Origin: Acidobacteriota bacterium | Lineage (GTDB): Bacteria > Acidobacteriota > Terriglobia > Terriglobales > Acidobacteriaceae | Direction: 5' to 3' | Assembly: GCA_003225005.1 (NCBI GenBank) | Contig: QIAN01000070.1 | Location: 1-64,000, forward strand | Length of the DNA: 64,000 bases | In this document: one piece after another, positions 1-64,000 of the stretch | How the letters are laid out: each line of letters begins with the position of its first letter | How positions within the stretch are numbered: the stretch's first letter is position 1 | Program-made: the position numbers and the translations under genes | The notes under the pieces: model-generated | Databases searched by the model: none | What the model saw: only the letters and a program-made list of their open reading frames with translations | Told to the model about the DNA's origin: nothing

Positions 1-377
1 ATATTGGTCGGTTCTTGGCAGGCAATAACAGCGGTTAAAGCATCGAGATGCGAACTACGGCAACAAAAGAGAAAAGAAGGAATATGCAAGACCCGGACAC
101 TATGCGACTGCCGGGTTCCGGACCCTGCTCGTCCATAACATCCATTTTTGCGCCGCAAAGTAGCTAGGACCTGGGCGCGCGCCCATCTTTTTCACTTCGG
201 CCCGAAGGGGCTAATACCACCGTTTGGTGGCCGCCGGTCTGTCTTGTTCATAATTATCACTACAATTTGCATAGGACTGCGAACTCGATAGTCAATCGGG
301 GTTGCTCGGAAAGCAAATGCTCCAAGCCAGCAACTTGAGTTGCATGGCGAATCACGGCAGCCTCTCCGGGAGTCTCG
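1..377. other. Intergenic region at left edge with stem-loops
   Basis: No coding sequence is supported here. A 14-nt GC palindrome (TGGGCGCGCGCCCA, 172-185) followed by TCTTTTT could be a terminator for a plus-strand gene lying left of the window. Two more short stem-loops follow: CTTCG/CGAAG at 195-207 and CCACC/GGTGG at 217-230. I could not match the stretch to a riboswitch class. Confidence 0.4.
172..192 (+). terminator. Possible rho-independent terminator
   Basis: A GC-only palindrome (5-bp stem, 4-nt loop or longer) is followed by TCTTTTT. It fits an intrinsic terminator of an upstream plus-strand gene outside the window. It could instead be part of a structured leader for the gene starting at 378. 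Confidence 0.4.
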
Positions 378-1226
378 GTGCTAAGACTGGCAAAAAAAAG
401 TATGACGGCTTTTTCCGTCGGCTTGGCTCTTACAGCCGCGGTATTATTAACGCCGTCAACCGTGGTGGCCCAAGAGGATGCAGACCAAACTCCTCTTGGC
501 GACGTGGCCCGCAGTTTCCGCAAGAAACCATCCGTTTCCCAGACGGTCATTGATAACGATAACTTCTCGAAGTTGATGGAGGAAGCGGAGAGCCACCGTC
601 TGTCCGTTGCTTCGCTTCTTTCTTCCGTGAACCCCGGAGAAAAGAGCTTTCAAGTTTCCGCCCCCGATGTGACCTGCAGCCTGTCGTTCAGCGCAAATGC
701 CAGTTCGTTGCTCTCCAGTCCGTACGTGCTCAAAGATCTGCCACTCGCGGAACTGATCAAACTGGATGGGCCGGCCACGATTGATGGCGACTCACTCGAA
801 CTTTCTGTTTACAACGGCACCGAATGGAACGTGCACGAGCTCACCATCGGCCTCACGATCGTGAAGCGCAAGGATCCTTCTGAGGCGTCTTATTACGGTT
901 CGGCCCACTTGGTTCCGGCTGTGGGGAAACTCGGTCAAACGGTTGAAACACCGGTCGAAAAACGCTCCGACGTAACTGTCCTCTACAAGATTAAAGGCGA
1001 GGCCGCGCCTTTCACCACAACTGTCTTCCGCACGCCTTTGGATACTACGCTAGCTTCTAACCAGGAATGGCATTGGGCCATCGTGCGAGCCAAGGGAACC
1101 CCATCGGAGGATCCGGCACAATCGGGACCGCCGCCCGCGCAAGCTGCTCCGGACACTCCCTCGGCGCCATCTCAGCCTCTACCCTCCGCGCAATCCCAGT
1201 TCGGTCCGCAACCGTCAGCTCACTAG
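378..1226 (+). CDS. Secreted hypothetical protein, Pro/Ala/Ser-rich tail
   Basis: A 282-aa protein with a clear export signal: basic start, hydrophobic stretch to about residue 30 and a signal peptidase site near VVAQ. I chose the GTG start because GGGAG lies six bases upstream; the ATG at 402 has no ribosome binding site but would also leave a signal peptide. The middle (about residues 55-215) looks like one folded domain rich in beta strands; the last 50 residues are mostly Pro, Ala, Ser and Gln, a disordered tail. I do not recognise a catalytic motif. Its look matches exported acidobacterial proteins of unknown function. It stands alone upstream of purQ. Confidence 0.75.
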   Translation: MLRLAKKSMTAFSVGLALTAAVLLTPSTVVAQEDADQTPLGDVARSFRKKPSVSQTVIDNDNFSKLMEEAESHRLSVASLLSSVNPGEKSFQVSAPDVTCSLSFSANASSLLSSPYVLKDLPLAELIKLDGPATIDGDSLELSVYNGTEWNVHELTIGLTIVKRKDPSEASYYGSAHLVPAVGKLGQTVETPVEKRSDVTVLYKIKGEAAPFTTTVFRTPLDTTLASNQEWHWAIVRAKGTPSEDPAQSGPPPAQAAPDTPSAPSQPLPSAQSQFGPQPSAH

Positions 1227-1347
1227 ACCCTGAATCCTGGACTCAGCTTTCAAATGAGTCGGACAGCTGGGGATCACAGCCCAGGCATCTCAGCACGACA
1301 TGTTAAACTGAGGTTATTCCCGACATGATTCCCAACAAGGATCAGCA

Positions 1348-2043
1348 ATGAAATTCGGTGTAATCATTTTCCCCGGTTCCAATTGCGATCACGACGCATA
1401 CTGGACGGTTCAGCAGGTTGCCAAGCAAACCGTCACCTTCCTGTGGCATGAATCACACGATTTGGAGAATTGTGATGTCATTATTGTCCCCGGAGGTTTT
1501 GCCTACGGCGACTATCTGCGGACTGGCGCCATCGCCAAGCTCTCGCCGGTAATGCAGTCGGTGCGCCGGTTCGCCGGCGGCGGGGGGTTGGTACTGGGAA
1601 TCTGTAACGGATTCCAGATTCTGTGCGAGTCGGGGTTGCTGCCCGGAGCTTTGATGCGCAACGTGGGTTTGAAATACGTTTGCAAACCGGTGCATGTGCG
1701 CGTGGAGAATGCGGATACCCCGTTCACGAACGCGTGCCGCAAGGGCGAAGTTCTTAGCATTCCCATCGGTCACATGGAGGGCAACTATTTCTGCGATGGG
1801 GAGACGTTGGAGGAACTAAATCGTCATAACCGCGTCGTGTTTCGTTATTCGACGCCATCCGGAGACATTACGCAGACTGCCAATCCTAACGGTTCGCTGG
1901 ACAACATCGCCGGGATCTTGAGCCCTGGCGGTAATATTGTGGGGATGATGCCGCATCCCGAACGCTCAGCCGAGCCGGAACTCGGGTGTACGGACGGTTT
2001 TAAAGTGTTCCAGTCAGTTGTGGGTGCGATGTCGGCGAAGTAG
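1348..2043 (+). CDS. purQ: Phosphoribosylformylglycinamidine synthase subunit PurQ
   Basis: PurQ is the glutaminase subunit of FGAM synthase, which releases ammonia from glutamine for the fourth step of de novo purine synthesis; it works with PurL and PurS. The 231-aa length is normal. The class I glutamine amidotransferase triad is visible: nucleophile Cys in [11 protein letters not shown] (near residue 87) and His/Glu in MPHPERS near the C-terminus. The N-terminus [11 protein letters not shown] is typical of the family. AAGGA precedes the ATG. purL and purS are not adjacent, so the complex is encoded at separate loci. Confidence 0.96.
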
Positions 2044-2294
2044 GGCCACATTTAGAGCCGGCCTTGCCGCGGAAGCAAAACTTGCTGCCGAGAGAAAAAT
2101 TAGGAAACCTCCGAAGCCTTCCAGGAATTTAAACCGGCACACCACCGGAGGTCCCGGAGGTCTCGATTGTCGGTGGCTGCCTTCGACTTCATGCTATAAT
2201 TCGGCTTCGCCTGCGTGCTTACCGAGGCAATCCTTTGATCTCCTCTATGGGCGAATCCTGCGCTATCCAAGATCATTAGATACGAGGTCTATCC
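2044..2294. other. Intergenic region carrying the yebC promoter
   Basis: 251 bases between purQ and yebC with no supported gene. The only clear signal is the extended -10 promoter at 2192-2200, listed separately. Confidence 0.5.
2192..2200 (+). promoter_or_regulatory. Extended -10 promoter for yebC
   Basis: TGCTATAAT is a perfect TGn-TATAAT extended -10 element about 95 bases before the yebC ATG. No convincing -35 lies at 16-18 bases; TTGTCG at 2167 is too far. Extended -10 promoters often manage without a good -35. Confidence 0.55.
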
Positions 2295-3044
2295 ATGTCT
2301 GGCCATTCAAAATGGGCCACAATCAAGCATAAAAAGGGCGCGCTAGACGCCAAGCGTGGGAAGATTTTCACCCGCCTGATCAAAGAAATCAGCATCGCCG
2401 CGAAAAATGGCGGCGGCGATCCTGACTCCAACCCGCGTCTGCGTGGCGCCATCGTTGCGGCCAAGGCGGAGAATATGCCCGCCGATAACATCAAGCGGGC
2501 CATCCAGCGCGGCACGGGCGAGCTTCCCGGCGCCACTTACGAGGAGTTCTCTCTGGAGGGCTACGGCCCGGGCGGGGTCGCGGTTCTGCTTGACATCAAT
2601 ACGGACAACCGCAACCGTACCGTGAGCGAGATCCGTCATGTCTTCGGCAAAAACGGGGGCAACATGGCGGACGCAGGTGCCGTCTCCTGGATGTTCCACA
2701 AGAAGGGTGACATTGTCATTCCTAAATCCGCGGCCAAGGAAGATGATCTGATGAACATCGTGCTTGAGGCCGGCGGCGAGGATCTGAATGATGATGGGGA
2801 GAACTGGGAAATCATCACCGCGCCGTCTGCCTATGAAGCCGTGCTGGAAGCGGTGAAGAAAGCCGGGATCGAACCAGCTTCTTCTAGCGTTGCCATGATT
2901 CCTCAAAACTACGTCAAGGTGGAAGGCGCTGCCGCGAACACCATGATCCGTCTGATGGAAGCGCTCGAGGAACACGACGACGTGCAAAACGTGCACTCTA
3001 ATTTCGATATCGACCAGAAGCTTCTGGAAGAGGTTGCTGGCTGA
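2295..3044 (+). CDS. yebC: YebC/PmpR family regulator or translation factor
   Basis: 249 aa, the usual length of the YebC/PmpR family. The start [14 protein letters not shown] and the following [12 protein letters not shown]-like segment are the family signature; the acidic C-terminal domain ends in [10 protein letters not shown]. Members were described as DNA-binding regulators, and some act in translation of proline-rich or otherwise stalled peptides. GAGG lies upstream of the ATG. A strong terminator follows directly, so it is probably a single-gene transcript from the extended -10 promoter at 2192. Confidence 0.95.
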
Positions 3045-3069
3045 TTTGTTATTGCGGAATGGGACGAAA

Positions 3070-3094
3070 AAAAGCCGCCTGTCGGGCGGCTTTT
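3070..3094 (+). terminator. Rho-independent terminator after yebC
   Basis: AAAAGCCGCC and GGCGGCTTTT form a perfect 10-bp stem with a TGTCG loop, 25 bases after the yebC stop. The A/T ends of the stem make it potentially bidirectional. Confidence 0.88.
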
Positions 3095-3284
3095 GCATGA
3101 TCGATGGATGGCTCGGGCCTTCTGGGACTGACAAAAAAAGGTTTTTAACACGCACGGCGGTAAATTCTGTGGAAAACCGGGAAAGTATCCTCGTAAGTGA
3201 TTTATTCGCAGACGCTTTAGCACTTTGCACTGGAGCGGGTGCTGGCACTTTAGTGGCCCGTCGGCCTGGAGCGGAACGCGGGTG

Positions 3285-4058
3285 ATGGTTGGCAAAGGGA
3301 ACGACTTTTTGAAACTCAGACTCGACAAACTTCTCGTCGAGCGCGGATTGGTGTTGTCGCGCGAACGCGCGCAGGCGCTGATCCTCGCCGGCAAGGTGTT
3401 GGTCAACGACCAGAAGATTGCGAAGGTTGGCACGGCGGTTGACGCCGGTTCAGAGATCCGCTTGCTCGGCGAAAGCCCCAAGTATGTCAGTCGAGGTGGA
3501 CTGAAACTTGAACGCGCCCTTGAGCACTGGCATCTTGAAGTTGCTGGCAAAGTTTGCCTGGACGTCGGTGCATCGACTGGGGGCTTCACCGATTGTCTGC
3601 TTCAACACGGCGCAGCGCATGTGATCGCGGTGGACACGGGGTACGGTCAAATGGATTTTCATTTGCGTCAGGATCCCCGGGTTCGTCTGCTAGAGAAAAC
3701 GAATGCGCGCTATCTTCGCCGCGAAGACCTCGGCGAATTTGTGGATCTCATCGTGATGGACGTCTCGTTCATTTCCGCCACCCTGATTCTGCCTGCCCTG
3801 CTCGATGCTGCCCTTCCTGAGACATTCGAGGGACGACATGGCCGACCATTCGTTGTCCTGGTAAAGCCACAATTCGAAGTGGGTCGCGCGTTAGTGGGGA
3901 AAGGAGGTATTGTGCGCGATGAAGCTGCCCAGCTGGCTGCGGTCGAAAAGGTTCGGCAAACACTGTTGAATCTGGGCTGCCAGACGACCCAGTCCATCGA
4001 ATCCCCAATTCTTGGAGCGGAAGGCAATCGGGAATTTTTGTTGTGCGGAGTTTTCTAA
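3285..4058 (+). CDS. tlyA: TlyA family rRNA 2'-O-methyltransferase (hemolysin A type)
   Basis: 257 aa from the ATG at 3285; the frame is open further upstream but that stretch does not look like the family. An N-terminal S4 RNA-binding domain (about residues 8-70) is followed by a Rossmann FtsJ-type methyltransferase with the SAM loop DVGASTGGFTDCLL. The K-D-K-E catalytic tetrad can be read in GGLKLE, IVMDVSF, LVKPQFE and GNREFL. TlyA enzymes methylate ribose 2'-OH groups in 16S and 23S rRNA; the hemolysin name is historic. nadK follows after 133 bases on the same strand, a pairing that is common in bacteria. Confidence 0.92.
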   Translation: MVGKGNDFLKLRLDKLLVERGLVLSRERAQALILAGKVLVNDQKIAKVGTAVDAGSEIRLLGESPKYVSRGGLKLERALEHWHLEVAGKVCLDVGASTGGFTDCLLQHGAAHVIAVDTGYGQMDFHLRQDPRVRLLEKTNARYLRREDLGEFVDLIVMDVSFISATLILPALLDAALPETFEGRHGRPFVVLVKPQFEVGRALVGKGGIVRDEAAQLAAVEKVRQTLLNLGCQTTQSIESPILGAEGNREFLLCGVF

Positions 4059-4191
4059 GGTTCACACACTGGTTGTCCCATCAACCCAGAAGCGGTGCCG
4101 CAAACTGAGTTTCACTGCTTTGCCCCGTAATCCTGGGATCTGGTTTGGTGAAGGCTTTTGCTCCAGATTCTGTACAATTCATGTTTCGCCC

Positions 4192-5079
4192 ATGCCAACG
4201 CAATCGGATCGTCCAAAATCTGCGGCCATTGTTTCCAAGCCCGGCCGCCCTGAGGTCGCGCGCATATTGCCCGGCGTGATGGAGTGGTTCCGCGCTCACA
4301 ATTACCAAATGGTCGTGGACCCGCAAACTGCCGAGTATGCCAAGGGCCAGGAAGTGGTTCCGCGCTCCCAAATGTCGTCGCGGCCATTGGATCTGGTCGT
4401 GGTGCTCGGGGGCGACGGAACATTTTTGTCGGCGGCGCGGTCTATGGCCGCAACCGACGTTCCCCTACTCGGTGTCAATCTCGGCTCCCTTGGATTCCTC
4501 ACCGAGGTGCCCCTGCCCGCTCTATATCCCACCCTGGAGGCGATCTTCCACGGACAAGGGACTATCGAGTCGCGTTCTCTCATTCAGTGCACTTTGTTCC
4601 GCGGGCCAGAAAATCTGGGAAGCTATCAGGTTCTGAACGACGTCGTGCTGAACAAGACCGCGATGGCTCGCCTTAACAACTACGATCTTTCAGTCGATAA
4701 GGTATTTGTTTCCAGCTATCGGGCCGATGGCATGATCGTTGCCACACCCACCGGTTCTACTGCCTACTCGCTTTCGGCTGGAGGTCCGGTACTGATGCCC
4801 ACGGTCGACGCGTTCGTGATTACGCCAGTGTCTCCTCACTCGCTGACCCATCGCCCCCTGGTAGTGCCCGATTCCGCGGAGATCGAAATTGTGCTCAAAG
4901 GCAACGCGGAGGAGGAGGCCTATCTCAGTCTGGATGGCCAGCCTGGCGTAGCTTTGCGGGATGGCGACCGCGTCCGTTGCGGCCGGTCGGCACACAAGGT
5001 CAACCTGTTCCGGACCGGTACGGATTTCTTTGAAGTGCTGCGCACCAAGCTAAAGTGGGGAGAAAATAATCCGATTTGA
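4192..5079 (+). CDS. nadK: NAD kinase
   Basis: Phosphorylates NAD to NADP in the cytoplasm using ATP or polyphosphate. From the ATG at 4192 the protein is 295 aa, a normal size. The GGDGT motif is in VVVLGGDGTFLSAARSM and the second conserved block is TPTGSTAYSLSAGGP. The reading frame stays open back to 4012, but that extension overlaps tlyA and does not resemble the family, so I start at the ATG matching the usual N-terminus. No strong ribosome binding site is visible for it. Confidence 0.93.
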   Translation: MPTQSDRPKSAAIVSKPGRPEVARILPGVMEWFRAHNYQMVVDPQTAEYAKGQEVVPRSQMSSRPLDLVVVLGGDGTFLSAARSMAATDVPLLGVNLGSLGFLTEVPLPALYPTLEAIFHGQGTIESRSLIQCTLFRGPENLGSYQVLNDVVLNKTAMARLNNYDLSVDKVFVSSYRADGMIVATPTGSTAYSLSAGGPVLMPTVDAFVITPVSPHSLTHRPLVVPDSAEIEIVLKGNAEEEAYLSLDGQPGVALRDGDRVRCGRSAHKVNLFRTGTDFFEVLRTKLKWGENNPI

Positions 5080-5160
5080 ATCGAGTCCTTCCGCCGGAAC
5101 GCAATTGCACCTCCCGCGGAACGGTGATCCACCTAACGGTGGCCGACAAAGGAAAAGATC

Positions 5161-6843
5161 TTGCGAATCGAACGGCTTTTTGCCGTATTCATCATCGCCA
5201 TCGCAGCGGTTGCGCAATCTAAGCCTGCTGCTGATCTCATCATTACCCATGCCAAGGTCTGGAGCGTGGATCAAGCCCATCCCTCTGCGCAGGCTGTGGC
5301 GGTGCTCGGCGATCGCATCGTGGCGGTCGGTTCCGCTGCCGACGTCGATGCTTGGCGCGGTCCTCATACCCACGTTCTGAATGCCGGCGGCAAGTTGCTG
5401 CTACCCGGCTTCAATGACGCTCACGTTCATTTTGTTATGGGTGGGGAGCAGCTGGAGAGCGTCCAGCTCAATGATGCTACGTCGCCGGAAGAATTCGCGG
5501 GTCGTATTGCTGAGCGTGCGGGCAAAACCTCGAAAGAAGAATGGATCCGCGGCGGCAACTGGGATGAAACCAAGTGGAATCCCGCCACGCTGCCGACCAA
5601 AGAACTGATCGACAAGCTCACTCCAAACACTGCCGTGTTCGTCGTGCGCTACGACGGGCACATGGGCTTGGCCAATTCCGTGGCCCTGCGGCTGGCCGGA
5701 ATCACCGCCCAAACACCCGACCCGCCGGGAGGCGTCATTGTTCGAGATGCCCAAGGCAATCCCACAGGCATACTGAAAGATGCAGCGACGGAGTATGTCA
5801 ACCGAGTGATTCCGCCGATGTCGCATGAGCAGCGCCTGCGGACGATCCGCCATGCGCTTGCTCACGCAGCCTCACTCGGTGTCACCAGCATCGCAGACAT
5901 GAATGACGAATATAGCGATAGTTACGCCGACATCGAGGCCTATTCGGAATTGCTTGAACAAGGTGAGCTGACAGCACGAGTCTATGTTGCCCCTTCGATC
6001 AGCGACTGGCCGGATCAGGCGAAGATCGGCTTGCGGCATGCGTTCGGCTCTTCTTATCTAAGGGTTGGAGCATTGAAGGGATTCGCCGATGGATCGCTGG
6101 GCTCGCGCACCGCGTATTTTTTTGAGCCTTTCGACGATGATCCCTCGAATCGCGGCTTATTGCGGGCCCAGATGCAGCCGCTTTCGGCCATGCGCGAGCG
6201 CATGATGAGGGCCGACGCCTCCGGCCTGCAGGTCTCGATGCACGCGATTGGCGACCAGGCAATTTCCATGGTGCTGGATTTGTACTCTGAAGTCGAAAAA
6301 TCCCACGGTGCCGGCGACCGTCGCTTCCGCATCGAGCATGCTCAGCACATGGCGGCCAAGGATTTCGATCGCTTCCGACAACTCCACGTGATCGCCTCAG
6401 TCCAGCCGACCCATGCCATTGACGACGGGCGCTGGGCCGAGACCCGCATTGGCCATGATCGCGCCAGTCGCACCTATGCCTTCCGAACTTTTCTAAACCA
6501 CGGTGTGCGTCTCGCCTTTGGCACCGATTGGGAGGTGGCTCCACTCGATCCCATGTTAACCATCTACGCTGCTGTCACTCGCGCTACGTTGGACGGTAAG
6601 CGACCGGGCGGCTGGTTTCCAGAGCAAAAGTTGACCGTACCGGAGGCGGTCGAGGCCTACACCATGGGTTCTGCCTACGCGGAATTTCAAGACAAAGAGA
6701 AAGGATCCATCACGCCCGGCAAGCTCGCCGACATGGTCCTCGTCAGCGACGATCTTTTCACGATCGCACCCGCGAAGATTCGTGAGGTAAAGGTCCTTAA
6801 GACGATCGTGGGAGGAAAAATCGTTTTCGGTCAAAGCCCATGA
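5161..6843 (+). CDS. Exported amidohydrolase, YtcJ-like
   Basis: 560 aa beginning with TTG, with AAAGGA at a good distance. Residues 1-20 form a short signal peptide (LFAVFIIAIAAVAQS), so the enzyme probably acts in the periplasm. The amidohydrolase-3 fold is shown by FNDAHVHF (metal HxH), YDGHMGLANS, DGSLGSRTA, HAIGDQA, RIEHAQH and FGTDWEVAPLDP, followed by the C-terminal beta-sandwich segment GKLADMVLV. YtcJ-type proteins hydrolyse amide or formamide-like bonds; the substrate cannot be told from sequence. It lies 81 bases after nadK and may be co-transcribed. Confidence 0.88.
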   Translation: MRIERLFAVFIIAIAAVAQSKPAADLIITHAKVWSVDQAHPSAQAVAVLGDRIVAVGSAADVDAWRGPHTHVLNAGGKLLLPGFNDAHVHFVMGGEQLESVQLNDATSPEEFAGRIAERAGKTSKEEWIRGGNWDETKWNPATLPTKELIDKLTPNTAVFVVRYDGHMGLANSVALRLAGITAQTPDPPGGVIVRDAQGNPTGILKDAATEYVNRVIPPMSHEQRLRTIRHALAHAASLGVTSIADMNDEYSDSYADIEAYSELLEQGELTARVYVAPSISDWPDQAKIGLRHAFGSSYLRVGALKGFADGSLGSRTAYFFEPFDDDPSNRGLLRAQMQPLSAMRERMMRADASGLQVSMHAIGDQAISMVLDLYSEVEKSHGAGDRRFRIEHAQHMAAKDFDRFRQLHVIASVQPTHAIDDGRWAETRIGHDRASRTYAFRTFLNHGVRLAFGTDWEVAPLDPMLTIYAAVTRATLDGKRPGGWFPEQKLTVPEAVEAYTMGSAYAEFQDKEKGSITPGKLADMVLVSDDLFTIAPAKIREVKVLKTIVGGKIVFGQSP

Positions 6844-6881
6844 ATTGACAACCAGCGCGCAACGCGCCTCCGGCATCTCGA

Positions 6882-8213
6882 TCAGCGCTCATCCCGCAGC
6901 AAGTCGGCCACTTTTTCTCGGCGACGGATTACTTTGGCTGATTTTCCCGAAACCAGTAGCTCCGCTGGGCGAGGCCGCGTGTTGTAATTCGAGGCCAGCG
7001 CCATTCCATAAGCGCCAGCATCCAGAATCGCCAGCAACTCACCTTCTTCGACCCTTGGCAGCTCGCGGTCGCGAGCAAAAAAGTCCCCTGATTCGCAGAC
7101 GGGACCAACCACGTCAACCGCTTCGAATTTGACCGAAGAGTCCTCACCTCGCCGCACCGGCACAATCTCATGATGCGCACCATAGAGGGCAGGCCGAAGT
7201 AGGTCGTTCATCGCGGCGTCAACCACCACGAAGCGCTTGCCGTCGTTGGTTTTGCGATACAGCACTCGCGTGACCAGCGCACCCGCAGGCCCCACGATGG
7301 AGCGTCCCGGCTCCAGCAGCACATGCACATTCAGTCCCCGGAGCGGTCGAGTAATCGCCTTCGAATAGTCCGAGGCATAATCAGAAAAATTCATTGCCGC
7401 CCCATTTTCGTAGGGAATGCCCAGTCCGCCACCCGGGTCAACGTAATTCACTTCATGCCCGTCGGCGCGCAGCGCGCCGACCAGCACCGCCACGCGTGCC
7501 ATGGCCTCGGCAAAGGGCGCAACTTCGGTGATTTGCGAACCAATGTGAACGCTAACCCCGGTCACTTGGAGGTAGCGCACGGCTGATGCCTTCGCGTACA
7601 GGGTGCGTGCTTCTCGAATGGGGACCCCAAACTTGTGTTTCCGAAGCCCAGTCGAAATATATGGGTGAGTGTCGGCCGCCACGTCCGGATTCACGCGCAA
7701 AGCCAGCGGGGCGCTCGTCCGCAACCGGGCAGCACATTCCGCTAACGTCCACAATTCAGATTCGCTCTCCACATTGAACAGAAGGATGCCGGCCTTCAGA
7801 GCCGCGGTTATTTCGTCGCGCGTCTTCCCCACACCCGAGAAAACAACCTTCTTCGCTGCCCGGCGCTCTGCCACCAGAACCCGCTCCAACTCTCCGCCCG
7901 AGACTACGTCGAACCCGGACCCTCCCTTGGCCAGCAAGCGCAAGATATTCAGATTTGAGTTTGCCTTAACCGAATAGCAGATGGTGTGCGGCACGTGGCG
8001 GAAGGCTCGATCAAACGCGTCAAACCGCTCGCTGATCACCGATGCCGAGTAAACATAGAGCGGAGTTCCATAGTGTTCCGCAAGTTTGGTTATGGCGATG
8101 TCATCGCAGAAAAGGAACAGGCCCGCGCTTCGCCGGAGAAGGCCCTTCTTCTCCTCGCGATAGACAAATCCGGGCGGACGCCCCGCCCCGGTGATCGGAC
8201 TCCGACGCGTCAT
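6882..8213 (-). CDS. lysA: Diaminopimelate decarboxylase
   Basis: Converts meso-diaminopimelate to L-lysine, the last step of lysine synthesis. The 443-aa form starts at the ATG that overlaps the upstream gene's stop as ATGA, which favours it over the longer open frame to 8360. The PLP lysine is K83 in CYSVKANSN; HIGSQI, DPGGGLG, EPGRSIVG and the active-site Cys of CESGDFFARDR are all present. The first 35 residues before FCDDIA are a little longer than usual. Translational coupling to a GAF/PP2C phosphatase is unusual for lysA. Confidence 0.95.
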   Translation of the reverse strand: MTRRSPITGAGRPPGFVYREEKKGLLRRSAGLFLFCDDIAITKLAEHYGTPLYVYSASVISERFDAFDRAFRHVPHTICYSVKANSNLNILRLLAKGGSGFDVVSGGELERVLVAERRAAKKVVFSGVGKTRDEITAALKAGILLFNVESESELWTLAECAARLRTSAPLALRVNPDVAADTHPYISTGLRKHKFGVPIREARTLYAKASAVRYLQVTGVSVHIGSQITEVAPFAEAMARVAVLVGALRADGHEVNYVDPGGGLGIPYENGAAMNFSDYASDYSKAITRPLRGLNVHVLLEPGRSIVGPAGALVTRVLYRKTNDGKRFVVVDAAMNDLLRPALYGAHHEIVPVRRGEDSSVKFEAVDVVGPVCESGDFFARDRELPRVEEGELLAILDAGAYGMALASNYNTRPRPAELLVSGKSAKVIRRREKVADLLRDER

Positions 8214-9985
8214 TTTCGTTTTGGGGCAGCCCGGGAGGCACCACTTTTCACTTTTATGGCGACCACGGTCTGGTCGTCGAAGGTCTCCATCCCCGCCGAG
8301 TGGTCGGCTACCGCTTTGAACAGGGAATCGACGACGCAATCGGCCGACTTGGCGGCGCACTCTCCCACAATTTGTTCAACGCGTCCCCGTCCGAACAATT
8401 CGCCATTGCGGTTGCGGGCGTCCAGGATGCCGTCGCTGAAAAATACAAACATATCGCCGGGCTTCATGCGGAAGCGGAACTCATCGTAGTCGGTCTCATC
8501 GAACAGACCCAATGGCAGTCCGGTAGCTTCGATCACTTCATTTTTTCCACCGTGCACATATATGGGACGAGGAAGACCTGAGTTGGCCACGGTCAACGTC
8601 CGGTTCTCGTCATCCCACACGGCGTAAATGAGAGACACAAACTGTGCTTCAATGCGCCGTTCGGCCAGCGACATGTTGACCGCGGCAAGCATTTCCGCGG
8701 GCAGCGGCTCGATGGGAGCATGGGAACGCAAGATGCCACTGACCAGCGCCGCATAGATAGCCGCCGGCGCGCCCTTCCCGCTGACGTCGCCCACTACAAT
8801 CCCCATCCGTGAAAGTGAATAGGGAATGAAATCGTAGAGATCCCCGCCGATGGCCCGCGCCGGTACAAACTTCGCCGCGACGTCCAGGTGAGCCAGCTCG
8901 GGCTGGGCCTGCGGCAAGAGCGCAACCTGTAACTCCCGCGCCAACGCCAAATCCCGTTCCAGTCGCCGTTCTTGACGTGCGACTTCTTCGTACAAGCGCG
9001 CGTTTTCCAGCGCAATTGCCACCTGCGCCGCCAGGGTCGTGATGGTGCGCTGATGCTCCTCGGTAAAAAATCCCCGGCGTGTGTGTTCCAGATCGAGCAC
9101 TCCAATCACTTTGTCCTTGTAGATCAGCGGCACGGCCAATTCCGATCGCGTCTCCGGATTCGCCTCGATGTAGCGAGGATCTTTTTTCACATCCGGCACC
9201 AGCACCGCCTGCTTTGATTCCGCCGCCTGCCCGACGATGCCGCGGCCCAGCGGCACCTCGTGCTTAAGATGAATATTTTCGCGGAAGCGCAGCGAAAACC
9301 GGTGTTGCAGCTTCTCCCCAGAAGCATCCAGCAGCAGAATGCTGAACATCTGGTAATCAATCAGCCGGCGCAGCAGTTCCGCGATTCGGTTTAGCAACTC
9401 GTCCAGATTCAGAATCGACGACAACTCGCAGGCGATTTCATTGAGCAGCGTTAGAATGCGCGCCTGCCGCGTAGTGCGCGTATAAAGCTGCGCATTTTCA
9501 ATTCCAGCCGCGATGCGCGAAGCCACTAGCGTGAGCAAGCGGCTATGTTCTTCGGTAAAATAGCCCGGCTCCCGGGCCTCCAGGTCGATGACCCCGATCA
9601 CGCGGTTTTTGCTGACGAGCGGTACGGCCAATTCCGCCCGAACGTTCGGAATGGCGGCAATGTAGGCCGGATCGGCAGTCACGTCATCCACCAGCACGGC
9701 CTGTCGCAACTGTGCGGCCCGCCCGGTGACTCCCTCGCCCACTTTGATCCGCCGCTCCGCGAACTCCGGAGGATACCCAACCTGGAAACGGAACCGCAGC
9801 TCCTGGGTCTTCTCGTTCAGCAAAAGAATCGCGAAAATCTCGTAGTCAATGACTTTGCGCACGACTTCCGAGACCCGACGCAGGGTGGTATCGAGATCGA
9901 GCGACGTAGACAGCACATCGGCCACTTCGAGCAGCAGCGGCTCAATCGGCAATTGACGTTCCGGTTTACTAAGAACTGATTCCAT
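8210..9985 (-). CDS. GAF-GAF-PP2C (RsbU/SpoIIE type) serine phosphatase
   Basis: 591 aa with two GAF sensor domains (about 20-165 and 185-335), a short coiled linker rich in Arg/Glu (about 335-365) and a C-terminal PP2C/SpoIIE phosphatase. GGDLYDF, GDVSGKG and FSDGILDARN carry the metal-binding acids. Proteins of this kind dephosphorylate anti-sigma-factor antagonists in partner-switching stress pathways, responding to a small ligand or redox state bound by the GAF domains. No antagonist or anti-sigma kinase is encoded nearby, so its partner is elsewhere. No transmembrane segment is visible. It overlaps lysA by four bases. Confidence 0.9.
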   Translation of the reverse strand: MESVLSKPERQLPIEPLLLEVADVLSTSLDLDTTLRRVSEVVRKVIDYEIFAILLLNEKTQELRFRFQVGYPPEFAERRIKVGEGVTGRAAQLRQAVLVDDVTADPAYIAAIPNVRAELAVPLVSKNRVIGVIDLEAREPGYFTEEHSRLLTLVASRIAAGIENAQLYTRTTRQARILTLLNEIACELSSILNLDELLNRIAELLRRLIDYQMFSILLLDASGEKLQHRFSLRFRENIHLKHEVPLGRGIVGQAAESKQAVLVPDVKKDPRYIEANPETRSELAVPLIYKDKVIGVLDLEHTRRGFFTEEHQRTITTLAAQVAIALENARLYEEVARQERRLERDLALARELQVALLPQAQPELAHLDVAAKFVPARAIGGDLYDFIPYSLSRMGIVVGDVSGKGAPAAIYAALVSGILRSHAPIEPLPAEMLAAVNMSLAERRIEAQFVSLIYAVWDDENRTLTVANSGLPRPIYVHGGKNEVIEATGLPLGLFDETDYDEFRFRMKPGDMFVFFSDGILDARNRNGELFGRGRVEQIVGECAAKSADCVVDSLFKAVADHSAGMETFDDQTVVAIKVKSGASRAAPKRK

Positions 9986-10081
9986 CGTGTATGTCTATGA
10001 TAACAGTCGCGGCGGATAGCTTTTGCTCGCTGGGACGACGCACGGTCGCTGTTCGTGGGTGATCTGAGTCTCTCGCCGAAA

Positions 10082-10648
10082 CTATTTCTTCGGCACGACC
10101 ACCCTCGGGACGACGCAGATGTCCGCCAGGTTGCGATAGCGCTCGGCGTAATCCAATCCGTAGCCGACCACGAACTCATCCGGAATCTTGAAGCCCACGT
10201 AATCACCTTCGATGGGCATTTTCCGGCGTGAGGGCTTGTCCAGAAGTGCGGCGACCTTGAGCGCTCGAGGCTGATGACCGAGCAAGAGCTTCTTTAGATA
10301 GGTGAGAGTCATCCCCGTGTCCAGTATGTCTTCCACGAGAATTACGTTCTTGTCGCGCATCGACTGGTCCACGTCTTTCGTCAATCGAACCTCGCCAGTC
10401 GAATCCCATCCGCTCCTGAGTTCGTCGGACGGGCTCGGACGATTTCCGTAACTGGAGACGCCAATAAAATCGAACGTCGAGTCCAGTTTGACCTGCCGCG
10501 CCAGGTCGGCTAGAAAAATCGCAGCGCCTTTCAATACGCCCACAAAAATTACCGACTGGCCGGCAAAATCGCGGGTAATGTCGGCGCCCAACTGCCCCAC
10601 TCGTTCCGCAATCTTCTCGCGCTGAATCAGCACTTTGAGATCATTCAT
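10082..10648 (-). CDS. hpt: Hypoxanthine phosphoribosyltransferase
   Basis: Salvages hypoxanthine and guanine to IMP and GMP using PRPP. The 188-aa length fits the Hpt family. The PRPP loop is VILVEDILDTGMTL and the C-terminal base-binding segment is KIPDEFVVGYGLDY. The start is the ATG at 10648, which gives the usual N-terminus with IQREKIAERVGQLG. It lies about 100 bases upstream of the phosphatase gene on the same strand and is divergent from the metal-dependent hydrolase at 10807. Confidence 0.93.
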   Translation of the reverse strand: MNDLKVLIQREKIAERVGQLGADITRDFAGQSVIFVGVLKGAAIFLADLARQVKLDSTFDFIGVSSYGNRPSPSDELRSGWDSTGEVRLTKDVDQSMRDKNVILVEDILDTGMTLTYLKKLLLGHQPRALKVAALLDKPSRRKMPIEGDYVGFKIPDEFVVGYGLDYAERYRNLADICVVPRVVVPKK

Positions 10649-10701
10649 GGCGTTTCATATTAAACTAGGTAGGAAACCAGCAATAAATGAAATTCAGCAT
10701 T

Positions 10702-10729
10702 CCGCAGCCAGCCACCTGGCCGGCTGCGG
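10702..10729. repeat. Hairpin between divergent hpt and MBL gene
   Basis: CCGCAGCC pairs with GGCTGCGG, with a further GCC/GGC pairing inside (one mismatch, ACCT loop). It lies where both neighbouring genes begin, so it is not a terminator for either. The 12-mer GGCCGGCTGCGG recurs at 40214 in another palindrome. Confidence 0.45.
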
Positions 10730-10806
10730 GGACCCGCTGGACGGGGCGGGGGCTGAATGCTCGGGGGTGAACGGTGAATGACAGAAGGAAGCTAGACGGT
10801 TAGATC

Positions 10807-11508
10807 ATGAATCTTAAAGGCGTCAAACTTACGTGGCTGGGCCACGCCACATTCCGCATGGAGACCTCAGCCGGCAAAATCGTCATTATCGATCCATGGA
10901 TTATGCACAATCCGAAGTGTCCGGAGTCGGAAAAGAAAGTCAAGAAAGTCGACGTACTGTTGTGTACGCATGGCCACCTCGACCACATCGGCGACGCAGT
11001 GGAAATCATCAAACAGCACCAACCTCTGGTGGTGGGCATGCCGGAGCTTTGTGGTTGGCTCGAAACCAAAGGGGCCAAGAACGTTTCAGGCATGAATAAG
11101 GGAGGCACGCAAACCGTTGGCGACGTCAGAGTCACGATGGTTCATGCCCATCATTCCAGCAGCGCGGAAGATGGCGGACAGATCATCTACACCGGCCAGC
11201 CTTGCGGCTACGTGATCGAGTTCGCGAACGGCGTAAAGATCTATCACGCGGGCGACACAAATGTTTTTGGCGACATGGCAATCATTCGCGATCTCTACGC
11301 ACCGGATGTCGCCCTGCTGCCGATCGGCGACCACTACACGATGTCGCCTCGCGAGGCGGCCTATGCCTGCAATTTGCTGAAGCCGAAGGCGGTCGTTCCC
11401 ATGCACTTTGGAACTTTTCCCCTGCTGACGGGGACGCCGGCTGAACTGAAAAAGCTCGTGTCCGGAGTTGAAGTGGTAGAAATGAAGCCCGGAGAAACCA
11501 TTTCTTAA
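10807..11508 (+). CDS. Metal-dependent hydrolase, UPF0173 / MBL fold
   Basis: 233 aa, typical of the UPF0173 branch of the metallo-beta-lactamase superfamily. The metal site reads HGHLDHIGD (HxHxDH), HAHHSS, HAGDTNVFGDM and MHFGTFPLL. The N-terminus KLTWLGHATFRM is a family hallmark. Members are soluble cytoplasmic hydrolases with unassigned substrates, related to RNase Z and UlaG-type folds. The methyltransferase gene begins three bases after its stop, so the two are almost certainly co-transcribed. Confidence 0.88.
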   Translation: MNLKGVKLTWLGHATFRMETSAGKIVIIDPWIMHNPKCPESEKKVKKVDVLLCTHGHLDHIGDAVEIIKQHQPLVVGMPELCGWLETKGAKNVSGMNKGGTQTVGDVRVTMVHAHHSSSAEDGGQIIYTGQPCGYVIEFANGVKIYHAGDTNVFGDMAIIRDLYAPDVALLPIGDHYTMSPREAAYACNLLKPKAVVPMHFGTFPLLTGTPAELKKLVSGVEVVEMKPGETIS

Positions 11509-11511
11509 GGC

Positions 11512-12216
11512 ATGAGTTTAATTTTCGGGAACCGTGGAGGAGGCGAATTGCCACAGAAGACCCCGACCAAGCCCAAGTGGCGCCATGAAGACGTTACGGC
11601 TCCGGCGGTGGACGATTATCTCTACTCCATGTTGCCGCCGCGCGATGAGGTGCTGGCCGAAATGGAAGACTACGCCACCAAGCACACTGTCCCCATAGTC
11701 GGCCCCGCTGTGGCGCGCGTGTTGCAGCAGCTCGCGATGATGATCAAGGCGAAGCACGTGTTCGAGATGGGATCAGCCATCGGATACTCGACGATCTGGT
11801 GGGCGCGCGCGGTGGGCGACGGCGGCCGCGTTACTTACACCGATGGGGACGCCCAGAACGCCGAGCGCGCCCGCCGCTACTTCGCCCGGGCCGGAGTCGC
11901 CCACCGCATCGACATCCGCATCGGCGATGCCCTGGAGCTACTCTCCGAGCAGAGGCAGGAGTTCGACATCATCTTCTGCGACGTCGACAAAGAAGACTAT
12001 CCTCGCGCCTTTCGCCTGGTTGCGCCTCGTCTGCGCCAGGGCGGTCTTTTCATAACCGACAACGTTTTATGGAGCGGCCGTGTCGTCGAAGAAAATCCGT
12101 CAGATGCCAGGACGAAAGCTGTTCAGGAATTCAACCGCCTGGTCTACAAGTCGTCAGAGTTGTTCACTACGATTCTTCCCATTCGCGATGGGGTGGCCGT
12201 CGCGCTGAAACTGTAG
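11512..12216 (+). CDS. SAM-dependent O-methyltransferase, family 3
   Basis: 234 aa from ATG at 11512. A TTG at 11548 has the much stronger GGAGGAGG ribosome binding site and would give 222 aa, so the true start may be there. The family-3 (catechol/caffeoyl-CoA type) fold is shown by FEMGSAIGYSTIWWARAV (SAM loop), FDIIFCDVDKEDY (metal/substrate acid) and DNVLWSGRV. Such enzymes methylate catechol-like hydroxyls; the natural substrate here is unknown. It is tightly linked to the preceding MBL-fold hydrolase. Confidence 0.87.
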   Translation: MSLIFGNRGGGELPQKTPTKPKWRHEDVTAPAVDDYLYSMLPPRDEVLAEMEDYATKHTVPIVGPAVARVLQQLAMMIKAKHVFEMGSAIGYSTIWWARAVGDGGRVTYTDGDAQNAERARRYFARAGVAHRIDIRIGDALELLSEQRQEFDIIFCDVDKEDYPRAFRLVAPRLRQGGLFITDNVLWSGRVVEENPSDARTKAVQEFNRLVYKSSELFTTILPIRDGVAVALKL

Positions 12217-12470
12217 CGCGGCCGGCCCGCGGCATCGAATACGCATAAGGAAGCATGAAACTTTCGGAATGGAAAACTCCTTTCTAGGGGTGATTTAACG
12301 GAATTGGAGGCCAGTCGAGGAGGCAGTAAGGGGGAATGCGCCGTTCGGGGAAACGTTCTTCACCTGCGGGAAGCTCGGTCAGGCGGCAGGGAGGCAATGC
12401 GGAGCGCTTCGAAGCTGTTCCAGCTGAGTGCCGAAAATGCAGACCGCAAACATCGTGTTCGCCAGCGCGA
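12217..12470. other. Intergenic region between convergent genes
   Basis: 254 bases between the methyltransferase and the end of bshB1. I see no convincing ORF, terminator or repeat. Confidence 0.4.
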
Positions 12471-13244
12471 TCAGATCGATTTGACGGGAATCGCCAGCAG
12501 GTCCTCCACCAGCCCGACCTCTTTTTGCAGGAACGGTTCGGCGTAAGTAATGCCGCCGAGCATACCGTAGAAACGCGCCATGGCATCCACGCGCTTGCGA
12601 ATTTCATCGTGAGCCGGGAACAGGTCCTTACCCGCCTCCTGATCGCTGAATTGCGATTTGTAAGCCATGATGGACGCAAACTTCCCCTCAAACTGGTCGC
12701 TGATATCCACTACAAACGTTGGCCGCACGTCGTAGTACAGCGTGGCATAGAGAATCTTGAAAGGCCGATGCCGCGCCGACGACTTAGCTTTACCTGCGCC
12801 GAGATTGGGTTGGCTGTTCGCTGACCGCGGAGAGCCGAGAGCTAACTTCGCCAGCCCCGCCAGAAAACATGCCTCGTACCCGAGCACCGAAGCCGTGTAG
12901 TGGTCAGGATGACGTCCTTTCCAGTAGGGAAGGATCACGACTCGTGGCCGCGTCTGGCGAATCACCCGGGCAATTTTGAGCCGGTTCTCCCAGGTGTTCT
13001 CCACACGCCCGTCAGGGATGTCAAGCGCATGTCGCCAGCTGGCGCGCAAGATCTTCGCCGCTTCGGTTGCTTCACGCGCTCGGTCTTCCGCGGTACCGCG
13101 GGTACCCATCTCTCCCTGTGTGAGGTCGAGAATCCCCGTGTGCTGGCCACGCTGGGCCATCTTCAGTAGCGTGCCCCCACAAGTCTGCTCTACGTCATCG
13201 CGGTGCGCAGCAATAGCCAGAACATCGAGGGAAGAAGTAGTCAT
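12471..13244 (-). CDS. bshB1: Bacillithiol biosynthesis deacetylase BshB1
   Basis: 257-aa zinc-dependent PIG-L/LmbE-type deacetylase. It removes acetate from GlcNAc-malate in the second step of bacillithiol synthesis. The zinc motif is AAHRDDVEQTCGG (Arg where most have Pro) and the downstream GRHPDHYTAS. The C-terminus with YGMLGGITYAEPF and the length match BshB1 better than generic LmbE proteins. bshA and bshC are not in the window. It sits 31 bases downstream of the prenyl synthase gene on the same strand. Confidence 0.85.
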   Translation of the reverse strand: MTTSSLDVLAIAAHRDDVEQTCGGTLLKMAQRGQHTGILDLTQGEMGTRGTAEDRAREATEAAKILRASWRHALDIPDGRVENTWENRLKIARVIRQTRPRVVILPYWKGRHPDHYTASVLGYEACFLAGLAKLALGSPRSANSQPNLGAGKAKSSARHRPFKILYATLYYDVRPTFVVDISDQFEGKFASIMAYKSQFSDQEAGKDLFPAHDEIRKRVDAMARFYGMLGGITYAEPFLQKEVGLVEDLLAIPVKSI

Positions 13245-13275
13245 TTCAATTTTGACGCATCGAGCCGCCAGGACG

Positions 13276-14157
13276 TCATTTCTTTCGTTCGACCAGAAAC
13301 CGTGCCAGTTCCTTTAGCGTCTCCGCCCGATCCGCAAACCCATCCAGTTCCGCAAACGCTGTGCTCACCAACTCGTCGGCTTTGCGCAACGATTCATCGA
13401 CTCCGAACAGCGCTGGATAAGTCGCCTTCTTCGCCGCCGTGTCCTTGCCCGCAGTCTTTCCCAGTTGCTCCGATGTCTGAGTGACGTCGAGAACGTCATC
13501 CACAATCTGAAAGGCGAGACCGATCGACTGTCCAAACGTTTCGAGATGTACCACGGCATCATCTTTTCCGCCTGCGTAGAGCCCGCCGCTTACCAGGCTG
13601 GCAGCAATCAGCGCCCCCGTCTTCGAGCGATGGATATACTCCAACATGACCGCATTGGGGGCGGTGCGCTCGGCTTCGAGATCAACCACCTGGCCGCCAA
13701 TCATCCCATCCACCGTGCCAGTGCCGCGGGCGATCTCCTCAACAATCCGTACCCGCGCTTCAGCAGGACACTTTAGCTTTGCCAACACCTCGTAGGCTCG
13801 CGTTTGCAGCGCATCTCCAGCCAGGATCGCAAGAGCCTCCCCAAACACTTTATGGCAAGTGGGTCGACCGCGGCGCAGGTCATCGTTATCGAGCGCGGGA
13901 AGGTCGTCATGAATCAGCGAGTAAGTGTGCAGCAGTTCCACGGCCGCACCCAGCTCGTCGATACCAGCAGGCAAGGAACCCGCTACCATTCGCCCCGCCT
14001 CCATGCACAGCACTGGCCGTAGCCGCTTGCCTCCAGCGAAGACGCTGTGGCGCATGGCTTTGTGAATCGATACCGGATCCCGTGTCTCCAGTGGCAACAG
14101 CCGGTCCAGGGCCGCATCAGCCGCGGCGCGCCCCTGTTCGAGAGTTTCGCTGAGCAT
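13276..14157 (-). CDS. ispA: Farnesyl/geranyl diphosphate synthase
   Basis: 293-aa trans-prenyl diphosphate synthase that condenses IPP with DMAPP/GPP. The first Asp-rich motif is in HDDLPALDNDDLRRGRPTCH and the second in QIVDDVLDV. The spacing and length fit IspA-type FPP/GPP synthases rather than long-chain enzymes, though product length cannot be read with certainty. It lies in a minus-strand run xseB, receiver, ispA, bshB1; an xseB-ispA linkage is common in bacteria. Confidence 0.92.
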   Translation of the reverse strand: MLSETLEQGRAAADAALDRLLPLETRDPVSIHKAMRHSVFAGGKRLRPVLCMEAGRMVAGSLPAGIDELGAAVELLHTYSLIHDDLPALDNDDLRRGRPTCHKVFGEALAILAGDALQTRAYEVLAKLKCPAEARVRIVEEIARGTGTVDGMIGGQVVDLEAERTAPNAVMLEYIHRSKTGALIAASLVSGGLYAGGKDDAVVHLETFGQSIGLAFQIVDDVLDVTQTSEQLGKTAGKDTAAKKATYPALFGVDESLRKADELVSTAFAELDGFADRAETLKELARFLVERKK

Positions 14158-14420
14158 GAAGCAGTGAGTATAACAACGAAGCCTATTCCGGGCGGAAATT
14201 CACCGGAGATTGATGTGGAGGTCTAACGCGCGAACTGTTCCCCGTGCAGCATTGGCGAAACAAGACCAACACTGCTATTCAGTCGCTTGTTTTTCATAGC
14301 TTTGCCGAGAAAACACCAACCGCCACTTTAGACCGGAGAAAAGCGCGCCCGCGACGCACGATTCCATATCCTGAGTTTCTCTTCCGGAGATCGATTGCCG
14401 GGCGGAGATCGATTGCCGGC
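14158..14420. other. Intergenic region with tandem duplication
   Basis: 263 bases between ispA and the receiver gene. The only structure seen is the 18-bp tandem repeat at 14385-14420. Confidence 0.45.
14385..14420. repeat. Tandem 18-bp direct repeat
   Basis: Two head-to-tail copies of CGGAGATCGATTGCCGG plus one base (the last base differs, G/C). The second copy ends exactly at the stop codon of the receiver gene on the minus strand. It may be a recent slippage duplication. Confidence 0.85.
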
Positions 14421-14792
14421 TTAGGCAGCGGCGTCCCGCCCCACTGCCAAGTTCCGCAACACTGAGCTCAACACGTTCTTCATATCGTAGGTTGGGCAGA
14501 CATCGCTGGCGCCTGCATCCAGGGCCGCTGTCCACAATTCTTCATCGGGTAGGCGGTGAGTGCAAACAATGGGAAGCAATGGGTACTGTTGACGCAGGGT
14601 CTTCACATCGGCCAGATGAGCCAGTTCGATATCCAAAATCACAGCCGCGGGACGATCAGTCACGACCGCCTCTCGCAGTTCCTGCTGAGAACCGCTCATG
14701 CGGACGAAATGAAAGTGGCTCCGCAGTATTCCGGCCAGAGACTGGGCTACATCGGTATCGTGTTGCAGGATGGCAATGCTTGAGTTTTCCAT
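14421..14792 (-). CDS. Stand-alone degenerate receiver-domain protein
   Basis: 123 aa from ATG at 14792, preceded by GGGAG. The fold reads as a CheY-like receiver: an N-terminal acidic turn (QHDTD), the phospho-acceptor Asp in VILDIEL, Thr in IVCTHRL and the GASD turn. The conserved Lys-Pro of beta5 is missing (GASDVCPTY), so classical phosphorylation switching may be lost. There is no output domain. It lies between xseB and ispA on the same strand, with no kinase nearby. It could be a phosphorylation-independent adaptor. Confidence 0.72.
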   Translation of the reverse strand: MENSSIAILQHDTDVAQSLAGILRSHFHFVRMSGSQQELREAVVTDRPAAVILDIELAHLADVKTLRQQYPLLPIVCTHRLPDEELWTAALDAGASDVCPTYDMKNVLSSVLRNLAVGRDAAA

Positions 14793-14908
14793 ACATCTCC
14801 CGATCTTCAACCGTCGTAAACGGCCGACCAGGCTGCGGCCGCGATCTCTGGGAAACCGCGATATCGCAGACGTGACAACTTACGAGCGGCAACAGTCAGA
14901 ATCAGCGC

Positions 14909-15148
14909 CTACCTGCGGGCAGAGACTTTCTCTGTCATCGGCTCGAACGGCTCAGCTTGAAGCTTCCCGTTTTGCTTCAGCAGGATTTCCACTTTGCCTT
15001 CCGCCTGTTCTAACTCCTTGCGGCAGGCGGAGGAGAGCTGCATACCTTCCTCGAACAACGTTAGAGACTTTTCGAGGGGCACCTCTCCCTTTTCCAGTTC
15101 CTGAACAATCTTTTCCAGACGCTGCAGGCATTCTTCAAACTTGGCCAA
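14909..15148 (-). CDS. xseB: Exodeoxyribonuclease VII small subunit
   Basis: 79 aa, the normal size of XseB, the small subunit of ExoVII, which degrades single-stranded DNA to short oligonucleotides. The signature FEECLQRLEKIVQELEKGEVPLEKSL is split across the first 30 residues and is followed by the second helix with FEEGMQLSSACRKELEQAE. It has the helical heptads typical of the subunit. The large subunit gene xseA is not adjacent. Confidence 0.94.
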   Translation of the reverse strand: MAKFEECLQRLEKIVQELEKGEVPLEKSLTLFEEGMQLSSACRKELEQAEGKVEILLKQNGKLQAEPFEPMTEKVSARR

Positions 15149-15255
15149 CGGGATTTGCTCCTGCTGTCATTGTATGCAATTTTGTGCATACCGTGTCCAG
15201 TGAATTCTGCGCAAAACTTTTCGATAGGTTGCAGCAAATTTCCGAGATGGGAAAA

Positions 15256-17118
15256 TCACACTGACGCCGGGCTGTTCGTCCCCAGCGCTTCTAGCACGTC
15301 CACGGCCAGATTATAGCGACCCTGGGGTGCGCTGATCTGGGCCCCCTGCACCATCTGACGGACGGAGGTCAGCATTTCTCGCGCGATGGCGACACCCTCA
15401 GCCCGGGCGGCCTCTGGATTCTGCGCGGCGGCCATACGCTGAAGAATGGAATCTGGCACTGAAACCCTAAGCTCATTCTTCATGAACTCAGCGTTCCGCA
15501 CACTGACCAGGGGCCAGATTCCGGCGACCACGGGAACACGGCAATGCTCGATCCGACCGAGAAAGGTTTCTAACAGGTTGATGTCGAATACAGGCTGAGT
15601 AACCGCGTATTCCGCCCCGGCCTCGACTTTGTACTCGAAGCGGCGGATCTCCTCGTCCAAGTCGGTCAGCCCCGGGTTTGCTCCTACGCCCAGGACGAAG
15701 CCGGTGCCAGTGCCGATCGGATTCCCGCCGATATCCAGTCCGAGGTTCAGGTTGTGAACAATATTCACCAGGCCGATGGCATCAACATCGAACACCGCCG
15801 TGGCATCGGGATAGTTGCCCATTTTCGGTGGATCGCCGGTGATGCAGATAAGGTTCCTGATTCCCACCGCCGCCGCTCCCAGCAGATCGCTCTGGATGCA
15901 CAATACGTTTCGGTCACGGCACGTGTAGTGCAAGATCGCTTGCATGCCCACTTCCTGCTGGATCAGGAGCGAGAGCGCCTGGTTGCTGATGCGCGCGGAC
16001 GCCCGCGGACTATCGGGGATGTTGACCCCGTCCACTCCCACGGACTTAAGGAATCGCGCCCCTTCGATTTCCTTGTTAATATCGATTCCCTTCGGGGGGA
16101 CAATTTCCACCATGGTGACGAACTCACCGCGAGCGAGCTTTGCGCCCAGAGGCGAGCGTTCTTCCAAGCGAAGTGCGGGAATCGCCTTGGGCGCGGCCGC
16201 CGCTCCAACGACACGCGCGGAAGCAACTTTTCCTCGTGCTTCACCCACACGCAGGGCCGCTTTCATGACCCGGATGTGTTCTGGAGTTGTTCCACAACAA
16301 CCGCCCACGATCCTCGCCCCTGCCGCCACAAACTTTCGCGCATAACTCGCCATGTATTCGGGCGAACACAGATAAATGTTCCGGCCGTCGACCGAACGGG
16401 GAATGCCTGCGTTCGGTTGAGCTGACAGGGGCAGGGAAGTCAATGTCCGTACTCGTTCTATGACATCGAGCATGGCCACCGGACCTACGCTGCAGTTGCA
16501 ACCAATCACGTCGGCGCCCCATTCCATCAGCTTCGGGACAAACGTCCCCGGGTCAGAACCGTCCAGGCAATTACCGTCTTCGTCAATCGTGACTTGGGCG
16601 ACCAGGGGCAGCTTCACGTTCACGTCATGCGCCGCGAGCATGGCCTGATGGATCTCTTCCAGGTAGCCGAAGGTTTCAAGAATAAGAAGATCCACACCTC
16701 CTTCAACCAAGGCCGCGATTTGCTGGCGGAAAGCCTCGCGGGCTTCTTCGAAAGAGGTTTTGCCCAAGGGTTCGATTCTTGTTCCCAGCGGGCCAACTGA
16801 TCCCGCTACCCACACATCGAAGCTTTTAGCGGTTTCGTGGGCAAGACGAGCTCCCGCCACGTTGATGTCGCGCGCTTTATCCGCCAAGCTATGTCTGGCC
16901 AGGCGAAAGGAATTGGCTCCGAAAGTATTGGTTTCAATGATTTCGGCTCCAGCCTGAAGATAATCATGGTGGACGCTGCGAATCAGCTCGGGCTGAGACA
17001 GATTCAGTTCATCGTACGAGCGGTTGATAAAGATGCCTTTGGCGTAGAGCAAGGTCCCCATGGCACCATCGCAGAGAACCGCGGACTGCTTGATTCGGGC
17101 GAGAAGGTCAGCCGCCAT
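15256..17118 (-). CDS. Bifunctional homocysteine S-methyltransferase / methylenetetrahydrofolate reductase
   Basis: 620 aa from the ATG at 17118 (MAADLLARIKQ); an upstream in-frame start at 17163 is possible but adds nothing family-like. The N-terminal half is a homocysteine S-methyltransferase with CDGAMGTLL and zinc cysteines in GCNCSVGP and GGCCGTTPEH. The C-terminal half (from about residue 320) is a MetF-type TIM barrel: VEIVPPKGID, CRDRN, LICITGDPPKMG. The fusion matches the YitJ-type enzyme that makes methyl-THF and may methylate homocysteine. It stands upstream of xseB on the same strand. Confidence 0.92.
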   Translation of the reverse strand: MAADLLARIKQSAVLCDGAMGTLLYAKGIFINRSYDELNLSQPELIRSVHHDYLQAGAEIIETNTFGANSFRLARHSLADKARDINVAGARLAHETAKSFDVWVAGSVGPLGTRIEPLGKTSFEEAREAFRQQIAALVEGGVDLLILETFGYLEEIHQAMLAAHDVNVKLPLVAQVTIDEDGNCLDGSDPGTFVPKLMEWGADVIGCNCSVGPVAMLDVIERVRTLTSLPLSAQPNAGIPRSVDGRNIYLCSPEYMASYARKFVAAGARIVGGCCGTTPEHIRVMKAALRVGEARGKVASARVVGAAAAPKAIPALRLEERSPLGAKLARGEFVTMVEIVPPKGIDINKEIEGARFLKSVGVDGVNIPDSPRASARISNQALSLLIQQEVGMQAILHYTCRDRNVLCIQSDLLGAAAVGIRNLICITGDPPKMGNYPDATAVFDVDAIGLVNIVHNLNLGLDIGGNPIGTGTGFVLGVGANPGLTDLDEEIRRFEYKVEAGAEYAVTQPVFDINLLETFLGRIEHCRVPVVAGIWPLVSVRNAEFMKNELRVSVPDSILQRMAAAQNPEAARAEGVAIAREMLTSVRQMVQGAQISAPQGRYNLAVDVLEALGTNSPASV

Positions 17119-17304
17119 AAGCAATGAGAATACAAGATAAGAGTGGCATATTGCATCCGTCACCCTCGAGAGTCAGCTTGTGGAGAGAGCCTCGCAAGAT
17201 TTCTTGGAAGCGCCCTCCCGTCCGCGAGCACCGGATATCGGTCTGCTATAATCCCCAATTTCGCACTTAAATCTAGGTTTTTCATATCTTTCGGAGCCCC
17301 ACGT

Positions 17305-18624
17305 TTGAAGCGAGCCCTGCTTGCATCTTGCGGTCTCATAGGGTTGAGTTTGAGCTTGATCTCTTGTGGTTCGTCGAGTTCCTCAATCCAACCACCCAGC
17401 CGGCTGAGCACCCGAGTCCTGGTTTCGCAGGGCGTTTCATCGCCCACCGCTTCTCCCGGCCTCTTGATGGTCAATGGCGCGAAGGACACACCGGCACGCG
17501 TGTCCGAAATTAGAGCCGGGACGAGTCCATCCTTCATGGCGCTGTCGCCCACCAAGGCGACGTTGCTCGTCTATGATTCCAGTAACAACAGCAACAGCGT
17601 GCAGGTGGTGAATACCCGTACGGAATCCTCAACAGGAAAAGTCCAGCTCACTGGTCCCAGTTCCAGCATGGTGATACCCGTCACCACAAGCATCGGTTAC
17701 GCCGCTGTGGCTTCAGCCCAAATGACCGGGTTCTCGCCGGGAGCCATCGAGGTCATGAATCTTTCTAGTGGAGCAATTTCGACCATCATCGGAGTACCCA
17801 ACGCCCAGACGGTTGTCGCCAACGCGAATGGCAGCCAGCTGTTAGTCTTCAGTCATGACCTGGATACGGTCAGCATGGTTTCTCCGCTGCTCGCAGCGCC
17901 CCCGGTTGACACCGGCTGTGACCTGCAACCGAGCACCACATGCACCGTCGTAAACGGTTTCGACCGTCCGGTCTATGGATTTTTCGCCAGCGACGGCAGC
18001 ACCGTTTACATCTTGAATTGCGGCCAGGAGTGCGGTGGTACGGGAACGGCTGGCAAGGGCGCGAGCATACAAGTGCTGCACCTGACTTCTCCGCCTACCG
18101 TAGATAGCCCAGTACCTCTCGATGGCGCGACCATGGGTTTCCTGAGCGGTTCCACTCTTTACGTCGCCGGCACCTCTGCTTCAAACAACAGCTGCGCGGG
18201 CCAGACGACGGCTGCCACGACCTGCGGACGCCTCACCGTCGTCGCACTGGCATCGACCCCCACCGTAACTGGTACCGTTGTTATCCCTGACGGCTACCAC
18301 GACCACATGGACATGAGCTCTAACCGGCAACTCTTCATCGGCTCCCACAGCTGCACTGACATCGGCAATGTCAACAATCCCAGCGGAGAAGTGCGCGGTT
18401 GTCTGGCGATTTTCGATACCACGAAAGCAGGGAATACAACCGCTGTCATACCGCCAGATAACGGTGATGTTACGGGTTTACAGAGTTTTCAAACACGCTC
18501 CGTCGAATATGTCGTCGAGGGCGGCAATTTGCGAATCTACGACACCACCAAGGATGTGCTGCAAAAAAAGCAACTTACCATCACCGGAAAAGCGTTCGAC
18601 GTAAAGGCGATCGACTTTTTCTAA
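17305..18624 (+). CDS. Lipoprotein with beta-propeller-like sequence
   Basis: 439 aa from a TTG with CGGAG eight bases upstream. The N-terminus is a classic lipoprotein signal, with lipobox LISC and lipidated Cys at residue 21 followed by a Ser-rich linker. The rest has repeated segments of the kind VMNLSSG, VQVVNTRT, LRIYDTTKD separated by about 45 residues, typical of YncE/PD40-like propellers in surface proteins. No catalytic site is seen. Paired Cys near CDLQPSTTC and NCGQECGG may form disulfides. Function unknown. Confidence 0.75.
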   Translation: MKRALLASCGLIGLSLSLISCGSSSSSIQPPSRLSTRVLVSQGVSSPTASPGLLMVNGAKDTPARVSEIRAGTSPSFMALSPTKATLLVYDSSNNSNSVQVVNTRTESSTGKVQLTGPSSSMVIPVTTSIGYAAVASAQMTGFSPGAIEVMNLSSGAISTIIGVPNAQTVVANANGSQLLVFSHDLDTVSMVSPLLAAPPVDTGCDLQPSTTCTVVNGFDRPVYGFFASDGSTVYILNCGQECGGTGTAGKGASIQVLHLTSPPTVDSPVPLDGATMGFLSGSTLYVAGTSASNNSCAGQTTAATTCGRLTVVALASTPTVTGTVVIPDGYHDHMDMSSNRQLFIGSHSCTDIGNVNNPSGEVRGCLAIFDTTKAGNTTAVIPPDNGDVTGLQSFQTRSVEYVVEGGNLRIYDTTKDVLQKKQLTITGKAFDVKAIDFF

Positions 18625-18899
18625 CAGGGGGGCTACCCGTAAGCGCTCGTCACTCCCCCACTATCGCGGGCAGGCGCCGCCCGCCCCTCCCAACTTCCGG
18701 GAGCAGTTCCCCTTTGCTGAGGCCACAGGGTACGGCCCCTAGGGAAGCAGCGCCAGAATTGAGCCGAAAAGGGGCAAATGGGTGTATGATCCGCAACCGC
18801 TCGCGAGTCCAACCAGGAGATTTCGGCTTAACAAGGGGCTTGTTATGAGGCGCATCCCATGATGCGGTTCTCTCGCTGCATGCTCTGAATGTCGCCTCT
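18625..18899. other. Non-coding stretch before the chimeric pseudogene
   Basis: 275 bases with no open frame that looks real. Short broken frames near 18845-18895 probably represent the decayed 5' end of the SBBP-type gene whose remnant follows. Confidence 0.4.
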
Positions 18900-19756
18900 G
18901 TGTTTTCCAAGTACGCTTCCGAGAGTCCAATCGTTCACCAGCAGACTCGGAGAACCACCGCGTCGCTCCCCGTAGTTTTTGAAGCCAACCGAGTTCAAGC
19001 CGATCCGCGGGTTCACTTCCACGGGCGAGGCACCGGCTACACGTTATTCCTCACACCAACGGAGACCATGTTCGTCGAGGCCAAGACTGCGGTTGGCAGT
19101 CGCCGGAACGGGCGCAACTACAGACCGATCGCCGAGACGATTCACCAGCTTCTCAATGCCACCCGCGCCCATGCCGGCTTCGTCATGCGTCCGGGCGGCG
19201 AGCAGGCGCTGGCAAACGTGCTGCATGTGGCCGACCTAGCTCGACAGTACGAGGCGCGCGGTGCGGTTTCGTTCCGCGGCTTCGTGGAAGAACTTATAGA
19301 TGCAGCGGAACGGGGCAAGCAGCCCGAAGCGACCATTCACGAGGAAGGCTCAGAAGGCGTGCGCATGATGAGTGTGCATCGCGCAAAAGGGCTGGAGTTT
19401 CCCATCGTCATCCTGGCCGATATCACCTGCACGATTGCCCATGATGATCCCGACCGTTTTCTCGATGCCGAACGCGGCTTGTGTGCCGTCAGGCTCGCGG
19501 GATGGCTTCCGCAGCAGGTGATAGATCATGCCGCCGGGTGGCACGATTTTCGTCACGCGCTCTCGACGAAGCTGCGGCGCTCGGGAGTTCATCCGCAAGT
19601 CGTCTCGGATATTTTGGCCACAAGACAGTGAACCTCGCGATGGACGTTCACGACCGGACGGATGTCGAGGACTTTGTGCAACCGCTCTCGCTCGTAGTCA
19701 AAGAGTTGTTATCTAGTTGTCACCCAGAACGAGCAGCCACTACGAGCGAACGGTGA
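18900..19756 (+). pseudogene. Chimeric gene remnant: SBBP / UvrD helicase / tyrosine recombinase
   Basis: One frame joins pieces of three unrelated proteins. Residues 16-58 (LPVVFEANRVQADPRVHFH, GYTLFLTPTE) match the start of SBBP-type exported proteins. Residues 59 to about 203 (GVRMMSVHRAKGLEFPIVIL) match the C-terminal helicase part of UvrD/AddA enzymes. From about residue 213 WHDFRHALSTKLRRSGVHP is the C-terminal catalytic region of a tyrosine recombinase. A one-base loss near 19616 breaks the recombinase frame; the continuation FGHKTVNLAMDVHD lies in the next frame to 19756. There His replaces the expected catalytic Tyr, so it is dead. All parts are truncated; this reads as debris of a mobile island. 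Confidence 0.75.
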
Positions 19757-19768
19757 AAACAAAGGGGT

Positions 19769-19819
19769 TGGTGAGCGCGGAAGGAATCGAAGCCTTCAAC
19801 CTACTGATTCAGAATCAAC
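19769..19819 (-). other. 3' half of a tRNA gene (attachment-site-like remnant)
   Basis: Read on the minus strand this ends in CGCGCTCACCA, preceded by a T arm (GAAGG, TTCGATT, CCTTC, with one extra C) and an anticodon-like stem-loop TTGATTCTGAATCAG whose loop would carry CTG. No D arm or 5' acceptor strand is present on the other side, so it is not a functional tRNA. A tRNA 3' half beside a recombinase remnant is what integration at a tRNA gene leaves behind. Confidence 0.6.
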
Positions 19820-19892
19820 AACCAAAAACAAATGGTTTCAATGCTTTCCCAAGCGACTTCGGCAGGCATGAATAGGCAGATTTAGCCAGGGT

Positions 19893-19916
19893 TGTTACCA
19901 AGTCTGTTACCAAGAT
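19893..19916. repeat. 12-bp tandem repeat near the tRNA remnant
   Basis: Two copies of TGTTACCAAGNN lie head to tail, between the tRNA fragment and the end of the serine hydrolase gene. They could be part of the old integration end or of decayed coding sequence. Confidence 0.5.
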
Positions 19917-19941
19917 TGAGGGCGGAAGTCTATGCGGTCCA

Positions 19942-21717
19942 TTACCTCGCCACCTGCGCAATTCGTACGAACTGAACACCATGGGTTCCTTCAGCATCGA
20001 GATCGAATCCGATGATGTGATTTCTAGCATCCTTCGTGAAATCAATGTCAACCCCTTCGCTGGGGATTTCGAATTCATCGCTGATGGTCGGGCGTAGCGC
20101 CGAGGGCATTGGCACTCCGGTGCGGGGGATGCCTGCGTTATCTGAGATTGTCGCCAAGTTTAATTTCCCATCCACGATCTGCACGCGGTAGACAACTGCG
20201 AGTTCGTCACTTTTGAAATCGCCGACGTATGCGGCTAATTCCTCTGTCGAAGGCGCAAACTCCGCCACCCTTTGATAAGTCGCTGCGATCTCCTCATCAC
20301 CGCCGACTTTCATTTGCCGGGCAGTGTCGTTGCCATCAAGTTCAAATGTTATTTTTGCATCTAGAGGAAAATTGATCGGCGAAAACTGGGTTGGACTCAG
20401 TGCAGTCAATCCAAACTTGCTGCCGTAAATTTCCCATTGCAATTTGCCCTCGGCCTCTGAAATTCGTGCGATAGTCCCCTTTGCCGCGTCGCGGTACGTT
20501 CCCTTGAGGGCGCCCAACTGCGCCGGGTTGAGGATGACACCTACGGGTGCATTGGGGTTCTCAGTGGGGGCTTCCGTGGTTTGCTTGGGTTTCATTAGGC
20601 CACCGAGATAAATCTCGGCTACCTTGTCAGCACGCTTTCCGGGAGTTGCATTCGCCAGATTGCAAAGACAGGCGACTGAAAAATGCTGTTCGGGAAAGCG
20701 CAGCAGCTCGGCCCGATATCCACCCCAGGCTCCACCGTGCCTCACCGCGCGCAGGCCTCGATAATCCAAAATGAATAAGCCTTTTGCATACTGCAAGGTC
20801 TTTCCATTATTCAGCTTGCCTCGCTCCTGTATCTCGGTAAGAGAACTCTTCCCTCCAATCTGTGCTGAATAGAAATTCTCGTCCCATTTTGCCAGGTCTT
20901 CTACGGAGGTGTGAACGGCGCCATCGCCCGATTGCTCGAAGTAAGATAGGTCGAGTTTGTAGCCGTTTTTCCCGTCGGGATCGTACGCCAATGCGCGGTG
21001 GGGAATGAGCATAGTATGGTCATCGCGGAAATTGGTGTGCGTCATCTGTAACGGTTGAAAGATGTTCTTCGACGCGAACTCTCGAAGAGTCATTCCGCTC
21101 ACACGCTTCACAATCACGGAAAGCAGAAAGAATCCTGTGTTGCTGTAACGCCATTCGCTTCCGGGAGCAAAAGTCAAGTTTTTTTGTCTAGTGATGAGCG
21201 CTAGAGCATCATCATCAGTGGTTACACTGTCCCCATTTATTCCGGCCATTCCGAGGAGACCCAGGTAATCGCGTAATCCGCTGGTGTGATTCAGCAAATT
21301 TAAGATCGTGATCTTTGTGCCACCGCTCTTGGAGTAATCGGGCAATTCAGGAATGTACTTGCGAACATCGTCATTGATTGACAGTTTGCCTTGCTGTTCG
21401 AGCAACAGGATGCTGGCAGCCGTAAATTGCTTCGAGGTTGAGCCAATATCGAAAACGGTCTGAGGCGTGATCGGAGCGTCCAGTTCTACGCTCGCGAGAC
21501 CATACCCCTTGGAGTATATGATTTGACCATTGCGGAAGACCCCGAGCGCGCAACCCGGTGATCCGGGTTCTTGCAGATCGGCGAAAACCTTATCAACTTG
21601 AGTGGCGGTTTCTTCGGTCGCGGCGCTGGCGAGGACAGGCGCCGCAGCCAACAGAGCAACCAATGCTGTGAATAAGAATTGTTTACGCGCAAAGACTCGA
21701 TTCCATGGCCGGATCAT
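19942..21717 (-). CDS. Secreted class C beta-lactamase-like serine hydrolase
   Basis: 591 aa with signal peptide (residues 1-33, VLASAA cleavage), so periplasmic or exported. The serine beta-lactamase/D,D-peptidase site is present: S93-T-S-K96, Y191-S-N193 and HGG in AVRHGGAWGGY. The catalytic domain is followed by about 200 residues of a beta-rich lipocalin-like tail. AGGAG lies well placed before the ATG. This family includes D-aminopeptidases, D-Ala-D-Ala carboxypeptidases and esterases; the substrate is not readable. It is the last gene of the leftward set that also holds the PBP4 fusion. Confidence 0.9.
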   Translation of the reverse strand: MIRPWNRVFARKQFLFTALVALLAAAPVLASAATEETATQVDKVFADLQEPGSPGCALGVFRNGQIIYSKGYGLASVELDAPITPQTVFDIGSTSKQFTAASILLLEQQGKLSINDDVRKYIPELPDYSKSGGTKITILNLLNHTSGLRDYLGLLGMAGINGDSVTTDDDALALITRQKNLTFAPGSEWRYSNTGFFLLSVIVKRVSGMTLREFASKNIFQPLQMTHTNFRDDHTMLIPHRALAYDPDGKNGYKLDLSYFEQSGDGAVHTSVEDLAKWDENFYSAQIGGKSSLTEIQERGKLNNGKTLQYAKGLFILDYRGLRAVRHGGAWGGYRAELLRFPEQHFSVACLCNLANATPGKRADKVAEIYLGGLMKPKQTTEAPTENPNAPVGVILNPAQLGALKGTYRDAAKGTIARISEAEGKLQWEIYGSKFGLTALSPTQFSPINFPLDAKITFELDGNDTARQMKVGGDEEIAATYQRVAEFAPSTEELAAYVGDFKSDELAVVYRVQIVDGKLNLATISDNAGIPRTGVPMPSALRPTISDEFEIPSEGVDIDFTKDARNHIIGFDLDAEGTHGVQFVRIAQVAR

Positions 21718-21861
21718 TTTTACTCCTTACTGTTTATGCAAGGTAACAATGTAACAAGACTTATGCCCGCTCCCCAGTTTGCAGCAGAGATCGCCTCACC
21801 TTTTTCAAGAGCGTGTCTCTTGTTTTGGCGGCCACGCGACTTGAACTCGACTTCAGGGTAG

Positions 21862-22047
21862 TCAGCAGCAGGTCCTTTGAGCAGCGGTGGCGGAAAGCTT
21901 GTACTGCCCGACATACGAATCGAGGACACTCGGTGCAACCGTAACGCTCGCTTGCTCTTGCGGAATCTGGTACGGCTCCCCGAACACCATCGCCGCCAGA
22001 TCGCGGGCGATGTTGGCCGTGGACACCTCCTCATGATTGGAGCGGGG
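21862..22047 (-). pseudogene. C-terminal remnant of a serine hydrolase
   Basis: The minus strand encodes NHEEVSTANIA followed by RDLAAMVFGEPYQIPQEQ and VLDSYVGQYKLS, then a stop. This is the usual junction between the beta-lactamase domain and the C-terminal domain of acidobacterial serine hydrolases. No catalytic domain lies upstream, so it is a fragment. It differs from the intact neighbour at 19942-21717 and so comes from another paralogue. Confidence 0.65.
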
Positions 22048-22204
22048 ACGTTGTCCCCAGGTTGGGCGCGACTCACATTTTGCCTCGTTTCCTTTCGCTT
22101 CATCGCGCCCAGGCGCGCTGCATCGAGATCAAAATCCAAATCTCTCGCTGCGACAATGCCGGACCAATAGCCCGGCTCGACCGGGATTCGCTTCCCCATA
22201 GTTC

Positions 22205-22263
22205 ATCTTGCGCCGCCGTGAAAAACCCAAGCCACACGGCTGCTGTACTTTGCGGCTACCCGT
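22205..22263 (-). pseudogene. N-terminal fragment of an S9 peptidase paralogue
   Basis: The minus strand reads VAAKYSSRVAWVF before breaking down. This closely matches VAAKHSNRVAWVF inside the intact S9 peptidase gene (plus-strand position about 24277-24316), and the DNA is similar too. It lies nine bases beyond the stop of that gene, which suggests a tandem paralogue deleted apart from this scrap. Confidence 0.6.
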
Positions 22264-22271
22264 TGAAAAGC

Positions 22272-24518
22272 TCAGTTTCGAGCGGAGATGGCCTCCGCTT
22301 TCTTGAGAGTGCGGTCGAAAAAATCTGCGGTCGCGCCGTAAACCTTGATCCAGGTCTTCCACAATAGAAAGTCGTGAATTTCATCGGGAAGAACCAACTG
22401 CTCAAAAGGAACGTGTTGAGCGCGTAAGCGTTGCGCCAAGTCCACGGTTTGGCTGAAGGGTACGTTGCGGTCGTCATCACCCTGAATCAGCAGCACCGGC
22501 GAGCGCCATGTGTTCACGTAGGCATCGGGAGATGACTCCCATGCCACCTTGGCTGCGGCCTCAGCATCGGGAGGACGAAGCGCCAGGTTGCCAAAGTAGG
22601 GGCGCTCGGTGAGGAAAACTGACCAGTCGTGTACGCCATGGAAATCCACCCCTGCCTTGAACAGATCGGAATTCCGCGCCAGCCCCATAGCTGTGAGAAA
22701 GCCGCCATAGGAGCCGCCCCACAAGCCGATCTTGCTGGCATCCACCTGCGGCAGAGACTGTAGATATTTTCCCGCCGCCACAATGTCTTGATATTCCGCG
22801 GCTCCCCGCCAGATGGTGTTAGGCGCCTCGCGGAAGTGGCGGCCGTACATGATGCCCAGCCGGTAATTGACACTTAACACCGCATATCCCTGGCTGGCCA
22901 GATACTGATTCATGGCGTAAGCGTTGTGATAGTAGGCCATGTAGTGGAAGCCCAACATCATCTGGCGGTTAGGACCGCCGTGCATGAAGAGCAAGCCGGG
23001 TATTTTGCCGGATGGATTCCGTGGTAGAAACAGTTGGCCGTGCAAGGCTAGTCCATCTTCGCTTTTGAAGATCACTTGCTGGGGAGTTACCAGTTGCGCG
23101 GAAGGAAAATCGGAGGTTAGCGCGGAAGCAGCGAGCATCTGCCGGCCATTGGCAGCGGCCACGAATGGCATGGCTGGGGAAGTAGCGCTGGAACCCAAAC
23201 AAACGATGCTCGCGCCATCACCGGTCTGTACCGGCGCCCACTCGATGGTTGCACCTGAGGTCAGTGGCTGCGGTGGTGAGCCGCCACTCACGGGGACGCG
23301 CCAGAGATGCCGGCGATCAATATCGTTCTGATTCGATGAATAAATAACCCACTTCCCATCGGCGCTGAGGGTCACATCTTCTACGTCGAAATCGCCTGGC
23401 GTGAGCGGCGTCGCCTGAGTCGGAGCTTTGGCATCGGGGCCGGGATTTGCAGGGCTAGAGTAAAGATGGTTGCGGCCATCCTGCTCGGAGGCGAAGACGA
23501 TAGAATCTGCAGCAAAGTAAAGCGAACTGTCTTCGGTGAGTTCGGGCAGAGAGTCATCCATCCGCTCGCCGCTCTGCCACAGCTTGCGTGCTGCGCCGGT
23601 CGAAGCGTCGGCCAGCCACAGCGACCATGGCTCGGGTCGCTCAGGAATCAGGGGCAGCTTGCGCTGGGTTCCCTGGGTGCGCACGAACAGGATGCGGCGG
23701 CCGTCGGGTGACCAGCGAGGCATGGAGTCTTTGTCTACAGTGGGGGCCACATAACGGATGGCATCGCCACCGAAGTCGTAGATAGAGATAAAGCTGTGGT
23801 CGTCGCGATCACTCACAAAGGCGATGTGCTTGCCATCTGGCGACCACTTAGGTTGCGTGCTATTTCCGCGAACCTCGGCCAAAGATTTGGCCTGCTCTTT
23901 ACCATCCACGCTAGCAAGCCACAACTTCTTCTTGGCTGACCACACCGCCCAATTCCCGTCGGGAGAGATTTGGATGTCTTCACAGCCTTCCTCAGAGCAA
24001 CCTAGATCGCCGAGCAGGCGCGGCGGAGCGCTGCTGTCAACATCCTGGGCGTAAACCTGCTGTTTGACTTCGCGCACCCAACTTGAGGGATGGGCGCTTT
24101 GCTGTGCGTCATGCATCTCACTGCCCAGCGCATAAAGCACGGTCTTGCCATTGGGCGTAAGCTGCAAGCTGGCAATGGGCTGGCCATCGTCGGCGGTGTA
24201 GTGCGTCACCTGCCGCGCGCCGCGGGGAAAATCGGGAGCGTCGGCGACCCAAACATTGCGCACCCCTCTCAGATCAAAAACCCAAGCCACACGATTGCTG
24301 TGCTTTGCAGCCACCAGTTCACTCGCGAAAGGCGAACTTAACACCTGTTGCAGCGTGAAGCTGCCAGAGGCCTGCCGGGCTGAGGCGCTTTGGACCAGAA
24401 GCATAAAGGTCAATAGCGACGCTGCGAAGCAAAAATACCGATGCAGGCTGCGAAATATTCTTGAGGGAAGAATCGTCCAGCCGAAGGGAGCAGGAATTTC
24501 TCGAAGAATCTTATTCAT
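22272..24518 (-). CDS. Secreted S9 family peptidase (prolyl oligopeptidase / DPP IV type)
   Basis: 748 aa. The N-terminus has a basic segment and hydrophobic helix (FAASLLTFMLLVQSASA), giving export. Residues about 60-460 are WD40/PD40-like propeller repeats (SPDGNWAVWS, SPDGKHIAFVSDRDD, SPDGRRILFV), which gate access to the catalytic site. The alpha/beta-hydrolase domain holds Ser in WGGSYGGFL, Asp in GDDDRNVPF and His in EIHDFLLW. S9 enzymes cut short peptides, usually after Pro, Ala or acyl-residues. AAGG precedes the ATG. It follows the PBP4-deacylase fusion after 190 bases on the same strand, suggesting a peptide-degrading operon. Confidence 0.93.
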   Translation of the reverse strand: MNKILREIPAPFGWTILPSRIFRSLHRYFCFAASLLTFMLLVQSASARQASGSFTLQQVLSSPFASELVAAKHSNRVAWVFDLRGVRNVWVADAPDFPRGARQVTHYTADDGQPIASLQLTPNGKTVLYALGSEMHDAQQSAHPSSWVREVKQQVYAQDVDSSAPPRLLGDLGCSEEGCEDIQISPDGNWAVWSAKKKLWLASVDGKEQAKSLAEVRGNSTQPKWSPDGKHIAFVSDRDDHSFISIYDFGGDAIRYVAPTVDKDSMPRWSPDGRRILFVRTQGTQRKLPLIPERPEPWSLWLADASTGAARKLWQSGERMDDSLPELTEDSSLYFAADSIVFASEQDGRNHLYSSPANPGPDAKAPTQATPLTPGDFDVEDVTLSADGKWVIYSSNQNDIDRRHLWRVPVSGGSPPQPLTSGATIEWAPVQTGDGASIVCLGSSATSPAMPFVAAANGRQMLAASALTSDFPSAQLVTPQQVIFKSEDGLALHGQLFLPRNPSGKIPGLLFMHGGPNRQMMLGFHYMAYYHNAYAMNQYLASQGYAVLSVNYRLGIMYGRHFREAPNTIWRGAAEYQDIVAAGKYLQSLPQVDASKIGLWGGSYGGFLTAMGLARNSDLFKAGVDFHGVHDWSVFLTERPYFGNLALRPPDAEAAAKVAWESSPDAYVNTWRSPVLLIQGDDDRNVPFSQTVDLAQRLRAQHVPFEQLVLPDEIHDFLLWKTWIKVYGATADFFDRTLKKAEAISARN

Positions 24519-24708
24519 TGGTTAACCTTTATGCGTCAAAGTCGGGAATCATCATCCGGTCGAGCATACGGAAGACGCGAAAATGCACATCATTTCGCCC
24601 CGCCAGGTAGCACCACCCTTTCGCAAGAAATGGTAGCCATTAAGAATTGAGTTTGTGGAATCGCAAGTAGCCTTAGCAGAAGAAATGCGCAGAAGAGCTT
24701 CTTCATAT

Positions 24709-27700
24709 CTATCTCGCGGAAGCCTCGAGGGCCGCGGGGCCCTTCCAAGTTGAGTTGCGTAGGGGTCTGCCGGCTTTTGCCCCCGTCACTCGACCATCAA
24801 CAAATTCCAACTGTCCGTTGACGAAAACGTACTTCACGCCTTGCGAAAGCTGCGTTGGCTCGGCGTAAGTAGCGGCGTCGCGAATTTGTTCGGGATCGAA
24901 GACCGTGATGTCCGCGAAGTAGCCTTGCTTGAGCAAGCCGCGATCGCCGAGACGTTCACGCTGTGCAGGCAAAGAAGTCATCTTACGAACTGCCTGCTCT
25001 AGCGGCAGTAGATCTAAATCGCGGATGTAATGGCCCAGAAAGCGCGGCATAGCTCCAAAGGCGCGCGGATGGCTGTGCGCCTCGAAAAGTGGTCCGTCGA
25101 GCGAGAGCTCGTTTGCGTCTAGGCAGACGCTGGTCCAGGGCTGCTTCAGGCCATACTGCAGATCCTTTTCGTTCGCGATGAAGTAGAGCGCGCCGGTTTG
25201 GCCTTTATCGGCAAGAATGAAATCAAAGAGAGCATCGAGCGGCATTTTTTTTTGTTCGGCCGCGATCTGCGCGATGGTCTGTCCATCATATTTTTTCAGG
25301 TCAGGATTCACCACCCCTGAGACCATCACTCCGGTCCCCCCGCCACTATCGAAATACAGGTTCTCCCATGTAGGCTGATCGGAAGTCATTCCCAGTTTGA
25401 TCTTCTTCCGGATAGATGGATCTTTCAGGCGTTCGAGCAACTTATCCAAACCTCCGTCCGCCACCCACGGCGGAAGGCTTGCCGCTAGCGCGGTACCGCC
25501 CGCGACGTAGGGATACATATCCGCAGTCACATCCTGTCCGGAGCTCCGCGCTGATTGAATCATCCCGACAATTTTCGGCATCGAACCCCACCTGGTCTTA
25601 CCGCTGACCTTCAAGTGGAAGATTTCTACGGGGAGTCCCGCTTCGCGCCCGATACGTAATGCTTCTGCAATCGCCTGTGGTTCGGTTTGGCCTTCGCTGC
25701 GCATGTGGGTGCCGTAAATGCCGCCATATTGCGCAGCGACTTTGGCCAGCTCAATCAATTCTTCGGTCGTGGCGTAGTGTCCAGGCGGATAGATAAGTGC
25801 AGTGGAGAGCCCGAATGCTCCTTGTTGCATTGCTTGGGCAACGAGACCCTTCATTTTTTCTAATTCTTCTGGCGTAGGGGCACGATCCACATCGCCGAGC
25901 ACCGCTTCCCGCACTTGGGCTGCGCCGACATACGTCCCAATGTTCAACGGCGTGCCAGTTCGTTCGAGGCGCTTGAAGTAACCGTCGAGGTCAGACCAGT
26001 CAACTTTCAGGTGATAATGATCGAGCTCAGGTTGACGTGGGGCGAGGGTAAGAGGTGTTTGCGGTGCGATCGACTGGCCCTCTCCCGTGATCTCGGTGGT
26101 GATGCCCTGTGAAAGCTTGCTCAACGAGCGATTGTCAATGAGCAGAGCCTCCTCAGATTGGCCCAACATATCAATGAACCCCGGAGAAACCAAAAGGCCG
26201 GACGCATCAATGACGCGTTGGGCGGTGGCTCCGTTGAGTTTGCCGATCGCTGCAATGCGGTCGCCGCGGATGGCGAGGTCGCCGGAGGCCCAAGGATTGC
26301 CAGAGCCATCAATGATTTTGCCATTCTTGATGATTACGTCGTAGGTGGTACTCGCCTGCACTGGCGGTTGGGTGAGCAGCGGCGCGTCGTACGCAGCAGA
26401 GGCGATTTCGCCCAAGGCTTCGCCCACAACCTTCTGCGCCGCTTCAGGATCATCCGTAGTCACCGACACCATGTTGGCATACAGCGCAAATGCGAAATGC
26501 TGCCCATTCGAGGTTTCCATGTATCCGGCTAAGCCCTTCCCGGTAACCAGGAGATTTTTATTTAGCGCATCGTCAACGTCATAAGTTCCAGTTTTTGCAT
26601 GAATGTGACCGGCAGCGGGCGAGGCCACTTGGATTTTCGCAAGTGTGCCGTCGCGGCCCAGAATAGGGAGAGACCGGTCGAAATCCGCGAAGTCTTTCTG
26701 CTTTGCCATGAAGGCGAGATAACGCGCCATAAAATCGGGGGTAAAGTAGGCATTGCCTCCGGCGCCATCACTTTGCGCCGCCGCCGATAAATCCAAACCA
26801 GCTCTTTGTAGGAAATCGTGTTCCAGGTCGAAACCAGCTTGGTTTATCTTCTTATCTTTATGCGCCAAAACCGCTCCCAGGATGAACGGAGTCATACTGG
26901 CGTGCAGATTCTGGCTTACTTTGAGCGTGACTTTCACTTCTTCTTTCAGCGGGGATGAGATGTGCTCGGCAACTAGATTTTCCGGTGTGTAATTGGCGGC
27001 AAGCGACTTGAAGTCAAATTTCTCAGTAGGAGCAGGGAGCCTGGCATTAACCCCCGCTTGTTTAAGCGCCTCCACTAGAACGGTCTCGGCAAAGCGGCTA
27101 GGCTCGGGAACGGAGTAGGCGTTCATGCCGAATGGCTTACCTAAGGGAAGATTGCCAGCCAAGGTCACGCTGCGAGTGCCATCCGGATTTGTTTTTTCGT
27201 TGATGTAATTGAGATCAGCTTTGGAATCTGCCTTGCCGGTTTTAGCCTGATTAATGAATTGCACATAAGAGGTTTTCGGGGAAATCTGAAGAGTTATGGG
27301 CGATCCTTCATTGGCTCCCGGTTGCGCAATAACGTCAATCACATTGTCATTTACAACCATGGGCGAGATCACCACGCCGGTGCCAAGCTCGCGATCCCCT
27401 TCGGGGAAAAGCGTTGCATCAACCAGCACGCGCCCCTTGATGCGTTTAATCCCTTTGTCTGCGACCTGCCGGGCCAATTCATGGATGACGAGCAATGAAT
27501 CGCCCGGTACCCCTTTGCTATCAGGGCCGCCATACGAGTGGTCCTCATTTTCAAACGCCAACGTTCCACCGGGCTGAATGCGGGCGGAGAGATTAGGGTC
27601 ACCGCTCGCCACCAGAATGAGATCGCCCTCAAGCGTGCCGTCCTCGCGGACCCGTCCGGTGCGATAGATCCTGCTATGAAAACGGTAGTCGCTACCGAGG

Positions 27701-27975
27701 AGTTCTAGGGCCGTGCCCTCGGTGAGAAGCTTTGTGGTAGAGCCAGGAACAAAAAGTCTTTGTGCGTTCAGTTGGAAAACCGGCTTGTCAGAGTCCAGCG
27801 AATAGAACTCGATCCCGAACTGCGAGTGCGTAAATTCCGGACGGTTCATGATTTGTTGAATGCGTCTGTCAAACGTCTCAGGGGCCTGAGCAAAAAGCAC
27901 ACTGGCGCAAAGACAAAGTGAACCGCCTATAGACATAATCCATTTAAGTACCGCCAACGCGCCGCTTTTTGTCAT
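24709..27975 (-). CDS. Fusion: D-Ala-D-Ala carboxypeptidase (PBP4/S13) + N-acyl-D-amino-acid deacylase-like amidohydrolase
   Basis: 1088 aa with a signal peptide (cut near FAQA, residue 30). Residues 31 to about 530 are a complete PBP4/DacB-type peptidase: S79-T-T-K82, S354-Q-N356 and K461-T-G463. From residue 544 (TYDVIIKNGKIIDGSGNPW) runs a full amidohydrolase like D-aminoacylases, with THMRSEG (H757), FHLKVSG (H787) and the C-terminal GYFADITVFD. The usual HxH after PGFID is replaced by LGQ, and the D-aminoacylase metal Cys region reads GEGQS, so the metal site is remodelled. Both halves look intact in one frame. The combination suggests release of terminal D-amino acids and hydrolysis of an N-acyl-D-amino acid or similar amide. 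The start overlaps the 60-aa ORF upstream as ATGA. Confidence 0.9.
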   Translation of the reverse strand: MTKSGALAVLKWIMSIGGSLCLCASVLFAQAPETFDRRIQQIMNRPEFTHSQFGIEFYSLDSDKPVFQLNAQRLFVPGSTTKLLTEGTALELLGSDYRFHSRIYRTGRVREDGTLEGDLILVASGDPNLSARIQPGGTLAFENEDHSYGGPDSKGVPGDSLLVIHELARQVADKGIKRIKGRVLVDATLFPEGDRELGTGVVISPMVVNDNVIDVIAQPGANEGSPITLQISPKTSYVQFINQAKTGKADSKADLNYINEKTNPDGTRSVTLAGNLPLGKPFGMNAYSVPEPSRFAETVLVEALKQAGVNARLPAPTEKFDFKSLAANYTPENLVAEHISSPLKEEVKVTLKVSQNLHASMTPFILGAVLAHKDKKINQAGFDLEHDFLQRAGLDLSAAAQSDGAGGNAYFTPDFMARYLAFMAKQKDFADFDRSLPILGRDGTLAKIQVASPAAGHIHAKTGTYDVDDALNKNLLVTGKGLAGYMETSNGQHFAFALYANMVSVTTDDPEAAQKVVGEALGEIASAAYDAPLLTQPPVQASTTYDVIIKNGKIIDGSGNPWASGDLAIRGDRIAAIGKLNGATAQRVIDASGLLVSPGFIDMLGQSEEALLIDNRSLSKLSQGITTEITGEGQSIAPQTPLTLAPRQPELDHYHLKVDWSDLDGYFKRLERTGTPLNIGTYVGAAQVREAVLGDVDRAPTPEELEKMKGLVAQAMQQGAFGLSTALIYPPGHYATTEELIELAKVAAQYGGIYGTHMRSEGQTEPQAIAEALRIGREAGLPVEIFHLKVSGKTRWGSMPKIVGMIQSARSSGQDVTADMYPYVAGGTALAASLPPWVADGGLDKLLERLKDPSIRKKIKLGMTSDQPTWENLYFDSGGGTGVMVSGVVNPDLKKYDGQTIAQIAAEQKKMPLDALFDFILADKGQTGALYFIANEKDLQYGLKQPWTSVCLDANELSLDGPLFEAHSHPRAFGAMPRFLGHYIRDLDLLPLEQAVRKMTSLPAQRERLGDRGLLKQGYFADITVFDPEQIRDAATYAEPTQLSQGVKYVFVNGQLEFVDGRVTGAKAGRPLRNSTWKGPAALEASAR

Positions 27976-28154
27976 TGATAATTCCCTGATCCCAAGTTAT
28001 GGATCTGCTGCAAGGAGCTTTTGGTTCCAGCTAAGAACGCATCCTTTGAACTGGCACTGCCGGCAACACTCGATTTTTGATTGGCTGCTTGAGAACGTTT
28101 CGGCGTGATCTGTTCAAAGCTAAGGTTAAGAACACAGCAGAAAGAACGTCGCAT
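27972..28154 (-). CDS. Small ORF (60 aa) coupled to the PBP4-deacylase fusion
   Basis: The ATG at 28154 has a very good ribosome binding site (AAGGAGAGTTG). The stop overlaps the start of the fusion gene as ATGA, the signature of translational coupling. The peptide starts MRRSFCCVLNLSF and is then polar, rich in Ser, Gln and Lys (SSVAGSASSKDAF). I recognise no family. It may be a true small protein, a leader that sets translation of the large gene, or the remains of a longer gene. Confidence 0.5.
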   Translation of the reverse strand: MRRSFCCVLNLSFEQITPKRSQAANQKSSVAGSASSKDAFLAGTKSSLQQIHNLGSGNYQ

Positions 28155-28198
28155 CAACTCTCCTTCTAATGTCGAAGCCGCAAGGTAAGACATGGCGG

Positions 28199-29329
28199 TC
28201 AAGCTGGTACCGATACGGCGTCCACCTTCCACGATTCTTGACGGACGGTCAGCTTATTCACTGCACTGCGCCGCACCGTATACCCGAGCCCCGGCGACTT
28301 AGGGGCCGCGATTGTGCCGTTCGGGCTCACGGTTACCTCGGGATCAATGATGTCCTCATCCCAATAGCGGTGACTGGCCGAGACGTCTCCTGGCAACGTG
28401 AATCCAGGCAACGTGGACATCGCAATGTTGTGCACCCGTCCGATACCGCTTTCCAGCATTCCGCCGCACCACGCCGGCACTGATTGTTGGCGGCAAACAT
28501 CTTGTACGCGGCGAGCCTCACTGTGTCCTCCAACGCGCCCCAGTTTGATGTTAATAATCCGGCAGGCACCCAGCTCGATCGCAGTGGCCGCATGACGGGC
28601 GTTATGAATGCACTCGTCGAGGCAAATTGCAGTTTTGATCTGCGATTGTAGTTTAGCGTGAGAATGAATGTCATCCCAGTACAACGGTTGCTCAATCATG
28701 AGCAGATTAAATTCATCGAGCTCCTTCAAGTGGGGCGCATCTTCAAGACGATACGCAGAGTTGGCATCCACGGAGAGTCGTATATCCGGAAATTGTTTGC
28801 GGACAGCAGCGACAGAAGCCAGGTCCTTGCCAGGTTTGATCTTCAACTTGATTCGTTGATATCCACTCTTCAGCTCCTCTTCGACTTTCTTTACTAAGGA
28901 CTGCGGATTTTCGCGTATTCCAAGGGAAACGCCGCAGGCGATCTGTTCCAGTGTGCCGCCCAGCAATTTCCACAGGGGCACACCTCGTTGCTGCGCCTCA
29001 ATGTCCCAAAGCGCGTTCTCCACGCCGGCCTTGGCCATGTGATGACCACGAATCCCCTCTGTTCGCTCAGGAAAATCAGAGGCTGCCGCGAGATTGTTTC
29101 CGATGAGCGAAGGCGCGATGAAATCGGAGATGATGTGCCAGGCTGTCTGTGTGGTCTCAGGGTTGTAAGAAGGCGTCTCGTCCGTAGTGATCTCGCCCCA
29201 GCCAGTCACTCCATCAGCGCTGACTTCCACCAGAACAATCCTGCGATCTTGGGTCACGCCAAAGCTGGTCTCAAATGGTGACCTGAGGCGCATTTTGATT
29301 TCGCGCAAATTAATGAACTCAATCTTCAT
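28199..29329 (-). CDS. Enolase-superfamily N-succinyl/N-acylamino acid racemase or o-succinylbenzoate synthase
   Basis: 376 aa with every residue of the MLE-subgroup NSAR/OSBS site: K163-I-K165, D188 in SVDANSAY, E213 in MIEQPL, D238 in CLDEC and K262 in INIKLGRVGG, plus the C-terminal GGMLESGIGRVHN. Such enzymes make o-succinylbenzoate for menaquinone, racemise N-succinyl or N-acyl amino acids, or do both. No menaquinone genes are near, while a D-amino-acid deacylase-like domain is two genes downstream, so racemisation of N-acylamino acids is the better guess. GGAG precedes the ATG. It overlaps the upstream gene by 11 bases. Confidence 0.85.
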   Translation of the reverse strand: MKIEFINLREIKMRLRSPFETSFGVTQDRRIVLVEVSADGVTGWGEITTDETPSYNPETTQTAWHIISDFIAPSLIGNNLAAASDFPERTEGIRGHHMAKAGVENALWDIEAQQRGVPLWKLLGGTLEQIACGVSLGIRENPQSLVKKVEEELKSGYQRIKLKIKPGKDLASVAAVRKQFPDIRLSVDANSAYRLEDAPHLKELDEFNLLMIEQPLYWDDIHSHAKLQSQIKTAICLDECIHNARHAATAIELGACRIINIKLGRVGGHSEARRVQDVCRQQSVPAWCGGMLESGIGRVHNIAMSTLPGFTLPGDVSASHRYWDEDIIDPEVTVSPNGTIAAPKSPGLGYTVRRSAVNKLTVRQESWKVDAVSVPA

Positions 29330-29831
29330 AACGCTCCAACAAATAAGTTCCGTACTCGTGATCTATTTTGAAACCAGTGATCGCATAGGAACTTTCGCAG
29401 AGTTGCTGAAGTTCCGAACGAAGGCCGCGCTGAATGTTTTCCGCCTGTCCAGGCTCTGATTTGCAGATTTGGCCTAGGTGGAGGGGAACAGAAATCTGTT
29501 TATGTCTTGTTGCAGTTTGGGAGGCGCGCCCGTGCAAAATCGCTCTCACCCAGTCCGTAGCTTCGCAATCTTTGGCGGGTGGAATGATCTCAACCTGAAT
29601 TCCTATTTCTTCAAAGCAGCGTTTGATTGCGGTCCATTGCTTCTTTGCCTTGACACCATCCCCCTTGCCCAGATGGTTCCTCATGTAAGGATTTTTTACG
29701 TCAACGACATCGAAGGCGGGAGAGCACATCAACACGGACTTTGGATATGGCGTGCCGCGCAATGCTCCCAGAACATCGCCAGGAGGTAATTGGTCAGCGC
29801 GCGATAGCACGGTAGAATTTAGACTAGTCAT
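29319..29831 (-). CDS. Truncated DDAH/amidinotransferase-like protein
   Basis: 170 aa. Residues 30 to about 85 (VLMCSPAFDVVDV, NPYM, QWTAIKRCFEEIG, VEIIPPAKDCE) resemble the N-terminal strand-helix unit of dimethylargininase / arginine deiminase-fold enzymes. In those a PDMVFTAN-like motif and later catalytic His and Cys should follow; here the sequence diverges after PPAKDCE and ends early, so the active site is missing. The last 85 residues match nothing I know. The start overlaps the permease stop (ATGA) and the end overlaps the racemase start, so translation is likely. It may be a decaying gene kept for coupling, or a recruited small domain. Confidence 0.55.
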   Translation of the reverse strand: MTSLNSTVLSRADQLPPGDVLGALRGTPYPKSVLMCSPAFDVVDVKNPYMRNHLGKGDGVKAKKQWTAIKRCFEEIGIQVEIIPPAKDCEATDWVRAILHGRASQTATRHKQISVPLHLGQICKSEPGQAENIQRGLRSELQQLCESSYAITGFKIDHEYGTYLLERYED

Positions 29832-31222
29832 GCTTGGCTTCCAACCGGAGTGCTCGCGGCATGCAGCTTGCGCCAGATCGCGTACGCAGGAGCACCCGCC
29901 AGCACAATTCCCAGCCCTACCACCGCACGCTTCGGCTGGGTGGCAATGGTGTTGGTCACAAGAGCGATGGCCGAAGCGATAAACACCAGCGGCGTGACCG
30001 GATAGCCGGGAACTCGGTATGGACGATTGGCATATGGCAAGCGTTTGCGATATACAAACACACTGGCTGCCGCTAGTGCATAAAAGATCCAGCCAATAAA
30101 CACGACATAGGTTAGGAGTTGTTCAAATGTCCCGCTGGCAGCGAGGGTCGCGGCCCACATGGCGGCCGCAATCACGGCGAATGCTGGTGTTCCAAACCGC
30201 GGATGCACTTCGGAAAGACGTTGAAAAAAGACACCGTCTTTCGCCATCGCGTAGTAAACCCGGGGTGCAGTCAGCATGATGGAGTTGGCTGCGCTGAACA
30301 TGGAGATAAGAATGGTGAGCGCCACTAATTTCGCAACCCTCGGCCCGATCACAAATGAAACCGCAGTCGCTGCTACGCGGTTGGAATTTGCCACCCCATC
30401 GGCGCCTAGGGCAGCGAGATAAGCGACATTGGCAAACAAATAGATGCCGATCAGCGCTACCGATCCGGCCAGGAAGGCGAGCGGGAAATTACGTTGCGGA
30501 TTCAAGGTTTCGCCGGCGGTAAAGGTTGCGTATTGCCAACCCTCGTAGGCCCAAAGCACGCTGATCATGGCCAGGCCAAATCCTGAAGCTAGCGCGCCTG
30601 GGCTTAAATGTTGCGATGTTGCGATCACGGCGCCAAAGCTTTTTCCCATCCACAGTAGAGCTGCTCCCATCAGCACAATGGCAGCTACCTTCAAAGTCGT
30701 AGTCACGTTCTGGAGGTCCGAACTTTGGCGCGTGCCGCGCACATTCACCACACAGATCACGGCAATCATCAGAACCGAAACCAGCTTGGCCAGCAGCGGG
30801 GTAAGTGGAATGAACTCGGCAAGATAATTGCTGAAGGCAACAGCCAGCGTGGCGACAGAGCCAGCGCTGATCACAAAAAACAGAGTCCAGCCAAAAAGAA
30901 ACGCGAGGAACGGGCCGAAACAATCGCGAATGTAAACGTAGAGACCGCCAGCCTGTGGTTTCATCGCGCTCAGCTCGCCATAGGTGAGCGCGCCCAACAG
31001 TGACAGGACACCGCCCGCAATCCAAACGCACAATCCGAGCGCGATCGAATTGCCAAGTGGACGAAGCACCGCGCCCGGAACAAGAAAAATACCTGAACCA
31101 ATCACCGTCCCAATGATGAGTAAGAATAGATCTCGAAATCTTAAGACTCGAGACAGCTGCCGCTGGCGGGATTTGTCTTCCTGTTGCACGTGCAAATTGT
31201 CAACCGCATTAGGAACGAGCAT
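29828..31222 (-). CDS. APC-superfamily amino acid permease
   Basis: 464 aa from the ATG at 31222, preceded by GAGGG; a TTG 18 bases upstream has no room for a ribosome binding site. About 12 transmembrane helices can be counted. TM1 has the APC signature FLLIIGTVIGSGIFLVPGAV and TM6 lies around GLAMISVLWAYEGWQY. It looks like an amino acid/polyamine exchanger or proton symporter of the inner membrane (LAT-like, YfnA-like). Together with the racemase and deacylase downstream it would bring freed amino acids or derivatives into the cytoplasm. Confidence 0.9.
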   Translation of the reverse strand: MLVPNAVDNLHVQQEDKSRQRQLSRVLRFRDLFLLIIGTVIGSGIFLVPGAVLRPLGNSIALGLCVWIAGGVLSLLGALTYGELSAMKPQAGGLYVYIRDCFGPFLAFLFGWTLFFVISAGSVATLAVAFSNYLAEFIPLTPLLAKLVSVLMIAVICVVNVRGTRQSSDLQNVTTTLKVAAIVLMGAALLWMGKSFGAVIATSQHLSPGALASGFGLAMISVLWAYEGWQYATFTAGETLNPQRNFPLAFLAGSVALIGIYLFANVAYLAALGADGVANSNRVAATAVSFVIGPRVAKLVALTILISMFSAANSIMLTAPRVYYAMAKDGVFFQRLSEVHPRFGTPAFAVIAAAMWAATLAASGTFEQLLTYVVFIGWIFYALAAASVFVYRKRLPYANRPYRVPGYPVTPLVFIASAIALVTNTIATQPKRAVVGLGIVLAGAPAYAIWRKLHAASTPVGSQA

Positions 31223-31373
31223 TGGACCCTCGTTCAACAACCTTCAATGTGCTTCCGCAAAGATACGAGCATGATGCGCTCGATCAATGCATCATAGGCC
31301 TGCCGAATCCTGCGCTCTGCTGTTTCGCTTGACGATGAGAATGATGTCGGCTCTCCTGTTCAAGCAATCCGGA

Positions 31374-33449
31374 TCAATAATTCAAATTGAAATTCAGCAC
31401 GTTCCAGTACACTTCAAACCAAACCAAACCGAGGCATGCAAGACCAATCAAGGTTTCAAATATCCTGCTGACCCATGTGCGAGACTGGACGGAGGAAGAC
31501 AACGGAACCGCCACGGAATCGCCCGGCACAGCCGCCCGCGCCGGAGCCGTTCTCCAAACCTGTAATGCGTTATAGATAACCGCGATGGTTCCAACCGCGC
31601 CCAGCAGGCCAACCCCTTGCAGCAAGTGAAGCTTGAGATCGAGGTGACTATTCAAGGCGCCGGGATCGTCCAGGGCGTTCGCGAGTCCGACAAAACAACC
31701 AACAAAGATTAAGTCCACCAGACAAACCAGGCGTGTGGCAATCCGCAGTCGCCACTCCCTTCTCGTTAGGTTCAGTTTGCGCCCGTAATGCCGCCGCACC
31801 AGCGCTGCTACTGGCCAGAATACGATCGCCAGGACCATGATGGCCAGACTCCCGACCAGCACGACCATATTGAATAACTTTCCCTGCGCCCCACCGACCC
31901 GCTGGAATATGAAGAATGGGAAATCAATGGCAAAGTAAAGTTTGCCGTTCGCATCCCTCTTGAATGCAACCTTGTCCTGGCCATTCACGTCGCGATAAAC
32001 AAGCGGAGCGATCTCGTGCAGTTTCTTCGGCTCTCCATTGAAATCCTTAAGCTCTTCTACCGAGATACTTCCGTCGGAATGGCCTGAAACCTTCACTTCT
32101 CCGAATGGATTAAGAGCTTCGAGCAGATTTCCCTGCGAGCGTCGGCTCGACAGGTAGCGCCCTGAGACTTCCCGCGCATCGGCGGCCGCCGTAGAAACCG
32201 GCGTGGCTGCCGGAGCTGGGTAGGGAAAGTAACGGTCGAGGAATTTTTCCCAGAGTGCGGTGCGCTCACTGATATCGCCTTTTCCAGGGCTATTGTAAGA
32301 AACGAAGAAGCCGATGCCGGCATCCGGCATTAAGTGAAGATCGCTGTGAAAATACACGGTATCGCCGCCGTGCCCGATGATGCGGTGGCCGTTTCGAGTT
32401 TCTTCATAAAATCCAAGGGCCATTCCATTCATGGCGGGATGCGCGGCGAATTGCCGCGAATGCATCAGCTCCGCTGTCTCCGGACGGAGTATTTGGGCGT
32501 CACCATATTTTCCATTCTGGAGATGCGCAATGATGAAATGGGTCATATCCACCGCGGAAGTCGATACGCTGCCGGCAGGCCAGGCTTGAACTACTTCAAA
32601 CGATTTCGCGCCTCCCGAGGCTACCTTGTAACCGCTCGACATCAGCGGTTTCAGATTTTCCGGCAGCGGCTGCGCAAACGTAGTCTTGGTCATGCCCAAC
32701 GGGCTGAAGATGTGGTGATTGATGTAGTCACTGAAGGGCTCGCCCGATACTCGCTGCACGATGTACCCCGCGAGCGTCGTAGCGTAATTCGAATACGCCG
32801 GCGTAACGCCCGGAGGAAATATTCGGTTCGGAATATGGGCCATTACGTAAGTCCTCAGGGGCGTAAGATCGCTGGTGTCCTTTACAAATAGATCTTTTGC
32901 AGTCTCACCGAATCCCGATGTATGGGTCATGATATTGCGCAGCGTGATCGGTTGTGGGTAAGTCGCAGGGATCTTGAAATCCAAGTAGTCGTTCACGTCG
33001 CGATCCAAATTGAGTTTGTCCTGCTCGACCTGCTGCATGACCGCTGTCCAGGTAAAAAGCTTCGATACAGACCCGGGGCGGAACAGGGTGTCCTCGGGCG
33101 AGACCGGTTTCTTCTTGGCGACATCGGCATAGCCATATCCTTTGGCGAACAGAACCTTTCCCTCCTTCACCACTGCGATCACCACGCCTCCAATATCGTC
33201 GCGTTCGATCTGCAGGGGAACAAGCCCATCGAGAAAAGCCTCGACGTCGGCCCCGGTCAATGGGTGCGCGGACGCCGGTGCAGCCTCCGTTTTCTGCTCC
33301 GCTTGTGTCTTCGGCGCCAACGGATTCACTCTGGGTTTTTGGCTCCACGCCACGAAAGAAAACGGAAGCAGCACTGCAAAGGAAAGCATGGCAATAATCG
33401 CGCACAAGCGCGTCGTCGATGAATCGGGCTTCGACAATGGAGTCTTCAT
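31374..33449 (-). CDS. Class C serine hydrolase with four-helix membrane tail
   Basis: 691 aa from the ATG at 33449 (AGAGG six bases upstream); the longer open frame to 33560 runs into the promoter region. An N-terminal signal anchor (LCAIIAMLSFAVLLPFSFVA) is followed by a beta-lactamase-type domain with S-V-S-K in PGSVSKLF, YSN in PAYSNYA and HGG in GHGGDTVYF. About 220 C-terminal residues include four hydrophobic helices, so the enzyme is membrane-anchored with its active site in the periplasm. This layout resembles PbpE/FmtA-like proteins acting on D-alanyl groups. It is the first gene of the leftward set, divergent from the RpiR regulator. Confidence 0.88.
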   Translation of the reverse strand: MKTPLSKPDSSTTRLCAIIAMLSFAVLLPFSFVAWSQKPRVNPLAPKTQAEQKTEAAPASAHPLTGADVEAFLDGLVPLQIERDDIGGVVIAVVKEGKVLFAKGYGYADVAKKKPVSPEDTLFRPGSVSKLFTWTAVMQQVEQDKLNLDRDVNDYLDFKIPATYPQPITLRNIMTHTSGFGETAKDLFVKDTSDLTPLRTYVMAHIPNRIFPPGVTPAYSNYATTLAGYIVQRVSGEPFSDYINHHIFSPLGMTKTTFAQPLPENLKPLMSSGYKVASGGAKSFEVVQAWPAGSVSTSAVDMTHFIIAHLQNGKYGDAQILRPETAELMHSRQFAAHPAMNGMALGFYEETRNGHRIIGHGGDTVYFHSDLHLMPDAGIGFFVSYNSPGKGDISERTALWEKFLDRYFPYPAPAATPVSTAAADAREVSGRYLSSRRSQGNLLEALNPFGEVKVSGHSDGSISVEELKDFNGEPKKLHEIAPLVYRDVNGQDKVAFKRDANGKLYFAIDFPFFIFQRVGGAQGKLFNMVVLVGSLAIMVLAIVFWPVAALVRRHYGRKLNLTRREWRLRIATRLVCLVDLIFVGCFVGLANALDDPGALNSHLDLKLHLLQGVGLLGAVGTIAVIYNALQVWRTAPARAAVPGDSVAVPLSSSVQSRTWVSRIFETLIGLACLGLVWFEVYWNVLNFNLNY

Positions 33450-33521
33450 ATGCACCTCTTCTGACCTTCTTCTGACCTTCGCCCATAACGCGGCTACATC
33501 ATACGCAGGGCGTCCTTCAAA

Positions 33522-33572
33522 TGCAACATCTGATGTTTTATATTGACATAAGTGCAACAAATGGTGTACATG
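33522..33572 (+). promoter_or_regulatory. Divergent control region with direct repeats and promoter
   Basis: Two direct repeats, TGCAACATCTG (33522-33532) and TGCAACAAATG (33553-33563), are spaced 31 bases apart, about three helical turns. The first overlaps the palindrome AACATC/GATGTT (33525-33537). Between and around them a plus-strand promoter can be read: TTGACA (33543-33548) with TACATG (33567-33572) at 18 bases. The layout suits a regulator acting on both directions, plausibly the RpiR protein encoded just downstream. Confidence 0.5.
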
Positions 33573-33614
33573 AACAATGCAGGACGGTGAGACAGAACCG
33601 TCACACCCGCGCTT

Positions 33615-34619
33615 ATGTCACAAAGCCATCAAGTGGATCTCGACGGACATAAAACTGGCAGTCCGCGCTCGTCGCAACCAGAGGAGAAGCTAACGGACCA
33701 CCAGGTTTGGATGACACCTCTGGAGAGCGCCTTTGCCAAGGCGGAATCGAAACTCAACTTAAGCCGTCGGCGATTGTTGCGCGAAATTCTTGAGAATTCG
33801 GAAGATACCTACTTTCTTTCTTCACGTGAGCTGGCCAAACGCTACAAGGTGGACACCGCCACTGTTGTCCGCACCATTCAGGCCTTGGGATATGAGCGCT
33901 ACGCCGATTTCACCGCCCATTTACGCTCTCATTTCGTAAGCCGCATCACTCCCTACACTCTGTTGAAGACTGCCACCCGCGCGCACAGCAGCCTGGCAGG
34001 TCGCGTTGAACAGAGTCTTGAGATGGAATCGCGCAATCTACATAGCTTGCGTTCAAGCCTTCATACTGATGAGGTAATCGCCCTTGCGAAGCGCATCCAT
34101 CGCGCGCGCCGGATTATGGTGGTTGGCGTTGATTTTGCCTTTTCGCTCTCCAGTTTGCTCGCCTATGCCCTGGTTTCGATTGGCCATGATGCCGAAGCTC
34201 CCGGAGGTTCCACCGGGAACTTGCAACAAAAAGTAAATCTGCTTGGCCCCAAGGATTTGCTGATTGCCATCAGTTTTGGCCGTTGCCTGCGCGACACCGT
34301 CGATTCCGTCACCCGCGCCCATAAACGCAAGGTTCCGACTCTTGGGATTACCAACAGCGAAACCTCGCCGATTGCGCGCTTTTGCGATTCGTCATGGATC
34401 GCCTCAATTGCCAATCCTTCATTTCATGGTTCCTATGTGGCGCCTCTTGCCGCCATCAATGCACTACTCGTTGCCTGCGCGCATATTCATCCCCAGCACA
34501 CGCTCAACGTGTTGCGCCACAAAGAACAAGAGTTCCGAACGGGAACGCGCTGGTATTCGCCGACCAATGCCGATGAATCCCGCAAATTTGAGGAGGAAAG
34601 TCATGAACAGGCAGGTTAG
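33615..34619 (+). CDS. RpiR/MurR family transcriptional regulator
   Basis: 334 aa. After a 30-residue polar leader comes the RpiR-type helix-turn-helix (about 45-110: YFLSSRELAKRYKVDTATVVRTIQALGY) and then a SIS domain (about 150-290) with RIMVVGVDFAFSLSS and DLLIAISFGRCLRDTV. SIS domains in this family bind phosphosugars, as in MurR which senses MurNAc-6-phosphate. The gene is divergent from the serine-hydrolase/permease set and overlaps the TonB receptor gene by 17 bases, so it is the likely local regulator. The ligand cannot be read; a cell-wall-derived sugar phosphate would fit the neighbourhood. Confidence 0.88.
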   Translation: MSQSHQVDLDGHKTGSPRSSQPEEKLTDHQVWMTPLESAFAKAESKLNLSRRRLLREILENSEDTYFLSSRELAKRYKVDTATVVRTIQALGYERYADFTAHLRSHFVSRITPYTLLKTATRAHSSLAGRVEQSLEMESRNLHSLRSSLHTDEVIALAKRIHRARRIMVVGVDFAFSLSSLLAYALVSIGHDAEAPGGSTGNLQQKVNLLGPKDLLIAISFGRCLRDTVDSVTRAHKRKVPTLGITNSETSPIARFCDSSWIASIANPSFHGSYVAPLAAINALLVACAHIHPQHTLNVLRHKEQEFRTGTRWYSPTNADESRKFEEESHEQAG

Positions 34620-37600
34620 GTCAAAGAGGAGTCGCGGGACGCAGATTTTGGTTAACCAGACTGTGTCGTTAGCAGCGTTTGGACACTGGCAAGAGGGGCC
34701 CAAATCTTTAAGGTTCAACCTCGCGATCATGTCTGTCTTCCTCCTGTTCATGTGCCTGCCCGCTCCCTTGAGCCTTGCTCAGACGGCCAACACCGGAGCC
34801 GTGGCCGGGACCATCACCGACTCTTCGGGTGCGGTCGTGGTAGGCGCCGATCTCGCCTTAACCAACAGCGCAACCGGCCAGATACGGCATGTGATCTCCG
34901 GAAATAATGGCGACTATCTGGCGCCACAACTGCCTCCAGGTTCCTACAAGGTGGAAGCTTCCAAGGCCGGATTTAAGGTTGCAAGCTTCCCGAAGATTAC
35001 CGTCAATGTGACCGAAACCCAGAGACTGAACGTCCGTCTCGTGCCTGGCAGCGTCTCCGAGAACGTGACTGTCACAGCCAACGCTGAGTTACTCCAGACC
35101 GAATCGAGCGCGCTGGGTCATGTGCTGAGTGGTGAAGAAATCAGGAGTCTGCCGTTGGCGACGCGCAATTACACCCAGATTCTGGGACTTTCCTCGGGCG
35201 TCAGCGCCGAGGTTTTCAACGCCGGAGAAATTGGCCGTGGAGGCGTAGACGACAACTTTGTCGTGAATGGCAGCACCTCCAGCGATAATAATTTTCAGAT
35301 GAATGGAGTCGAGATCAATGACTTGGAGGGCAGTGGCCACTTCAGTGGCGGCGTGGCCATTCCCAATCCAGATGCGATTCAGGAATTCAAAGTCCAAACC
35401 AGCCAATACGACGCCTCCTATGGGCGCGACGCCGGGTCCAACGTTGATGTGGTTACAAAATCCGGCACCAATTCCGTTCACGGAAGCGTGTGGGAGTTCT
35501 TACGCAATGAGGACCTGAACGCCAACGACTTCTTCCGCGTTCAAACCAAGCAACCCCGTCCGGTGTTGCGCCAGAATCAGTTTGGCTTCACCTTCGGCGG
35601 ACCACTAAAGAGAGACAAGCTGCTGCTCTTCACCTCCTATCAGGGCACGCGTCAGAAGAACGGGGTGGACACCAATTGTTCCAGCAATGTGGTTCTGCCG
35701 CCGATCACGAACGATCGTTCGCCGGCCGCGCTCGCCGCAGCCGTCGGCATTCCCGTTTCGACGATCGTTCCGCAAGCGGTCGCTATCTTCAACTTGAAGC
35801 TGCCCAATGGCCAGTTCCTGGTGCCAACCCCACAGACCCTCAAGACCGATCCGACGACAGGCGCATTGGAGGGATTCTCATCTTTCAGCTCCCCTTGTAC
35901 TTTCAACGAAGACCAGTTCGTATCCAACTTGGATTTCCTGCAATCCCAAAAAAGTAAAATTGACGCGCGTTTCTTTTTCGCCAACAGCCAGCAGGCAATC
36001 ACCCTGCCGGAGTCGCACTTTCTTGGAAACACGCTTCCCGGGTCTCCTCAGAATCAGCCGAACCAGTTCAGAAATCTTTCGCTGACCCACACTTATGTTT
36101 TCAACCCCCGCTGGGTGAACCAGGCGGAGTTTGGCTTCCACCGCACCGATGTCCACATCTCTCAGACGGTGCCACTTAGCTTCTCTGAGGTTGGCATCAC
36201 GGCTGCACCTTTTATCAACAATGTGCCGGATATCAGTATTCAAGGAGGTTTCAATATCGGCGGGAATGGCCAGGGTACGAATACCGAGCAGAACACATTT
36301 GTCTTCCAAGATGGCCTCTCCTGGGTCCACGGCCGCCATTCGCTGAAGTTTGGCGGGGGCATCACTCGCGTCCAGGACAACAGTTCCATTATCTTTGCGG
36401 GATTTCTCGGGTTCCTCAACTACCCGTTGTTCATGGCTGGCCAGCTTCCCTTGTCGGAAGATATAGCCGGGAACCTCGGCAAACATTTTCGTATTTGGGA
36501 TAGCGACCTGTATGCCCAAGATGACTACAAGATCACTTCACGCCTGACTCTGAATCTAGGGTTCCGCTACGAGCGTCTGGGCGATTTCAGCGATGCTGGC
36601 GGGCAGACTTCTACGGTTGACCCCAGCAAGGTGAATCCCAATCCACCGGCGACGGGTACGCTCGCCGGCTTTGTGGTCGCATCCAATTTCCCCGGCGCCG
36701 TCCCGGCCGGCGTTGTGCGCAGTAATAACGACCTTGCCATTAAGGGGAATGGCCAGAATACTTTGAACCCTCGACTAGGGTTTGCCTGGCGCTTTCCCGG
36801 GACCGAACGCTTGGTCTTGCGCGGTGGCTATGGCATTTTCCACCAGCGACTCGATGGCCAGCCCTATTTGCAGCAGCTCACAAACCAGCCTTTCGCCCTG
36901 CTCCAGGTGGCGATCCCCAACCTGACCGGCAGTTTGGGCAATCCCTTTCTGGGGGATCCAGGGAGCTTTCCCAAGTTCATTCCCTACAAGTCAACGCTGG
37001 ATCCGACTATGTTGCAGAGTCTGTTCAATCTTGATCAAAATATCCGGCCTCCGGTTTTCCAGCGTTATAGTTTGAATCTTCAGATCCAAATCGGCAAAGA
37101 CCTCGTCATGGAAGTGGGGTATGCCGGCGCCCGCGGACAGCATCTCATCAGATTACGCTCCTTGAATCAGGCGTTATTCGCAAGCCCCTCCAATCCGATT
37201 AACGGCGCAACCACCAATATGGTCGAAAATATTCAGCAGCGTGCCCCCTTTCAAGGCTTCACCACCACAAACTTTACTTTCGTCGAATCCGAGGGGTCCT
37301 CGTGGTACAACTCCCTGGAAACCAGTCTCAGCAAGCGCTTTAGCAATGGCTTGCAGTTCCTGGTCTCCTACACTTTCGCTCGTGACCTCTCCGATATCAT
37401 TACTGGAACTACCGGAGCGAACGGAGGCAATGTATTAGGAGACCAGAATAGCTTCGGGACAACCTACGGACCTGATGATTTCATTCGCGAGCAGCGGCTG
37501 GTGTTGAGCGGTGTTTATGAGTTTCCTAGCCCCCGGAAGCGCACATCATTCTTGGGCGAATTGATCGGCGGATGGCGAGTTGCGGGCGTAAACATCATCC

Positions 37601-38040
37601 AATCAGGGCACCGCCGCACGGTTACCGACTTTAACGCCACTAATGTTTTTGGCACTAACGGCGACCTTGCTCAGCTGGTTTCCGGGTGCCACGTAAATCT
37701 ATCGAGCGATCTAACCAAACGGCTTGATAGGTCTTTCAACACGAGCTGCTTTACCACTTCCCCTGCGATTGGCGATGGCACCGGCTTCGGCAGCAGCCCT
37801 GTGGGGATTGTCCGCGGGCCAGGCCAGGTCAATACAGATCTTTCGTTGATTAAAGTGTTTCCTGTACGCTGGCCGAACGAGGCAGCCAACGTGGAATTCC
37901 GGACAGATTTCTTTAACGCCTTCAACCATCCGCAGTTCGCGGATCCTGACATCGAATTCACTTCGCCAACACTTGGTCAGATCACGAGCACGATTGTTGC
38001 CCCCAGGGTTGTGCAGTTTGCGCTTAAGGTCAATTTCTGA
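34603..38040 (+). CDS. Oar-type TonB-dependent receptor with carboxypeptidase-regulatory-like domain
   Basis: 1145 aa from an ATG with AGGAGG in place; it begins inside the last codons of the regulator gene. A long N-terminus with a hydrophobic segment (LAIMSVFLLFMCLPAPLSLAQ) is the signal peptide. Residues about 60-140 are the CarboxypepD_reg-like beta domain (GTITDSSGAVVVGA), followed by a plug (VDVVTKSGTNSVHGSVWEFL region) and a 22-strand-type barrel ending in Phe (FALKVNF). These receptors carry large substrates across the outer membrane. Being linked to the peptide-degrading genes, it probably imports peptide or cell-wall fragments. Confidence 0.9.
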   Translation: MNRQVRSKRSRGTQILVNQTVSLAAFGHWQEGPKSLRFNLAIMSVFLLFMCLPAPLSLAQTANTGAVAGTITDSSGAVVVGADLALTNSATGQIRHVISGNNGDYLAPQLPPGSYKVEASKAGFKVASFPKITVNVTETQRLNVRLVPGSVSENVTVTANAELLQTESSALGHVLSGEEIRSLPLATRNYTQILGLSSGVSAEVFNAGEIGRGGVDDNFVVNGSTSSDNNFQMNGVEINDLEGSGHFSGGVAIPNPDAIQEFKVQTSQYDASYGRDAGSNVDVVTKSGTNSVHGSVWEFLRNEDLNANDFFRVQTKQPRPVLRQNQFGFTFGGPLKRDKLLLFTSYQGTRQKNGVDTNCSSNVVLPPITNDRSPAALAAAVGIPVSTIVPQAVAIFNLKLPNGQFLVPTPQTLKTDPTTGALEGFSSFSSPCTFNEDQFVSNLDFLQSQKSKIDARFFFANSQQAITLPESHFLGNTLPGSPQNQPNQFRNLSLTHTYVFNPRWVNQAEFGFHRTDVHISQTVPLSFSEVGITAAPFINNVPDISIQGGFNIGGNGQGTNTEQNTFVFQDGLSWVHGRHSLKFGGGITRVQDNSSIIFAGFLGFLNYPLFMAGQLPLSEDIAGNLGKHFRIWDSDLYAQDDYKITSRLTLNLGFRYERLGDFSDAGGQTSTVDPSKVNPNPPATGTLAGFVVASNFPGAVPAGVVRSNNDLAIKGNGQNTLNPRLGFAWRFPGTERLVLRGGYGIFHQRLDGQPYLQQLTNQPFALLQVAIPNLTGSLGNPFLGDPGSFPKFIPYKSTLDPTMLQSLFNLDQNIRPPVFQRYSLNLQIQIGKDLVMEVGYAGARGQHLIRLRSLNQALFASPSNPINGATTNMVENIQQRAPFQGFTTTNFTFVESEGSSWYNSLETSLSKRFSNGLQFLVSYTFARDLSDIITGTTGANGGNVLGDQNSFGTTYGPDDFIREQRLVLSGVYEFPSPRKRTSFLGELIGGWRVAGVNIIQSGHRRTVTDFNATNVFGTNGDLAQLVSGCHVNLSSDLTKRLDRSFNTSCFTTSPAIGDGTGFGSSPVGIVRGPGQVNTDLSLIKVFPVRWPNEAANVEFRTDFFNAFNHPQFADPDIEFTSPTLGQITSTIVAPRVVQFALKVNF

Positions 38041-38064
38041 CAGGTTGGTCGAGGAACCAGAGAT

Positions 38065-38217
38065 ATGACTTGGAAAATCTCCCTCCCTCGGGGATTCCTC
38101 GGCGTGATATTCACAGTCTTTGCTAGCTCCTGTACGCACGCACAGGTATCTCAGCTCCGGCAATTTGGCCTCGATGCGGGACGCGTCACGAATATCCACT
38201 TCGTGAAGAAAGGGTGA
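38065..38217 (+). pseudogene. Short ORF with signal peptide, probably truncated
   Basis: 50 codons. GAGGAA lies upstream of the ATG. The peptide begins MTWKISLPRGFLGVIFTVFA, a good export signal, then SSCTHAQVSQLRQFGLDAG and a stop after HFVKKG. It looks like the front of an exported protein cut off early. It stands between the receptor and the receptor C-terminal scrap at 38330-38402, so the stretch is likely deletion debris. Confidence 0.4.
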
Positions 38218-38329
38218 CAGATTGTATCTGCGCTGCAGTGGGGCTCGCGAATTAGCTTTTCGACAGGAGTCTGAAGCCGCCCACAAAGTCTTCCAATCTG
38301 AAAAATCCGGCCTAAATGTTGCCTGAACC

Positions 38330-38402
38330 GAACTCACTTCGCAAACCTTCGGTCAGGTCACGAGCACAGTGGTCGCGCCTCGGGTAATAAAGTTTGCGTC
38401 TG
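38330..38402 (+). pseudogene. C-terminal scrap of a second Oar-type receptor
   Basis: The frame reads TELTSQTFGQVTSTVVAP then RVIKFAS, nearly the same as the C-terminus of the intact receptor (FTSPTLGQITSTIVAP then RVVQFALKVNF). The final strand is lost and the frame runs on into the next gene. This shows that a second receptor once preceded the serine hydrolase. Confidence 0.7.
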
Positions 38403-38437
38403 ATGAGAATAGAGCTCTCGAAATTCGCGAATTGCGC

Positions 38438-40045
38438 ATGACGAAGAAGAATCGCCATATGACCGGTCACGTCCTGCGCCGAGTCGCGGTTTTCCTGAGT
38501 CTTTTCTCACCCTGCTCTCTTTCGGCGCAGCCAAGCGCGCCGCCCGCTGATCTCGACAATTACGTCGCTGCCGTATTGAAAACCTTTGAAGTGCCTGGCC
38601 TTTCGATTGCCATCGTCAAAGACGGCCAGGTAATACTGGCCAAAGGTTACGGCGTTAAAAAAATGGGGAATTTGGCGCCAGTTGACGAGCACACCCTTTT
38701 CGGAATCGGATCAAACACCAAGGCCTTCACCTCCGCGCTTCTGGCCTCTTTGGTGGATGAAGGAAAAATTTCCTGGGACGACAAAGTTTACGCGCGTCTC
38801 CCCGGCTTTCAGATGTACGACCCTTACGCATCGCATGAGATGACGATTCGCGATTTGCTGAGCCATAAGAGTGGAATGGGGCTGGGCGAAGGCGATCTGC
38901 TCTTTTGGCCGCACACCACCTATTCGCGGGACGACATCGTATACCGCCTACGGTTCATGAAGCCGCAGAGCAGTTTCAGAAGTCACTACGCGTACGACAA
39001 CCTAATGTATATTGCCGCCGGGCAGATGGTTGCTGCGATCACCGGCAAGCCGTGGGAAGAGAATGTCCGCGAGCGAATTCTTACTCCGTTAGGCATGTCT
39101 TCGACTAACCTCACGAATGCAGCCTGGAAAACAGACGACAACTACGCCTGGCCGCACTCCAAGATGCCAGGCAAAATGCAGCTTATCGATTTCGTGGCTC
39201 TCGATAACGCTGCCCCGGCCGGCTCCATCAATTCGAGCGCGACAGATATGGCTAGATGGCTTCTTTTGCAACTGAATGGGGGCAAATTTCCGGATTCGAA
39301 CAAGCGCCTGTTCAGCGAGAAGCAATCAAAAGAGATGTGGTCACCGCAAACCATTCTGCCCATTGGCGATCCTCCTTCTCCACTTGCCGCTCTCAAACCT
39401 AACTTTGCCGATTACGGACTTGGGTGGGGACTGCGAGACTATCGTGGCCACAAGCTAGTCGGGCACAGCGGCGGGGTTGCTGGGTTCGTCTCCAGAGTAC
39501 AACTGGTTCCGGATGCGAACCTGGGGATTGTGATCCTGACCAACGCCGAGGACGACGGAGCTTACAGCGCTATTGTCTATCACCTCCTCGACCATTATCT
39601 CAACCTCGCTCCCACAGATTGGATAAAAGCGTTTCGCGAGGCCGAACTTGCGGAGGAACGGCAGGCGGCGGAAGTAATAAAGAAACAGTCGGCCTCGCGG
39701 GTGGCCGGTTCCAAACCTCCACTACCGCTCGAAAAGTATGCTGGGACCTATAACGACGCGTGGTACGGGACATCCACCATTCGAATGGAAAATGGCAGAT
39801 TAGTGTTCACTCTCGATCGCACACCTAAGGCGATTGGCGACCTTGAACATTGGCAGTACGATACATTCAAAACCCATTGGCATGATCGCACCATAGAAGA
39901 TGCATTTCTTACGTTTGCGCTAAAGCCCGATGGAAGTATTGACCACTTCACCATGCTACCTGTGTCACCCCTTGCCGATTTCAGCTTCGATTATCAAGAC
40001 CTTTATTTCACTCCAGTTGTTCAGGCTCAGCACGGTGCGGAATGA
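38438..40045 (+). CDS. Secreted class C serine hydrolase
   Basis: 535 aa from the ATG at 38438; another ATG at 38459 is possible and neither has a strong ribosome binding site. The frame extends upstream only into the receptor scrap. The signal peptide is VAVFLSLFSPCSLSAQ. The beta-lactamase-fold site is S-N-T-K in GIGSNTKAFTS, YDN in YAYDNLMY and HSGG in VGHSGGVAGF, followed by a C-terminal domain (LEKYAGTYND). This is the arrangement of periplasmic D-aminopeptidase/esterase-like hydrolases. It is the third intact gene of this family in 20 kb. Confidence 0.9.
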   Translation: MTKKNRHMTGHVLRRVAVFLSLFSPCSLSAQPSAPPADLDNYVAAVLKTFEVPGLSIAIVKDGQVILAKGYGVKKMGNLAPVDEHTLFGIGSNTKAFTSALLASLVDEGKISWDDKVYARLPGFQMYDPYASHEMTIRDLLSHKSGMGLGEGDLLFWPHTTYSRDDIVYRLRFMKPQSSFRSHYAYDNLMYIAAGQMVAAITGKPWEENVRERILTPLGMSSTNLTNAAWKTDDNYAWPHSKMPGKMQLIDFVALDNAAPAGSINSSATDMARWLLLQLNGGKFPDSNKRLFSEKQSKEMWSPQTILPIGDPPSPLAALKPNFADYGLGWGLRDYRGHKLVGHSGGVAGFVSRVQLVPDANLGIVILTNAEDDGAYSAIVYHLLDHYLNLAPTDWIKAFREAELAEERQAAEVIKKQSASRVAGSKPPLPLEKYAGTYNDAWYGTSTIRMENGRLVFTLDRTPKAIGDLEHWQYDTFKTHWHDRTIEDAFLTFALKPDGSIDHFTMLPVSPLADFSFDYQDLYFTPVVQAQHGAE

Positions 40046-40377
40046 CACCTATACAATCGCGATACGGCGCAGCAGGTTCGCGTCCCGGTTCGAGGCGTCG
40101 CGGTTGTCCTCTCTCGGAAGCTGGCGCCCATCCAGCCGAACGCCAGTTGATCAACTCGCGATAATTGTCGATCTGAAGCAAGCTTAGGGATGCACGTCGA
40201 AGGATCGTTCGGTGGCCGGCTGCGGCGTAGGTGGTTACCGGAGCCGCAGCCGAAAAACGGTGAATGTCTGACGCGATTCAAGGTCAACGGGGATGGGGGT
40301 CAGCCCAAAGGGCAATGCCCCAACAAGGGGCCTACCCTATACTCTGAGTCGAATCTTCGACCGACTGGTGGAGTGTT
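40046..40377. other. Intergenic region between convergent genes
   Basis: 332 bases without a supported gene. The only clear structure is the 10-bp-stem palindrome at 40217-40252. Confidence 0.5.
40217..40252. repeat. Perfect 10-bp inverted repeat
   Basis: CGGCTGCGGC and GCCGCAGCCG flank a 16-base spacer; AAAAA follows on the plus strand. It lies between two convergent genes but has no T-run after it for the plus strand. Its arm shares GGCCGGCTGCGG with the hairpin at 10718-10729. Confidence 0.6.
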
Positions 40378-42855
40378 CTACTTTCCAGGTTCCAGCACCA
40401 ACTGATGTGTCTTGGCGGCTTCCACTGCCGGAGGCGTAAATGGAAGGGTGAACGTCGTGCCCTCGTACCATGCCTTCCACTGGTCCATATAATGCGGACT
40501 TAAAAAATCGCCCGTCTGACCGGTTACCACGTTCAAGGTTGATTGGTCGAGGTCGGCGAGGTTTGCCGTAAAGCGCTCGGATGGGCCGTGATGCTTTGTC
40601 ACCGCCTTGACGGTATAGCCGCTGCCGGACTGCTCGCGGACGCCAGGTCCAGTCCAGCTTCGCAAACCAGGTATTCTGCCCAGCAAGGGATGCTGAATCT
40701 CGACTGCATTCAAACTTCCCCAGCGCCACGAGCTCAGGTCTTTCAGAGCCTCCGGCTGGTTGACGGCATCGTCGACTGCAGCCGCCAGAAGCTCCTCATA
40801 GTTCGGATACTTCGCCGGCAGCCATCGCTTGGGCCGATGCAGCATCACATTCTGCAGCCACACCGATCGCATCTCCCAGGAGTAAGTCTGCCAGCTCAAT
40901 GTTTCTTCGTGATTCTTTGGATCCGCGGGCGCAGCTCCCAACCGCGGCTCCAGGAGCAAGCGCGTGAGCGCCGCGCGAGCGCGGTAGGCAATCGCCGGAG
41001 CGGCAGAGGAAGCGAGCATGCGCCCGTCCCAGTTGCGCATGATGTCGGCCGCCTGTTTTGCGCGCGCCGATGGTTGCGCCGCATGGTCCACGGCATTTAC
41101 GAAACGCTCGGCTGAGAATGCCTCACTCTCCGATTGAATGTCGTTCTGTAGCGCGAGCATGTCCGACGCAGAAAACTTCCTGCCAGATTCGAGCACTTGA
41201 TGAATCCGCGCCGTGCGCCAAGGCGCCTCCCACTCGGCGCTAATCGAGTAGGGATATCCATCAGGCGATATGCGTCCGTTCGCGGTCCCGATGATACCCG
41301 ATGGCGGGTTGTAAATGTTTGGCAGTTTCTCGAACGGAATGTAACCTCTCCACTCGTGCGCATCATCTGCCCCACTCACCGGCAAACTGCCGTCGCCGGC
41401 TGCACGGATCGGGATTCGCCCGGTCGCCTGATAGCCGATATTTCCCTCAACGTCTGCGTAGGCGACGTTCTGTCCGGGAGCATCAAGCTGGGAGAGGGCA
41501 TGGCGGAAGCCTTCCCAGTTCTGAGCTGAGTCCACATCGAAAAAGGGCATGCGCAAACCATCGTAGAGAGTCCATCGTAGGGCCAATTGCCTTTTTTCAC
41601 CGGGGACCAATTCCGTGACGATCGGTCCGTGTCGCGAGCTGCGCACATCCAACGCCACGTCTGGCTTGTCCTTGACGTGAATCACCTCAAAGCGATGTTC
41701 GACCCTCTCCAGGCCATAGCGCGTCTGGTAGTGATCAGCGTCGTTGAAATTTTCGATGTAAACGTCTTCCACGGTAGGCCCAAGATTGGTGAAGCCCCAG
41801 GCAATTCTCTGGTTATGGCCCACAATCACGTAAGGCATTCCGGGAAGGGTCACCCCGGCCACGTCAAGGCTGCCCGCCCGAAGGTGGGCTTCATACCAAA
41901 GGTTGGGCATTTGATGGCCCAGATGCATGTCATTCGACAGCAGCGGCTTGCCGGTAACGGTGTGCGCTCCTGAAACCACCCAGTTGTTCGATCCGTTGGT
42001 GGGCGCCGGATCGGGCAATACGGGAGTGCCGGTCGATGGTCTCGCAGAGCGAGTGACCGCGTTGTCGTCTCCCGCGTCGTCATCGCCGTTGTCTTCTTGA
42101 TCCGAGTCGACCGAGTTATTCTGTTGCTCCAAGCTTTCGCGCATGACCGTCGGCGGACGGTCGTGCCAGGAGCGATTCACGTACAGATCAGCGCTGAGTT
42201 CTGGCCCCAGTCTGGCGAGAATCTTCTCCCGCGCAAGAACGTCCTTAAATTGCCCGTGATTCAAATCCTTTACCATCTGGTTAGCGATCACGATCGAATC
42301 CTCGGGCCTCCACCGGCTGGGCGCATATTTCAGGATGCGAAACTCGATCGGCAAACGATCCCGTCGCTCCTGGATATACGCATTCACTCCGCCAGCGTAT
42401 GCTTCGAAATATGAGCGATCCCGCGCCGGCAGTCTCTCCACCGCTTGCTTCGCCGTCGCCCGCAGACCGAGAATGCGTTGTTCGCGATCATGCTGGATCA
42501 AGCCTTCCCCCAATACCTGGGAAAGTTCTCCACCGGCAAAACGTCGCATGGCATCCATCTGCCACAAGCGGTCCTGGGCCGTCACGTACCCTTGGGCAAA
42601 AAATAAGTCTTCGAGGGTCTGGGCTTCGATGGCGGGCACGCCGTGCGTATCGCGCGTTACCGTAACTCGAGCAGTAAGTCCCTCGACTCGGAGGCTTCCG
42701 TCCAATTGCGGAAGGGCAGAGCGGACCACGAAATAGAAATACGTAATGGTGGTTGCAGTGAGGGCGATAACCAGCAGTAAAAGCCGCCCGGCCATCCACA
42801 ATACTCTTGACGTACGTCGACAGGAAGGCGCGGAGGTGGTTGGGGACAAGCTCAT
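40378..42855 (-). CDS. Penicillin acylase family protein
   Basis: 825 aa from the ATG at 42855; upstream codons run into the fur control region and look non-coding. A membrane anchor (MAGRLLLLVIALTATTITYF) leads to an Ntn-hydrolase precursor. The autocatalytic nucleophile is Ser289 in TNGSNNWVVSGAHT, which would become the N-terminus of the beta chain; an acidic spacer (DQEDNGDDDAGDD) lies just before it, as expected of a linker peptide. The family cleaves amide bonds of acylated amines: penicillins, acyl-homoserine lactones, acyl-peptides. Its placement beside the D-amino-acid/peptide locus suggests N-acyl-peptide or AHL hydrolysis. The substrate is open. Confidence 0.9.
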   Translation of the reverse strand: MSLSPTTSAPSCRRTSRVLWMAGRLLLLVIALTATTITYFYFVVRSALPQLDGSLRVEGLTARVTVTRDTHGVPAIEAQTLEDLFFAQGYVTAQDRLWQMDAMRRFAGGELSQVLGEGLIQHDREQRILGLRATAKQAVERLPARDRSYFEAYAGGVNAYIQERRDRLPIEFRILKYAPSRWRPEDSIVIANQMVKDLNHGQFKDVLAREKILARLGPELSADLYVNRSWHDRPPTVMRESLEQQNNSVDSDQEDNGDDDAGDDNAVTRSARPSTGTPVLPDPAPTNGSNNWVVSGAHTVTGKPLLSNDMHLGHQMPNLWYEAHLRAGSLDVAGVTLPGMPYVIVGHNQRIAWGFTNLGPTVEDVYIENFNDADHYQTRYGLERVEHRFEVIHVKDKPDVALDVRSSRHGPIVTELVPGEKRQLALRWTLYDGLRMPFFDVDSAQNWEGFRHALSQLDAPGQNVAYADVEGNIGYQATGRIPIRAAGDGSLPVSGADDAHEWRGYIPFEKLPNIYNPPSGIIGTANGRISPDGYPYSISAEWEAPWRTARIHQVLESGRKFSASDMLALQNDIQSESEAFSAERFVNAVDHAAQPSARAKQAADIMRNWDGRMLASSAAPAIAYRARAALTRLLLEPRLGAAPADPKNHEETLSWQTYSWEMRSVWLQNVMLHRPKRWLPAKYPNYEELLAAAVDDAVNQPEALKDLSSWRWGSLNAVEIQHPLLGRIPGLRSWTGPGVREQSGSGYTVKAVTKHHGPSERFTANLADLDQSTLNVVTGQTGDFLSPHYMDQWKAWYEGTTFTLPFTPPAVEAAKTHQLVLEPGK

Positions 42856-43018
42856 GCGAAGCTTGATTGTATGGTCACTCGGCCTGGTCGCACAAACAGT
42901 TCGAATGCAATCGCGGGTGCGAAATGAGAAAGAAAGCGCTCGCGCAAGATCGCAAGATCCAAGCAGCATTGCGGCTCTTCCCATAGACCCATGGGACGCC
43001 GCGCAACCGCCGGGGCTG

Positions 43019-43041
43019 TTGAAAATGAATTTCATTTTCAA
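43019..43041. promoter_or_regulatory. Fur-box-like perfect palindrome upstream of fur
   Basis: A 23-bp perfect palindrome: arm TTGAAAATGAA, a central T, and the exact complement. Its inner 19 bases match the classic E. coli Fur box at 14 positions. It lies 104 bases before the fur ATG and 164 bases before the penicillin acylase start, so both could be under its control. Confidence 0.75.
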
Positions 43042-43144
43042 GATGCCCGGATGGTATTCTGAATTCGCCGTTGGGACGCGTTTGGAGTCCGCGGCTGACC
43101 ACTTCATGTCACTACCGTTACTCTGCAATTAGCTGCCGCGACCC

Positions 43145-43645
43145 ATGCTACAAAAGCGCGTTGACGATCATCCTTTGATTTCGCGCGAGATGATCCGCGA
43201 AGCGCAAGACATTTTGCATCGTCATCTGAAGCGGGTGGGGCTGAAGCAGACCGGTCAGCGGGATACCATCCTCCGCACGTTTCTGGAGACCCGTGATCAC
43301 CTCTCGACTGACGAACTGCATCGCCGGGTGCAGAAAAAAGATGTGCGCATCGGGTACACCACCGTCTACCGTACGCTGAAACTGCTTGGGGAGTGCGGAT
43401 TGGCCAGCGAAGTTGCCTTCCACGACGGCATCGCACGCTATGAGCACCAGTACAACCGACGCAGCCATCACCACATGGTATGCACCCAATGCGGGAGCTC
43501 GGTCGAATTTTTTTCGCGTGATGTAGGTCAGCTGGAGCAGGAAATCGGGCGCAAATATCGCTACTTAGCCACCCGGCACACGTTTCAGATTTACGGCATC
43601 TGCGAGGACTGCCGCAAAAAAGATGCCGCATTGCAGTTGCGGTGA
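43145..43645 (+). CDS. fur: Fur family metalloregulator
   Basis: 166 aa. The winged helix is in residues 25-95 (LKQTGQRDTILRTFLE, YTTVYRTLKLLGECG). The metal-binding half has RRSHHHMVCTQCGSSVEF and the second zinc pair GICEDCRKKDA. Length and the His-rich motif fit Fur; PerR cannot be ruled out. A Fur-box-like palindrome upstream suggests autoregulation. A zinc-ribbon membrane protein gene follows 28 bases downstream and is probably co-transcribed. Confidence 0.92.
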   Translation: MLQKRVDDHPLISREMIREAQDILHRHLKRVGLKQTGQRDTILRTFLETRDHLSTDELHRRVQKKDVRIGYTTVYRTLKLLGECGLASEVAFHDGIARYEHQYNRRSHHHMVCTQCGSSVEFFSRDVGQLEQEIGRKYRYLATRHTFQIYGICEDCRKKDAALQLR

Positions 43646-43673
43646 GCCTCACATTTCGAGGGAGAAAAGACTG

Positions 43674-44135
43674 ATGTCCATTTCATGCCCGCAATGCGCC
43701 GCTCAAATGCCCGACGAGGCTGTGTTCTGCCCGAGCTGCGGCGGCACCATGCGAGCTCCGGAGAGAGCGCAAAGTAAAGTCGGCGTGTTCAGCGAAAGCA
43801 TCGCCGGTGCGCTTGCCTACTTCACCTTTGTCCCCGCACTCGTCTTTCTGCTTCTTGATCCCTATAAGAAGGACCGATTTGTGCGTTTTCATTCTTTCCA
43901 ATGCATTTTCGTCTGGACCGCTGCTTTTGTCATGGTTGCTCTGCTGAAACTTGTCGCCATCATCCTGTTCATCATTCCGTTCCTGGGCCATCTCCTGGCA
44001 TACCTGATTTCCATGGTGGTCGGTTTCGGTTTCGTCGTGATGGGGGTGGTGTTGGTGGTGAAAGCTCTGCAGGGAGAGATGTTCAAACTGCCTGTCATCG
44101 GAGACATGGCGGAAAAGCAAGCCAACGCCGTGTGA
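43674..44135 (+). CDS. Zinc-ribbon membrane protein (DUF4870-like)
   Basis: 153 aa from an ATG preceded by GGGAG. Two CxxC pairs at the start (CPQCAAQMPDEAVFCPSC) form a zinc ribbon. Then come about three hydrophobic helices (ALAYFTFVPALVFLLL; FVWTAAFVMVALLKLVAI; LISMVVGFGFVVMGVVLVV) separated by DPYKKDRFVRFHSFQ, a motif of DUF4870-type small membrane proteins. The tail MFKLPVIGDMAEKQ is typical. Function unknown; probably an inner-membrane protein made with Fur. Confidence 0.82.
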   Translation: MSISCPQCAAQMPDEAVFCPSCGGTMRAPERAQSKVGVFSESIAGALAYFTFVPALVFLLLDPYKKDRFVRFHSFQCIFVWTAAFVMVALLKLVAIILFIIPFLGHLLAYLISMVVGFGFVVMGVVLVVKALQGEMFKLPVIGDMAEKQANAV

Positions 44136-44321
44136 GGTTCGTAACCTGATAAAATCACACCGTCCAACTAAAGGATGGTGTTCGCAGGCGAAATGAGGTA
44201 GATGCGTCCACCTGCCCTTGACAATCTCTTCCGGAGATGTCATTCCTATTAGCTTTTACTCAGCCTACAACATGCCTGCTGCGCGTGTGTTTAACGCTAG
44301 CTGGCGGAATTGGAAAATTGA
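44136..44321. other. Intergenic region with hairpins
   Basis: CACCGTCC/GGATGGTG (44158-44180, one G-T pair) may terminate the preceding gene, although only two Ts follow. An imperfect dyad TGACAATCTC/GGAGATGTCA (44219-44242) overlaps a TTGACA -35-like box before the DHH gene; the -10 is not clear. Confidence 0.4.
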
Positions 44322-45296
44322 TTGCGCGTCAAGGTTTTCTACCACGACAAATGCTTCGATGGAGCCTCTTCCGCGGCGCTGTTTGCCCGTTTTTTCCGGG
44401 AACGCATCGCTGGCGATGCCGACTTCGTCTTCTCCGGACTGCTGCACCGCGCGGGCGCACTATTCGACGAGGCTGAGTTCGATGGCGACGAGAATGCCAT
44501 TGTTGATTTCAAGTATTCCAGTTCTCCCAAAATTACTTGGTGGTTCGATCATCACGAGAGCGCGTTTCTGTCGCCGGCCGACGCCGCGCACTTCGAGCAG
44601 GAACAAAGCAACCGCAAATTCTATGATCCGGTGTTCAAGTCCTGCACGAGCTTCATCGCCATGATCGCACAGCAACGGTTCGGGTTTGATCCCGGGCCGC
44701 TCGCCGATCTCATCCATTGGACCGATGTCATCGACGGAGCGCTGTATCCCGACGCGAAAACCGCGGTCGAAATGCAGGCGCCTGCCATGAAGCTGACCAT
44801 GGTGATCGAGTCCGCGCCAGATCAACGGTTCGTACCCAACCTGATTCCCTTGCTTGCGGTCAAGCCGCTCGAGCAGATTTTGGAAGCACCGTTTGTCGCT
44901 CCGCTTCTTGGTCCCTTGCTCAAACGTCACGAAGTGTCGATCGACATTTTGAAGCAACGCTCCGAGTGCAAGGATGGGACTATTTTCTTCGACATCACCG
45001 ACTACGATCTCGAGGGCTACAACAAGTTCGTTCCGTATTATCTTCATCCCGAATCCATTTACAGCGTGGGCCTCAGCAAGAGTAGCTTTCGCGTGAAAGT
45101 CTCGGTGGGATCCAATCCCTGGGCGTCCGAGGAGCCAGTGGTGAATCTGGCCAAGATTTGTGAGCGCTACGGCGGAGGTGGGCACGCTCGCGTGGGAGCG
45201 ATTTCCTTTAATGTGAACCAACATGCCGCAGCCATCAGAGCGTCGCAGGAAATTGTTACTGAGTTACGGGCTGCTGTGCGCCAGCGAAAAGCCTGA
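44322..45296 (+). CDS. DHH family phosphoesterase
   Basis: 324 aa from a TTG; an in-frame stop lies close upstream, so no longer start is possible. The DHH fold metal ligands are visible as FYHDKCFDG at the N-terminus, IVDFKYS and WWFDHHES, and the C-terminal DHHA1-type glycine motif is YGGGGHARVGAISF. These enzymes cleave phosphodiesters of nano-RNA, cyclic dinucleotides or pAp (NrnA/GdpP-like). There is no membrane or PAS domain, so a soluble exonuclease-like function is more likely than GdpP. It faces the GlmS-like gene convergently. Confidence 0.85.
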   Translation: MRVKVFYHDKCFDGASSAALFARFFRERIAGDADFVFSGLLHRAGALFDEAEFDGDENAIVDFKYSSSPKITWWFDHHESAFLSPADAAHFEQEQSNRKFYDPVFKSCTSFIAMIAQQRFGFDPGPLADLIHWTDVIDGALYPDAKTAVEMQAPAMKLTMVIESAPDQRFVPNLIPLLAVKPLEQILEAPFVAPLLGPLLKRHEVSIDILKQRSECKDGTIFFDITDYDLEGYNKFVPYYLHPESIYSVGLSKSSFRVKVSVGSNPWASEEPVVNLAKICERYGGGGHARVGAISFNVNQHAAAIRASQEIVTELRAAVRQRKA

Positions 45297-45329
45297 TCAG
45301 TTGTGCAGCAGGGAATCTTGCCCGCTGGT

Positions 45330-46502
45330 CTACTCTACGACGACGGCCTTTACCAGGTTGCGCGGATGGTCTACGTCGTATCCCTTCAAGACCGCTACGT
45401 GATAAGCGAAAAGCTGCAGTGGAATCACCTCGATGATCGGCAGCAGCAACTCGGGCGCGGGCGGAACAAAAAATACCTGGTCCGCGATCTCCCTCACTTG
45501 CTCATCGCCCTCGGTCGCCACTGTGACCAGAAGTCCGCGGCGTGATTTCACTTCCTTCATCACCTCCAGCGTCCGCCGGTAACGCAGCACCGAGTCCGGA
45601 TCGTTGCGGTCGCAAGTAGCCAGCACGACCACTGGCAGGTTTTCATCCACTAGCGCGTTTGGTCCGTGTTTGAGTTCTCCCACCGGATACCCTTCAGCAT
45701 GCGCGTAGGAGATTTCTTTCAGTTTGAGCGCTCCTTCCCGCGCAATCGCGTAATGTACGCCCCGGCCCAGGTACAAAAACTTCTCCGACTGGAAGTGTTT
45801 CTCGGCGTATTCCTCCGCCTGCTTGTCCCATGCCGGAAGCTGCTTCTCGATGGAGTGTGGAAGCTTCATCAGACGCTGCAGGTAGGATCGGGTTACCTCC
45901 GAGGTCATCCGACCCCGCTTTCGAGCCAGGAAGAGCGCCATCAGGTACAGCACTGTCAATTGCGTTGTGAAGCTCTTGGTTGCTGGCACCGACAGTTCCC
46001 GGCCGGCGCCGGTGATTAATGCGGCACTCGCCTCGCGCACAATGGTCGTGCCATCAACATTGGAGATGCCGATCGTCTTCACCCCTCGGGTCAAGGCCTC
46101 GCGCTGGGCGGCAATGGTGTCTGCGGTCTCGCCCGACTGGGTGATGACGATCACAATGGGGTCGATCGCCGCATGTGTCGAGCGGTAACAGTATTCGCTG
46201 GCATACTCCACGTCCACAGCCACGCCCGACAGATCTTCGATCATGATCTCGCCAGCCAGGCCAGCGTGACGGCTCGATCCACTCGCCGCTATGATGAGCT
46301 TCTCGAAAGTCAGAAGCGCGCTCTCAATGGCCTGCAGCTCACCGGGGAAAATAATGTCGTCTTTGAGGTGTCTTTCAACGGTCTTGGCGATAGCCTGAGG
46401 TTGCTCGTAGATTTCCCGGCGCATCGCATGCACAAATTTGTCCTTGGTCCCGACACTCGTGTGGTTAGTCGTCATCATGGAGATGGGGTGAGGGTAACTC
46501 AT
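45330..46502 (-). CDS. GlmS-like SIS isomerase domain protein, no glutaminase domain
   Basis: 390 aa: two SIS domains like the C-terminal half of GlmS. ASGSSRHAGLAGEIMIEDL and TQSGETADT carry the phosphosugar loop; LKEISYAHAEGYPVGELKHGP and the end DVDHPRNLVKAVVVE hold the isomerase residues (Glu, His, Lys). The Ntn glutaminase domain that GlmS uses to make ammonia is absent, as in AgaS/FrlB/GlmD-like deaminases and isomerases. It may work with free ammonia, or deaminate glucosamine-6-phosphate. GAGG precedes the ATG at 46502. A full-length GlmS, if present, is elsewhere. Confidence 0.85.
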   Translation of the reverse strand: MSYPHPISMMTTNHTSVGTKDKFVHAMRREIYEQPQAIAKTVERHLKDDIIFPGELQAIESALLTFEKLIIAASGSSRHAGLAGEIMIEDLSGVAVDVEYASEYCYRSTHAAIDPIVIVITQSGETADTIAAQREALTRGVKTIGISNVDGTTIVREASAALITGAGRELSVPATKSFTTQLTVLYLMALFLARKRGRMTSEVTRSYLQRLMKLPHSIEKQLPAWDKQAEEYAEKHFQSEKFLYLGRGVHYAIAREGALKLKEISYAHAEGYPVGELKHGPNALVDENLPVVVLATCDRNDPDSVLRYRRTLEVMKEVKSRRGLLVTVATEGDEQVREIADQVFFVPPAPELLLPIIEVIPLQLFAYHVAVLKGYDVDHPRNLVKAVVVE

Positions 46503-46534
46503 TATTCCTCAACGTTCAAATCGAACATTCGAGG

Positions 46535-46547
46535 GAAAATAATTTTC
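46535..46547. promoter_or_regulatory. AT-rich palindrome between divergent genes
   Basis: GAAAAT-A-ATTTTC lies in the 120-base divergent spacer between the GlmS-like gene and the Gln-rich small gene; the nearby GTTC/GAAC dyad at 46514-46526 is a second candidate operator. No consensus is recognised. Confidence 0.3.
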
Positions 46548-46622
46548 TTTCGCGTAGTCCTTGTGCGCACGGTTTTGCAACTAATTCCCAGCACCGACTA
46601 AAATTCCCGTGGAGGAGTAAAC

Positions 46623-46787
46623 ATGGCTGACGAAAAGCAGAACCCCAAGCAACAGTCTGGACAACAACAGCAACAGCAAAAGCAGCAGCGCGGGCAACAG
46701 GAAGATCGGAAACCCGGGCAGTCCCAGCAGGGTGGACAGAACACGGAAAACGAGAAGGGACAGCCTGGAAACCGCAAAGCATCCTAA
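46623..46787 (+). CDS. Gln-rich 54-aa hydrophilic protein
   Basis: The ATG has an excellent ribosome binding site (GGAGGAG). The protein holds about 16 glutamines plus Lys, Gly and Asn, with no hydrophobic residues after the start; the tail ends in NRKAS. Such compositions are seen in small disordered, hydrophilin-like stress proteins. It is the first of four genes of stress type on this strand. Function inferred only from composition and context. Confidence 0.6.
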   Translation: MADEKQNPKQQSGQQQQQQKQQRGQQEDRKPGQSQQGGQNTENEKGQPGNRKAS

Positions 46788-46819
46788 GCTGTTTTTTTTG
46801 GGTGCAACAACCTCATCAG

Positions 46820-46841
46820 GACGGGGCGTCCCCGCCCCGTC
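46820..46841. terminator. Strong hairpin without T-run before ytxH-like gene
   Basis: GACGGGGCG and CGCCCCGTC form a perfect 9-bp stem with TCCC loop, between the Gln-rich gene and the YtxH-like gene. A T-run (46791-46798) lies before it rather than after. It could pause polymerase or stabilise the downstream mRNA end. Confidence 0.45.
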
Positions 46842-46862
46842 TGAATTTAAAGGAGAGACACT

Positions 46863-47207
46863 ATGAACAAGATGAATAAGTTTCTGAAGTCGGTACTTAA
46901 GACCGCGGTCTACTTGCTGGACCAGTCTGACCGCGTCGCAGATCGAGTCGACGAAGTAAGCGACCGAGTCTCGGACCTCCGCCATCGGGCGCGGGATCTT
47001 TACGGCCATGAGGATCACACAATGCGTAACATCATGACCTTTGCCGCTGGAGTCGGGGTTGGAATCGGTGCTGGGATGCTGCTTGCCCCAACGAGCGGAG
47101 AGGATATCCGCAACTCGATCGGGGAAAAGGTCCACGACATCGGTGACCGAGTACGCACTCGCTTCTCGTCCGAAGCAAACCGGGCGACGGGAACGAAAGG
47201 CGTGTAA
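46863..47207 (+). CDS. YtxH-like general stress protein
   Basis: 114 aa, ATG preceded by AAGGAGAG. A polar helix (SDRVADRVDEVSDRVSDLRHRARDL is the heptad region, residues 20-45) leads to a glycine-rich membrane segment (TFAAGVGVGIGAGMLLAP) and the YtxH signature APTSGEDIRNSI, then another amphipathic helix. YtxH proteins are small membrane-associated proteins raised by general stress in Firmicutes; their activity is unknown. Neighbours with BON and GSP17M-type domains support a stress role. Confidence 0.82.
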   Translation: MNKMNKFLKSVLKTAVYLLDQSDRVADRVDEVSDRVSDLRHRARDLYGHEDHTMRNIMTFAAGVGVGIGAGMLLAPTSGEDIRNSIGEKVHDIGDRVRTRFSSEANRATGTKGV

Positions 47208-47354
47208 AGTTCGATTGCCTGACCTGCGATGAGGCCTTCTAGGTGTGCCAGCTCGCTGGCGCGCGAGGTTCAGGTGTGTCTTTTCAGCCTAACAGCATTT
47301 ATTTTTGTCGGCCATGCAAATGCGTCGCACAAATCCGCAAGGAGGATCAATTTC

Positions 47355-47870
47355 ATGAGACTCGTGTTTCCCACTCGTATTCGCACCGCCCTCTTTGCCG
47401 GTCTTTTGTTGGGTGGCTTGGCAGTAGCCGTTGCGCAGCCACCATCCGATCAGTCGGCGCCGCCGCAATCTGCCCCACAAACGGATCAGCAAGCTCCACA
47501 AACTGCTCCGCCGGCAGATCAGCAAACTGCACCGCAGGCGGATCAGCAGCCTGCCGCACAAAGCGCTTCGCCCGCTGACAATACGAAGCTGAATGAGCAG
47601 GACCGGAACGCTAATGAGCCTACGGCGGATCGACAGAAAGATAACCGCTCGGACCGCGAAATCACCCAACAGGTTCGTAAGGCAATCGTGAAAGACAAGT
47701 CGCTCTCGACCTACGCGCACAATGTGAAGGTCATCACCCAGAACGGAATGGTTACGCTGAAGGGGCCGGTGCGTTCAGAAGAAGAGAAGAAGGCTATCGA
47801 AGCGAAAGCCGCGGAAGTTGCAGGCCAAGACAAAGTAACCAACCAATTGGACGTCAAGTCGAAGGATTAA
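47355..47870 (+). CDS. Secreted BON-domain protein
   Basis: 171 aa; AAGGAGG lies ahead of the ATG. The signal peptide (RTALFAGLLLGGLAVAVAQ) is followed by a Pro/Gln/Ala linker of about 60 residues with repeated QAPQ/QTAP units and then one BON domain (residues about 95-170: DREITQQVRKAIVKDKSLS, MVTLKGPVRSEEEKKAIE, KVTNQLDVK). BON domains bind phospholipid or envelope components, as in OsmY, a periplasmic osmotic-stress protein. It lies between the YtxH-like and GSP17M-like genes. Confidence 0.88.
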   Translation: MRLVFPTRIRTALFAGLLLGGLAVAVAQPPSDQSAPPQSAPQTDQQAPQTAPPADQQTAPQADQQPAAQSASPADNTKLNEQDRNANEPTADRQKDNRSDREITQQVRKAIVKDKSLSTYAHNVKVITQNGMVTLKGPVRSEEEKKAIEAKAAEVAGQDKVTNQLDVKSKD

Positions 47871-47904
47871 ACAGGCAACCCAAACTTTTTAAGGAGAATT
47901 TACT

Positions 47905-48471
47905 ATGGCAGGAAAAAATACAGCAGTGTTTGGCATTTATTCAAGCTACGGCCAGGGGGAGAGTGCTGTGGACGCTCTGAGGGCAGCGGGATTTCGCAAC
48001 ACGGATATTTCCGTGCTCTTCCCTGAAAACGTCGGCTCCAAAGATTTCGCTCACCAGAAGGGGACCAAGGCCCCGGAAGGCGCCACCACTGGCGCCGGCA
48101 CGGGAGCTCTGATCGGCGGCGGGCTGGGCTGGCTGGCGGGCATAGGCGCGTTGGCCATTCCTGGACTGGGGCCGTTCATCGCCGCTGGACCGATCATGGC
48201 CGCCTTGGCCGGCGCGGGCGTTGGAGGCGCGGTCGGCGGAATCACGGGAGCCCTGATTGGCATGGGAATCCCTGAATATGAAGCGAAGCGCTACGAAGGC
48301 CGCGTGAGAGAAGAAGGCATTCTCCTTTCGGTCCACTCGGACAATTCGGATTGGACCAAGCGCGCGAAGGAAATTCTGGAGCGGACTGGTGCCCAGGATA
48401 TTGCTTCGACGGGCGAGGCCAAGGCTGATTACGGGAAGAGTGACAAACCTCGGGACCGCGAGGTGGCTTAG
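47905..48471 (+). CDS. GSP17M/YflT-like stress protein
   Basis: 188 aa with AAGGAG before the ATG. The N-terminus (TAVFGIYSSYGQGESAVDALRAAGF) and ISVLFPEN form the heat/general stress protein 17M fold. A long Gly/Ala hydrophobic stretch (residues about 55-115) includes GLGWLAGIGALAIPGLGPFI and could insert in the membrane as a hairpin. The second half, YEAKRYEGRVREEGILLSVH, repeats the first fold. The C-terminus is charged. Last of the stress-type run. Confidence 0.83.
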   Translation: MAGKNTAVFGIYSSYGQGESAVDALRAAGFRNTDISVLFPENVGSKDFAHQKGTKAPEGATTGAGTGALIGGGLGWLAGIGALAIPGLGPFIAAGPIMAALAGAGVGGAVGGITGALIGMGIPEYEAKRYEGRVREEGILLSVHSDNSDWTKRAKEILERTGAQDIASTGEAKADYGKSDKPRDREVA

Positions 48472-48771
48472 GGCGCGAGTTGCTAAGATAGCAAGCCATT
48501 GAAAAAGTAAATGACGATTGCCGATGGCTCAAGCTGTCGGCTTTCTTTCGTCCAAGTTTCATGACAAGCGTCAGAGCATGGTCGGCGCGTCCGCTTGCGT
48601 GTATCCCCAGCTCGACTGGTTTTGGGTCGGAGGCAAGGTCAGATGTCACATTGGGGTATGGATTTTTCTGGGCGGTGACGTCTTCAGAGTCGTCCGGGCA
48701 GCCAACCTTTTCGCAAGAAGGCCGCGTGGGCCCAACGATCTGACTTGGTTGATAGGGGAAACAGGCTGCGT
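48472..48771. other. Stretch without supported genes
   Basis: 300 bases between the stress run and the minus-strand small gene. An open frame at 48518-48775 has Trp/Cys-rich composition unlike the neighbours and no ribosome binding site. I do not support it. Confidence 0.4.
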
Positions 48772-48966
48772 TTAGATCGCCCGTCTCTCTGGGTGTACGT
48801 CCTCGTCCAACGCGGTGAGCTTGGCGGCTGCCAGTCTTCTGAGCCGCTCAGTGTGTTCGCGAAGGGCCGATTGGAGCCCGGAGAGGATTATTTCCAACTC
48901 CGGCTCCTCGGCGGTTACGGCCATGGCACACAATTCCCGGATTCGATCTTCCAATCGCCTGAGCAT
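48772..48966 (-). CDS. Small helical protein, conserved-looking (LEDRIRELC type)
   Basis: 64 aa from ATG at 48966 (MLRRLEDRIRELC); the frame is open to 49032. The pattern RRLEDRIRELCAMAVTAEEP and ILSGLQSALREHTERLRRLAA recalls small helical proteins common in acidobacterial genomes, with two amphipathic helices. No known function. It is divergent from a second small helical gene at 49080. Confidence 0.6.
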   Translation of the reverse strand: MLRRLEDRIRELCAMAVTAEEPELEIILSGLQSALREHTERLRRLAAAKLTALDEDVHPERRAI

Positions 48967-49079
48967 AGGGACTGCGCCAGAACTGTTCGTAGGTTCCCAC
49001 AGCGTCGAATGACAGTTCGATACCATACACACTGTATATCTGCACTTTATGATACCGTATCTATCCTGTCTCTCCCCCA

Positions 49080-49280
49080 GTGAGGGTGGGGCGGGAGGAG
49101 AATCGCTATTTGCAAGGCGAAAGGCGAGAACGACTGATGAAATTAGCGGCAGAGGTCGCCGCAGAGCAAGACCCGAAGAAATTCCTCGCCCTTATTGTCG
49201 AACTCAACGAGCTGCTCGAAGAGAAAGAACGTCGTCTTCAGTCACAAGGCCATCCCACCGGCAAACCAACTTCCAAGTAA
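49080..49280 (+). CDS. Small helical protein (AEQDPKKFLALIVELNELL type)
   Basis: 66 aa from GTG at 49080; an ATG at 49137 (MKLAAEVAAEQDP) would give 47 aa, and neither has a clear ribosome binding site. The body AEVAAEQDPKKFLALIVELN and LLEEKERRLQ is an amphipathic two-helix unit resembling the small gene on the other strand in layout, though not clearly in sequence. I know the pattern from acidobacterial hypothetical proteins but no function. The spacer between the two genes holds GATAC/GTATC (about 49051-49061). Confidence 0.5.
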   Translation: MRVGREENRYLQGERRERLMKLAAEVAAEQDPKKFLALIVELNELLEEKERRLQSQGHPTGKPTSK

Positions 49281-49307
49281 ATTCAAACTGCACAATTGCC
49301 CAACTGG

Positions 49308-49445
49308 TTAGGCCGCGGGTTTTTCTCTGGCAGCCGCTTCCTCAAGGAGCCGCAAGGTATGGAGCGCGTTGTTGAGAGCGCGATGTTCGGCGAGTGACGA
49401 ACAGGTCAGTGTTTCTTCGGCCCCGATCGCGAAGCGCACAACCTA
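49308..49445 (-). pseudogene. C-terminal remnant of an unknown protein
   Basis: The minus strand between two stops reads RFAIGAEETLTCSSLAEHR then ALNNALHTLRLLEEAAA and ends. The frame has normal residue composition and a natural-looking C-terminus but no start. It overlaps, in another frame, the end of the truncated hydrolase upstream. I do not know the family. Confidence 0.4.
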
Positions 49446-49795
49446 ATTTCGGCAACGTGACTCGGCAATTTGTTACCGTCAAGTTCCTCCTGAATCGCCC
49501 AGCCAGCATGGGCATAGGAAGAACCAGCCAAGGCAAATCCGTCGCTAAGCAGGAAAGCGCCCGTAGCCGGATCGCCCACATCATGTGCGGGATTCGGTGA
49601 ACCAGGGATTACGGAGCCGTGGCTGTATAACAGGAGGGTCCCATTCCATGGGGAGGGCACCTCAATGAGAAAAGTTGCTCCATCCGGCAACGTCCCAGTG
49701 AAAGTGCCAAGGGCTGCAACAGCACTTGCGGGGAAGGAAAGCAGCAGAAGGATTACGGCATAAATGGAGAATGCACATTTTGTCAGGCGCCACAT
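49406..49795 (-). pseudogene. Truncated secreted alpha/beta-hydrolase-like protein
   Basis: From ATG at 49795 the frame gives a signal peptide (CAFSIYAVILLLLSFPASA) and then GTFTGTLPDGATFLIEVP, WNGTLLLYSHGSVIPGSP and SDGFALAGSSYAHAGWAIQE. This is the N-terminal part of an exported alpha/beta-hydrolase (oxyanion strand and cap), but the sequence ends within about 35 residues, long before the nucleophile Ser. It therefore lacks the active site. The true C-terminal half is not found nearby. Confidence 0.6.
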
Positions 49796-50014
49796 AAAAG
49801 ACCCACCGTTGAATACGGAATTCCCTCTTGCCATCGAAAACGGCACCGATTGCGACACCCATTTCGACTGCTGGCGACAGTTTTGGTGTTAGCACGATTT
49901 TCATCTTGAACGCTCCCGAAAGGCTGCCATCCACGCTAGCACTACGCAAATTGGCTTGATTCATAGTTTTCTTGCAGCGCGCGAGCCCGCTGCTGCCGAT
50001 TGAACCGCTAAAAC
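49796..50014. other. Spacer before acyl-CoA dehydrogenase stop
   Basis: About 220 bases. A minus-strand frame starting MNQANLRSAS is open but has no recognisable features. Nothing supported. Confidence 0.3.
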
Positions 50015-51790
50015 TCAGTTCCAAACAGAGCGCTCATTGGCAAGCAGGCGGCTGGCAATATTCCGCCGCCGCGCGATTGCATCTACAGGATCGTAACTGG
50101 CAAAGCTACGCAAAGCTGACATGTTCCGGCGCAAAGCATCGCCGTCGAGGCAGGCACCCAAAACATTCCGGCAGGAGATCTCGATTCGATCCATCGCTTC
50201 GCGCAAGAAAACGGCGCACACATCGGCGGCATTCTTGTCCCGCCGAGAAGCCGCGAGTTTGCGACTTCGGAGCAAGGTCGATTCCATCGCCAGGACCTCC
50301 ATGATGATGTCGGAAATGCTCATCAGGACTTCTTGTTGCTTTTGCAGCTCCGTCCCGTATTTTTGATTTGCAATCCCGATAGCCAGTAGTGCAATTTGTT
50401 TCGCGTTGTGCACCAGCCGCGTTTCCTCATCCCCGTCCTCAGATTCGAGCGTCTTCGTGAATTTCCCGTTCAGGACCGCCTGAACAGCGGGAAGCAGCGC
50501 CAGTTGACCCCGGGCGGCACGTTTCAGCAGCATCCCCGGTATGAGCAGGCGGTTGATCTCGTTGGTCCCCTCAAAGAGACGGTTGACGCGGGAATCGCGA
50601 TAGGCACGTTCGACCAGATAGTCCTGATGGTAGCCATAGCCACCGTGGATCTGCACTCCTTCATCCACCACATAGTCCAGCATTTCAGAGGCATAGACTT
50701 TAATCATTGAGCACTCTGCGGCGTACTCCTCAACCGCTTTGAGTTCCGTTCGAGAGGCATCGGATTTGTCCTGGGTGGCCGCTCTTAGCTGACTTTCGAT
50801 TAGTCCCACCACCCGCCAAACCATCGATTCCACGACATAAATGCGAATGGCCATCTCCGCCAGCTTGTGCTGGATGGCTCCGAATTCCGCGATTGCGGAA
50901 CCGAATGCCTTGCGTTCTTTGGCATACTTCAGGCTGACAGCAAGCACATTCTTGGCGGCACCGAGTGCGCCCGGGCCAAGCTTCAGCCGCCCCAGGTTCA
51001 GGATGTTAAAGGCGATGATGTGCCCGCGGCCAACTTCGCCCAGCACGTTCTCGACCGGCACCGGAACATTGTCGAAATAGACAGCCGTGGTCGAGCTTCC
51101 TTTCATACCCATCTTGTGCTCTTCCGCGCCGCTACTCACACCAGGAAAACTACGGTCCACCAGGAATGCGGTGAAGAGTTCGCCTCCCACCTTCGCGAAT
51201 ACGGTAAACAGATCCGCCGCACCACCGTTGGTGATCCACATCTTCTGTCCGTTCAGGACGTAGTGCTTGCCGTCTGGACTTAGATCGGCCCGGGTACGTA
51301 TGGCAAGCGCATCCGAACCCGCCAACGGCTCGGTCAAAGCATAGGCCGCCAGGATCTCGGCCTTCGCCAGTCGGGGCAGATACCTCTGTTTCTGTTCCTC
51401 GGTTCCAAAGAAGAGGATGGGCAGCGTGCCGATGCCGGTGTGCGCTGAGTGCCAGGACCCGTAGGAAGCATCTCGTCCCAGGTGCTCGCCTACGATCATG
51501 ACGGAAGCCAGATCCATTTCCATTCCGCCGAATCTTTCAGGAATCGCGACTGCGGTGAGTCCCAGGTCGGCCGACTTGCGCAACACATTGAGCGCGATGC
51601 CGGGCTTTTGCTGGCGGATCGCCACGAGATGGGGCTCGACGTCGTTCGCCCAGAATTCATCGACCGTACGGGCAATGGCAAGGTGCTCTTCACTCAGATC
51701 CTCAGCGGTGAAAACCTCGTCAGGCGAAAACTCTTCGATAAGAAATGCACCACCGCTTATCTTGGGAGAAGTTGCTGCAGCTGTTGTCAT
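50015..51790 (-). CDS. Acyl-CoA dehydrogenase (VLCAD/ACAD9-like)
   Basis: 591 aa, the long form of the family. It oxidises acyl-CoA to trans-2-enoyl-CoA with FAD. Visible are AYALTEPLAGSDALAIRT and MWITNGGAADLFTVFAK (FAD and substrate loops), GRLKLGPGALGAAKNVL, QIHGGYGYHQDYLVERAYRD and the active-site region RLFEGTNEINRLLIPG. The extra 170-residue C-terminal domain is as in very-long-chain enzymes. It is divergent from the TetR regulator gene and shares with it the control region around 51914. Confidence 0.94.
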   Translation of the reverse strand: MTTAAATSPKISGGAFLIEEFSPDEVFTAEDLSEEHLAIARTVDEFWANDVEPHLVAIRQQKPGIALNVLRKSADLGLTAVAIPERFGGMEMDLASVMIVGEHLGRDASYGSWHSAHTGIGTLPILFFGTEEQKQRYLPRLAKAEILAAYALTEPLAGSDALAIRTRADLSPDGKHYVLNGQKMWITNGGAADLFTVFAKVGGELFTAFLVDRSFPGVSSGAEEHKMGMKGSSTTAVYFDNVPVPVENVLGEVGRGHIIAFNILNLGRLKLGPGALGAAKNVLAVSLKYAKERKAFGSAIAEFGAIQHKLAEMAIRIYVVESMVWRVVGLIESQLRAATQDKSDASRTELKAVEEYAAECSMIKVYASEMLDYVVDEGVQIHGGYGYHQDYLVERAYRDSRVNRLFEGTNEINRLLIPGMLLKRAARGQLALLPAVQAVLNGKFTKTLESEDGDEETRLVHNAKQIALLAIGIANQKYGTELQKQQEVLMSISDIIMEVLAMESTLLRSRKLAASRRDKNAADVCAVFLREAMDRIEISCRNVLGACLDGDALRRNMSALRSFASYDPVDAIARRRNIASRLLANERSVWN

Positions 51791-52071
51791 CGTTCACCCC
51801 AGTAACGCTTCGGTCGGTTCCGCGTGCAGGATGTATCGGATGCAATTTGGGGAACCACAGTTGGAACTCCGCGAAACATGCCCCATGCCGTCTCTGCAAA
51901 TTGTGTTAGCCTATATCATCTGTTAGTAGATAACGTCAAGTCCAATGGCCGGGAATAACCGGACTCAAGCGGCTTTGGTCCAGTTTGTGACGATCCCAGG
52001 CGTGATGTTAGAGTGACGGTCCATGGCGCCGTGCGCAAACTGGCATCCCCCAATGTCTTAAGGAGATGGAA
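51791..52071. other. Divergent intergenic region between acyl-CoA dehydrogenase and TetR
   Basis: 281 bases holding the candidate operator at 51914-51932. Otherwise no structure is seen. Confidence 0.45.
51914..51932. promoter_or_regulatory. Candidate TetR operator dyad
   Basis: TATCATCT and AGTAGATA form an imperfect inverted repeat around GTT (six of eight pairs); a second reading is GTTA/TAAC at 51922-51934. Position between the TetR gene and its divergent neighbour is what an operator would need. The heptamer GTTAGTA recurs at 53951 before the TonB receptor gene. Confidence 0.45.
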
Positions 52072-52761
52072 ATGACGGCTCCTGCTGATGCTGCCAGATC
52101 TCTGCGAAGCGCGCACGCTCGACGGAGCTTGAGGAGACGAAAGAAGTCAGCCCCAGTCCAACAGCCGCTTGGCCTGCGTGAACGTAAGAAGGCTCGGCTG
52201 CGCCAGCAGATTATCGAGACCGCTGTTAGATTGTTCCGCAAACATGGCTACGAGAACACCCGCATTGACGATATTGTCCAGATTCTCGAGATCAGCCAGC
52301 CAACCTTCTTCCGGTATTTTCCCAGCAAAGATGCGGTTCTGCGAGACGTCGGCAAGCGCGGCTTCGCGTGCATCGTCGAACATCTCAAGTCGGAACTTTC
52401 CAGCGAAGCTGACACGGCAGCGCGTTTGCGCCGCTTATATCGCGCCTTGGCGCGCGAGGTGGAAGCCGACCGTCGACTCTGGGAGGCGGTGGTCCTGTCG
52501 GGCGCGATGGATCCCGTGCGTTCTCCGGAGATGCGCGGGCCCGAGGGGGTCGCGATCGGCTTACTGCGGGAGATTCTCGCCCAGGGCCAGCGACGCGGTG
52601 AGATCACTCGCGTCTTCCCAGTCCTTCATCTCTCCGAATTCATGGAGGGACTCTATCAGACCGTGGTTCGGCAATGGGCGGTGGATCTCACTGGACCCCA
52701 CAAGCTGGGGGAACGCGTTGACAGTGCCGTGGAGTTTTTCTTGCGCGGCGTCCAGCCCTGA
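52072..52761 (+). CDS. TetR family transcriptional regulator
   Basis: 229 aa from the second ATG (MTAPADAARS), six bases after AGGAG; the ATG at 52066 abuts the ribosome binding site. A basic N-terminus (RRSLRRRKKS) precedes the TetR helix-turn-helix (RLRQQIIETAVRLFRKHGY, TRIDDIVQILEIS and TFFRYFPSKDAVL). The ligand domain follows. Being divergent from an acyl-CoA dehydrogenase and upstream of acyl-CoA genes, it probably senses acyl-CoA, like FadR-type TetR repressors. It is followed after 47 bases by the alcohol dehydrogenase. Confidence 0.88.
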   Translation: MTAPADAARSLRSAHARRSLRRRKKSAPVQQPLGLRERKKARLRQQIIETAVRLFRKHGYENTRIDDIVQILEISQPTFFRYFPSKDAVLRDVGKRGFACIVEHLKSELSSEADTAARLRRLYRALAREVEADRRLWEAVVLSGAMDPVRSPEMRGPEGVAIGLLREILAQGQRRGEITRVFPVLHLSEFMEGLYQTVVRQWAVDLTGPHKLGERVDSAVEFFLRGVQP

Positions 52762-52808
52762 CGATTTCAGATACCGCACCCCTTCCTCGGAAACGTGAGG
52801 CGAAACGC

Positions 52809-53828
52809 ATGAAGGCTGTCGTCCTGCGCGAATTCAAAAAGCCGCTCGCGGTGGAAGAGGTCGGCCAACCTCAGCCGGGAACTGACGAAGTGCTGATACG
52901 CGTAGAAGCCTGCGGTGTCTGCCATTCCGATGTGCACGTCGCCGATGGAGACTGGGCGCAGTTCGCGAAAATCGTTAAAACACCATTGATCCCCGGCCAC
53001 GAGATCGCCGGGGTCGTGGTCGAAAAAGGCGCGGCGGTACAGGATCTGCAAATCGGCGATCGGGTCGGAGTACCCTGGATTCACTGGACCTGCGGCGAGT
53101 GCGAGTTCTGCCGCGAAGGAAATGAAAACCTCTGCCGGCGGCAAAAGATCACTGGTGTCACCGTCGATGGCGGCTATGCCGAATTCGTGAAGGCGCCGGC
53201 AAGCCACGTACTCACGATCCCGGACAGTCTTTCTTCAATCCAAGCTGCTCCCTTTTTCTGTGCAGGCGTTACCGTCTACCGGGCACTCAAACGCGCCAAC
53301 ATTTTGCCCGGGCAGCGTCTCGCGGTCTTTGGTATTGGCGGCCTGGGACACCTGGGTGTGCAGTTCGGGCAAGCGCTGGGGGTGGAGGTCGCGGCGATCG
53401 ATATCTCCGAAGAAAAGCTGGCACTTGCCAGATCGTTGGGTGCTTCTGCAACACTCAATGCTGCTACAACCAATGTGATCAAGGAACTGCGCGATAGAGG
53501 CGGAGTTCACGTGGCGCTGGTGACATCGGCAGCGCGAGCATCCTACGACACGGCGTTCTATGGTCTGCGGCCCACGGGTACTCTCCTGGTTGTGGGCCTG
53601 CCGGCTGATCCGATATGCTTTCCCCCGATCTTGATGGCCGCGGGAGAAGTCCGTATCCAAGCTTCCACCGTCGGAACCCGACAGGATTTGCGGGAGGTTC
53701 TGGTAATGGCTGCCGCCGGCAAAGTGCGTTGCCAGGTAGCAGCTCGCCCCCTTGCCGATGCGAACGAGGCATTGAATCAACTCCGCCGTGGGCAGGTTTC
53801 CGGCCGCCTTGTTCTCGCTCCCACCTGA
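52809..53828 (+). CDS. Zinc-dependent alcohol dehydrogenase (AdhP type)
   Basis: 339 aa medium-chain dehydrogenase. Catalytic zinc ligands are in ACGVCHSDVH and GHEIAG; the structural zinc has four Cys in CGECEFCREGNENLC. The Rossmann glycines are GIGGLGHLGVQF. The enzyme oxidises primary alcohols to aldehydes with NAD(P). Placed after the TetR gene, it could take alcohols released by the lipid or ester hydrolase downstream. Confidence 0.92.
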   Translation: MKAVVLREFKKPLAVEEVGQPQPGTDEVLIRVEACGVCHSDVHVADGDWAQFAKIVKTPLIPGHEIAGVVVEKGAAVQDLQIGDRVGVPWIHWTCGECEFCREGNENLCRRQKITGVTVDGGYAEFVKAPASHVLTIPDSLSSIQAAPFFCAGVTVYRALKRANILPGQRLAVFGIGGLGHLGVQFGQALGVEVAAIDISEEKLALARSLGASATLNAATTNVIKELRDRGGVHVALVTSAARASYDTAFYGLRPTGTLLVVGLPADPICFPPILMAAGEVRIQASTVGTRQDLREVLVMAAAGKVRCQVAARPLADANEALNQLRRGQVSGRLVLAPT

Positions 53829-54169
53829 GTGCGCCAGCTCGACGAGGGGGCCTATGCAGACTCCCTGCGGGCGAGCCAGCCGTGCCGCCCGATCCCGCGT
53901 TGCCCAAGTGCTTCCCATTGCTGACTTTCCGTCTGACTTTCCGTCTTGACGTTAGTAACTATTATGTGATACTCACTCTCGCAATCTTGGGGGCCCGGAG
54001 TTCGTTGGCTTTTCCAATGCCTCCTTGCCGCAAGAGACATAGGCCTCTCGAGCATTCAGCGGCGATCCGAGATCGTAAGGGCACCAAGAGTGCGCGAGGA
54101 ACTGACTGGCAGATGGGCTTACTCGGAATTACTTCGGCGATGTCCTACGTATCCAGAAAGGAGAATCCT
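53829..54169. other. Promoter region of the second TonB receptor
   Basis: 341 bases with no supported gene. The alcohol dehydrogenase stop and the receptor ATG are far enough apart for an independent promoter; a candidate is listed at 53946-53973. Confidence 0.45.
53946..53973 (+). promoter_or_regulatory. Candidate promoter with GTTAGTAAC palindrome
   Basis: TTGACG (53946-53951) and a -10-like GATACT (53968-53973) are separated by 16 bases, with TG one base before the -10. The spacer begins with GTTAGTAAC, a perfect palindrome sharing GTTAGTA with the TetR operator region. The leader to the receptor ATG is about 190 bases long. Confidence 0.4.
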
Positions 54170-57100
54170 ATGAAGTCACTGGCATGCGGTGTTGTGTGCT
54201 TCCTGCTCGCAACCTTTATGGCTCATGCGCAGGGCGTCGGCACGTCGGGAGAGATCACTGGAACTGTAACGGATGCTTCCGGTGCGGTTTTGCCGAAGGC
54301 AACTGTCGATGTGGTCGATACACAGACCGGCCTGAAGCGCACGGCAGTGACAAATAGCACAGGTCAGTTCCGAGCAGCCGGGCTGTCGCCGGCAACTTAC
54401 GACGTCAGTGCGGAGCTGCCGAGTTTTGCGACGGAGATTCGTAGAGGCGTCACTGTCGCCGTCGGGCAGACGGTCATCTCCGATTTCCAGCTGAAGCCGT
54501 CGCAAGTCGCGACGGTTGTCGAGGTCACGGACCAGCCACCCGTGGTGGAGACTGAACGCGGGAGCCAAGCGGACAGAATCACACAACAGTACATCACGGA
54601 CCTCCCCATTGACCGGCGCGATTACCTCACGTTCACGTTGCTCGCGCCCGGTGTGTCGGATTCCACCAGGCTGGCGGGGGACCAGGATTTTAGAGTCAAG
54701 CAAACACCGCAAAGCGGGCTGTCGTTCTACGGTAGCAATGGCAGAGGAAACAGCATCACGGTGGACGGGGGTGAGACCTCGGGCGATAGCGGGGGCCAGC
54801 GCCTTACGGTAAGCCAGGACGCGGTGCAGGAGTTTCAGATCAATCGCAGCAACTACGCCGCCGACTTGGGGTCAGCCACAGGTGCTTCGATCAATATTGT
54901 AACCAAGTCGGGCACCAACAATGCGCATGGCAGCCTCTATGGTTTTTTCCGCAACGATGCGATGGATGCGCAAAATCCGTTTTCGTTTAGCCAGGCATTG
55001 CATGCCGGCCAGACCTTCAATCCGGCCAATCCTGACTCTCTGGGTTCTCCGGTTAAGGATACTTTGAGTCGTCAGCAGTTCGGTGGGACGCTGAGTTTCC
55101 CGATTAAGAAAGATAAGACATTTCTGTTTGTGGCTTTCGAAGGCTTGCGGCAGAATGCGCAGAACGCGGTTCCTCTGCTGACGAATACCAATATTTTTCG
55201 TCCGACGGCCGCCCAGAATGCCATTATTGCCGGGCTGGCGACCTCATCGGTACCGGGCGTGACTTGCTTCACGGGCCTAACCCTGCCGCCGGCTATTTGC
55301 GCTTTTGCTCTCCAGAGCATTCTGACCCTGAACCCGAATCCCGGTCCGAACCCATTCGTGTCGCCCACCCAGGCCGCGCTGAATGGCTTCTTGCTAAATC
55401 AGTTTGAAACTGAGGGTGGTCTGTTTCCTTTCAACACCCGCCAATACGAAGCGTCGGGCCGCCTGGATCATCACTTTAATGTGAACAACGAGCTTTCTCT
55501 GACCTACAGGTATGGGCATGACTTGGAGGAATCGCCGGACGTAAATTCCCTGACCGCTTTTTCGGCGGGAAGTTCGATCCACACCTACGACCATAATTTG
55601 CAAGCTACCTGGTACCGCCAGATCAGTCCGAAGACGCAGAATGAGGCACGGGCGCAATGGGACTACTACCACTTCAATGTGTTCCCCAACGTGCCGGCAC
55701 AGGTGGGGCTGCAGATTCCCAGTTTTATCAACAATATTGGATCGAACATTTTTCTGCCCAACCTTACAATATTGCGGCGTTACGAATTCGCCGACAATCT
55801 CACCACGATCCATGGCAATCACACTCTAAAGTTCGGCGCTTACGAGTTGCTCCGCGGCAATCACACGGAGTCGCACACCTTCTTCCCCGGTCGTTTTGTG
55901 TTCGGGTCGCTGCCCGGATTTCTGGTAAGTCCACAGCTTGCCACCACCACCATCAACCCGCTTCAATCGGCAACGTTGGGGCTGCCCCAGGTTTACCAGC
56001 AGGGTTTCGGAGTTCCAACGTACCCGTATTACACTCGACCGCTGACGGCGTTTTACGCGCAGGACTCCTGGAAAGTAACGCCAAGCTTGACCCTGAACTA
56101 CGGACTGCGCTACGACCTCGACACGCAATTCGCCCCATTGACCACGTATAAGAAAGATTTTGGCCCCAGGGTTTCCTTCGCGTGGGACCCCTCCAAGAAT
56201 CACAAGACAGTGGTTCGGGGTGGATACGGAATCTTTTACGGACCTGTGGACGTCCAGATTCCCGACGTCGATTACAGCCTGGGGGTGCGGAATGCCAATA
56301 ATTCTGCGGTCGGGAACAGTGTCGCGGGGAATCAGGCCGCAAACGTCTCCGGGATCTGTGGAGTCTCCCAGTTCGGAGTAGCGATAATCCCCGGTAGTGG
56401 CGGCAGCCCTTGCAACCGAGAGATTTCCATTTATGCCGATCCGATCGGTGGGGTTCCGCCCTTGGGCATAGCAGGGGCGGCAACTATTTTCCAGACACTG
56501 TTTGCCAATGGGGCGCCGGGCAACGCGATTGGCTGCACAACTCCTGCTGCGGGCAACAACGCCTGCATCACCCCGGCTGCCATGGCTGGCCCGTTTCCGG
56601 GTACCCAGCCAGTTGGCATCGACGTTACCAATAGCGGACCCCTTTCTCCGTTGCAGGTACTCTTCGTGAACCAGCCGGGTTATCGCCCACCCATCGCGCA
56701 GCAGGCATCCTTCGCAATTGAACGTGAGCTCGCACCAGGGCTGTCAATTTCTCTCAGCGCTATCTATTCGCACACCCAGCACCTCCCGATCGCAATCGAT
56801 ACCAATCTGTTGCCGGCACCGCTCAGCACGGTAACCCTGGCCAACGGTGAGAAGGTTTCGTATCGCAACTGGAATACTACGGCGGCTGGAGCCGACCCGC
56901 TGGGTGGAGTTGAGGGCCTGCCCTGCGACACCGCCCAATGCTTCGTGAATCCCCTGATTGTGCAGAACAACCAATACAGCTCCGAGTCGTATGCGATCTA
57001 CTGGGGCGGCATCCTGGAAGTCACGAAACGCTTCAGCGATCACTTCTCGGTCTTTGGGAACTACACGTTCAGTAAAGGGCTCGACACATCCACAGATTAC

Positions 57101-57664
57101 AACACGGACTATGGTCCACAGGATCCGACCAACCTCAATCTAGATCGTAGTCTTTCCGAGTTTGATGAGCGGCACAAAGTTGTGATCGCGGGAGTGCTCG
57201 ACAGCCCCTGGAAACAAAGTGTCCTTTCGGGTTTTGAGCTAGCTCCAATTTTCTCGTACCACAGCGGACATCCTTTCAATCTGCTGGCGGGAGGAGAGGT
57301 GAACGGCGACAATCACACCACCAATGAACGTCCCATCGGAGCCCCGCGCGACACGGGTCTCGGTCCCAGCTACGTCGACTTCGACATGCGTTTGAGTTGG
57401 CGGCATAAGCTAGGCGAGAAGGCTACCCTGCAGCTTACGGCCGAAGGATTTAATCTCGCAAACCGGACAAATTTTGCCAGCGTAAACAATGAGGTTGGCC
57501 CTGTTTTCGGTGTTATTCCCGGGTTCACGACCTTCAACGTGAAGGGGATTCGTCCGGGCACCGCCCTTGCGGGCGGCGGGACGGCTACGCCCAGCACGCC
57601 GCTGGCTTTCACGTCCGCATTGCCCAAACGCCAGATCCAACTCGGCGTGCGCTTCTCGTTCTGA
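54170..57664 (+). CDS. Oar-type TonB-dependent receptor
   Basis: 1164 aa from the ATG at 54170, with AAAGGAG in place; the frame is open far upstream but that part overlaps the dehydrogenase. The signal peptide (CGVVCFLLATFMAHAQG) is followed by a CarboxypepD_reg-like domain (EITGTVTDASGAVLPKATV), a plug region (INIVTKSGTNNAHGSLYGFF) and a large beta barrel ending in Phe (QIQLGVRFSF). These proteins carry bulky substrates over the outer membrane. In the middle of acyl-CoA genes it probably imports a lipid- or ester-like compound. Confidence 0.9.
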   Translation: MKSLACGVVCFLLATFMAHAQGVGTSGEITGTVTDASGAVLPKATVDVVDTQTGLKRTAVTNSTGQFRAAGLSPATYDVSAELPSFATEIRRGVTVAVGQTVISDFQLKPSQVATVVEVTDQPPVVETERGSQADRITQQYITDLPIDRRDYLTFTLLAPGVSDSTRLAGDQDFRVKQTPQSGLSFYGSNGRGNSITVDGGETSGDSGGQRLTVSQDAVQEFQINRSNYAADLGSATGASINIVTKSGTNNAHGSLYGFFRNDAMDAQNPFSFSQALHAGQTFNPANPDSLGSPVKDTLSRQQFGGTLSFPIKKDKTFLFVAFEGLRQNAQNAVPLLTNTNIFRPTAAQNAIIAGLATSSVPGVTCFTGLTLPPAICAFALQSILTLNPNPGPNPFVSPTQAALNGFLLNQFETEGGLFPFNTRQYEASGRLDHHFNVNNELSLTYRYGHDLEESPDVNSLTAFSAGSSIHTYDHNLQATWYRQISPKTQNEARAQWDYYHFNVFPNVPAQVGLQIPSFINNIGSNIFLPNLTILRRYEFADNLTTIHGNHTLKFGAYELLRGNHTESHTFFPGRFVFGSLPGFLVSPQLATTTINPLQSATLGLPQVYQQGFGVPTYPYYTRPLTAFYAQDSWKVTPSLTLNYGLRYDLDTQFAPLTTYKKDFGPRVSFAWDPSKNHKTVVRGGYGIFYGPVDVQIPDVDYSLGVRNANNSAVGNSVAGNQAANVSGICGVSQFGVAIIPGSGGSPCNREISIYADPIGGVPPLGIAGAATIFQTLFANGAPGNAIGCTTPAAGNNACITPAAMAGPFPGTQPVGIDVTNSGPLSPLQVLFVNQPGYRPPIAQQASFAIERELAPGLSISLSAIYSHTQHLPIAIDTNLLPAPLSTVTLANGEKVSYRNWNTTAAGADPLGGVEGLPCDTAQCFVNPLIVQNNQYSSESYAIYWGGILEVTKRFSDHFSVFGNYTFSKGLDTSTDYNTDYGPQDPTNLNLDRSLSEFDERHKVVIAGVLDSPWKQSVLSGFELAPIFSYHSGHPFNLLAGGEVNGDNHTTNERPIGAPRDTGLGPSYVDFDMRLSWRHKLGEKATLQLTAEGFNLANRTNFASVNNEVGPVFGVIPGFTTFNVKGIRPGTALAGGGTATPSTPLAFTSALPKRQIQLGVRFSF

Positions 57665-57676
57665 GGGGAGGACTGA

Positions 57677-58567
57677 ATGGCGTTCGTCGAGAATCAGGCA
57701 GCCAGGATTTATTGGGATGAACGAGGCCAAGATGAGCCCATTTTGTTCATCATGGGACTGGGGTATCCATCGGCAATGTGGCACCGCACCCGTCCCGCAT
57801 TGGCAGCACGCTATCGCACGATTGCCTTGGACAACCGCGGCGCCGGACGAAGCGATACGCCTCCGGGCCCCTATTCGATCCGGCTGATGGCATCTGATGC
57901 GGCGGCGGTGCTGGATGCCGCCGGCATCGAAAGCGCGCATGTGTTCGGCGTTTCGATGGGCGGAATGATCGCGCAAGAGTTTGCATTGCAATACCCGCAG
58001 CGAGTCTTGTCACTGATTCTCGGCTGCACTGCAGCGGGCGGGCCCACCGCGGTGCGAGCCGATGCGGAAGCTACCCGGTTGCTGATGAGGCGCGACAAAA
58101 TGAGCTCTGAGGATGCTGCCGAAGCCGCTGTGCCGTTTATCTACGATCAGTCGACTCCGCGTGAATGGATTGAGGAAGACCTGGCAATTCGCAGGCCATG
58201 GTTTCCGAGCCCAGAAGGATACGCAGCGCAGTTGCAGGGAATCCTCGCCTGGGAGGCCTATAGCCGCCTTGCCCAAATCGTTGCTCCGACGATGGTGATC
58301 CACGGCGAGTCCGATCGACTGGTGCCGCCGGGAAACGCCAATCTGATTGCCGAGCGAATCCCGGGTGCGAAACTGGTCATGATTCCGCGTGCCAGCCATC
58401 TCTTCCTGACTGATCAGCCAGAAGCTGCCCATCGCGCGATTTTGGATTTTCTGGCGGCTCAGAGCGCAGCGACGACGGCCGGTAAGGATCGAGAGCGCGC
58501 AGAGGGACAACCTCTCGGCGATTCTTCGTCTCAGAACTTCGGCGAGGAGGAGAAAGCTTCATGTTGA
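57677..58567 (+). CDS. Alpha/beta hydrolase
   Basis: 296 aa, ATG with GGGGAGG nearby. The alpha/beta-hydrolase fold is complete: oxyanion region FIMGLGYPSAMW, nucleophile in FGVSMGGMIAQEFA, Asp in HGESDRLVPPGN and His in RASHLFLTD. No signal peptide, so it acts in the cytoplasm, probably on esters or thioesters. The SDR gene starts seven bases inside its end, so the two are translationally coupled. Confidence 0.92.
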   Translation: MAFVENQAARIYWDERGQDEPILFIMGLGYPSAMWHRTRPALAARYRTIALDNRGAGRSDTPPGPYSIRLMASDAAAVLDAAGIESAHVFGVSMGGMIAQEFALQYPQRVLSLILGCTAAGGPTAVRADAEATRLLMRRDKMSSEDAAEAAVPFIYDQSTPREWIEEDLAIRRPWFPSPEGYAAQLQGILAWEAYSRLAQIVAPTMVIHGESDRLVPPGNANLIAERIPGAKLVMIPRASHLFLTDQPEAAHRAILDFLAAQSAATTAGKDRERAEGQPLGDSSSQNFGEEEKASC

Positions 58568-59370
58568 AGGGGGTCGCAGATACGACGCAAAACACGTCCA
58601 GGAACGTGAAGGATCTTTTCAATCTCTCTGGCCGCGTCGCAATTGTCACTGGGGGCTCCATCGGGCTCGGACGTCAGATCGCGGAGGGGCTAGCGGAAAT
58701 GGGAGCTAACCTGGTGCTTTGTGCCCGTAAGCAGGAGCGTTGTCAGCAAGCTGCGGAAGAATTTCAGCAACTGGGAGTACGAACCCTGGCGCTCGGCTGT
58801 GACGTCAAGAATCCGGCCGACATACAGGCAGTGGTCGATGCTGCCTTTTCACAATTCGGACAGATCGATGTTCTGGTGAATAATGCGGGGATTTCCTGGG
58901 GCGCCCCCGTGGAAGAAATGCGCCTCGAAGATTGGAATAAAGTAATCGAGACTAACCTTACCGGGACGTTTCTATGCGCACAAGCCGTGGGTAAGGTCAT
59001 GATCAAGCAAGGTCGCGGAAAGATCATCAATATTGCCTCAGTGGCTGGATTGGGTGGTGCTCCACCCGCACTCCCAGCCATTGGGTATCATGCCAGCAAG
59101 GGCGGCGTCATCAGCTTCACCAAAGACCTCGCCTGCAAATGGGCAACGCACAACATCCAGGTGAATGCGATTGCTCCCGGCTGGTTTCCCACGCACATGT
59201 CGAGCCGGGTGCTGGAGCACAACCGTGAACTTTTCCTCTCCCAGATTCCTCTCGACCGTTTTGGCAATGAACATGACCTGAAAGGAGCCGCTGTCTTCCT
59301 CGCTTCCGACGCCTCCGATTACGTCACCGGCCACGTTTTGGTGGTGGATGGAGGCCAGTCCGCCTGGTAG
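58561..59370 (+). CDS. SDR family oxidoreductase
   Basis: 269-aa classical short-chain dehydrogenase. Cofactor motif GGSIGLGRQIAEG, NAG in VNNAGISWG, catalytic Ser in INIASVAGLGG and YxxxK in GYHASKGG; the end has YVTGHVLVVDGGQS. About 20 residues precede the core. It resembles gluconate 5-dehydrogenase/3-oxoacyl reductase types. Among acyl-CoA genes a hydroxyacyl or alcohol oxidation is likely. It overlaps the hydrolase gene and the ligase starts 14 bases after its stop. Confidence 0.9.
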   Translation: MLKGVADTTQNTSRNVKDLFNLSGRVAIVTGGSIGLGRQIAEGLAEMGANLVLCARKQERCQQAAEEFQQLGVRTLALGCDVKNPADIQAVVDAAFSQFGQIDVLVNNAGISWGAPVEEMRLEDWNKVIETNLTGTFLCAQAVGKVMIKQGRGKIINIASVAGLGGAPPALPAIGYHASKGGVISFTKDLACKWATHNIQVNAIAPGWFPTHMSSRVLEHNRELFLSQIPLDRFGNEHDLKGAAVFLASDASDYVTGHVLVVDGGQSAW

Positions 59371-59384
59371 CACTCGGCGATGTC

Positions 59385-60992
59385 ATGAATATCCCTCTCA
59401 CTCCGGTGCGCTTTCTGCGTTATGCCGAGCAGCAGTTCCCGGGCAAGACCGCCGTTGTTTGTGGAGACCAGAGGTTCACTTACGCGCAATTTGCCGAACG
59501 GGCGCGCGGGCTGGCTGGTGTTCTACTTGAAGCAGGAGTACAATCCGGCGACCGGGTCGCGTTTCTCAGCCTCAACTGCCATCGACTCCTCGAGGCGTAT
59601 TACGGTGCTTTAGAGGCCGGTGCGGTTTTGCTTCCACTGAATTTCCGGCTTGCTCCCCATGAACTGGCCTACATTCTGAACGATTCCGGAGCAAAGGTAC
59701 TTTTTCTTGAGAAAGAGTTCCTGGAAGTCGTGAATTCCTTTCGGGAAAGCGCTCCCAACATCCAGACTTTCATCTTGCTCGATGCGCCACCCCAGGCGTG
59801 CTGGCTTTCGCCGAAGAATTATGAAGACAGCTTGGCGAGCGCCGCGCCCCACCGCGCCGACGTTATGGAATTCGACGAAGATTCCCTGGCCGAGCTCTTC
59901 TATACCAGCGGCACCAGCGCCAATCCCAAGGGAGTAATGCTGACCCACCGGAATATTTATCTCCATGCCCTGTCGGTGTCTCTCCGATTTAACACGAACA
60001 CCGATACCGTGGAGTTGCACACCATTCCGTTATTTCACGCCAATGGTTGGGGCGGAGCCCATTCCGTCACCTTTGCGGGAGGCCGTCACGTCATGATTTC
60101 GCGCTTCGTTCCCGCCGAGGTCTTTCGTCTGATCGAGCGGGAGAGAGTGCACTCCTTGAGCCTTGTGCCCATCATGGCGCTTGCCTTGGTCAACTCTCCG
60201 GAGAGGCCAAAATATGACCTGAGCAGCCTGCAATGGATATCCATTGGCGGGGCTGCGTCCTCTCCAACCCTGGTGCGTGAGGTCGAGGAAAAACTCGGCT
60301 GCACCTGCTTCTCGGGCTACGGCCTGACGGAAACTGCCCCGGTGCTGTCTACTTCCCAGATCAAGCCAGGATTCGAGCGGGAGGGGGAACAGCGCTTTGT
60401 GGCGCAGGCCATGACTGGATGCGCCATCCCCGGGGTTGAGCTTCGTGTCGTGGATTTCGAAGACAAGGACGTACCTCGCGATGCCAAGACCATGGGTGAG
60501 ATCATCGCTCGCAGTGACGGTGTCATGGCGGGCTACTGGCGGCAGCCCGAGGCCAGCGCCGAAGCCCTGCGCGGTGGATGGTTTCATACCGGAGACATGG
60601 CTACCATTAACGAGGACGGCTACATCCTTATTGTTGATCGCCGGAAAGACATCATCGTCAGTGGTGGCGAAAACATTTCCTCGCTCGAGGTGGAGAAAGC
60701 TCTCGCGGCACATCCCAACATCTACGAGGCTGCCGTCATCCCCGTCCCAGACGAAAAATGGGGTGAGGTCCCCAAAGGCTTGGTGGTCGTGAAACCGGGA
60801 TCCCAACTGAGCGAATCGGAATTGATCGAGTTCTGCCGCACTCGTCTGGCCCATTTCAAGTGCCCACGTTCCATCGAGTTCGTGGAGGCTCTGCCAAAGA
60901 CCGCAACCGGAAAAATCCTGAAGAAAAATCTGCGCAAGAAGTACTGGGCTGCGCAAACCAATGTTTCGCCCGAATTTGCACCGCGCAAGTGA
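59385..60992 (+). CDS. Acyl-CoA ligase (AMP-forming)
   Basis: 535 aa of the acyl-adenylate superfamily. P-loop-like motif YTSGTSANPKGVMLTH, A5 SGYGLTETAP, A7/A8 TGDMATINEDGY and DRRKDIIVSGGENISS, and the catalytic Lys in LPKTATGKILKK. It activates a fatty or other carboxylic acid to its CoA thioester; it resembles medium- to long-chain ligases (FadD3/FCS-like). It lies in a tight run of SDR, ligase and FadJ-type genes. Confidence 0.94.
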   Translation: MNIPLTPVRFLRYAEQQFPGKTAVVCGDQRFTYAQFAERARGLAGVLLEAGVQSGDRVAFLSLNCHRLLEAYYGALEAGAVLLPLNFRLAPHELAYILNDSGAKVLFLEKEFLEVVNSFRESAPNIQTFILLDAPPQACWLSPKNYEDSLASAAPHRADVMEFDEDSLAELFYTSGTSANPKGVMLTHRNIYLHALSVSLRFNTNTDTVELHTIPLFHANGWGGAHSVTFAGGRHVMISRFVPAEVFRLIERERVHSLSLVPIMALALVNSPERPKYDLSSLQWISIGGAASSPTLVREVEEKLGCTCFSGYGLTETAPVLSTSQIKPGFEREGEQRFVAQAMTGCAIPGVELRVVDFEDKDVPRDAKTMGEIIARSDGVMAGYWRQPEASAEALRGGWFHTGDMATINEDGYILIVDRRKDIIVSGGENISSLEVEKALAAHPNIYEAAVIPVPDEKWGEVPKGLVVVKPGSQLSESELIEFCRTRLAHFKCPRSIEFVEALPKTATGKILKKNLRKKYWAAQTNVSPEFAPRK

Positions 60993-61067
60993 ACCTTTGA
61001 ATGGAACATCCGGGTTCATCCGCGGTCAGTTCTAGAACTGCATACTTCAGACCGGAGTGCCCCTGCG

Positions 61068-63197
61068 ATGAGCGATCTAGTTCAACTCACCAAAGATCAA
61101 GACGTCGCAATCATCACCATCAACAATCCCCCGGTGAACGCCCTCGGCCCTGGCGTGCCCGAAGGTATTTCCCAAGCAGTCAAGGAAGTCACCCAAGACG
61201 AGAGTGTCAAAGCCGCGGTACTCATGGGTGCTGGGCGCACGTTCGTCGCCGGAGCGGACATCAAAGAGTTCGGCAAGATAACTTCGGGGAAGACAGCTCG
61301 CGGAGCCGGCCTCCTGCCCCTGCTACGGCAGATCGAAGATTGTCCTAAGCCGGTGGTGATGGCCATTCATGGTACAGCGTTCGGCGGGGGCCTGGAGCTG
61401 GCCATGTCTGGCCACCATCGGGTGGGGGCTCCGGACGCCCAAGTCGGTCAGCCCGAAGTGAAGCTCGGCATCATTCCGGGCGCCGGCGGGACGCAACGTC
61501 TGCCTCGGTTAGCGGGCGTGGCTAAGGCTGTCGAGATGTGCGCCCAGGGCAATCCAATTCCAGCACGGGAAGCATTGGACTACGGCATCCTCGATCGGCT
61601 GATCGAAGGCGATCTGCTGACCGGTGCGATCGCTTTCGCGCGCGCGGTTCTGGGAAAGCCAGCGCCCAAAACTCGCGAGCGCAACCAGAAGCTCGGCACG
61701 CCGGAACAGAATGCGCCCATCTTCGCCGCCGCACGTGAGCTCGCGCGCCAGAAGCAGCGTGGCATGATCGCCCCATTGGCCGCCATCGACGCGGTGGAAG
61801 CTGCCACCCGGCTGCCCTTCGATGAAGGTTGTGAGGTCGAGAGAAAACTGTTCAACGACTGTCTCTTCTCGGACCAGTCCAAGGCGTTCATTCACGTCTT
61901 CTTTGGTGAGCGCGAAGTGGCCAAGATCCCCGATATACCAAAGGAAACTCCGATTATCCCGGTGAACTCAGTAGCGGTTGTGGGCGCGGGAACGATGGGC
62001 GGCGGAATCGCCATGGTCTTCGCCAACGCCGGCATCCGCGTCTTGCTCAAGGACGCAGACCCGCCAGCGCTGGATCGTGGGATGGAGGTCATTCGGAAGA
62101 ATTACTCGAGTTCAGTCAGGCGCGGCCGGTTCACGCAACAATTTGTGGATGAGCGTCTGCAACTGATTAAGCCTGTGCTTGGCTACGACGATTTTGACAA
62201 AGTGGACATGGCGGTCGAAGCTGTGTTCGAGGGCATGCAGCTTAAGAAAGAAGTATTCGGGCAATTGGATCGCGGGTGTCGACCTGGCGCGATCCTGGCG
62301 AGTAATACGTCAACCCTGAGCATCGACGAAATAGCCTCAGCCACAGCGCGGCCTGAAGCTGTAATCGGTACACATTTCTTCAGCCCGGCGAACGTGATGC
62401 GCCTGCTCGAAATTGTGCGTGGCAAGGCCAGCAGCAAAGCGGTCATCGCAACCTGCATGCAACTTTCCAAGAAGCTCGGCAAGGTCGGCGTTCTGGTGGG
62501 CAACTGCCGCGGGTTTGTAGGAAACCGCATGTTCGGCCCCTACCGTCGCGAAGCACAGTTCCTGGTGGAAGAGGGCGCAAGCATTGAAGCGGTTGACCAG
62601 GCGCTTTACGACTTCGGCATGGCGATGGGTCCGCTGGCTACCGGCGATCTTGCCGGCCTAGACGTAGGGTGGCGCATCCGCAAAGAATTTCGGCATCTGG
62701 AAAAACCAGGAACCCGGCAGCCGTTTGCCGAAGACCGTCTGTGCGAAATGGGACGCTATGGTCAGAAAACCGGTGCCGGCTGGTACAAGTACGACGAGAA
62801 CCGTCGCGCGATTCTCGATCCCGAAGTCGTCGACTCGCTTCGCAAATGGTCTGCCGAAGCCGGCATCCCACAGCGCAAGATCTCGCCGGAAGAAATCGTC
62901 GATCGCTGCATCCTGGCCCTTGTGAATGAGGGCGCACGCATCCTCGAGGAGGGTATCGCCGTGCGCGCTGTCGACATCGACATCATTTACCTGAATGGGT
63001 ACGGATTTCCGGCCTATCGCGGAGGACCGATGTGGTACGCCGACACTGTGGGGCTGAATAAGGTCCGCGACCGCATTTCGGAATTCCACCGACAGCAGGG
63101 CGAACTCTGGGAGCCAGCTCCTCTGCTCAAGCGACTAGCTCAAGAGGGCAAGACCTTCGCCGAATACCATCAGAGCCAGGACTTGACGGCCGCGTGA
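61068..63197 (+). CDS. fadJ: Bifunctional enoyl-CoA hydratase / 3-hydroxyacyl-CoA dehydrogenase
   Basis: 709 aa, the normal length of FadJ/FadB alpha subunits. The hydratase part (1-190) has [10 protein letters not shown] and the catalytic Glu region with [16 protein letters not shown] and [16 protein letters not shown]. The dehydrogenase starts near residue 300 with [21 protein letters not shown] and carries the catalytic His in [18 protein letters not shown]-terminal repeats follow. It carries out two steps of beta-oxidation. The thiolase is not in the window, so it is encoded elsewhere. The gene symbol is by architecture. Confidence 0.93.
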
Positions 63198-63241
63198 AAG
63201 TGAGTGCCATCTACACACATCGAGAAACCGTTGGGTGACGC

Positions 63242-63961
63242 ATGGGTCGCCTTCTTCTGATTCGGCATGCACAAGCGTCCTTCCTCGATCAGAATTACGA
63301 CAAACTTTCCGCGATCGGAGAAGCGCAGGCTCTTCGATTGGGGCAGTACTGGGTGCGACAGAAGATGGTGTTTCACCAGGTCTGCACGGGACCACGTGTC
63401 CGGCAAAAGGACACCGCGAGGATCGTGGCCGCCGTCTATCGCGATGGCGGCCTCCCTTTCCCCGAACCGGTCGTAATGCAGGAGTTCGACGAATACCACG
63501 GTGACGGTGTGCTGGAGCATGGTCTCTCCCGGCTGCTCGGAAGCAACAGCGAGGTTCGCAAACTGCATCAAGCGTTTGAGAACTCGAGCAGTGCAGACCT
63601 GCGACTGGCGAATTTCGAGAAAATGTTCGAGATGCTGATCACCAAGTGGGTCGACGGAGAGATCGTTCTCCCCATGGTGGAGTCGTGGGCGGAATTCTGT
63701 ACCCGAGTCGACCGCGGTCTATCGCAATGTATGTCTGTGAAAGGTCGGGGTCAACAACTGGCGATTTTCTGTTCGGGTGGTCCTATAGGGGTCGCCATGC
63801 GGCGCGCTTTCCACCTCTCATCGCAAGACACGCTCCGAGCAGCCTGGATGGTGCGGAACTGTTCTCACAGCGAGTTCCTGTTCTCCAATGATCGCTTTAC
63901 TCTGAGTACGTTTAATGCCTTTCCACATCTGGACGACATCTCGTTGTTGACTTATAGATAG
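63242..63961 (+). CDS. Histidine phosphatase family protein
   Basis: 239 aa with the RHG-type motif LLIRHAQASF at the N-terminus, and the second part with VCTGPRVRQKDTARIVAAV and the later catalytic His in AIFCSGGPIGVAMRR (weaker, without the usual His). The family includes phosphoglycerate mutases, SixA and various small-molecule phosphatases. It lies 44 bases downstream of the FadJ gene on the same strand and may belong to the same transcript. Its role in lipid breakdown is unclear. Confidence 0.82.
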   Translation: MGRLLLIRHAQASFLDQNYDKLSAIGEAQALRLGQYWVRQKMVFHQVCTGPRVRQKDTARIVAAVYRDGGLPFPEPVVMQEFDEYHGDGVLEHGLSRLLGSNSEVRKLHQAFENSSSADLRLANFEKMFEMLITKWVDGEIVLPMVESWAEFCTRVDRGLSQCMSVKGRGQQLAIFCSGGPIGVAMRRAFHLSSQDTLRAAWMVRNCSHSEFLFSNDRFTLSTFNAFPHLDDISLLTYR

Positions 63962-64000
63962 CATTCGTGCGCACACGCAAGTGAGGCGCAGTTCTGGGAG

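Follow-up and report, generated by a model that had tools for sequence, protein, structure and literature searches.

A recurrent single-chain fusion of a PBP4-type D,D-peptidase and a D-aminoacylase-fold amidohydrolase with an altered metal site in Terriglobia

A single reading frame in a 64,000-nucleotide stretch of an Acidobacteriota genome (contig QIAN01000070.1, hereafter the window) encodes a PBP4-type D,D-peptidase followed by an amidohydrolase of the D-aminoacylase fold. Each half is familiar; the joined form is real and recurrent, and we found no description of it. The original prediction, which knew of no such joined form, had placed both enzymes in one protein and in one uninterrupted frame of 1088 codons, and this is supported by the sequence, the recurrence of the fusion and its gene context. 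The coordinates and the length it gave were right, and the coding frame lies on the minus strand, the plus-strand reading of 24709–27975 being full of stops. A literature search returned no paper naming both enzymes and none describing the joined form. The gene is made up of the following parts.

24709..27975, minus strand: gene of the PBP4–amidohydrolase fusion, 1088 codons and a stop (translation, Pfam/NCBIfam profiles, homologous one-frame fusions)
27883..27975, minus strand: putative signal peptide, residues 1–31 (…LCASVLFAQA, followed by PET), identified by eye
26377..27882, minus strand: PBP4/S13 domain, residues 32–533 (Pfam, TIGR00666, Foldseek)
26347..26376, minus strand: inter-domain linker, residues 534–543
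24712..26346, minus strand: D-aminoacylase-fold amidohydrolase domain, residues 544–1088 (profile, model, structure match)

Judging by its signal-like N-terminus, the protein is probably exported, and the aligned fusions keep AxAQ near the place of the window's putative cleavage site. The GC content is 53% in the first half of the gene and 56% in the second. A separate start for the amidohydrolase half is possible and nothing suggests one, the only ATG, GTG or TTG codons within residues 534–600 being GTG 539 and TTG 595. The full-length AlphaFold model is weak (mean pLDDT 67.7) and does not fix the domain arrangement; at the junction, for which the original prediction had proposed structure prediction, its pLDDT falls below 50 at residues 538–543.

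The joined form recurs in public genomes. In a class-level search, one-frame fusions were found among the matches listed in 33 of 399 sampled Terriglobia genomes, or about one in twelve, a manual count from a table of best matches that weak or fragmentary fusions may escape. The carriers fall in three family groups (mostly f7); in four of them (G187, G159, G295 and G254) the fusion runs off the end of its contig, and one carrier (G272) has two copies. The fusion of G264 lies on a single contig of 5.65 Mb, and that of G050 has a linker roughly 75 aa longer. Four public MAGs (L046–L049) also carry the fusion, at least three of them being, judging by length, the same contigs as loci of the sampled genomes. 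The 31 aligned fusions are 58–74% identical to that of the window and share every catalytic residue. Among the matches listed, the phylum-level search of 396 genomes gave no fusion beyond the window's own, and there was none in the phylum to which a Gemmatimonadaceae bacterium belongs (150 genomes), where the two halves occur separately. No other fusion was seen in 24 genomes of the window's genus, several of them fragmentary, and no plasmid record covered 80% of the fusion. Stand-alone relatives of the amidohydrolase are common across the phylum; at two loci from genomes near the window's genus (L003 and L050), it stands alone, with a signal-like N-terminus, directly after an enolase gene. 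Three open frames of 932–1028 aa (L117–L119) were not counted as further amidohydrolase fusions because the N-termini of L117 and L118 look non-coding, and that of L119 reads by eye as an overlapping M16-like gene.

The first half shares the profiles, motifs and fold of the class C low-molecular-mass D,D-peptidases (PBP4/DacB, MEROPS S13). Peptidase_S13 (PF02113) matches residues 38–512 at 4.7e-60, with 204 bits against a cut-off of 22.8, and TIGR00666 scores 160 bits (cut-off 107.8). With the full-length model as the query, the Foldseek matches of this half are 1w79 (Actinomadura R39), 1w5d (B. subtilis PBP4a) and 2ex2 (E. coli PBP4). Sequence identity to these solved members is low (~20–23%), and, unlike them, the window protein adds a C-terminal amidohydrolase. 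The complete motif triad of a serine D,D-peptidase, as originally predicted, is present and conserved.

27730..27741, minus strand: SxxK motif, S79-T-T-K82, invariant in 31 aligned fusions
26908..26916, minus strand: SxN motif, S354-Q-N356, with S and N unchanged across the 31 aligned fusions
26587..26595, minus strand: KTG motif, K461-T-G463, invariant in 31 aligned fusions

Release of a terminal D-Ala by this half would be the standard expectation from such a complete S13 active site.

For the second half, the predicted full amidohydrolase fold is confirmed; the loss of its HxH metal motif had not been noticed in the original prediction. Amidohydro_3 matches it at 4.9e-19, above the Pfam cut-off, whereas the PRK09061 profile (NF006560) scores 213 bits, below its curated cut-off of 340. 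Modelled alone, the domain has a mean pLDDT of 95.4 and superimposes onto D-aminoacylase 1m7j with a Z of 56.3 and an rmsd of 1.8 over 466 residues. It shares its fold (Z 55–56), a pair of His ligands and the putative catalytic Asp with the subtype V beta-mononuclear amidohydrolases (1m7j, 3gip, 9g5m and PpOngB, 9kb1), whereas LGQ in place of HxH, Glu in place of Cys and the fusion to PBP4 set it apart. The residues concerned were assigned from alignments.

26152..26169, minus strand: M603-LGQSE-608 at the D-aminoacylase HxH place (His67, His69; after beta-1), ligand pair lost
26080..26082, minus strand: E632, putative beta-metal ligand replacing Cys96
25705..25707, minus strand: H757, equivalent of D-aminoacylase His220
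25615..25617, minus strand: H787, equivalent of D-aminoacylase His250
25117..25119, minus strand: D953, putative catalytic Asp (Asp366 equivalent)

FIDxLGQS is found in 78 of 82 relatives, and at the place of Cys96 the alignments to D-aminoacylase show Glu or a gap instead. The H757, H787 and D953 columns are invariant over 99 sequences and the Glu column is conserved in at least 90%. The Asp366 pairing depends on the alignment, as phmmer in pairwise mode gives D960 instead, a position without conservation across the subfamily.

With LGQ at the place of HxH and Glu at that of the zinc-binding Cys, the second half, as judged from its residues, departs from the canonical D-aminoacylases. It is probably a modified hydrolase with a single metal, with E632, H757 and H787 at the metal and D953 as the base, because D-aminoacylase-type enzymes require one zinc, at the beta site, and E. 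coli NagA, the ligand set of which is Glu-His-His, offers a QXN precedent. Loss of HxH could, on the other hand, mean altered catalysis or none at all, and it is unlikely, in our estimation, that the domain has no catalytic, or no hydrolytic, activity and acts as a binding or scaffold module for the PBP4 peptidase. The losses of HxH and Cys96 speak for such a module, as does PpOngB, in which replacement of either HxH His with Ala abolishes activity (PMC12017989). The Glu, the two His and the Asp are nevertheless kept, the amidohydrolase half is better conserved among the fusions than the PBP4 half, its stand-alone relatives are widespread, and in the NagA enzymes of E. coli and V. cholerae, which use one metal, HXH is naturally replaced by QXN (PMC6016474). 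These belong to another family with another substrate, and the window domain differs from them in having LGQ and a Glu at the D-aminoacylase Cys place, but they are a precedent for an active amidohydrolase that lacks HxH. Hydrolysis of N-acyl-D-amino acids, originally proposed for this half, is possible, with a weaker case than had been stated because of the two replacements and the essential HxH of PpOngB.

The gene order in the window is permease, DDAH/GNAT remnant, enolase, fusion, S9 peptidase and S12 serine hydrolase, and another S12 hydrolase lies upstream of the permease.

29828..31240, minus strand: APC-type amino-acid permease (PF13520, 8.2e-55)
29319..29831, minus strand: 170-aa ORF, DDAH-like N-part and GNAT-like C-part (profiles, sequence comparison)
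28199..29329, minus strand: enolase-superfamily gene, OSBS/NSAR group, upstream of the fusion in the same direction (TIGR01928, 348 bits, cut-off 200.65)

The enolase is found in the same place in L003, L050, L082 and L084. Its sequence contains KIK and NIKLG (a candidate for the catalytic Lys pair), and TIGR01928 also covers OSBS. The genome has two TIGR01928 enolases over the cut-off, at 28334–29299 (minus strand) of the window and at G000:C376:2783-3748 (L181), and no MenD over the cut-off. Because a recognisable MenD is missing from the genome, the window-type enolase is probably an N-acylamino-acid racemase. The DDAH match of the 170-aa ORF is weak and its C-part corresponds to the C-terminal end of the GNAT that occupies this operon place in L084, L046 and L080, so that it is a probable chimeric remnant of the operon's GNAT. 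Clusters of GNAT and N-succinyl/N-acylamino-acid racemase genes occur in Geobacillus, and the adjacency of GNAT and TIGR01928 enolase is common to these clusters and to L080 and L084. Here, in contrast, a permease and the probably exported PBP4–amidohydrolase are added, the racemase is a predicted one and the GNAT of the window is broken. Rfam gave no match at gathering thresholds, and promoter and terminator scans found sites no more frequently than in shuffles.

Within 5 kb of 30 fusions we found genes for gamma-glutamyltranspeptidase (17), a RpiR/MurR-type regulator (16), an M15 D-Ala-D-Ala dipeptidase (12), enolase (7), permease (4) and GNAT (4), counts that are not independent because many of the loci with the first three belong to one family and one conserved locus beside ilv genes. 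The M15 dipeptidase is also found near 7 of 25 unfused PBP4 relatives, and the five M15 genes read at the N-terminus have a hydrophobic stretch each. At L087, a single chain of 824 aa (2726–5197, plus strand) directly upstream of the fusion combines an S12 beta-lactamase-family domain with an M15 D-Ala-D-Ala dipeptidase. On a Deinococcus psychrotolerans plasmid (L188, NZ_CP034185.1, 1–8533), genes for a peptide-type ABC transporter, for two serine hydrolases, for an amidohydrolase and for a MurR/RpiR regulator stand in a row, and the D-aminoacylase relative there reads FIDVMSHS at the HxH place.

Whether the tree is built from the PBP4 or from the amidohydrolase half, fused proteins are intermixed with single ones. 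With contig-edge rows removed, the amidohydrolase tree needs seven changes, of which at least four are forced by well-supported branches, and the AU test rejects a fusion that arose once and stayed unchanged thereafter (p 5e-43). The alternation may be due to repeated fusion or to repeated loss of the PBP4 part, and in the window's own clade either direction is compatible with the data (p 0.13). Fusion-only trees of the two halves are in broad agreement, except that the L086/87/89 group is placed differently. Independent re-fusion in L085 was considered and not retained: the placement of its amidohydrolase with the window's type is compatible with the data (p 0.19), although its PBP4 separates from L086/87/89 (p 0.002). 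Among the matches listed, close relatives of the two halves, both unfused, share a genome in 7 of 13 cases (p 1.6e-6 by Fisher's test, from a hand-read count, uncorrected and ignoring kinship). Because the two partners are repeatedly joined, or separate within one genome, they may share a substrate.

Our preferred explanation, for which our confidence is evenly balanced, is that the fusion is a genuine recurrent, probably exported two-domain enzyme for the salvage of peptidoglycan peptides or D-amino acids. The order of events that we infer is the following. The PBP4 domain would remove the C-terminal D-Ala of peptidoglycan peptides, or open their D,D-cross-links, via a serine acyl-enzyme, and the tethered amidohydrolase would cleave a further amide beside a D-residue, such as that of the tetrapeptide D-Ala or of an N-acyl-D-amino acid. 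The products would enter through the permease and then be handled by the GNAT and the enolase racemase. Salvage is consistent with the domain families, motifs and fold, with the recurrence, the gene context and the co-occurrence of unfused halves, and also with the two TIGR01928 enolases in a genome without MenD and the Deinococcus plasmid context. The loss of HxH, of which both His are essential in PpOngB, the GNAT remnant, the absence of an M15 neighbour from the window and the five fusion loci at which none of the tested partner genes lies within 5 kb (L085, L086, L089, L090 and L098) argue against it, as does the fact that the amidohydrolase and the enolase probably act in different compartments. 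The fusion also makes the salvage of wall peptides and D-amino acids by these soil bacteria amenable to testing.

The S13 match in the window is the only one in its genome, as would befit a housekeeping PBP4 for cell-wall maturation, to which an amidohydrolase with an unrelated substrate is linked for co-export or co-expression only. We find this improbable, as the same two partners are repeatedly joined or separated and co-occur when unfused, and as the neighbours are of a catabolic type. The solitary amidohydrolases of L003 and L050 are the one hint of an artefact of sequencing or assembly in which adjacent genes were joined, which is rejected as exceedingly improbable because the fusion recurs in a single frame in dozens of independent genomes, including the 5.65-Mb contig, and the window linker is like those of L081, L082, L084 and L046.

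More speculatively, and with considerable doubt on our part, the LGQSE amidohydrolases may be an unrecognised single-metal (Glu-His-His) class that trims D-residues of wall peptides, in which case the fusion would be a serial trimmer, with PBP4 removing D-Ala5 and the amidohydrolase D-Ala4. The D-Ala4 step would then be an L,D-carboxypeptidase reaction carried out by a D-aminoacylase fold. We know of no activity for any amidohydrolase of the LGQSE type, and the fusion provides a handle on this very common, uncharacterised subfamily in Acidobacteriota. A paralogue in the window's own genome (L018, 1456–3099, minus strand) keeps HxH and already has the Glu, and is thus a possible intermediate between the D-aminoacylase and LGQSE types.
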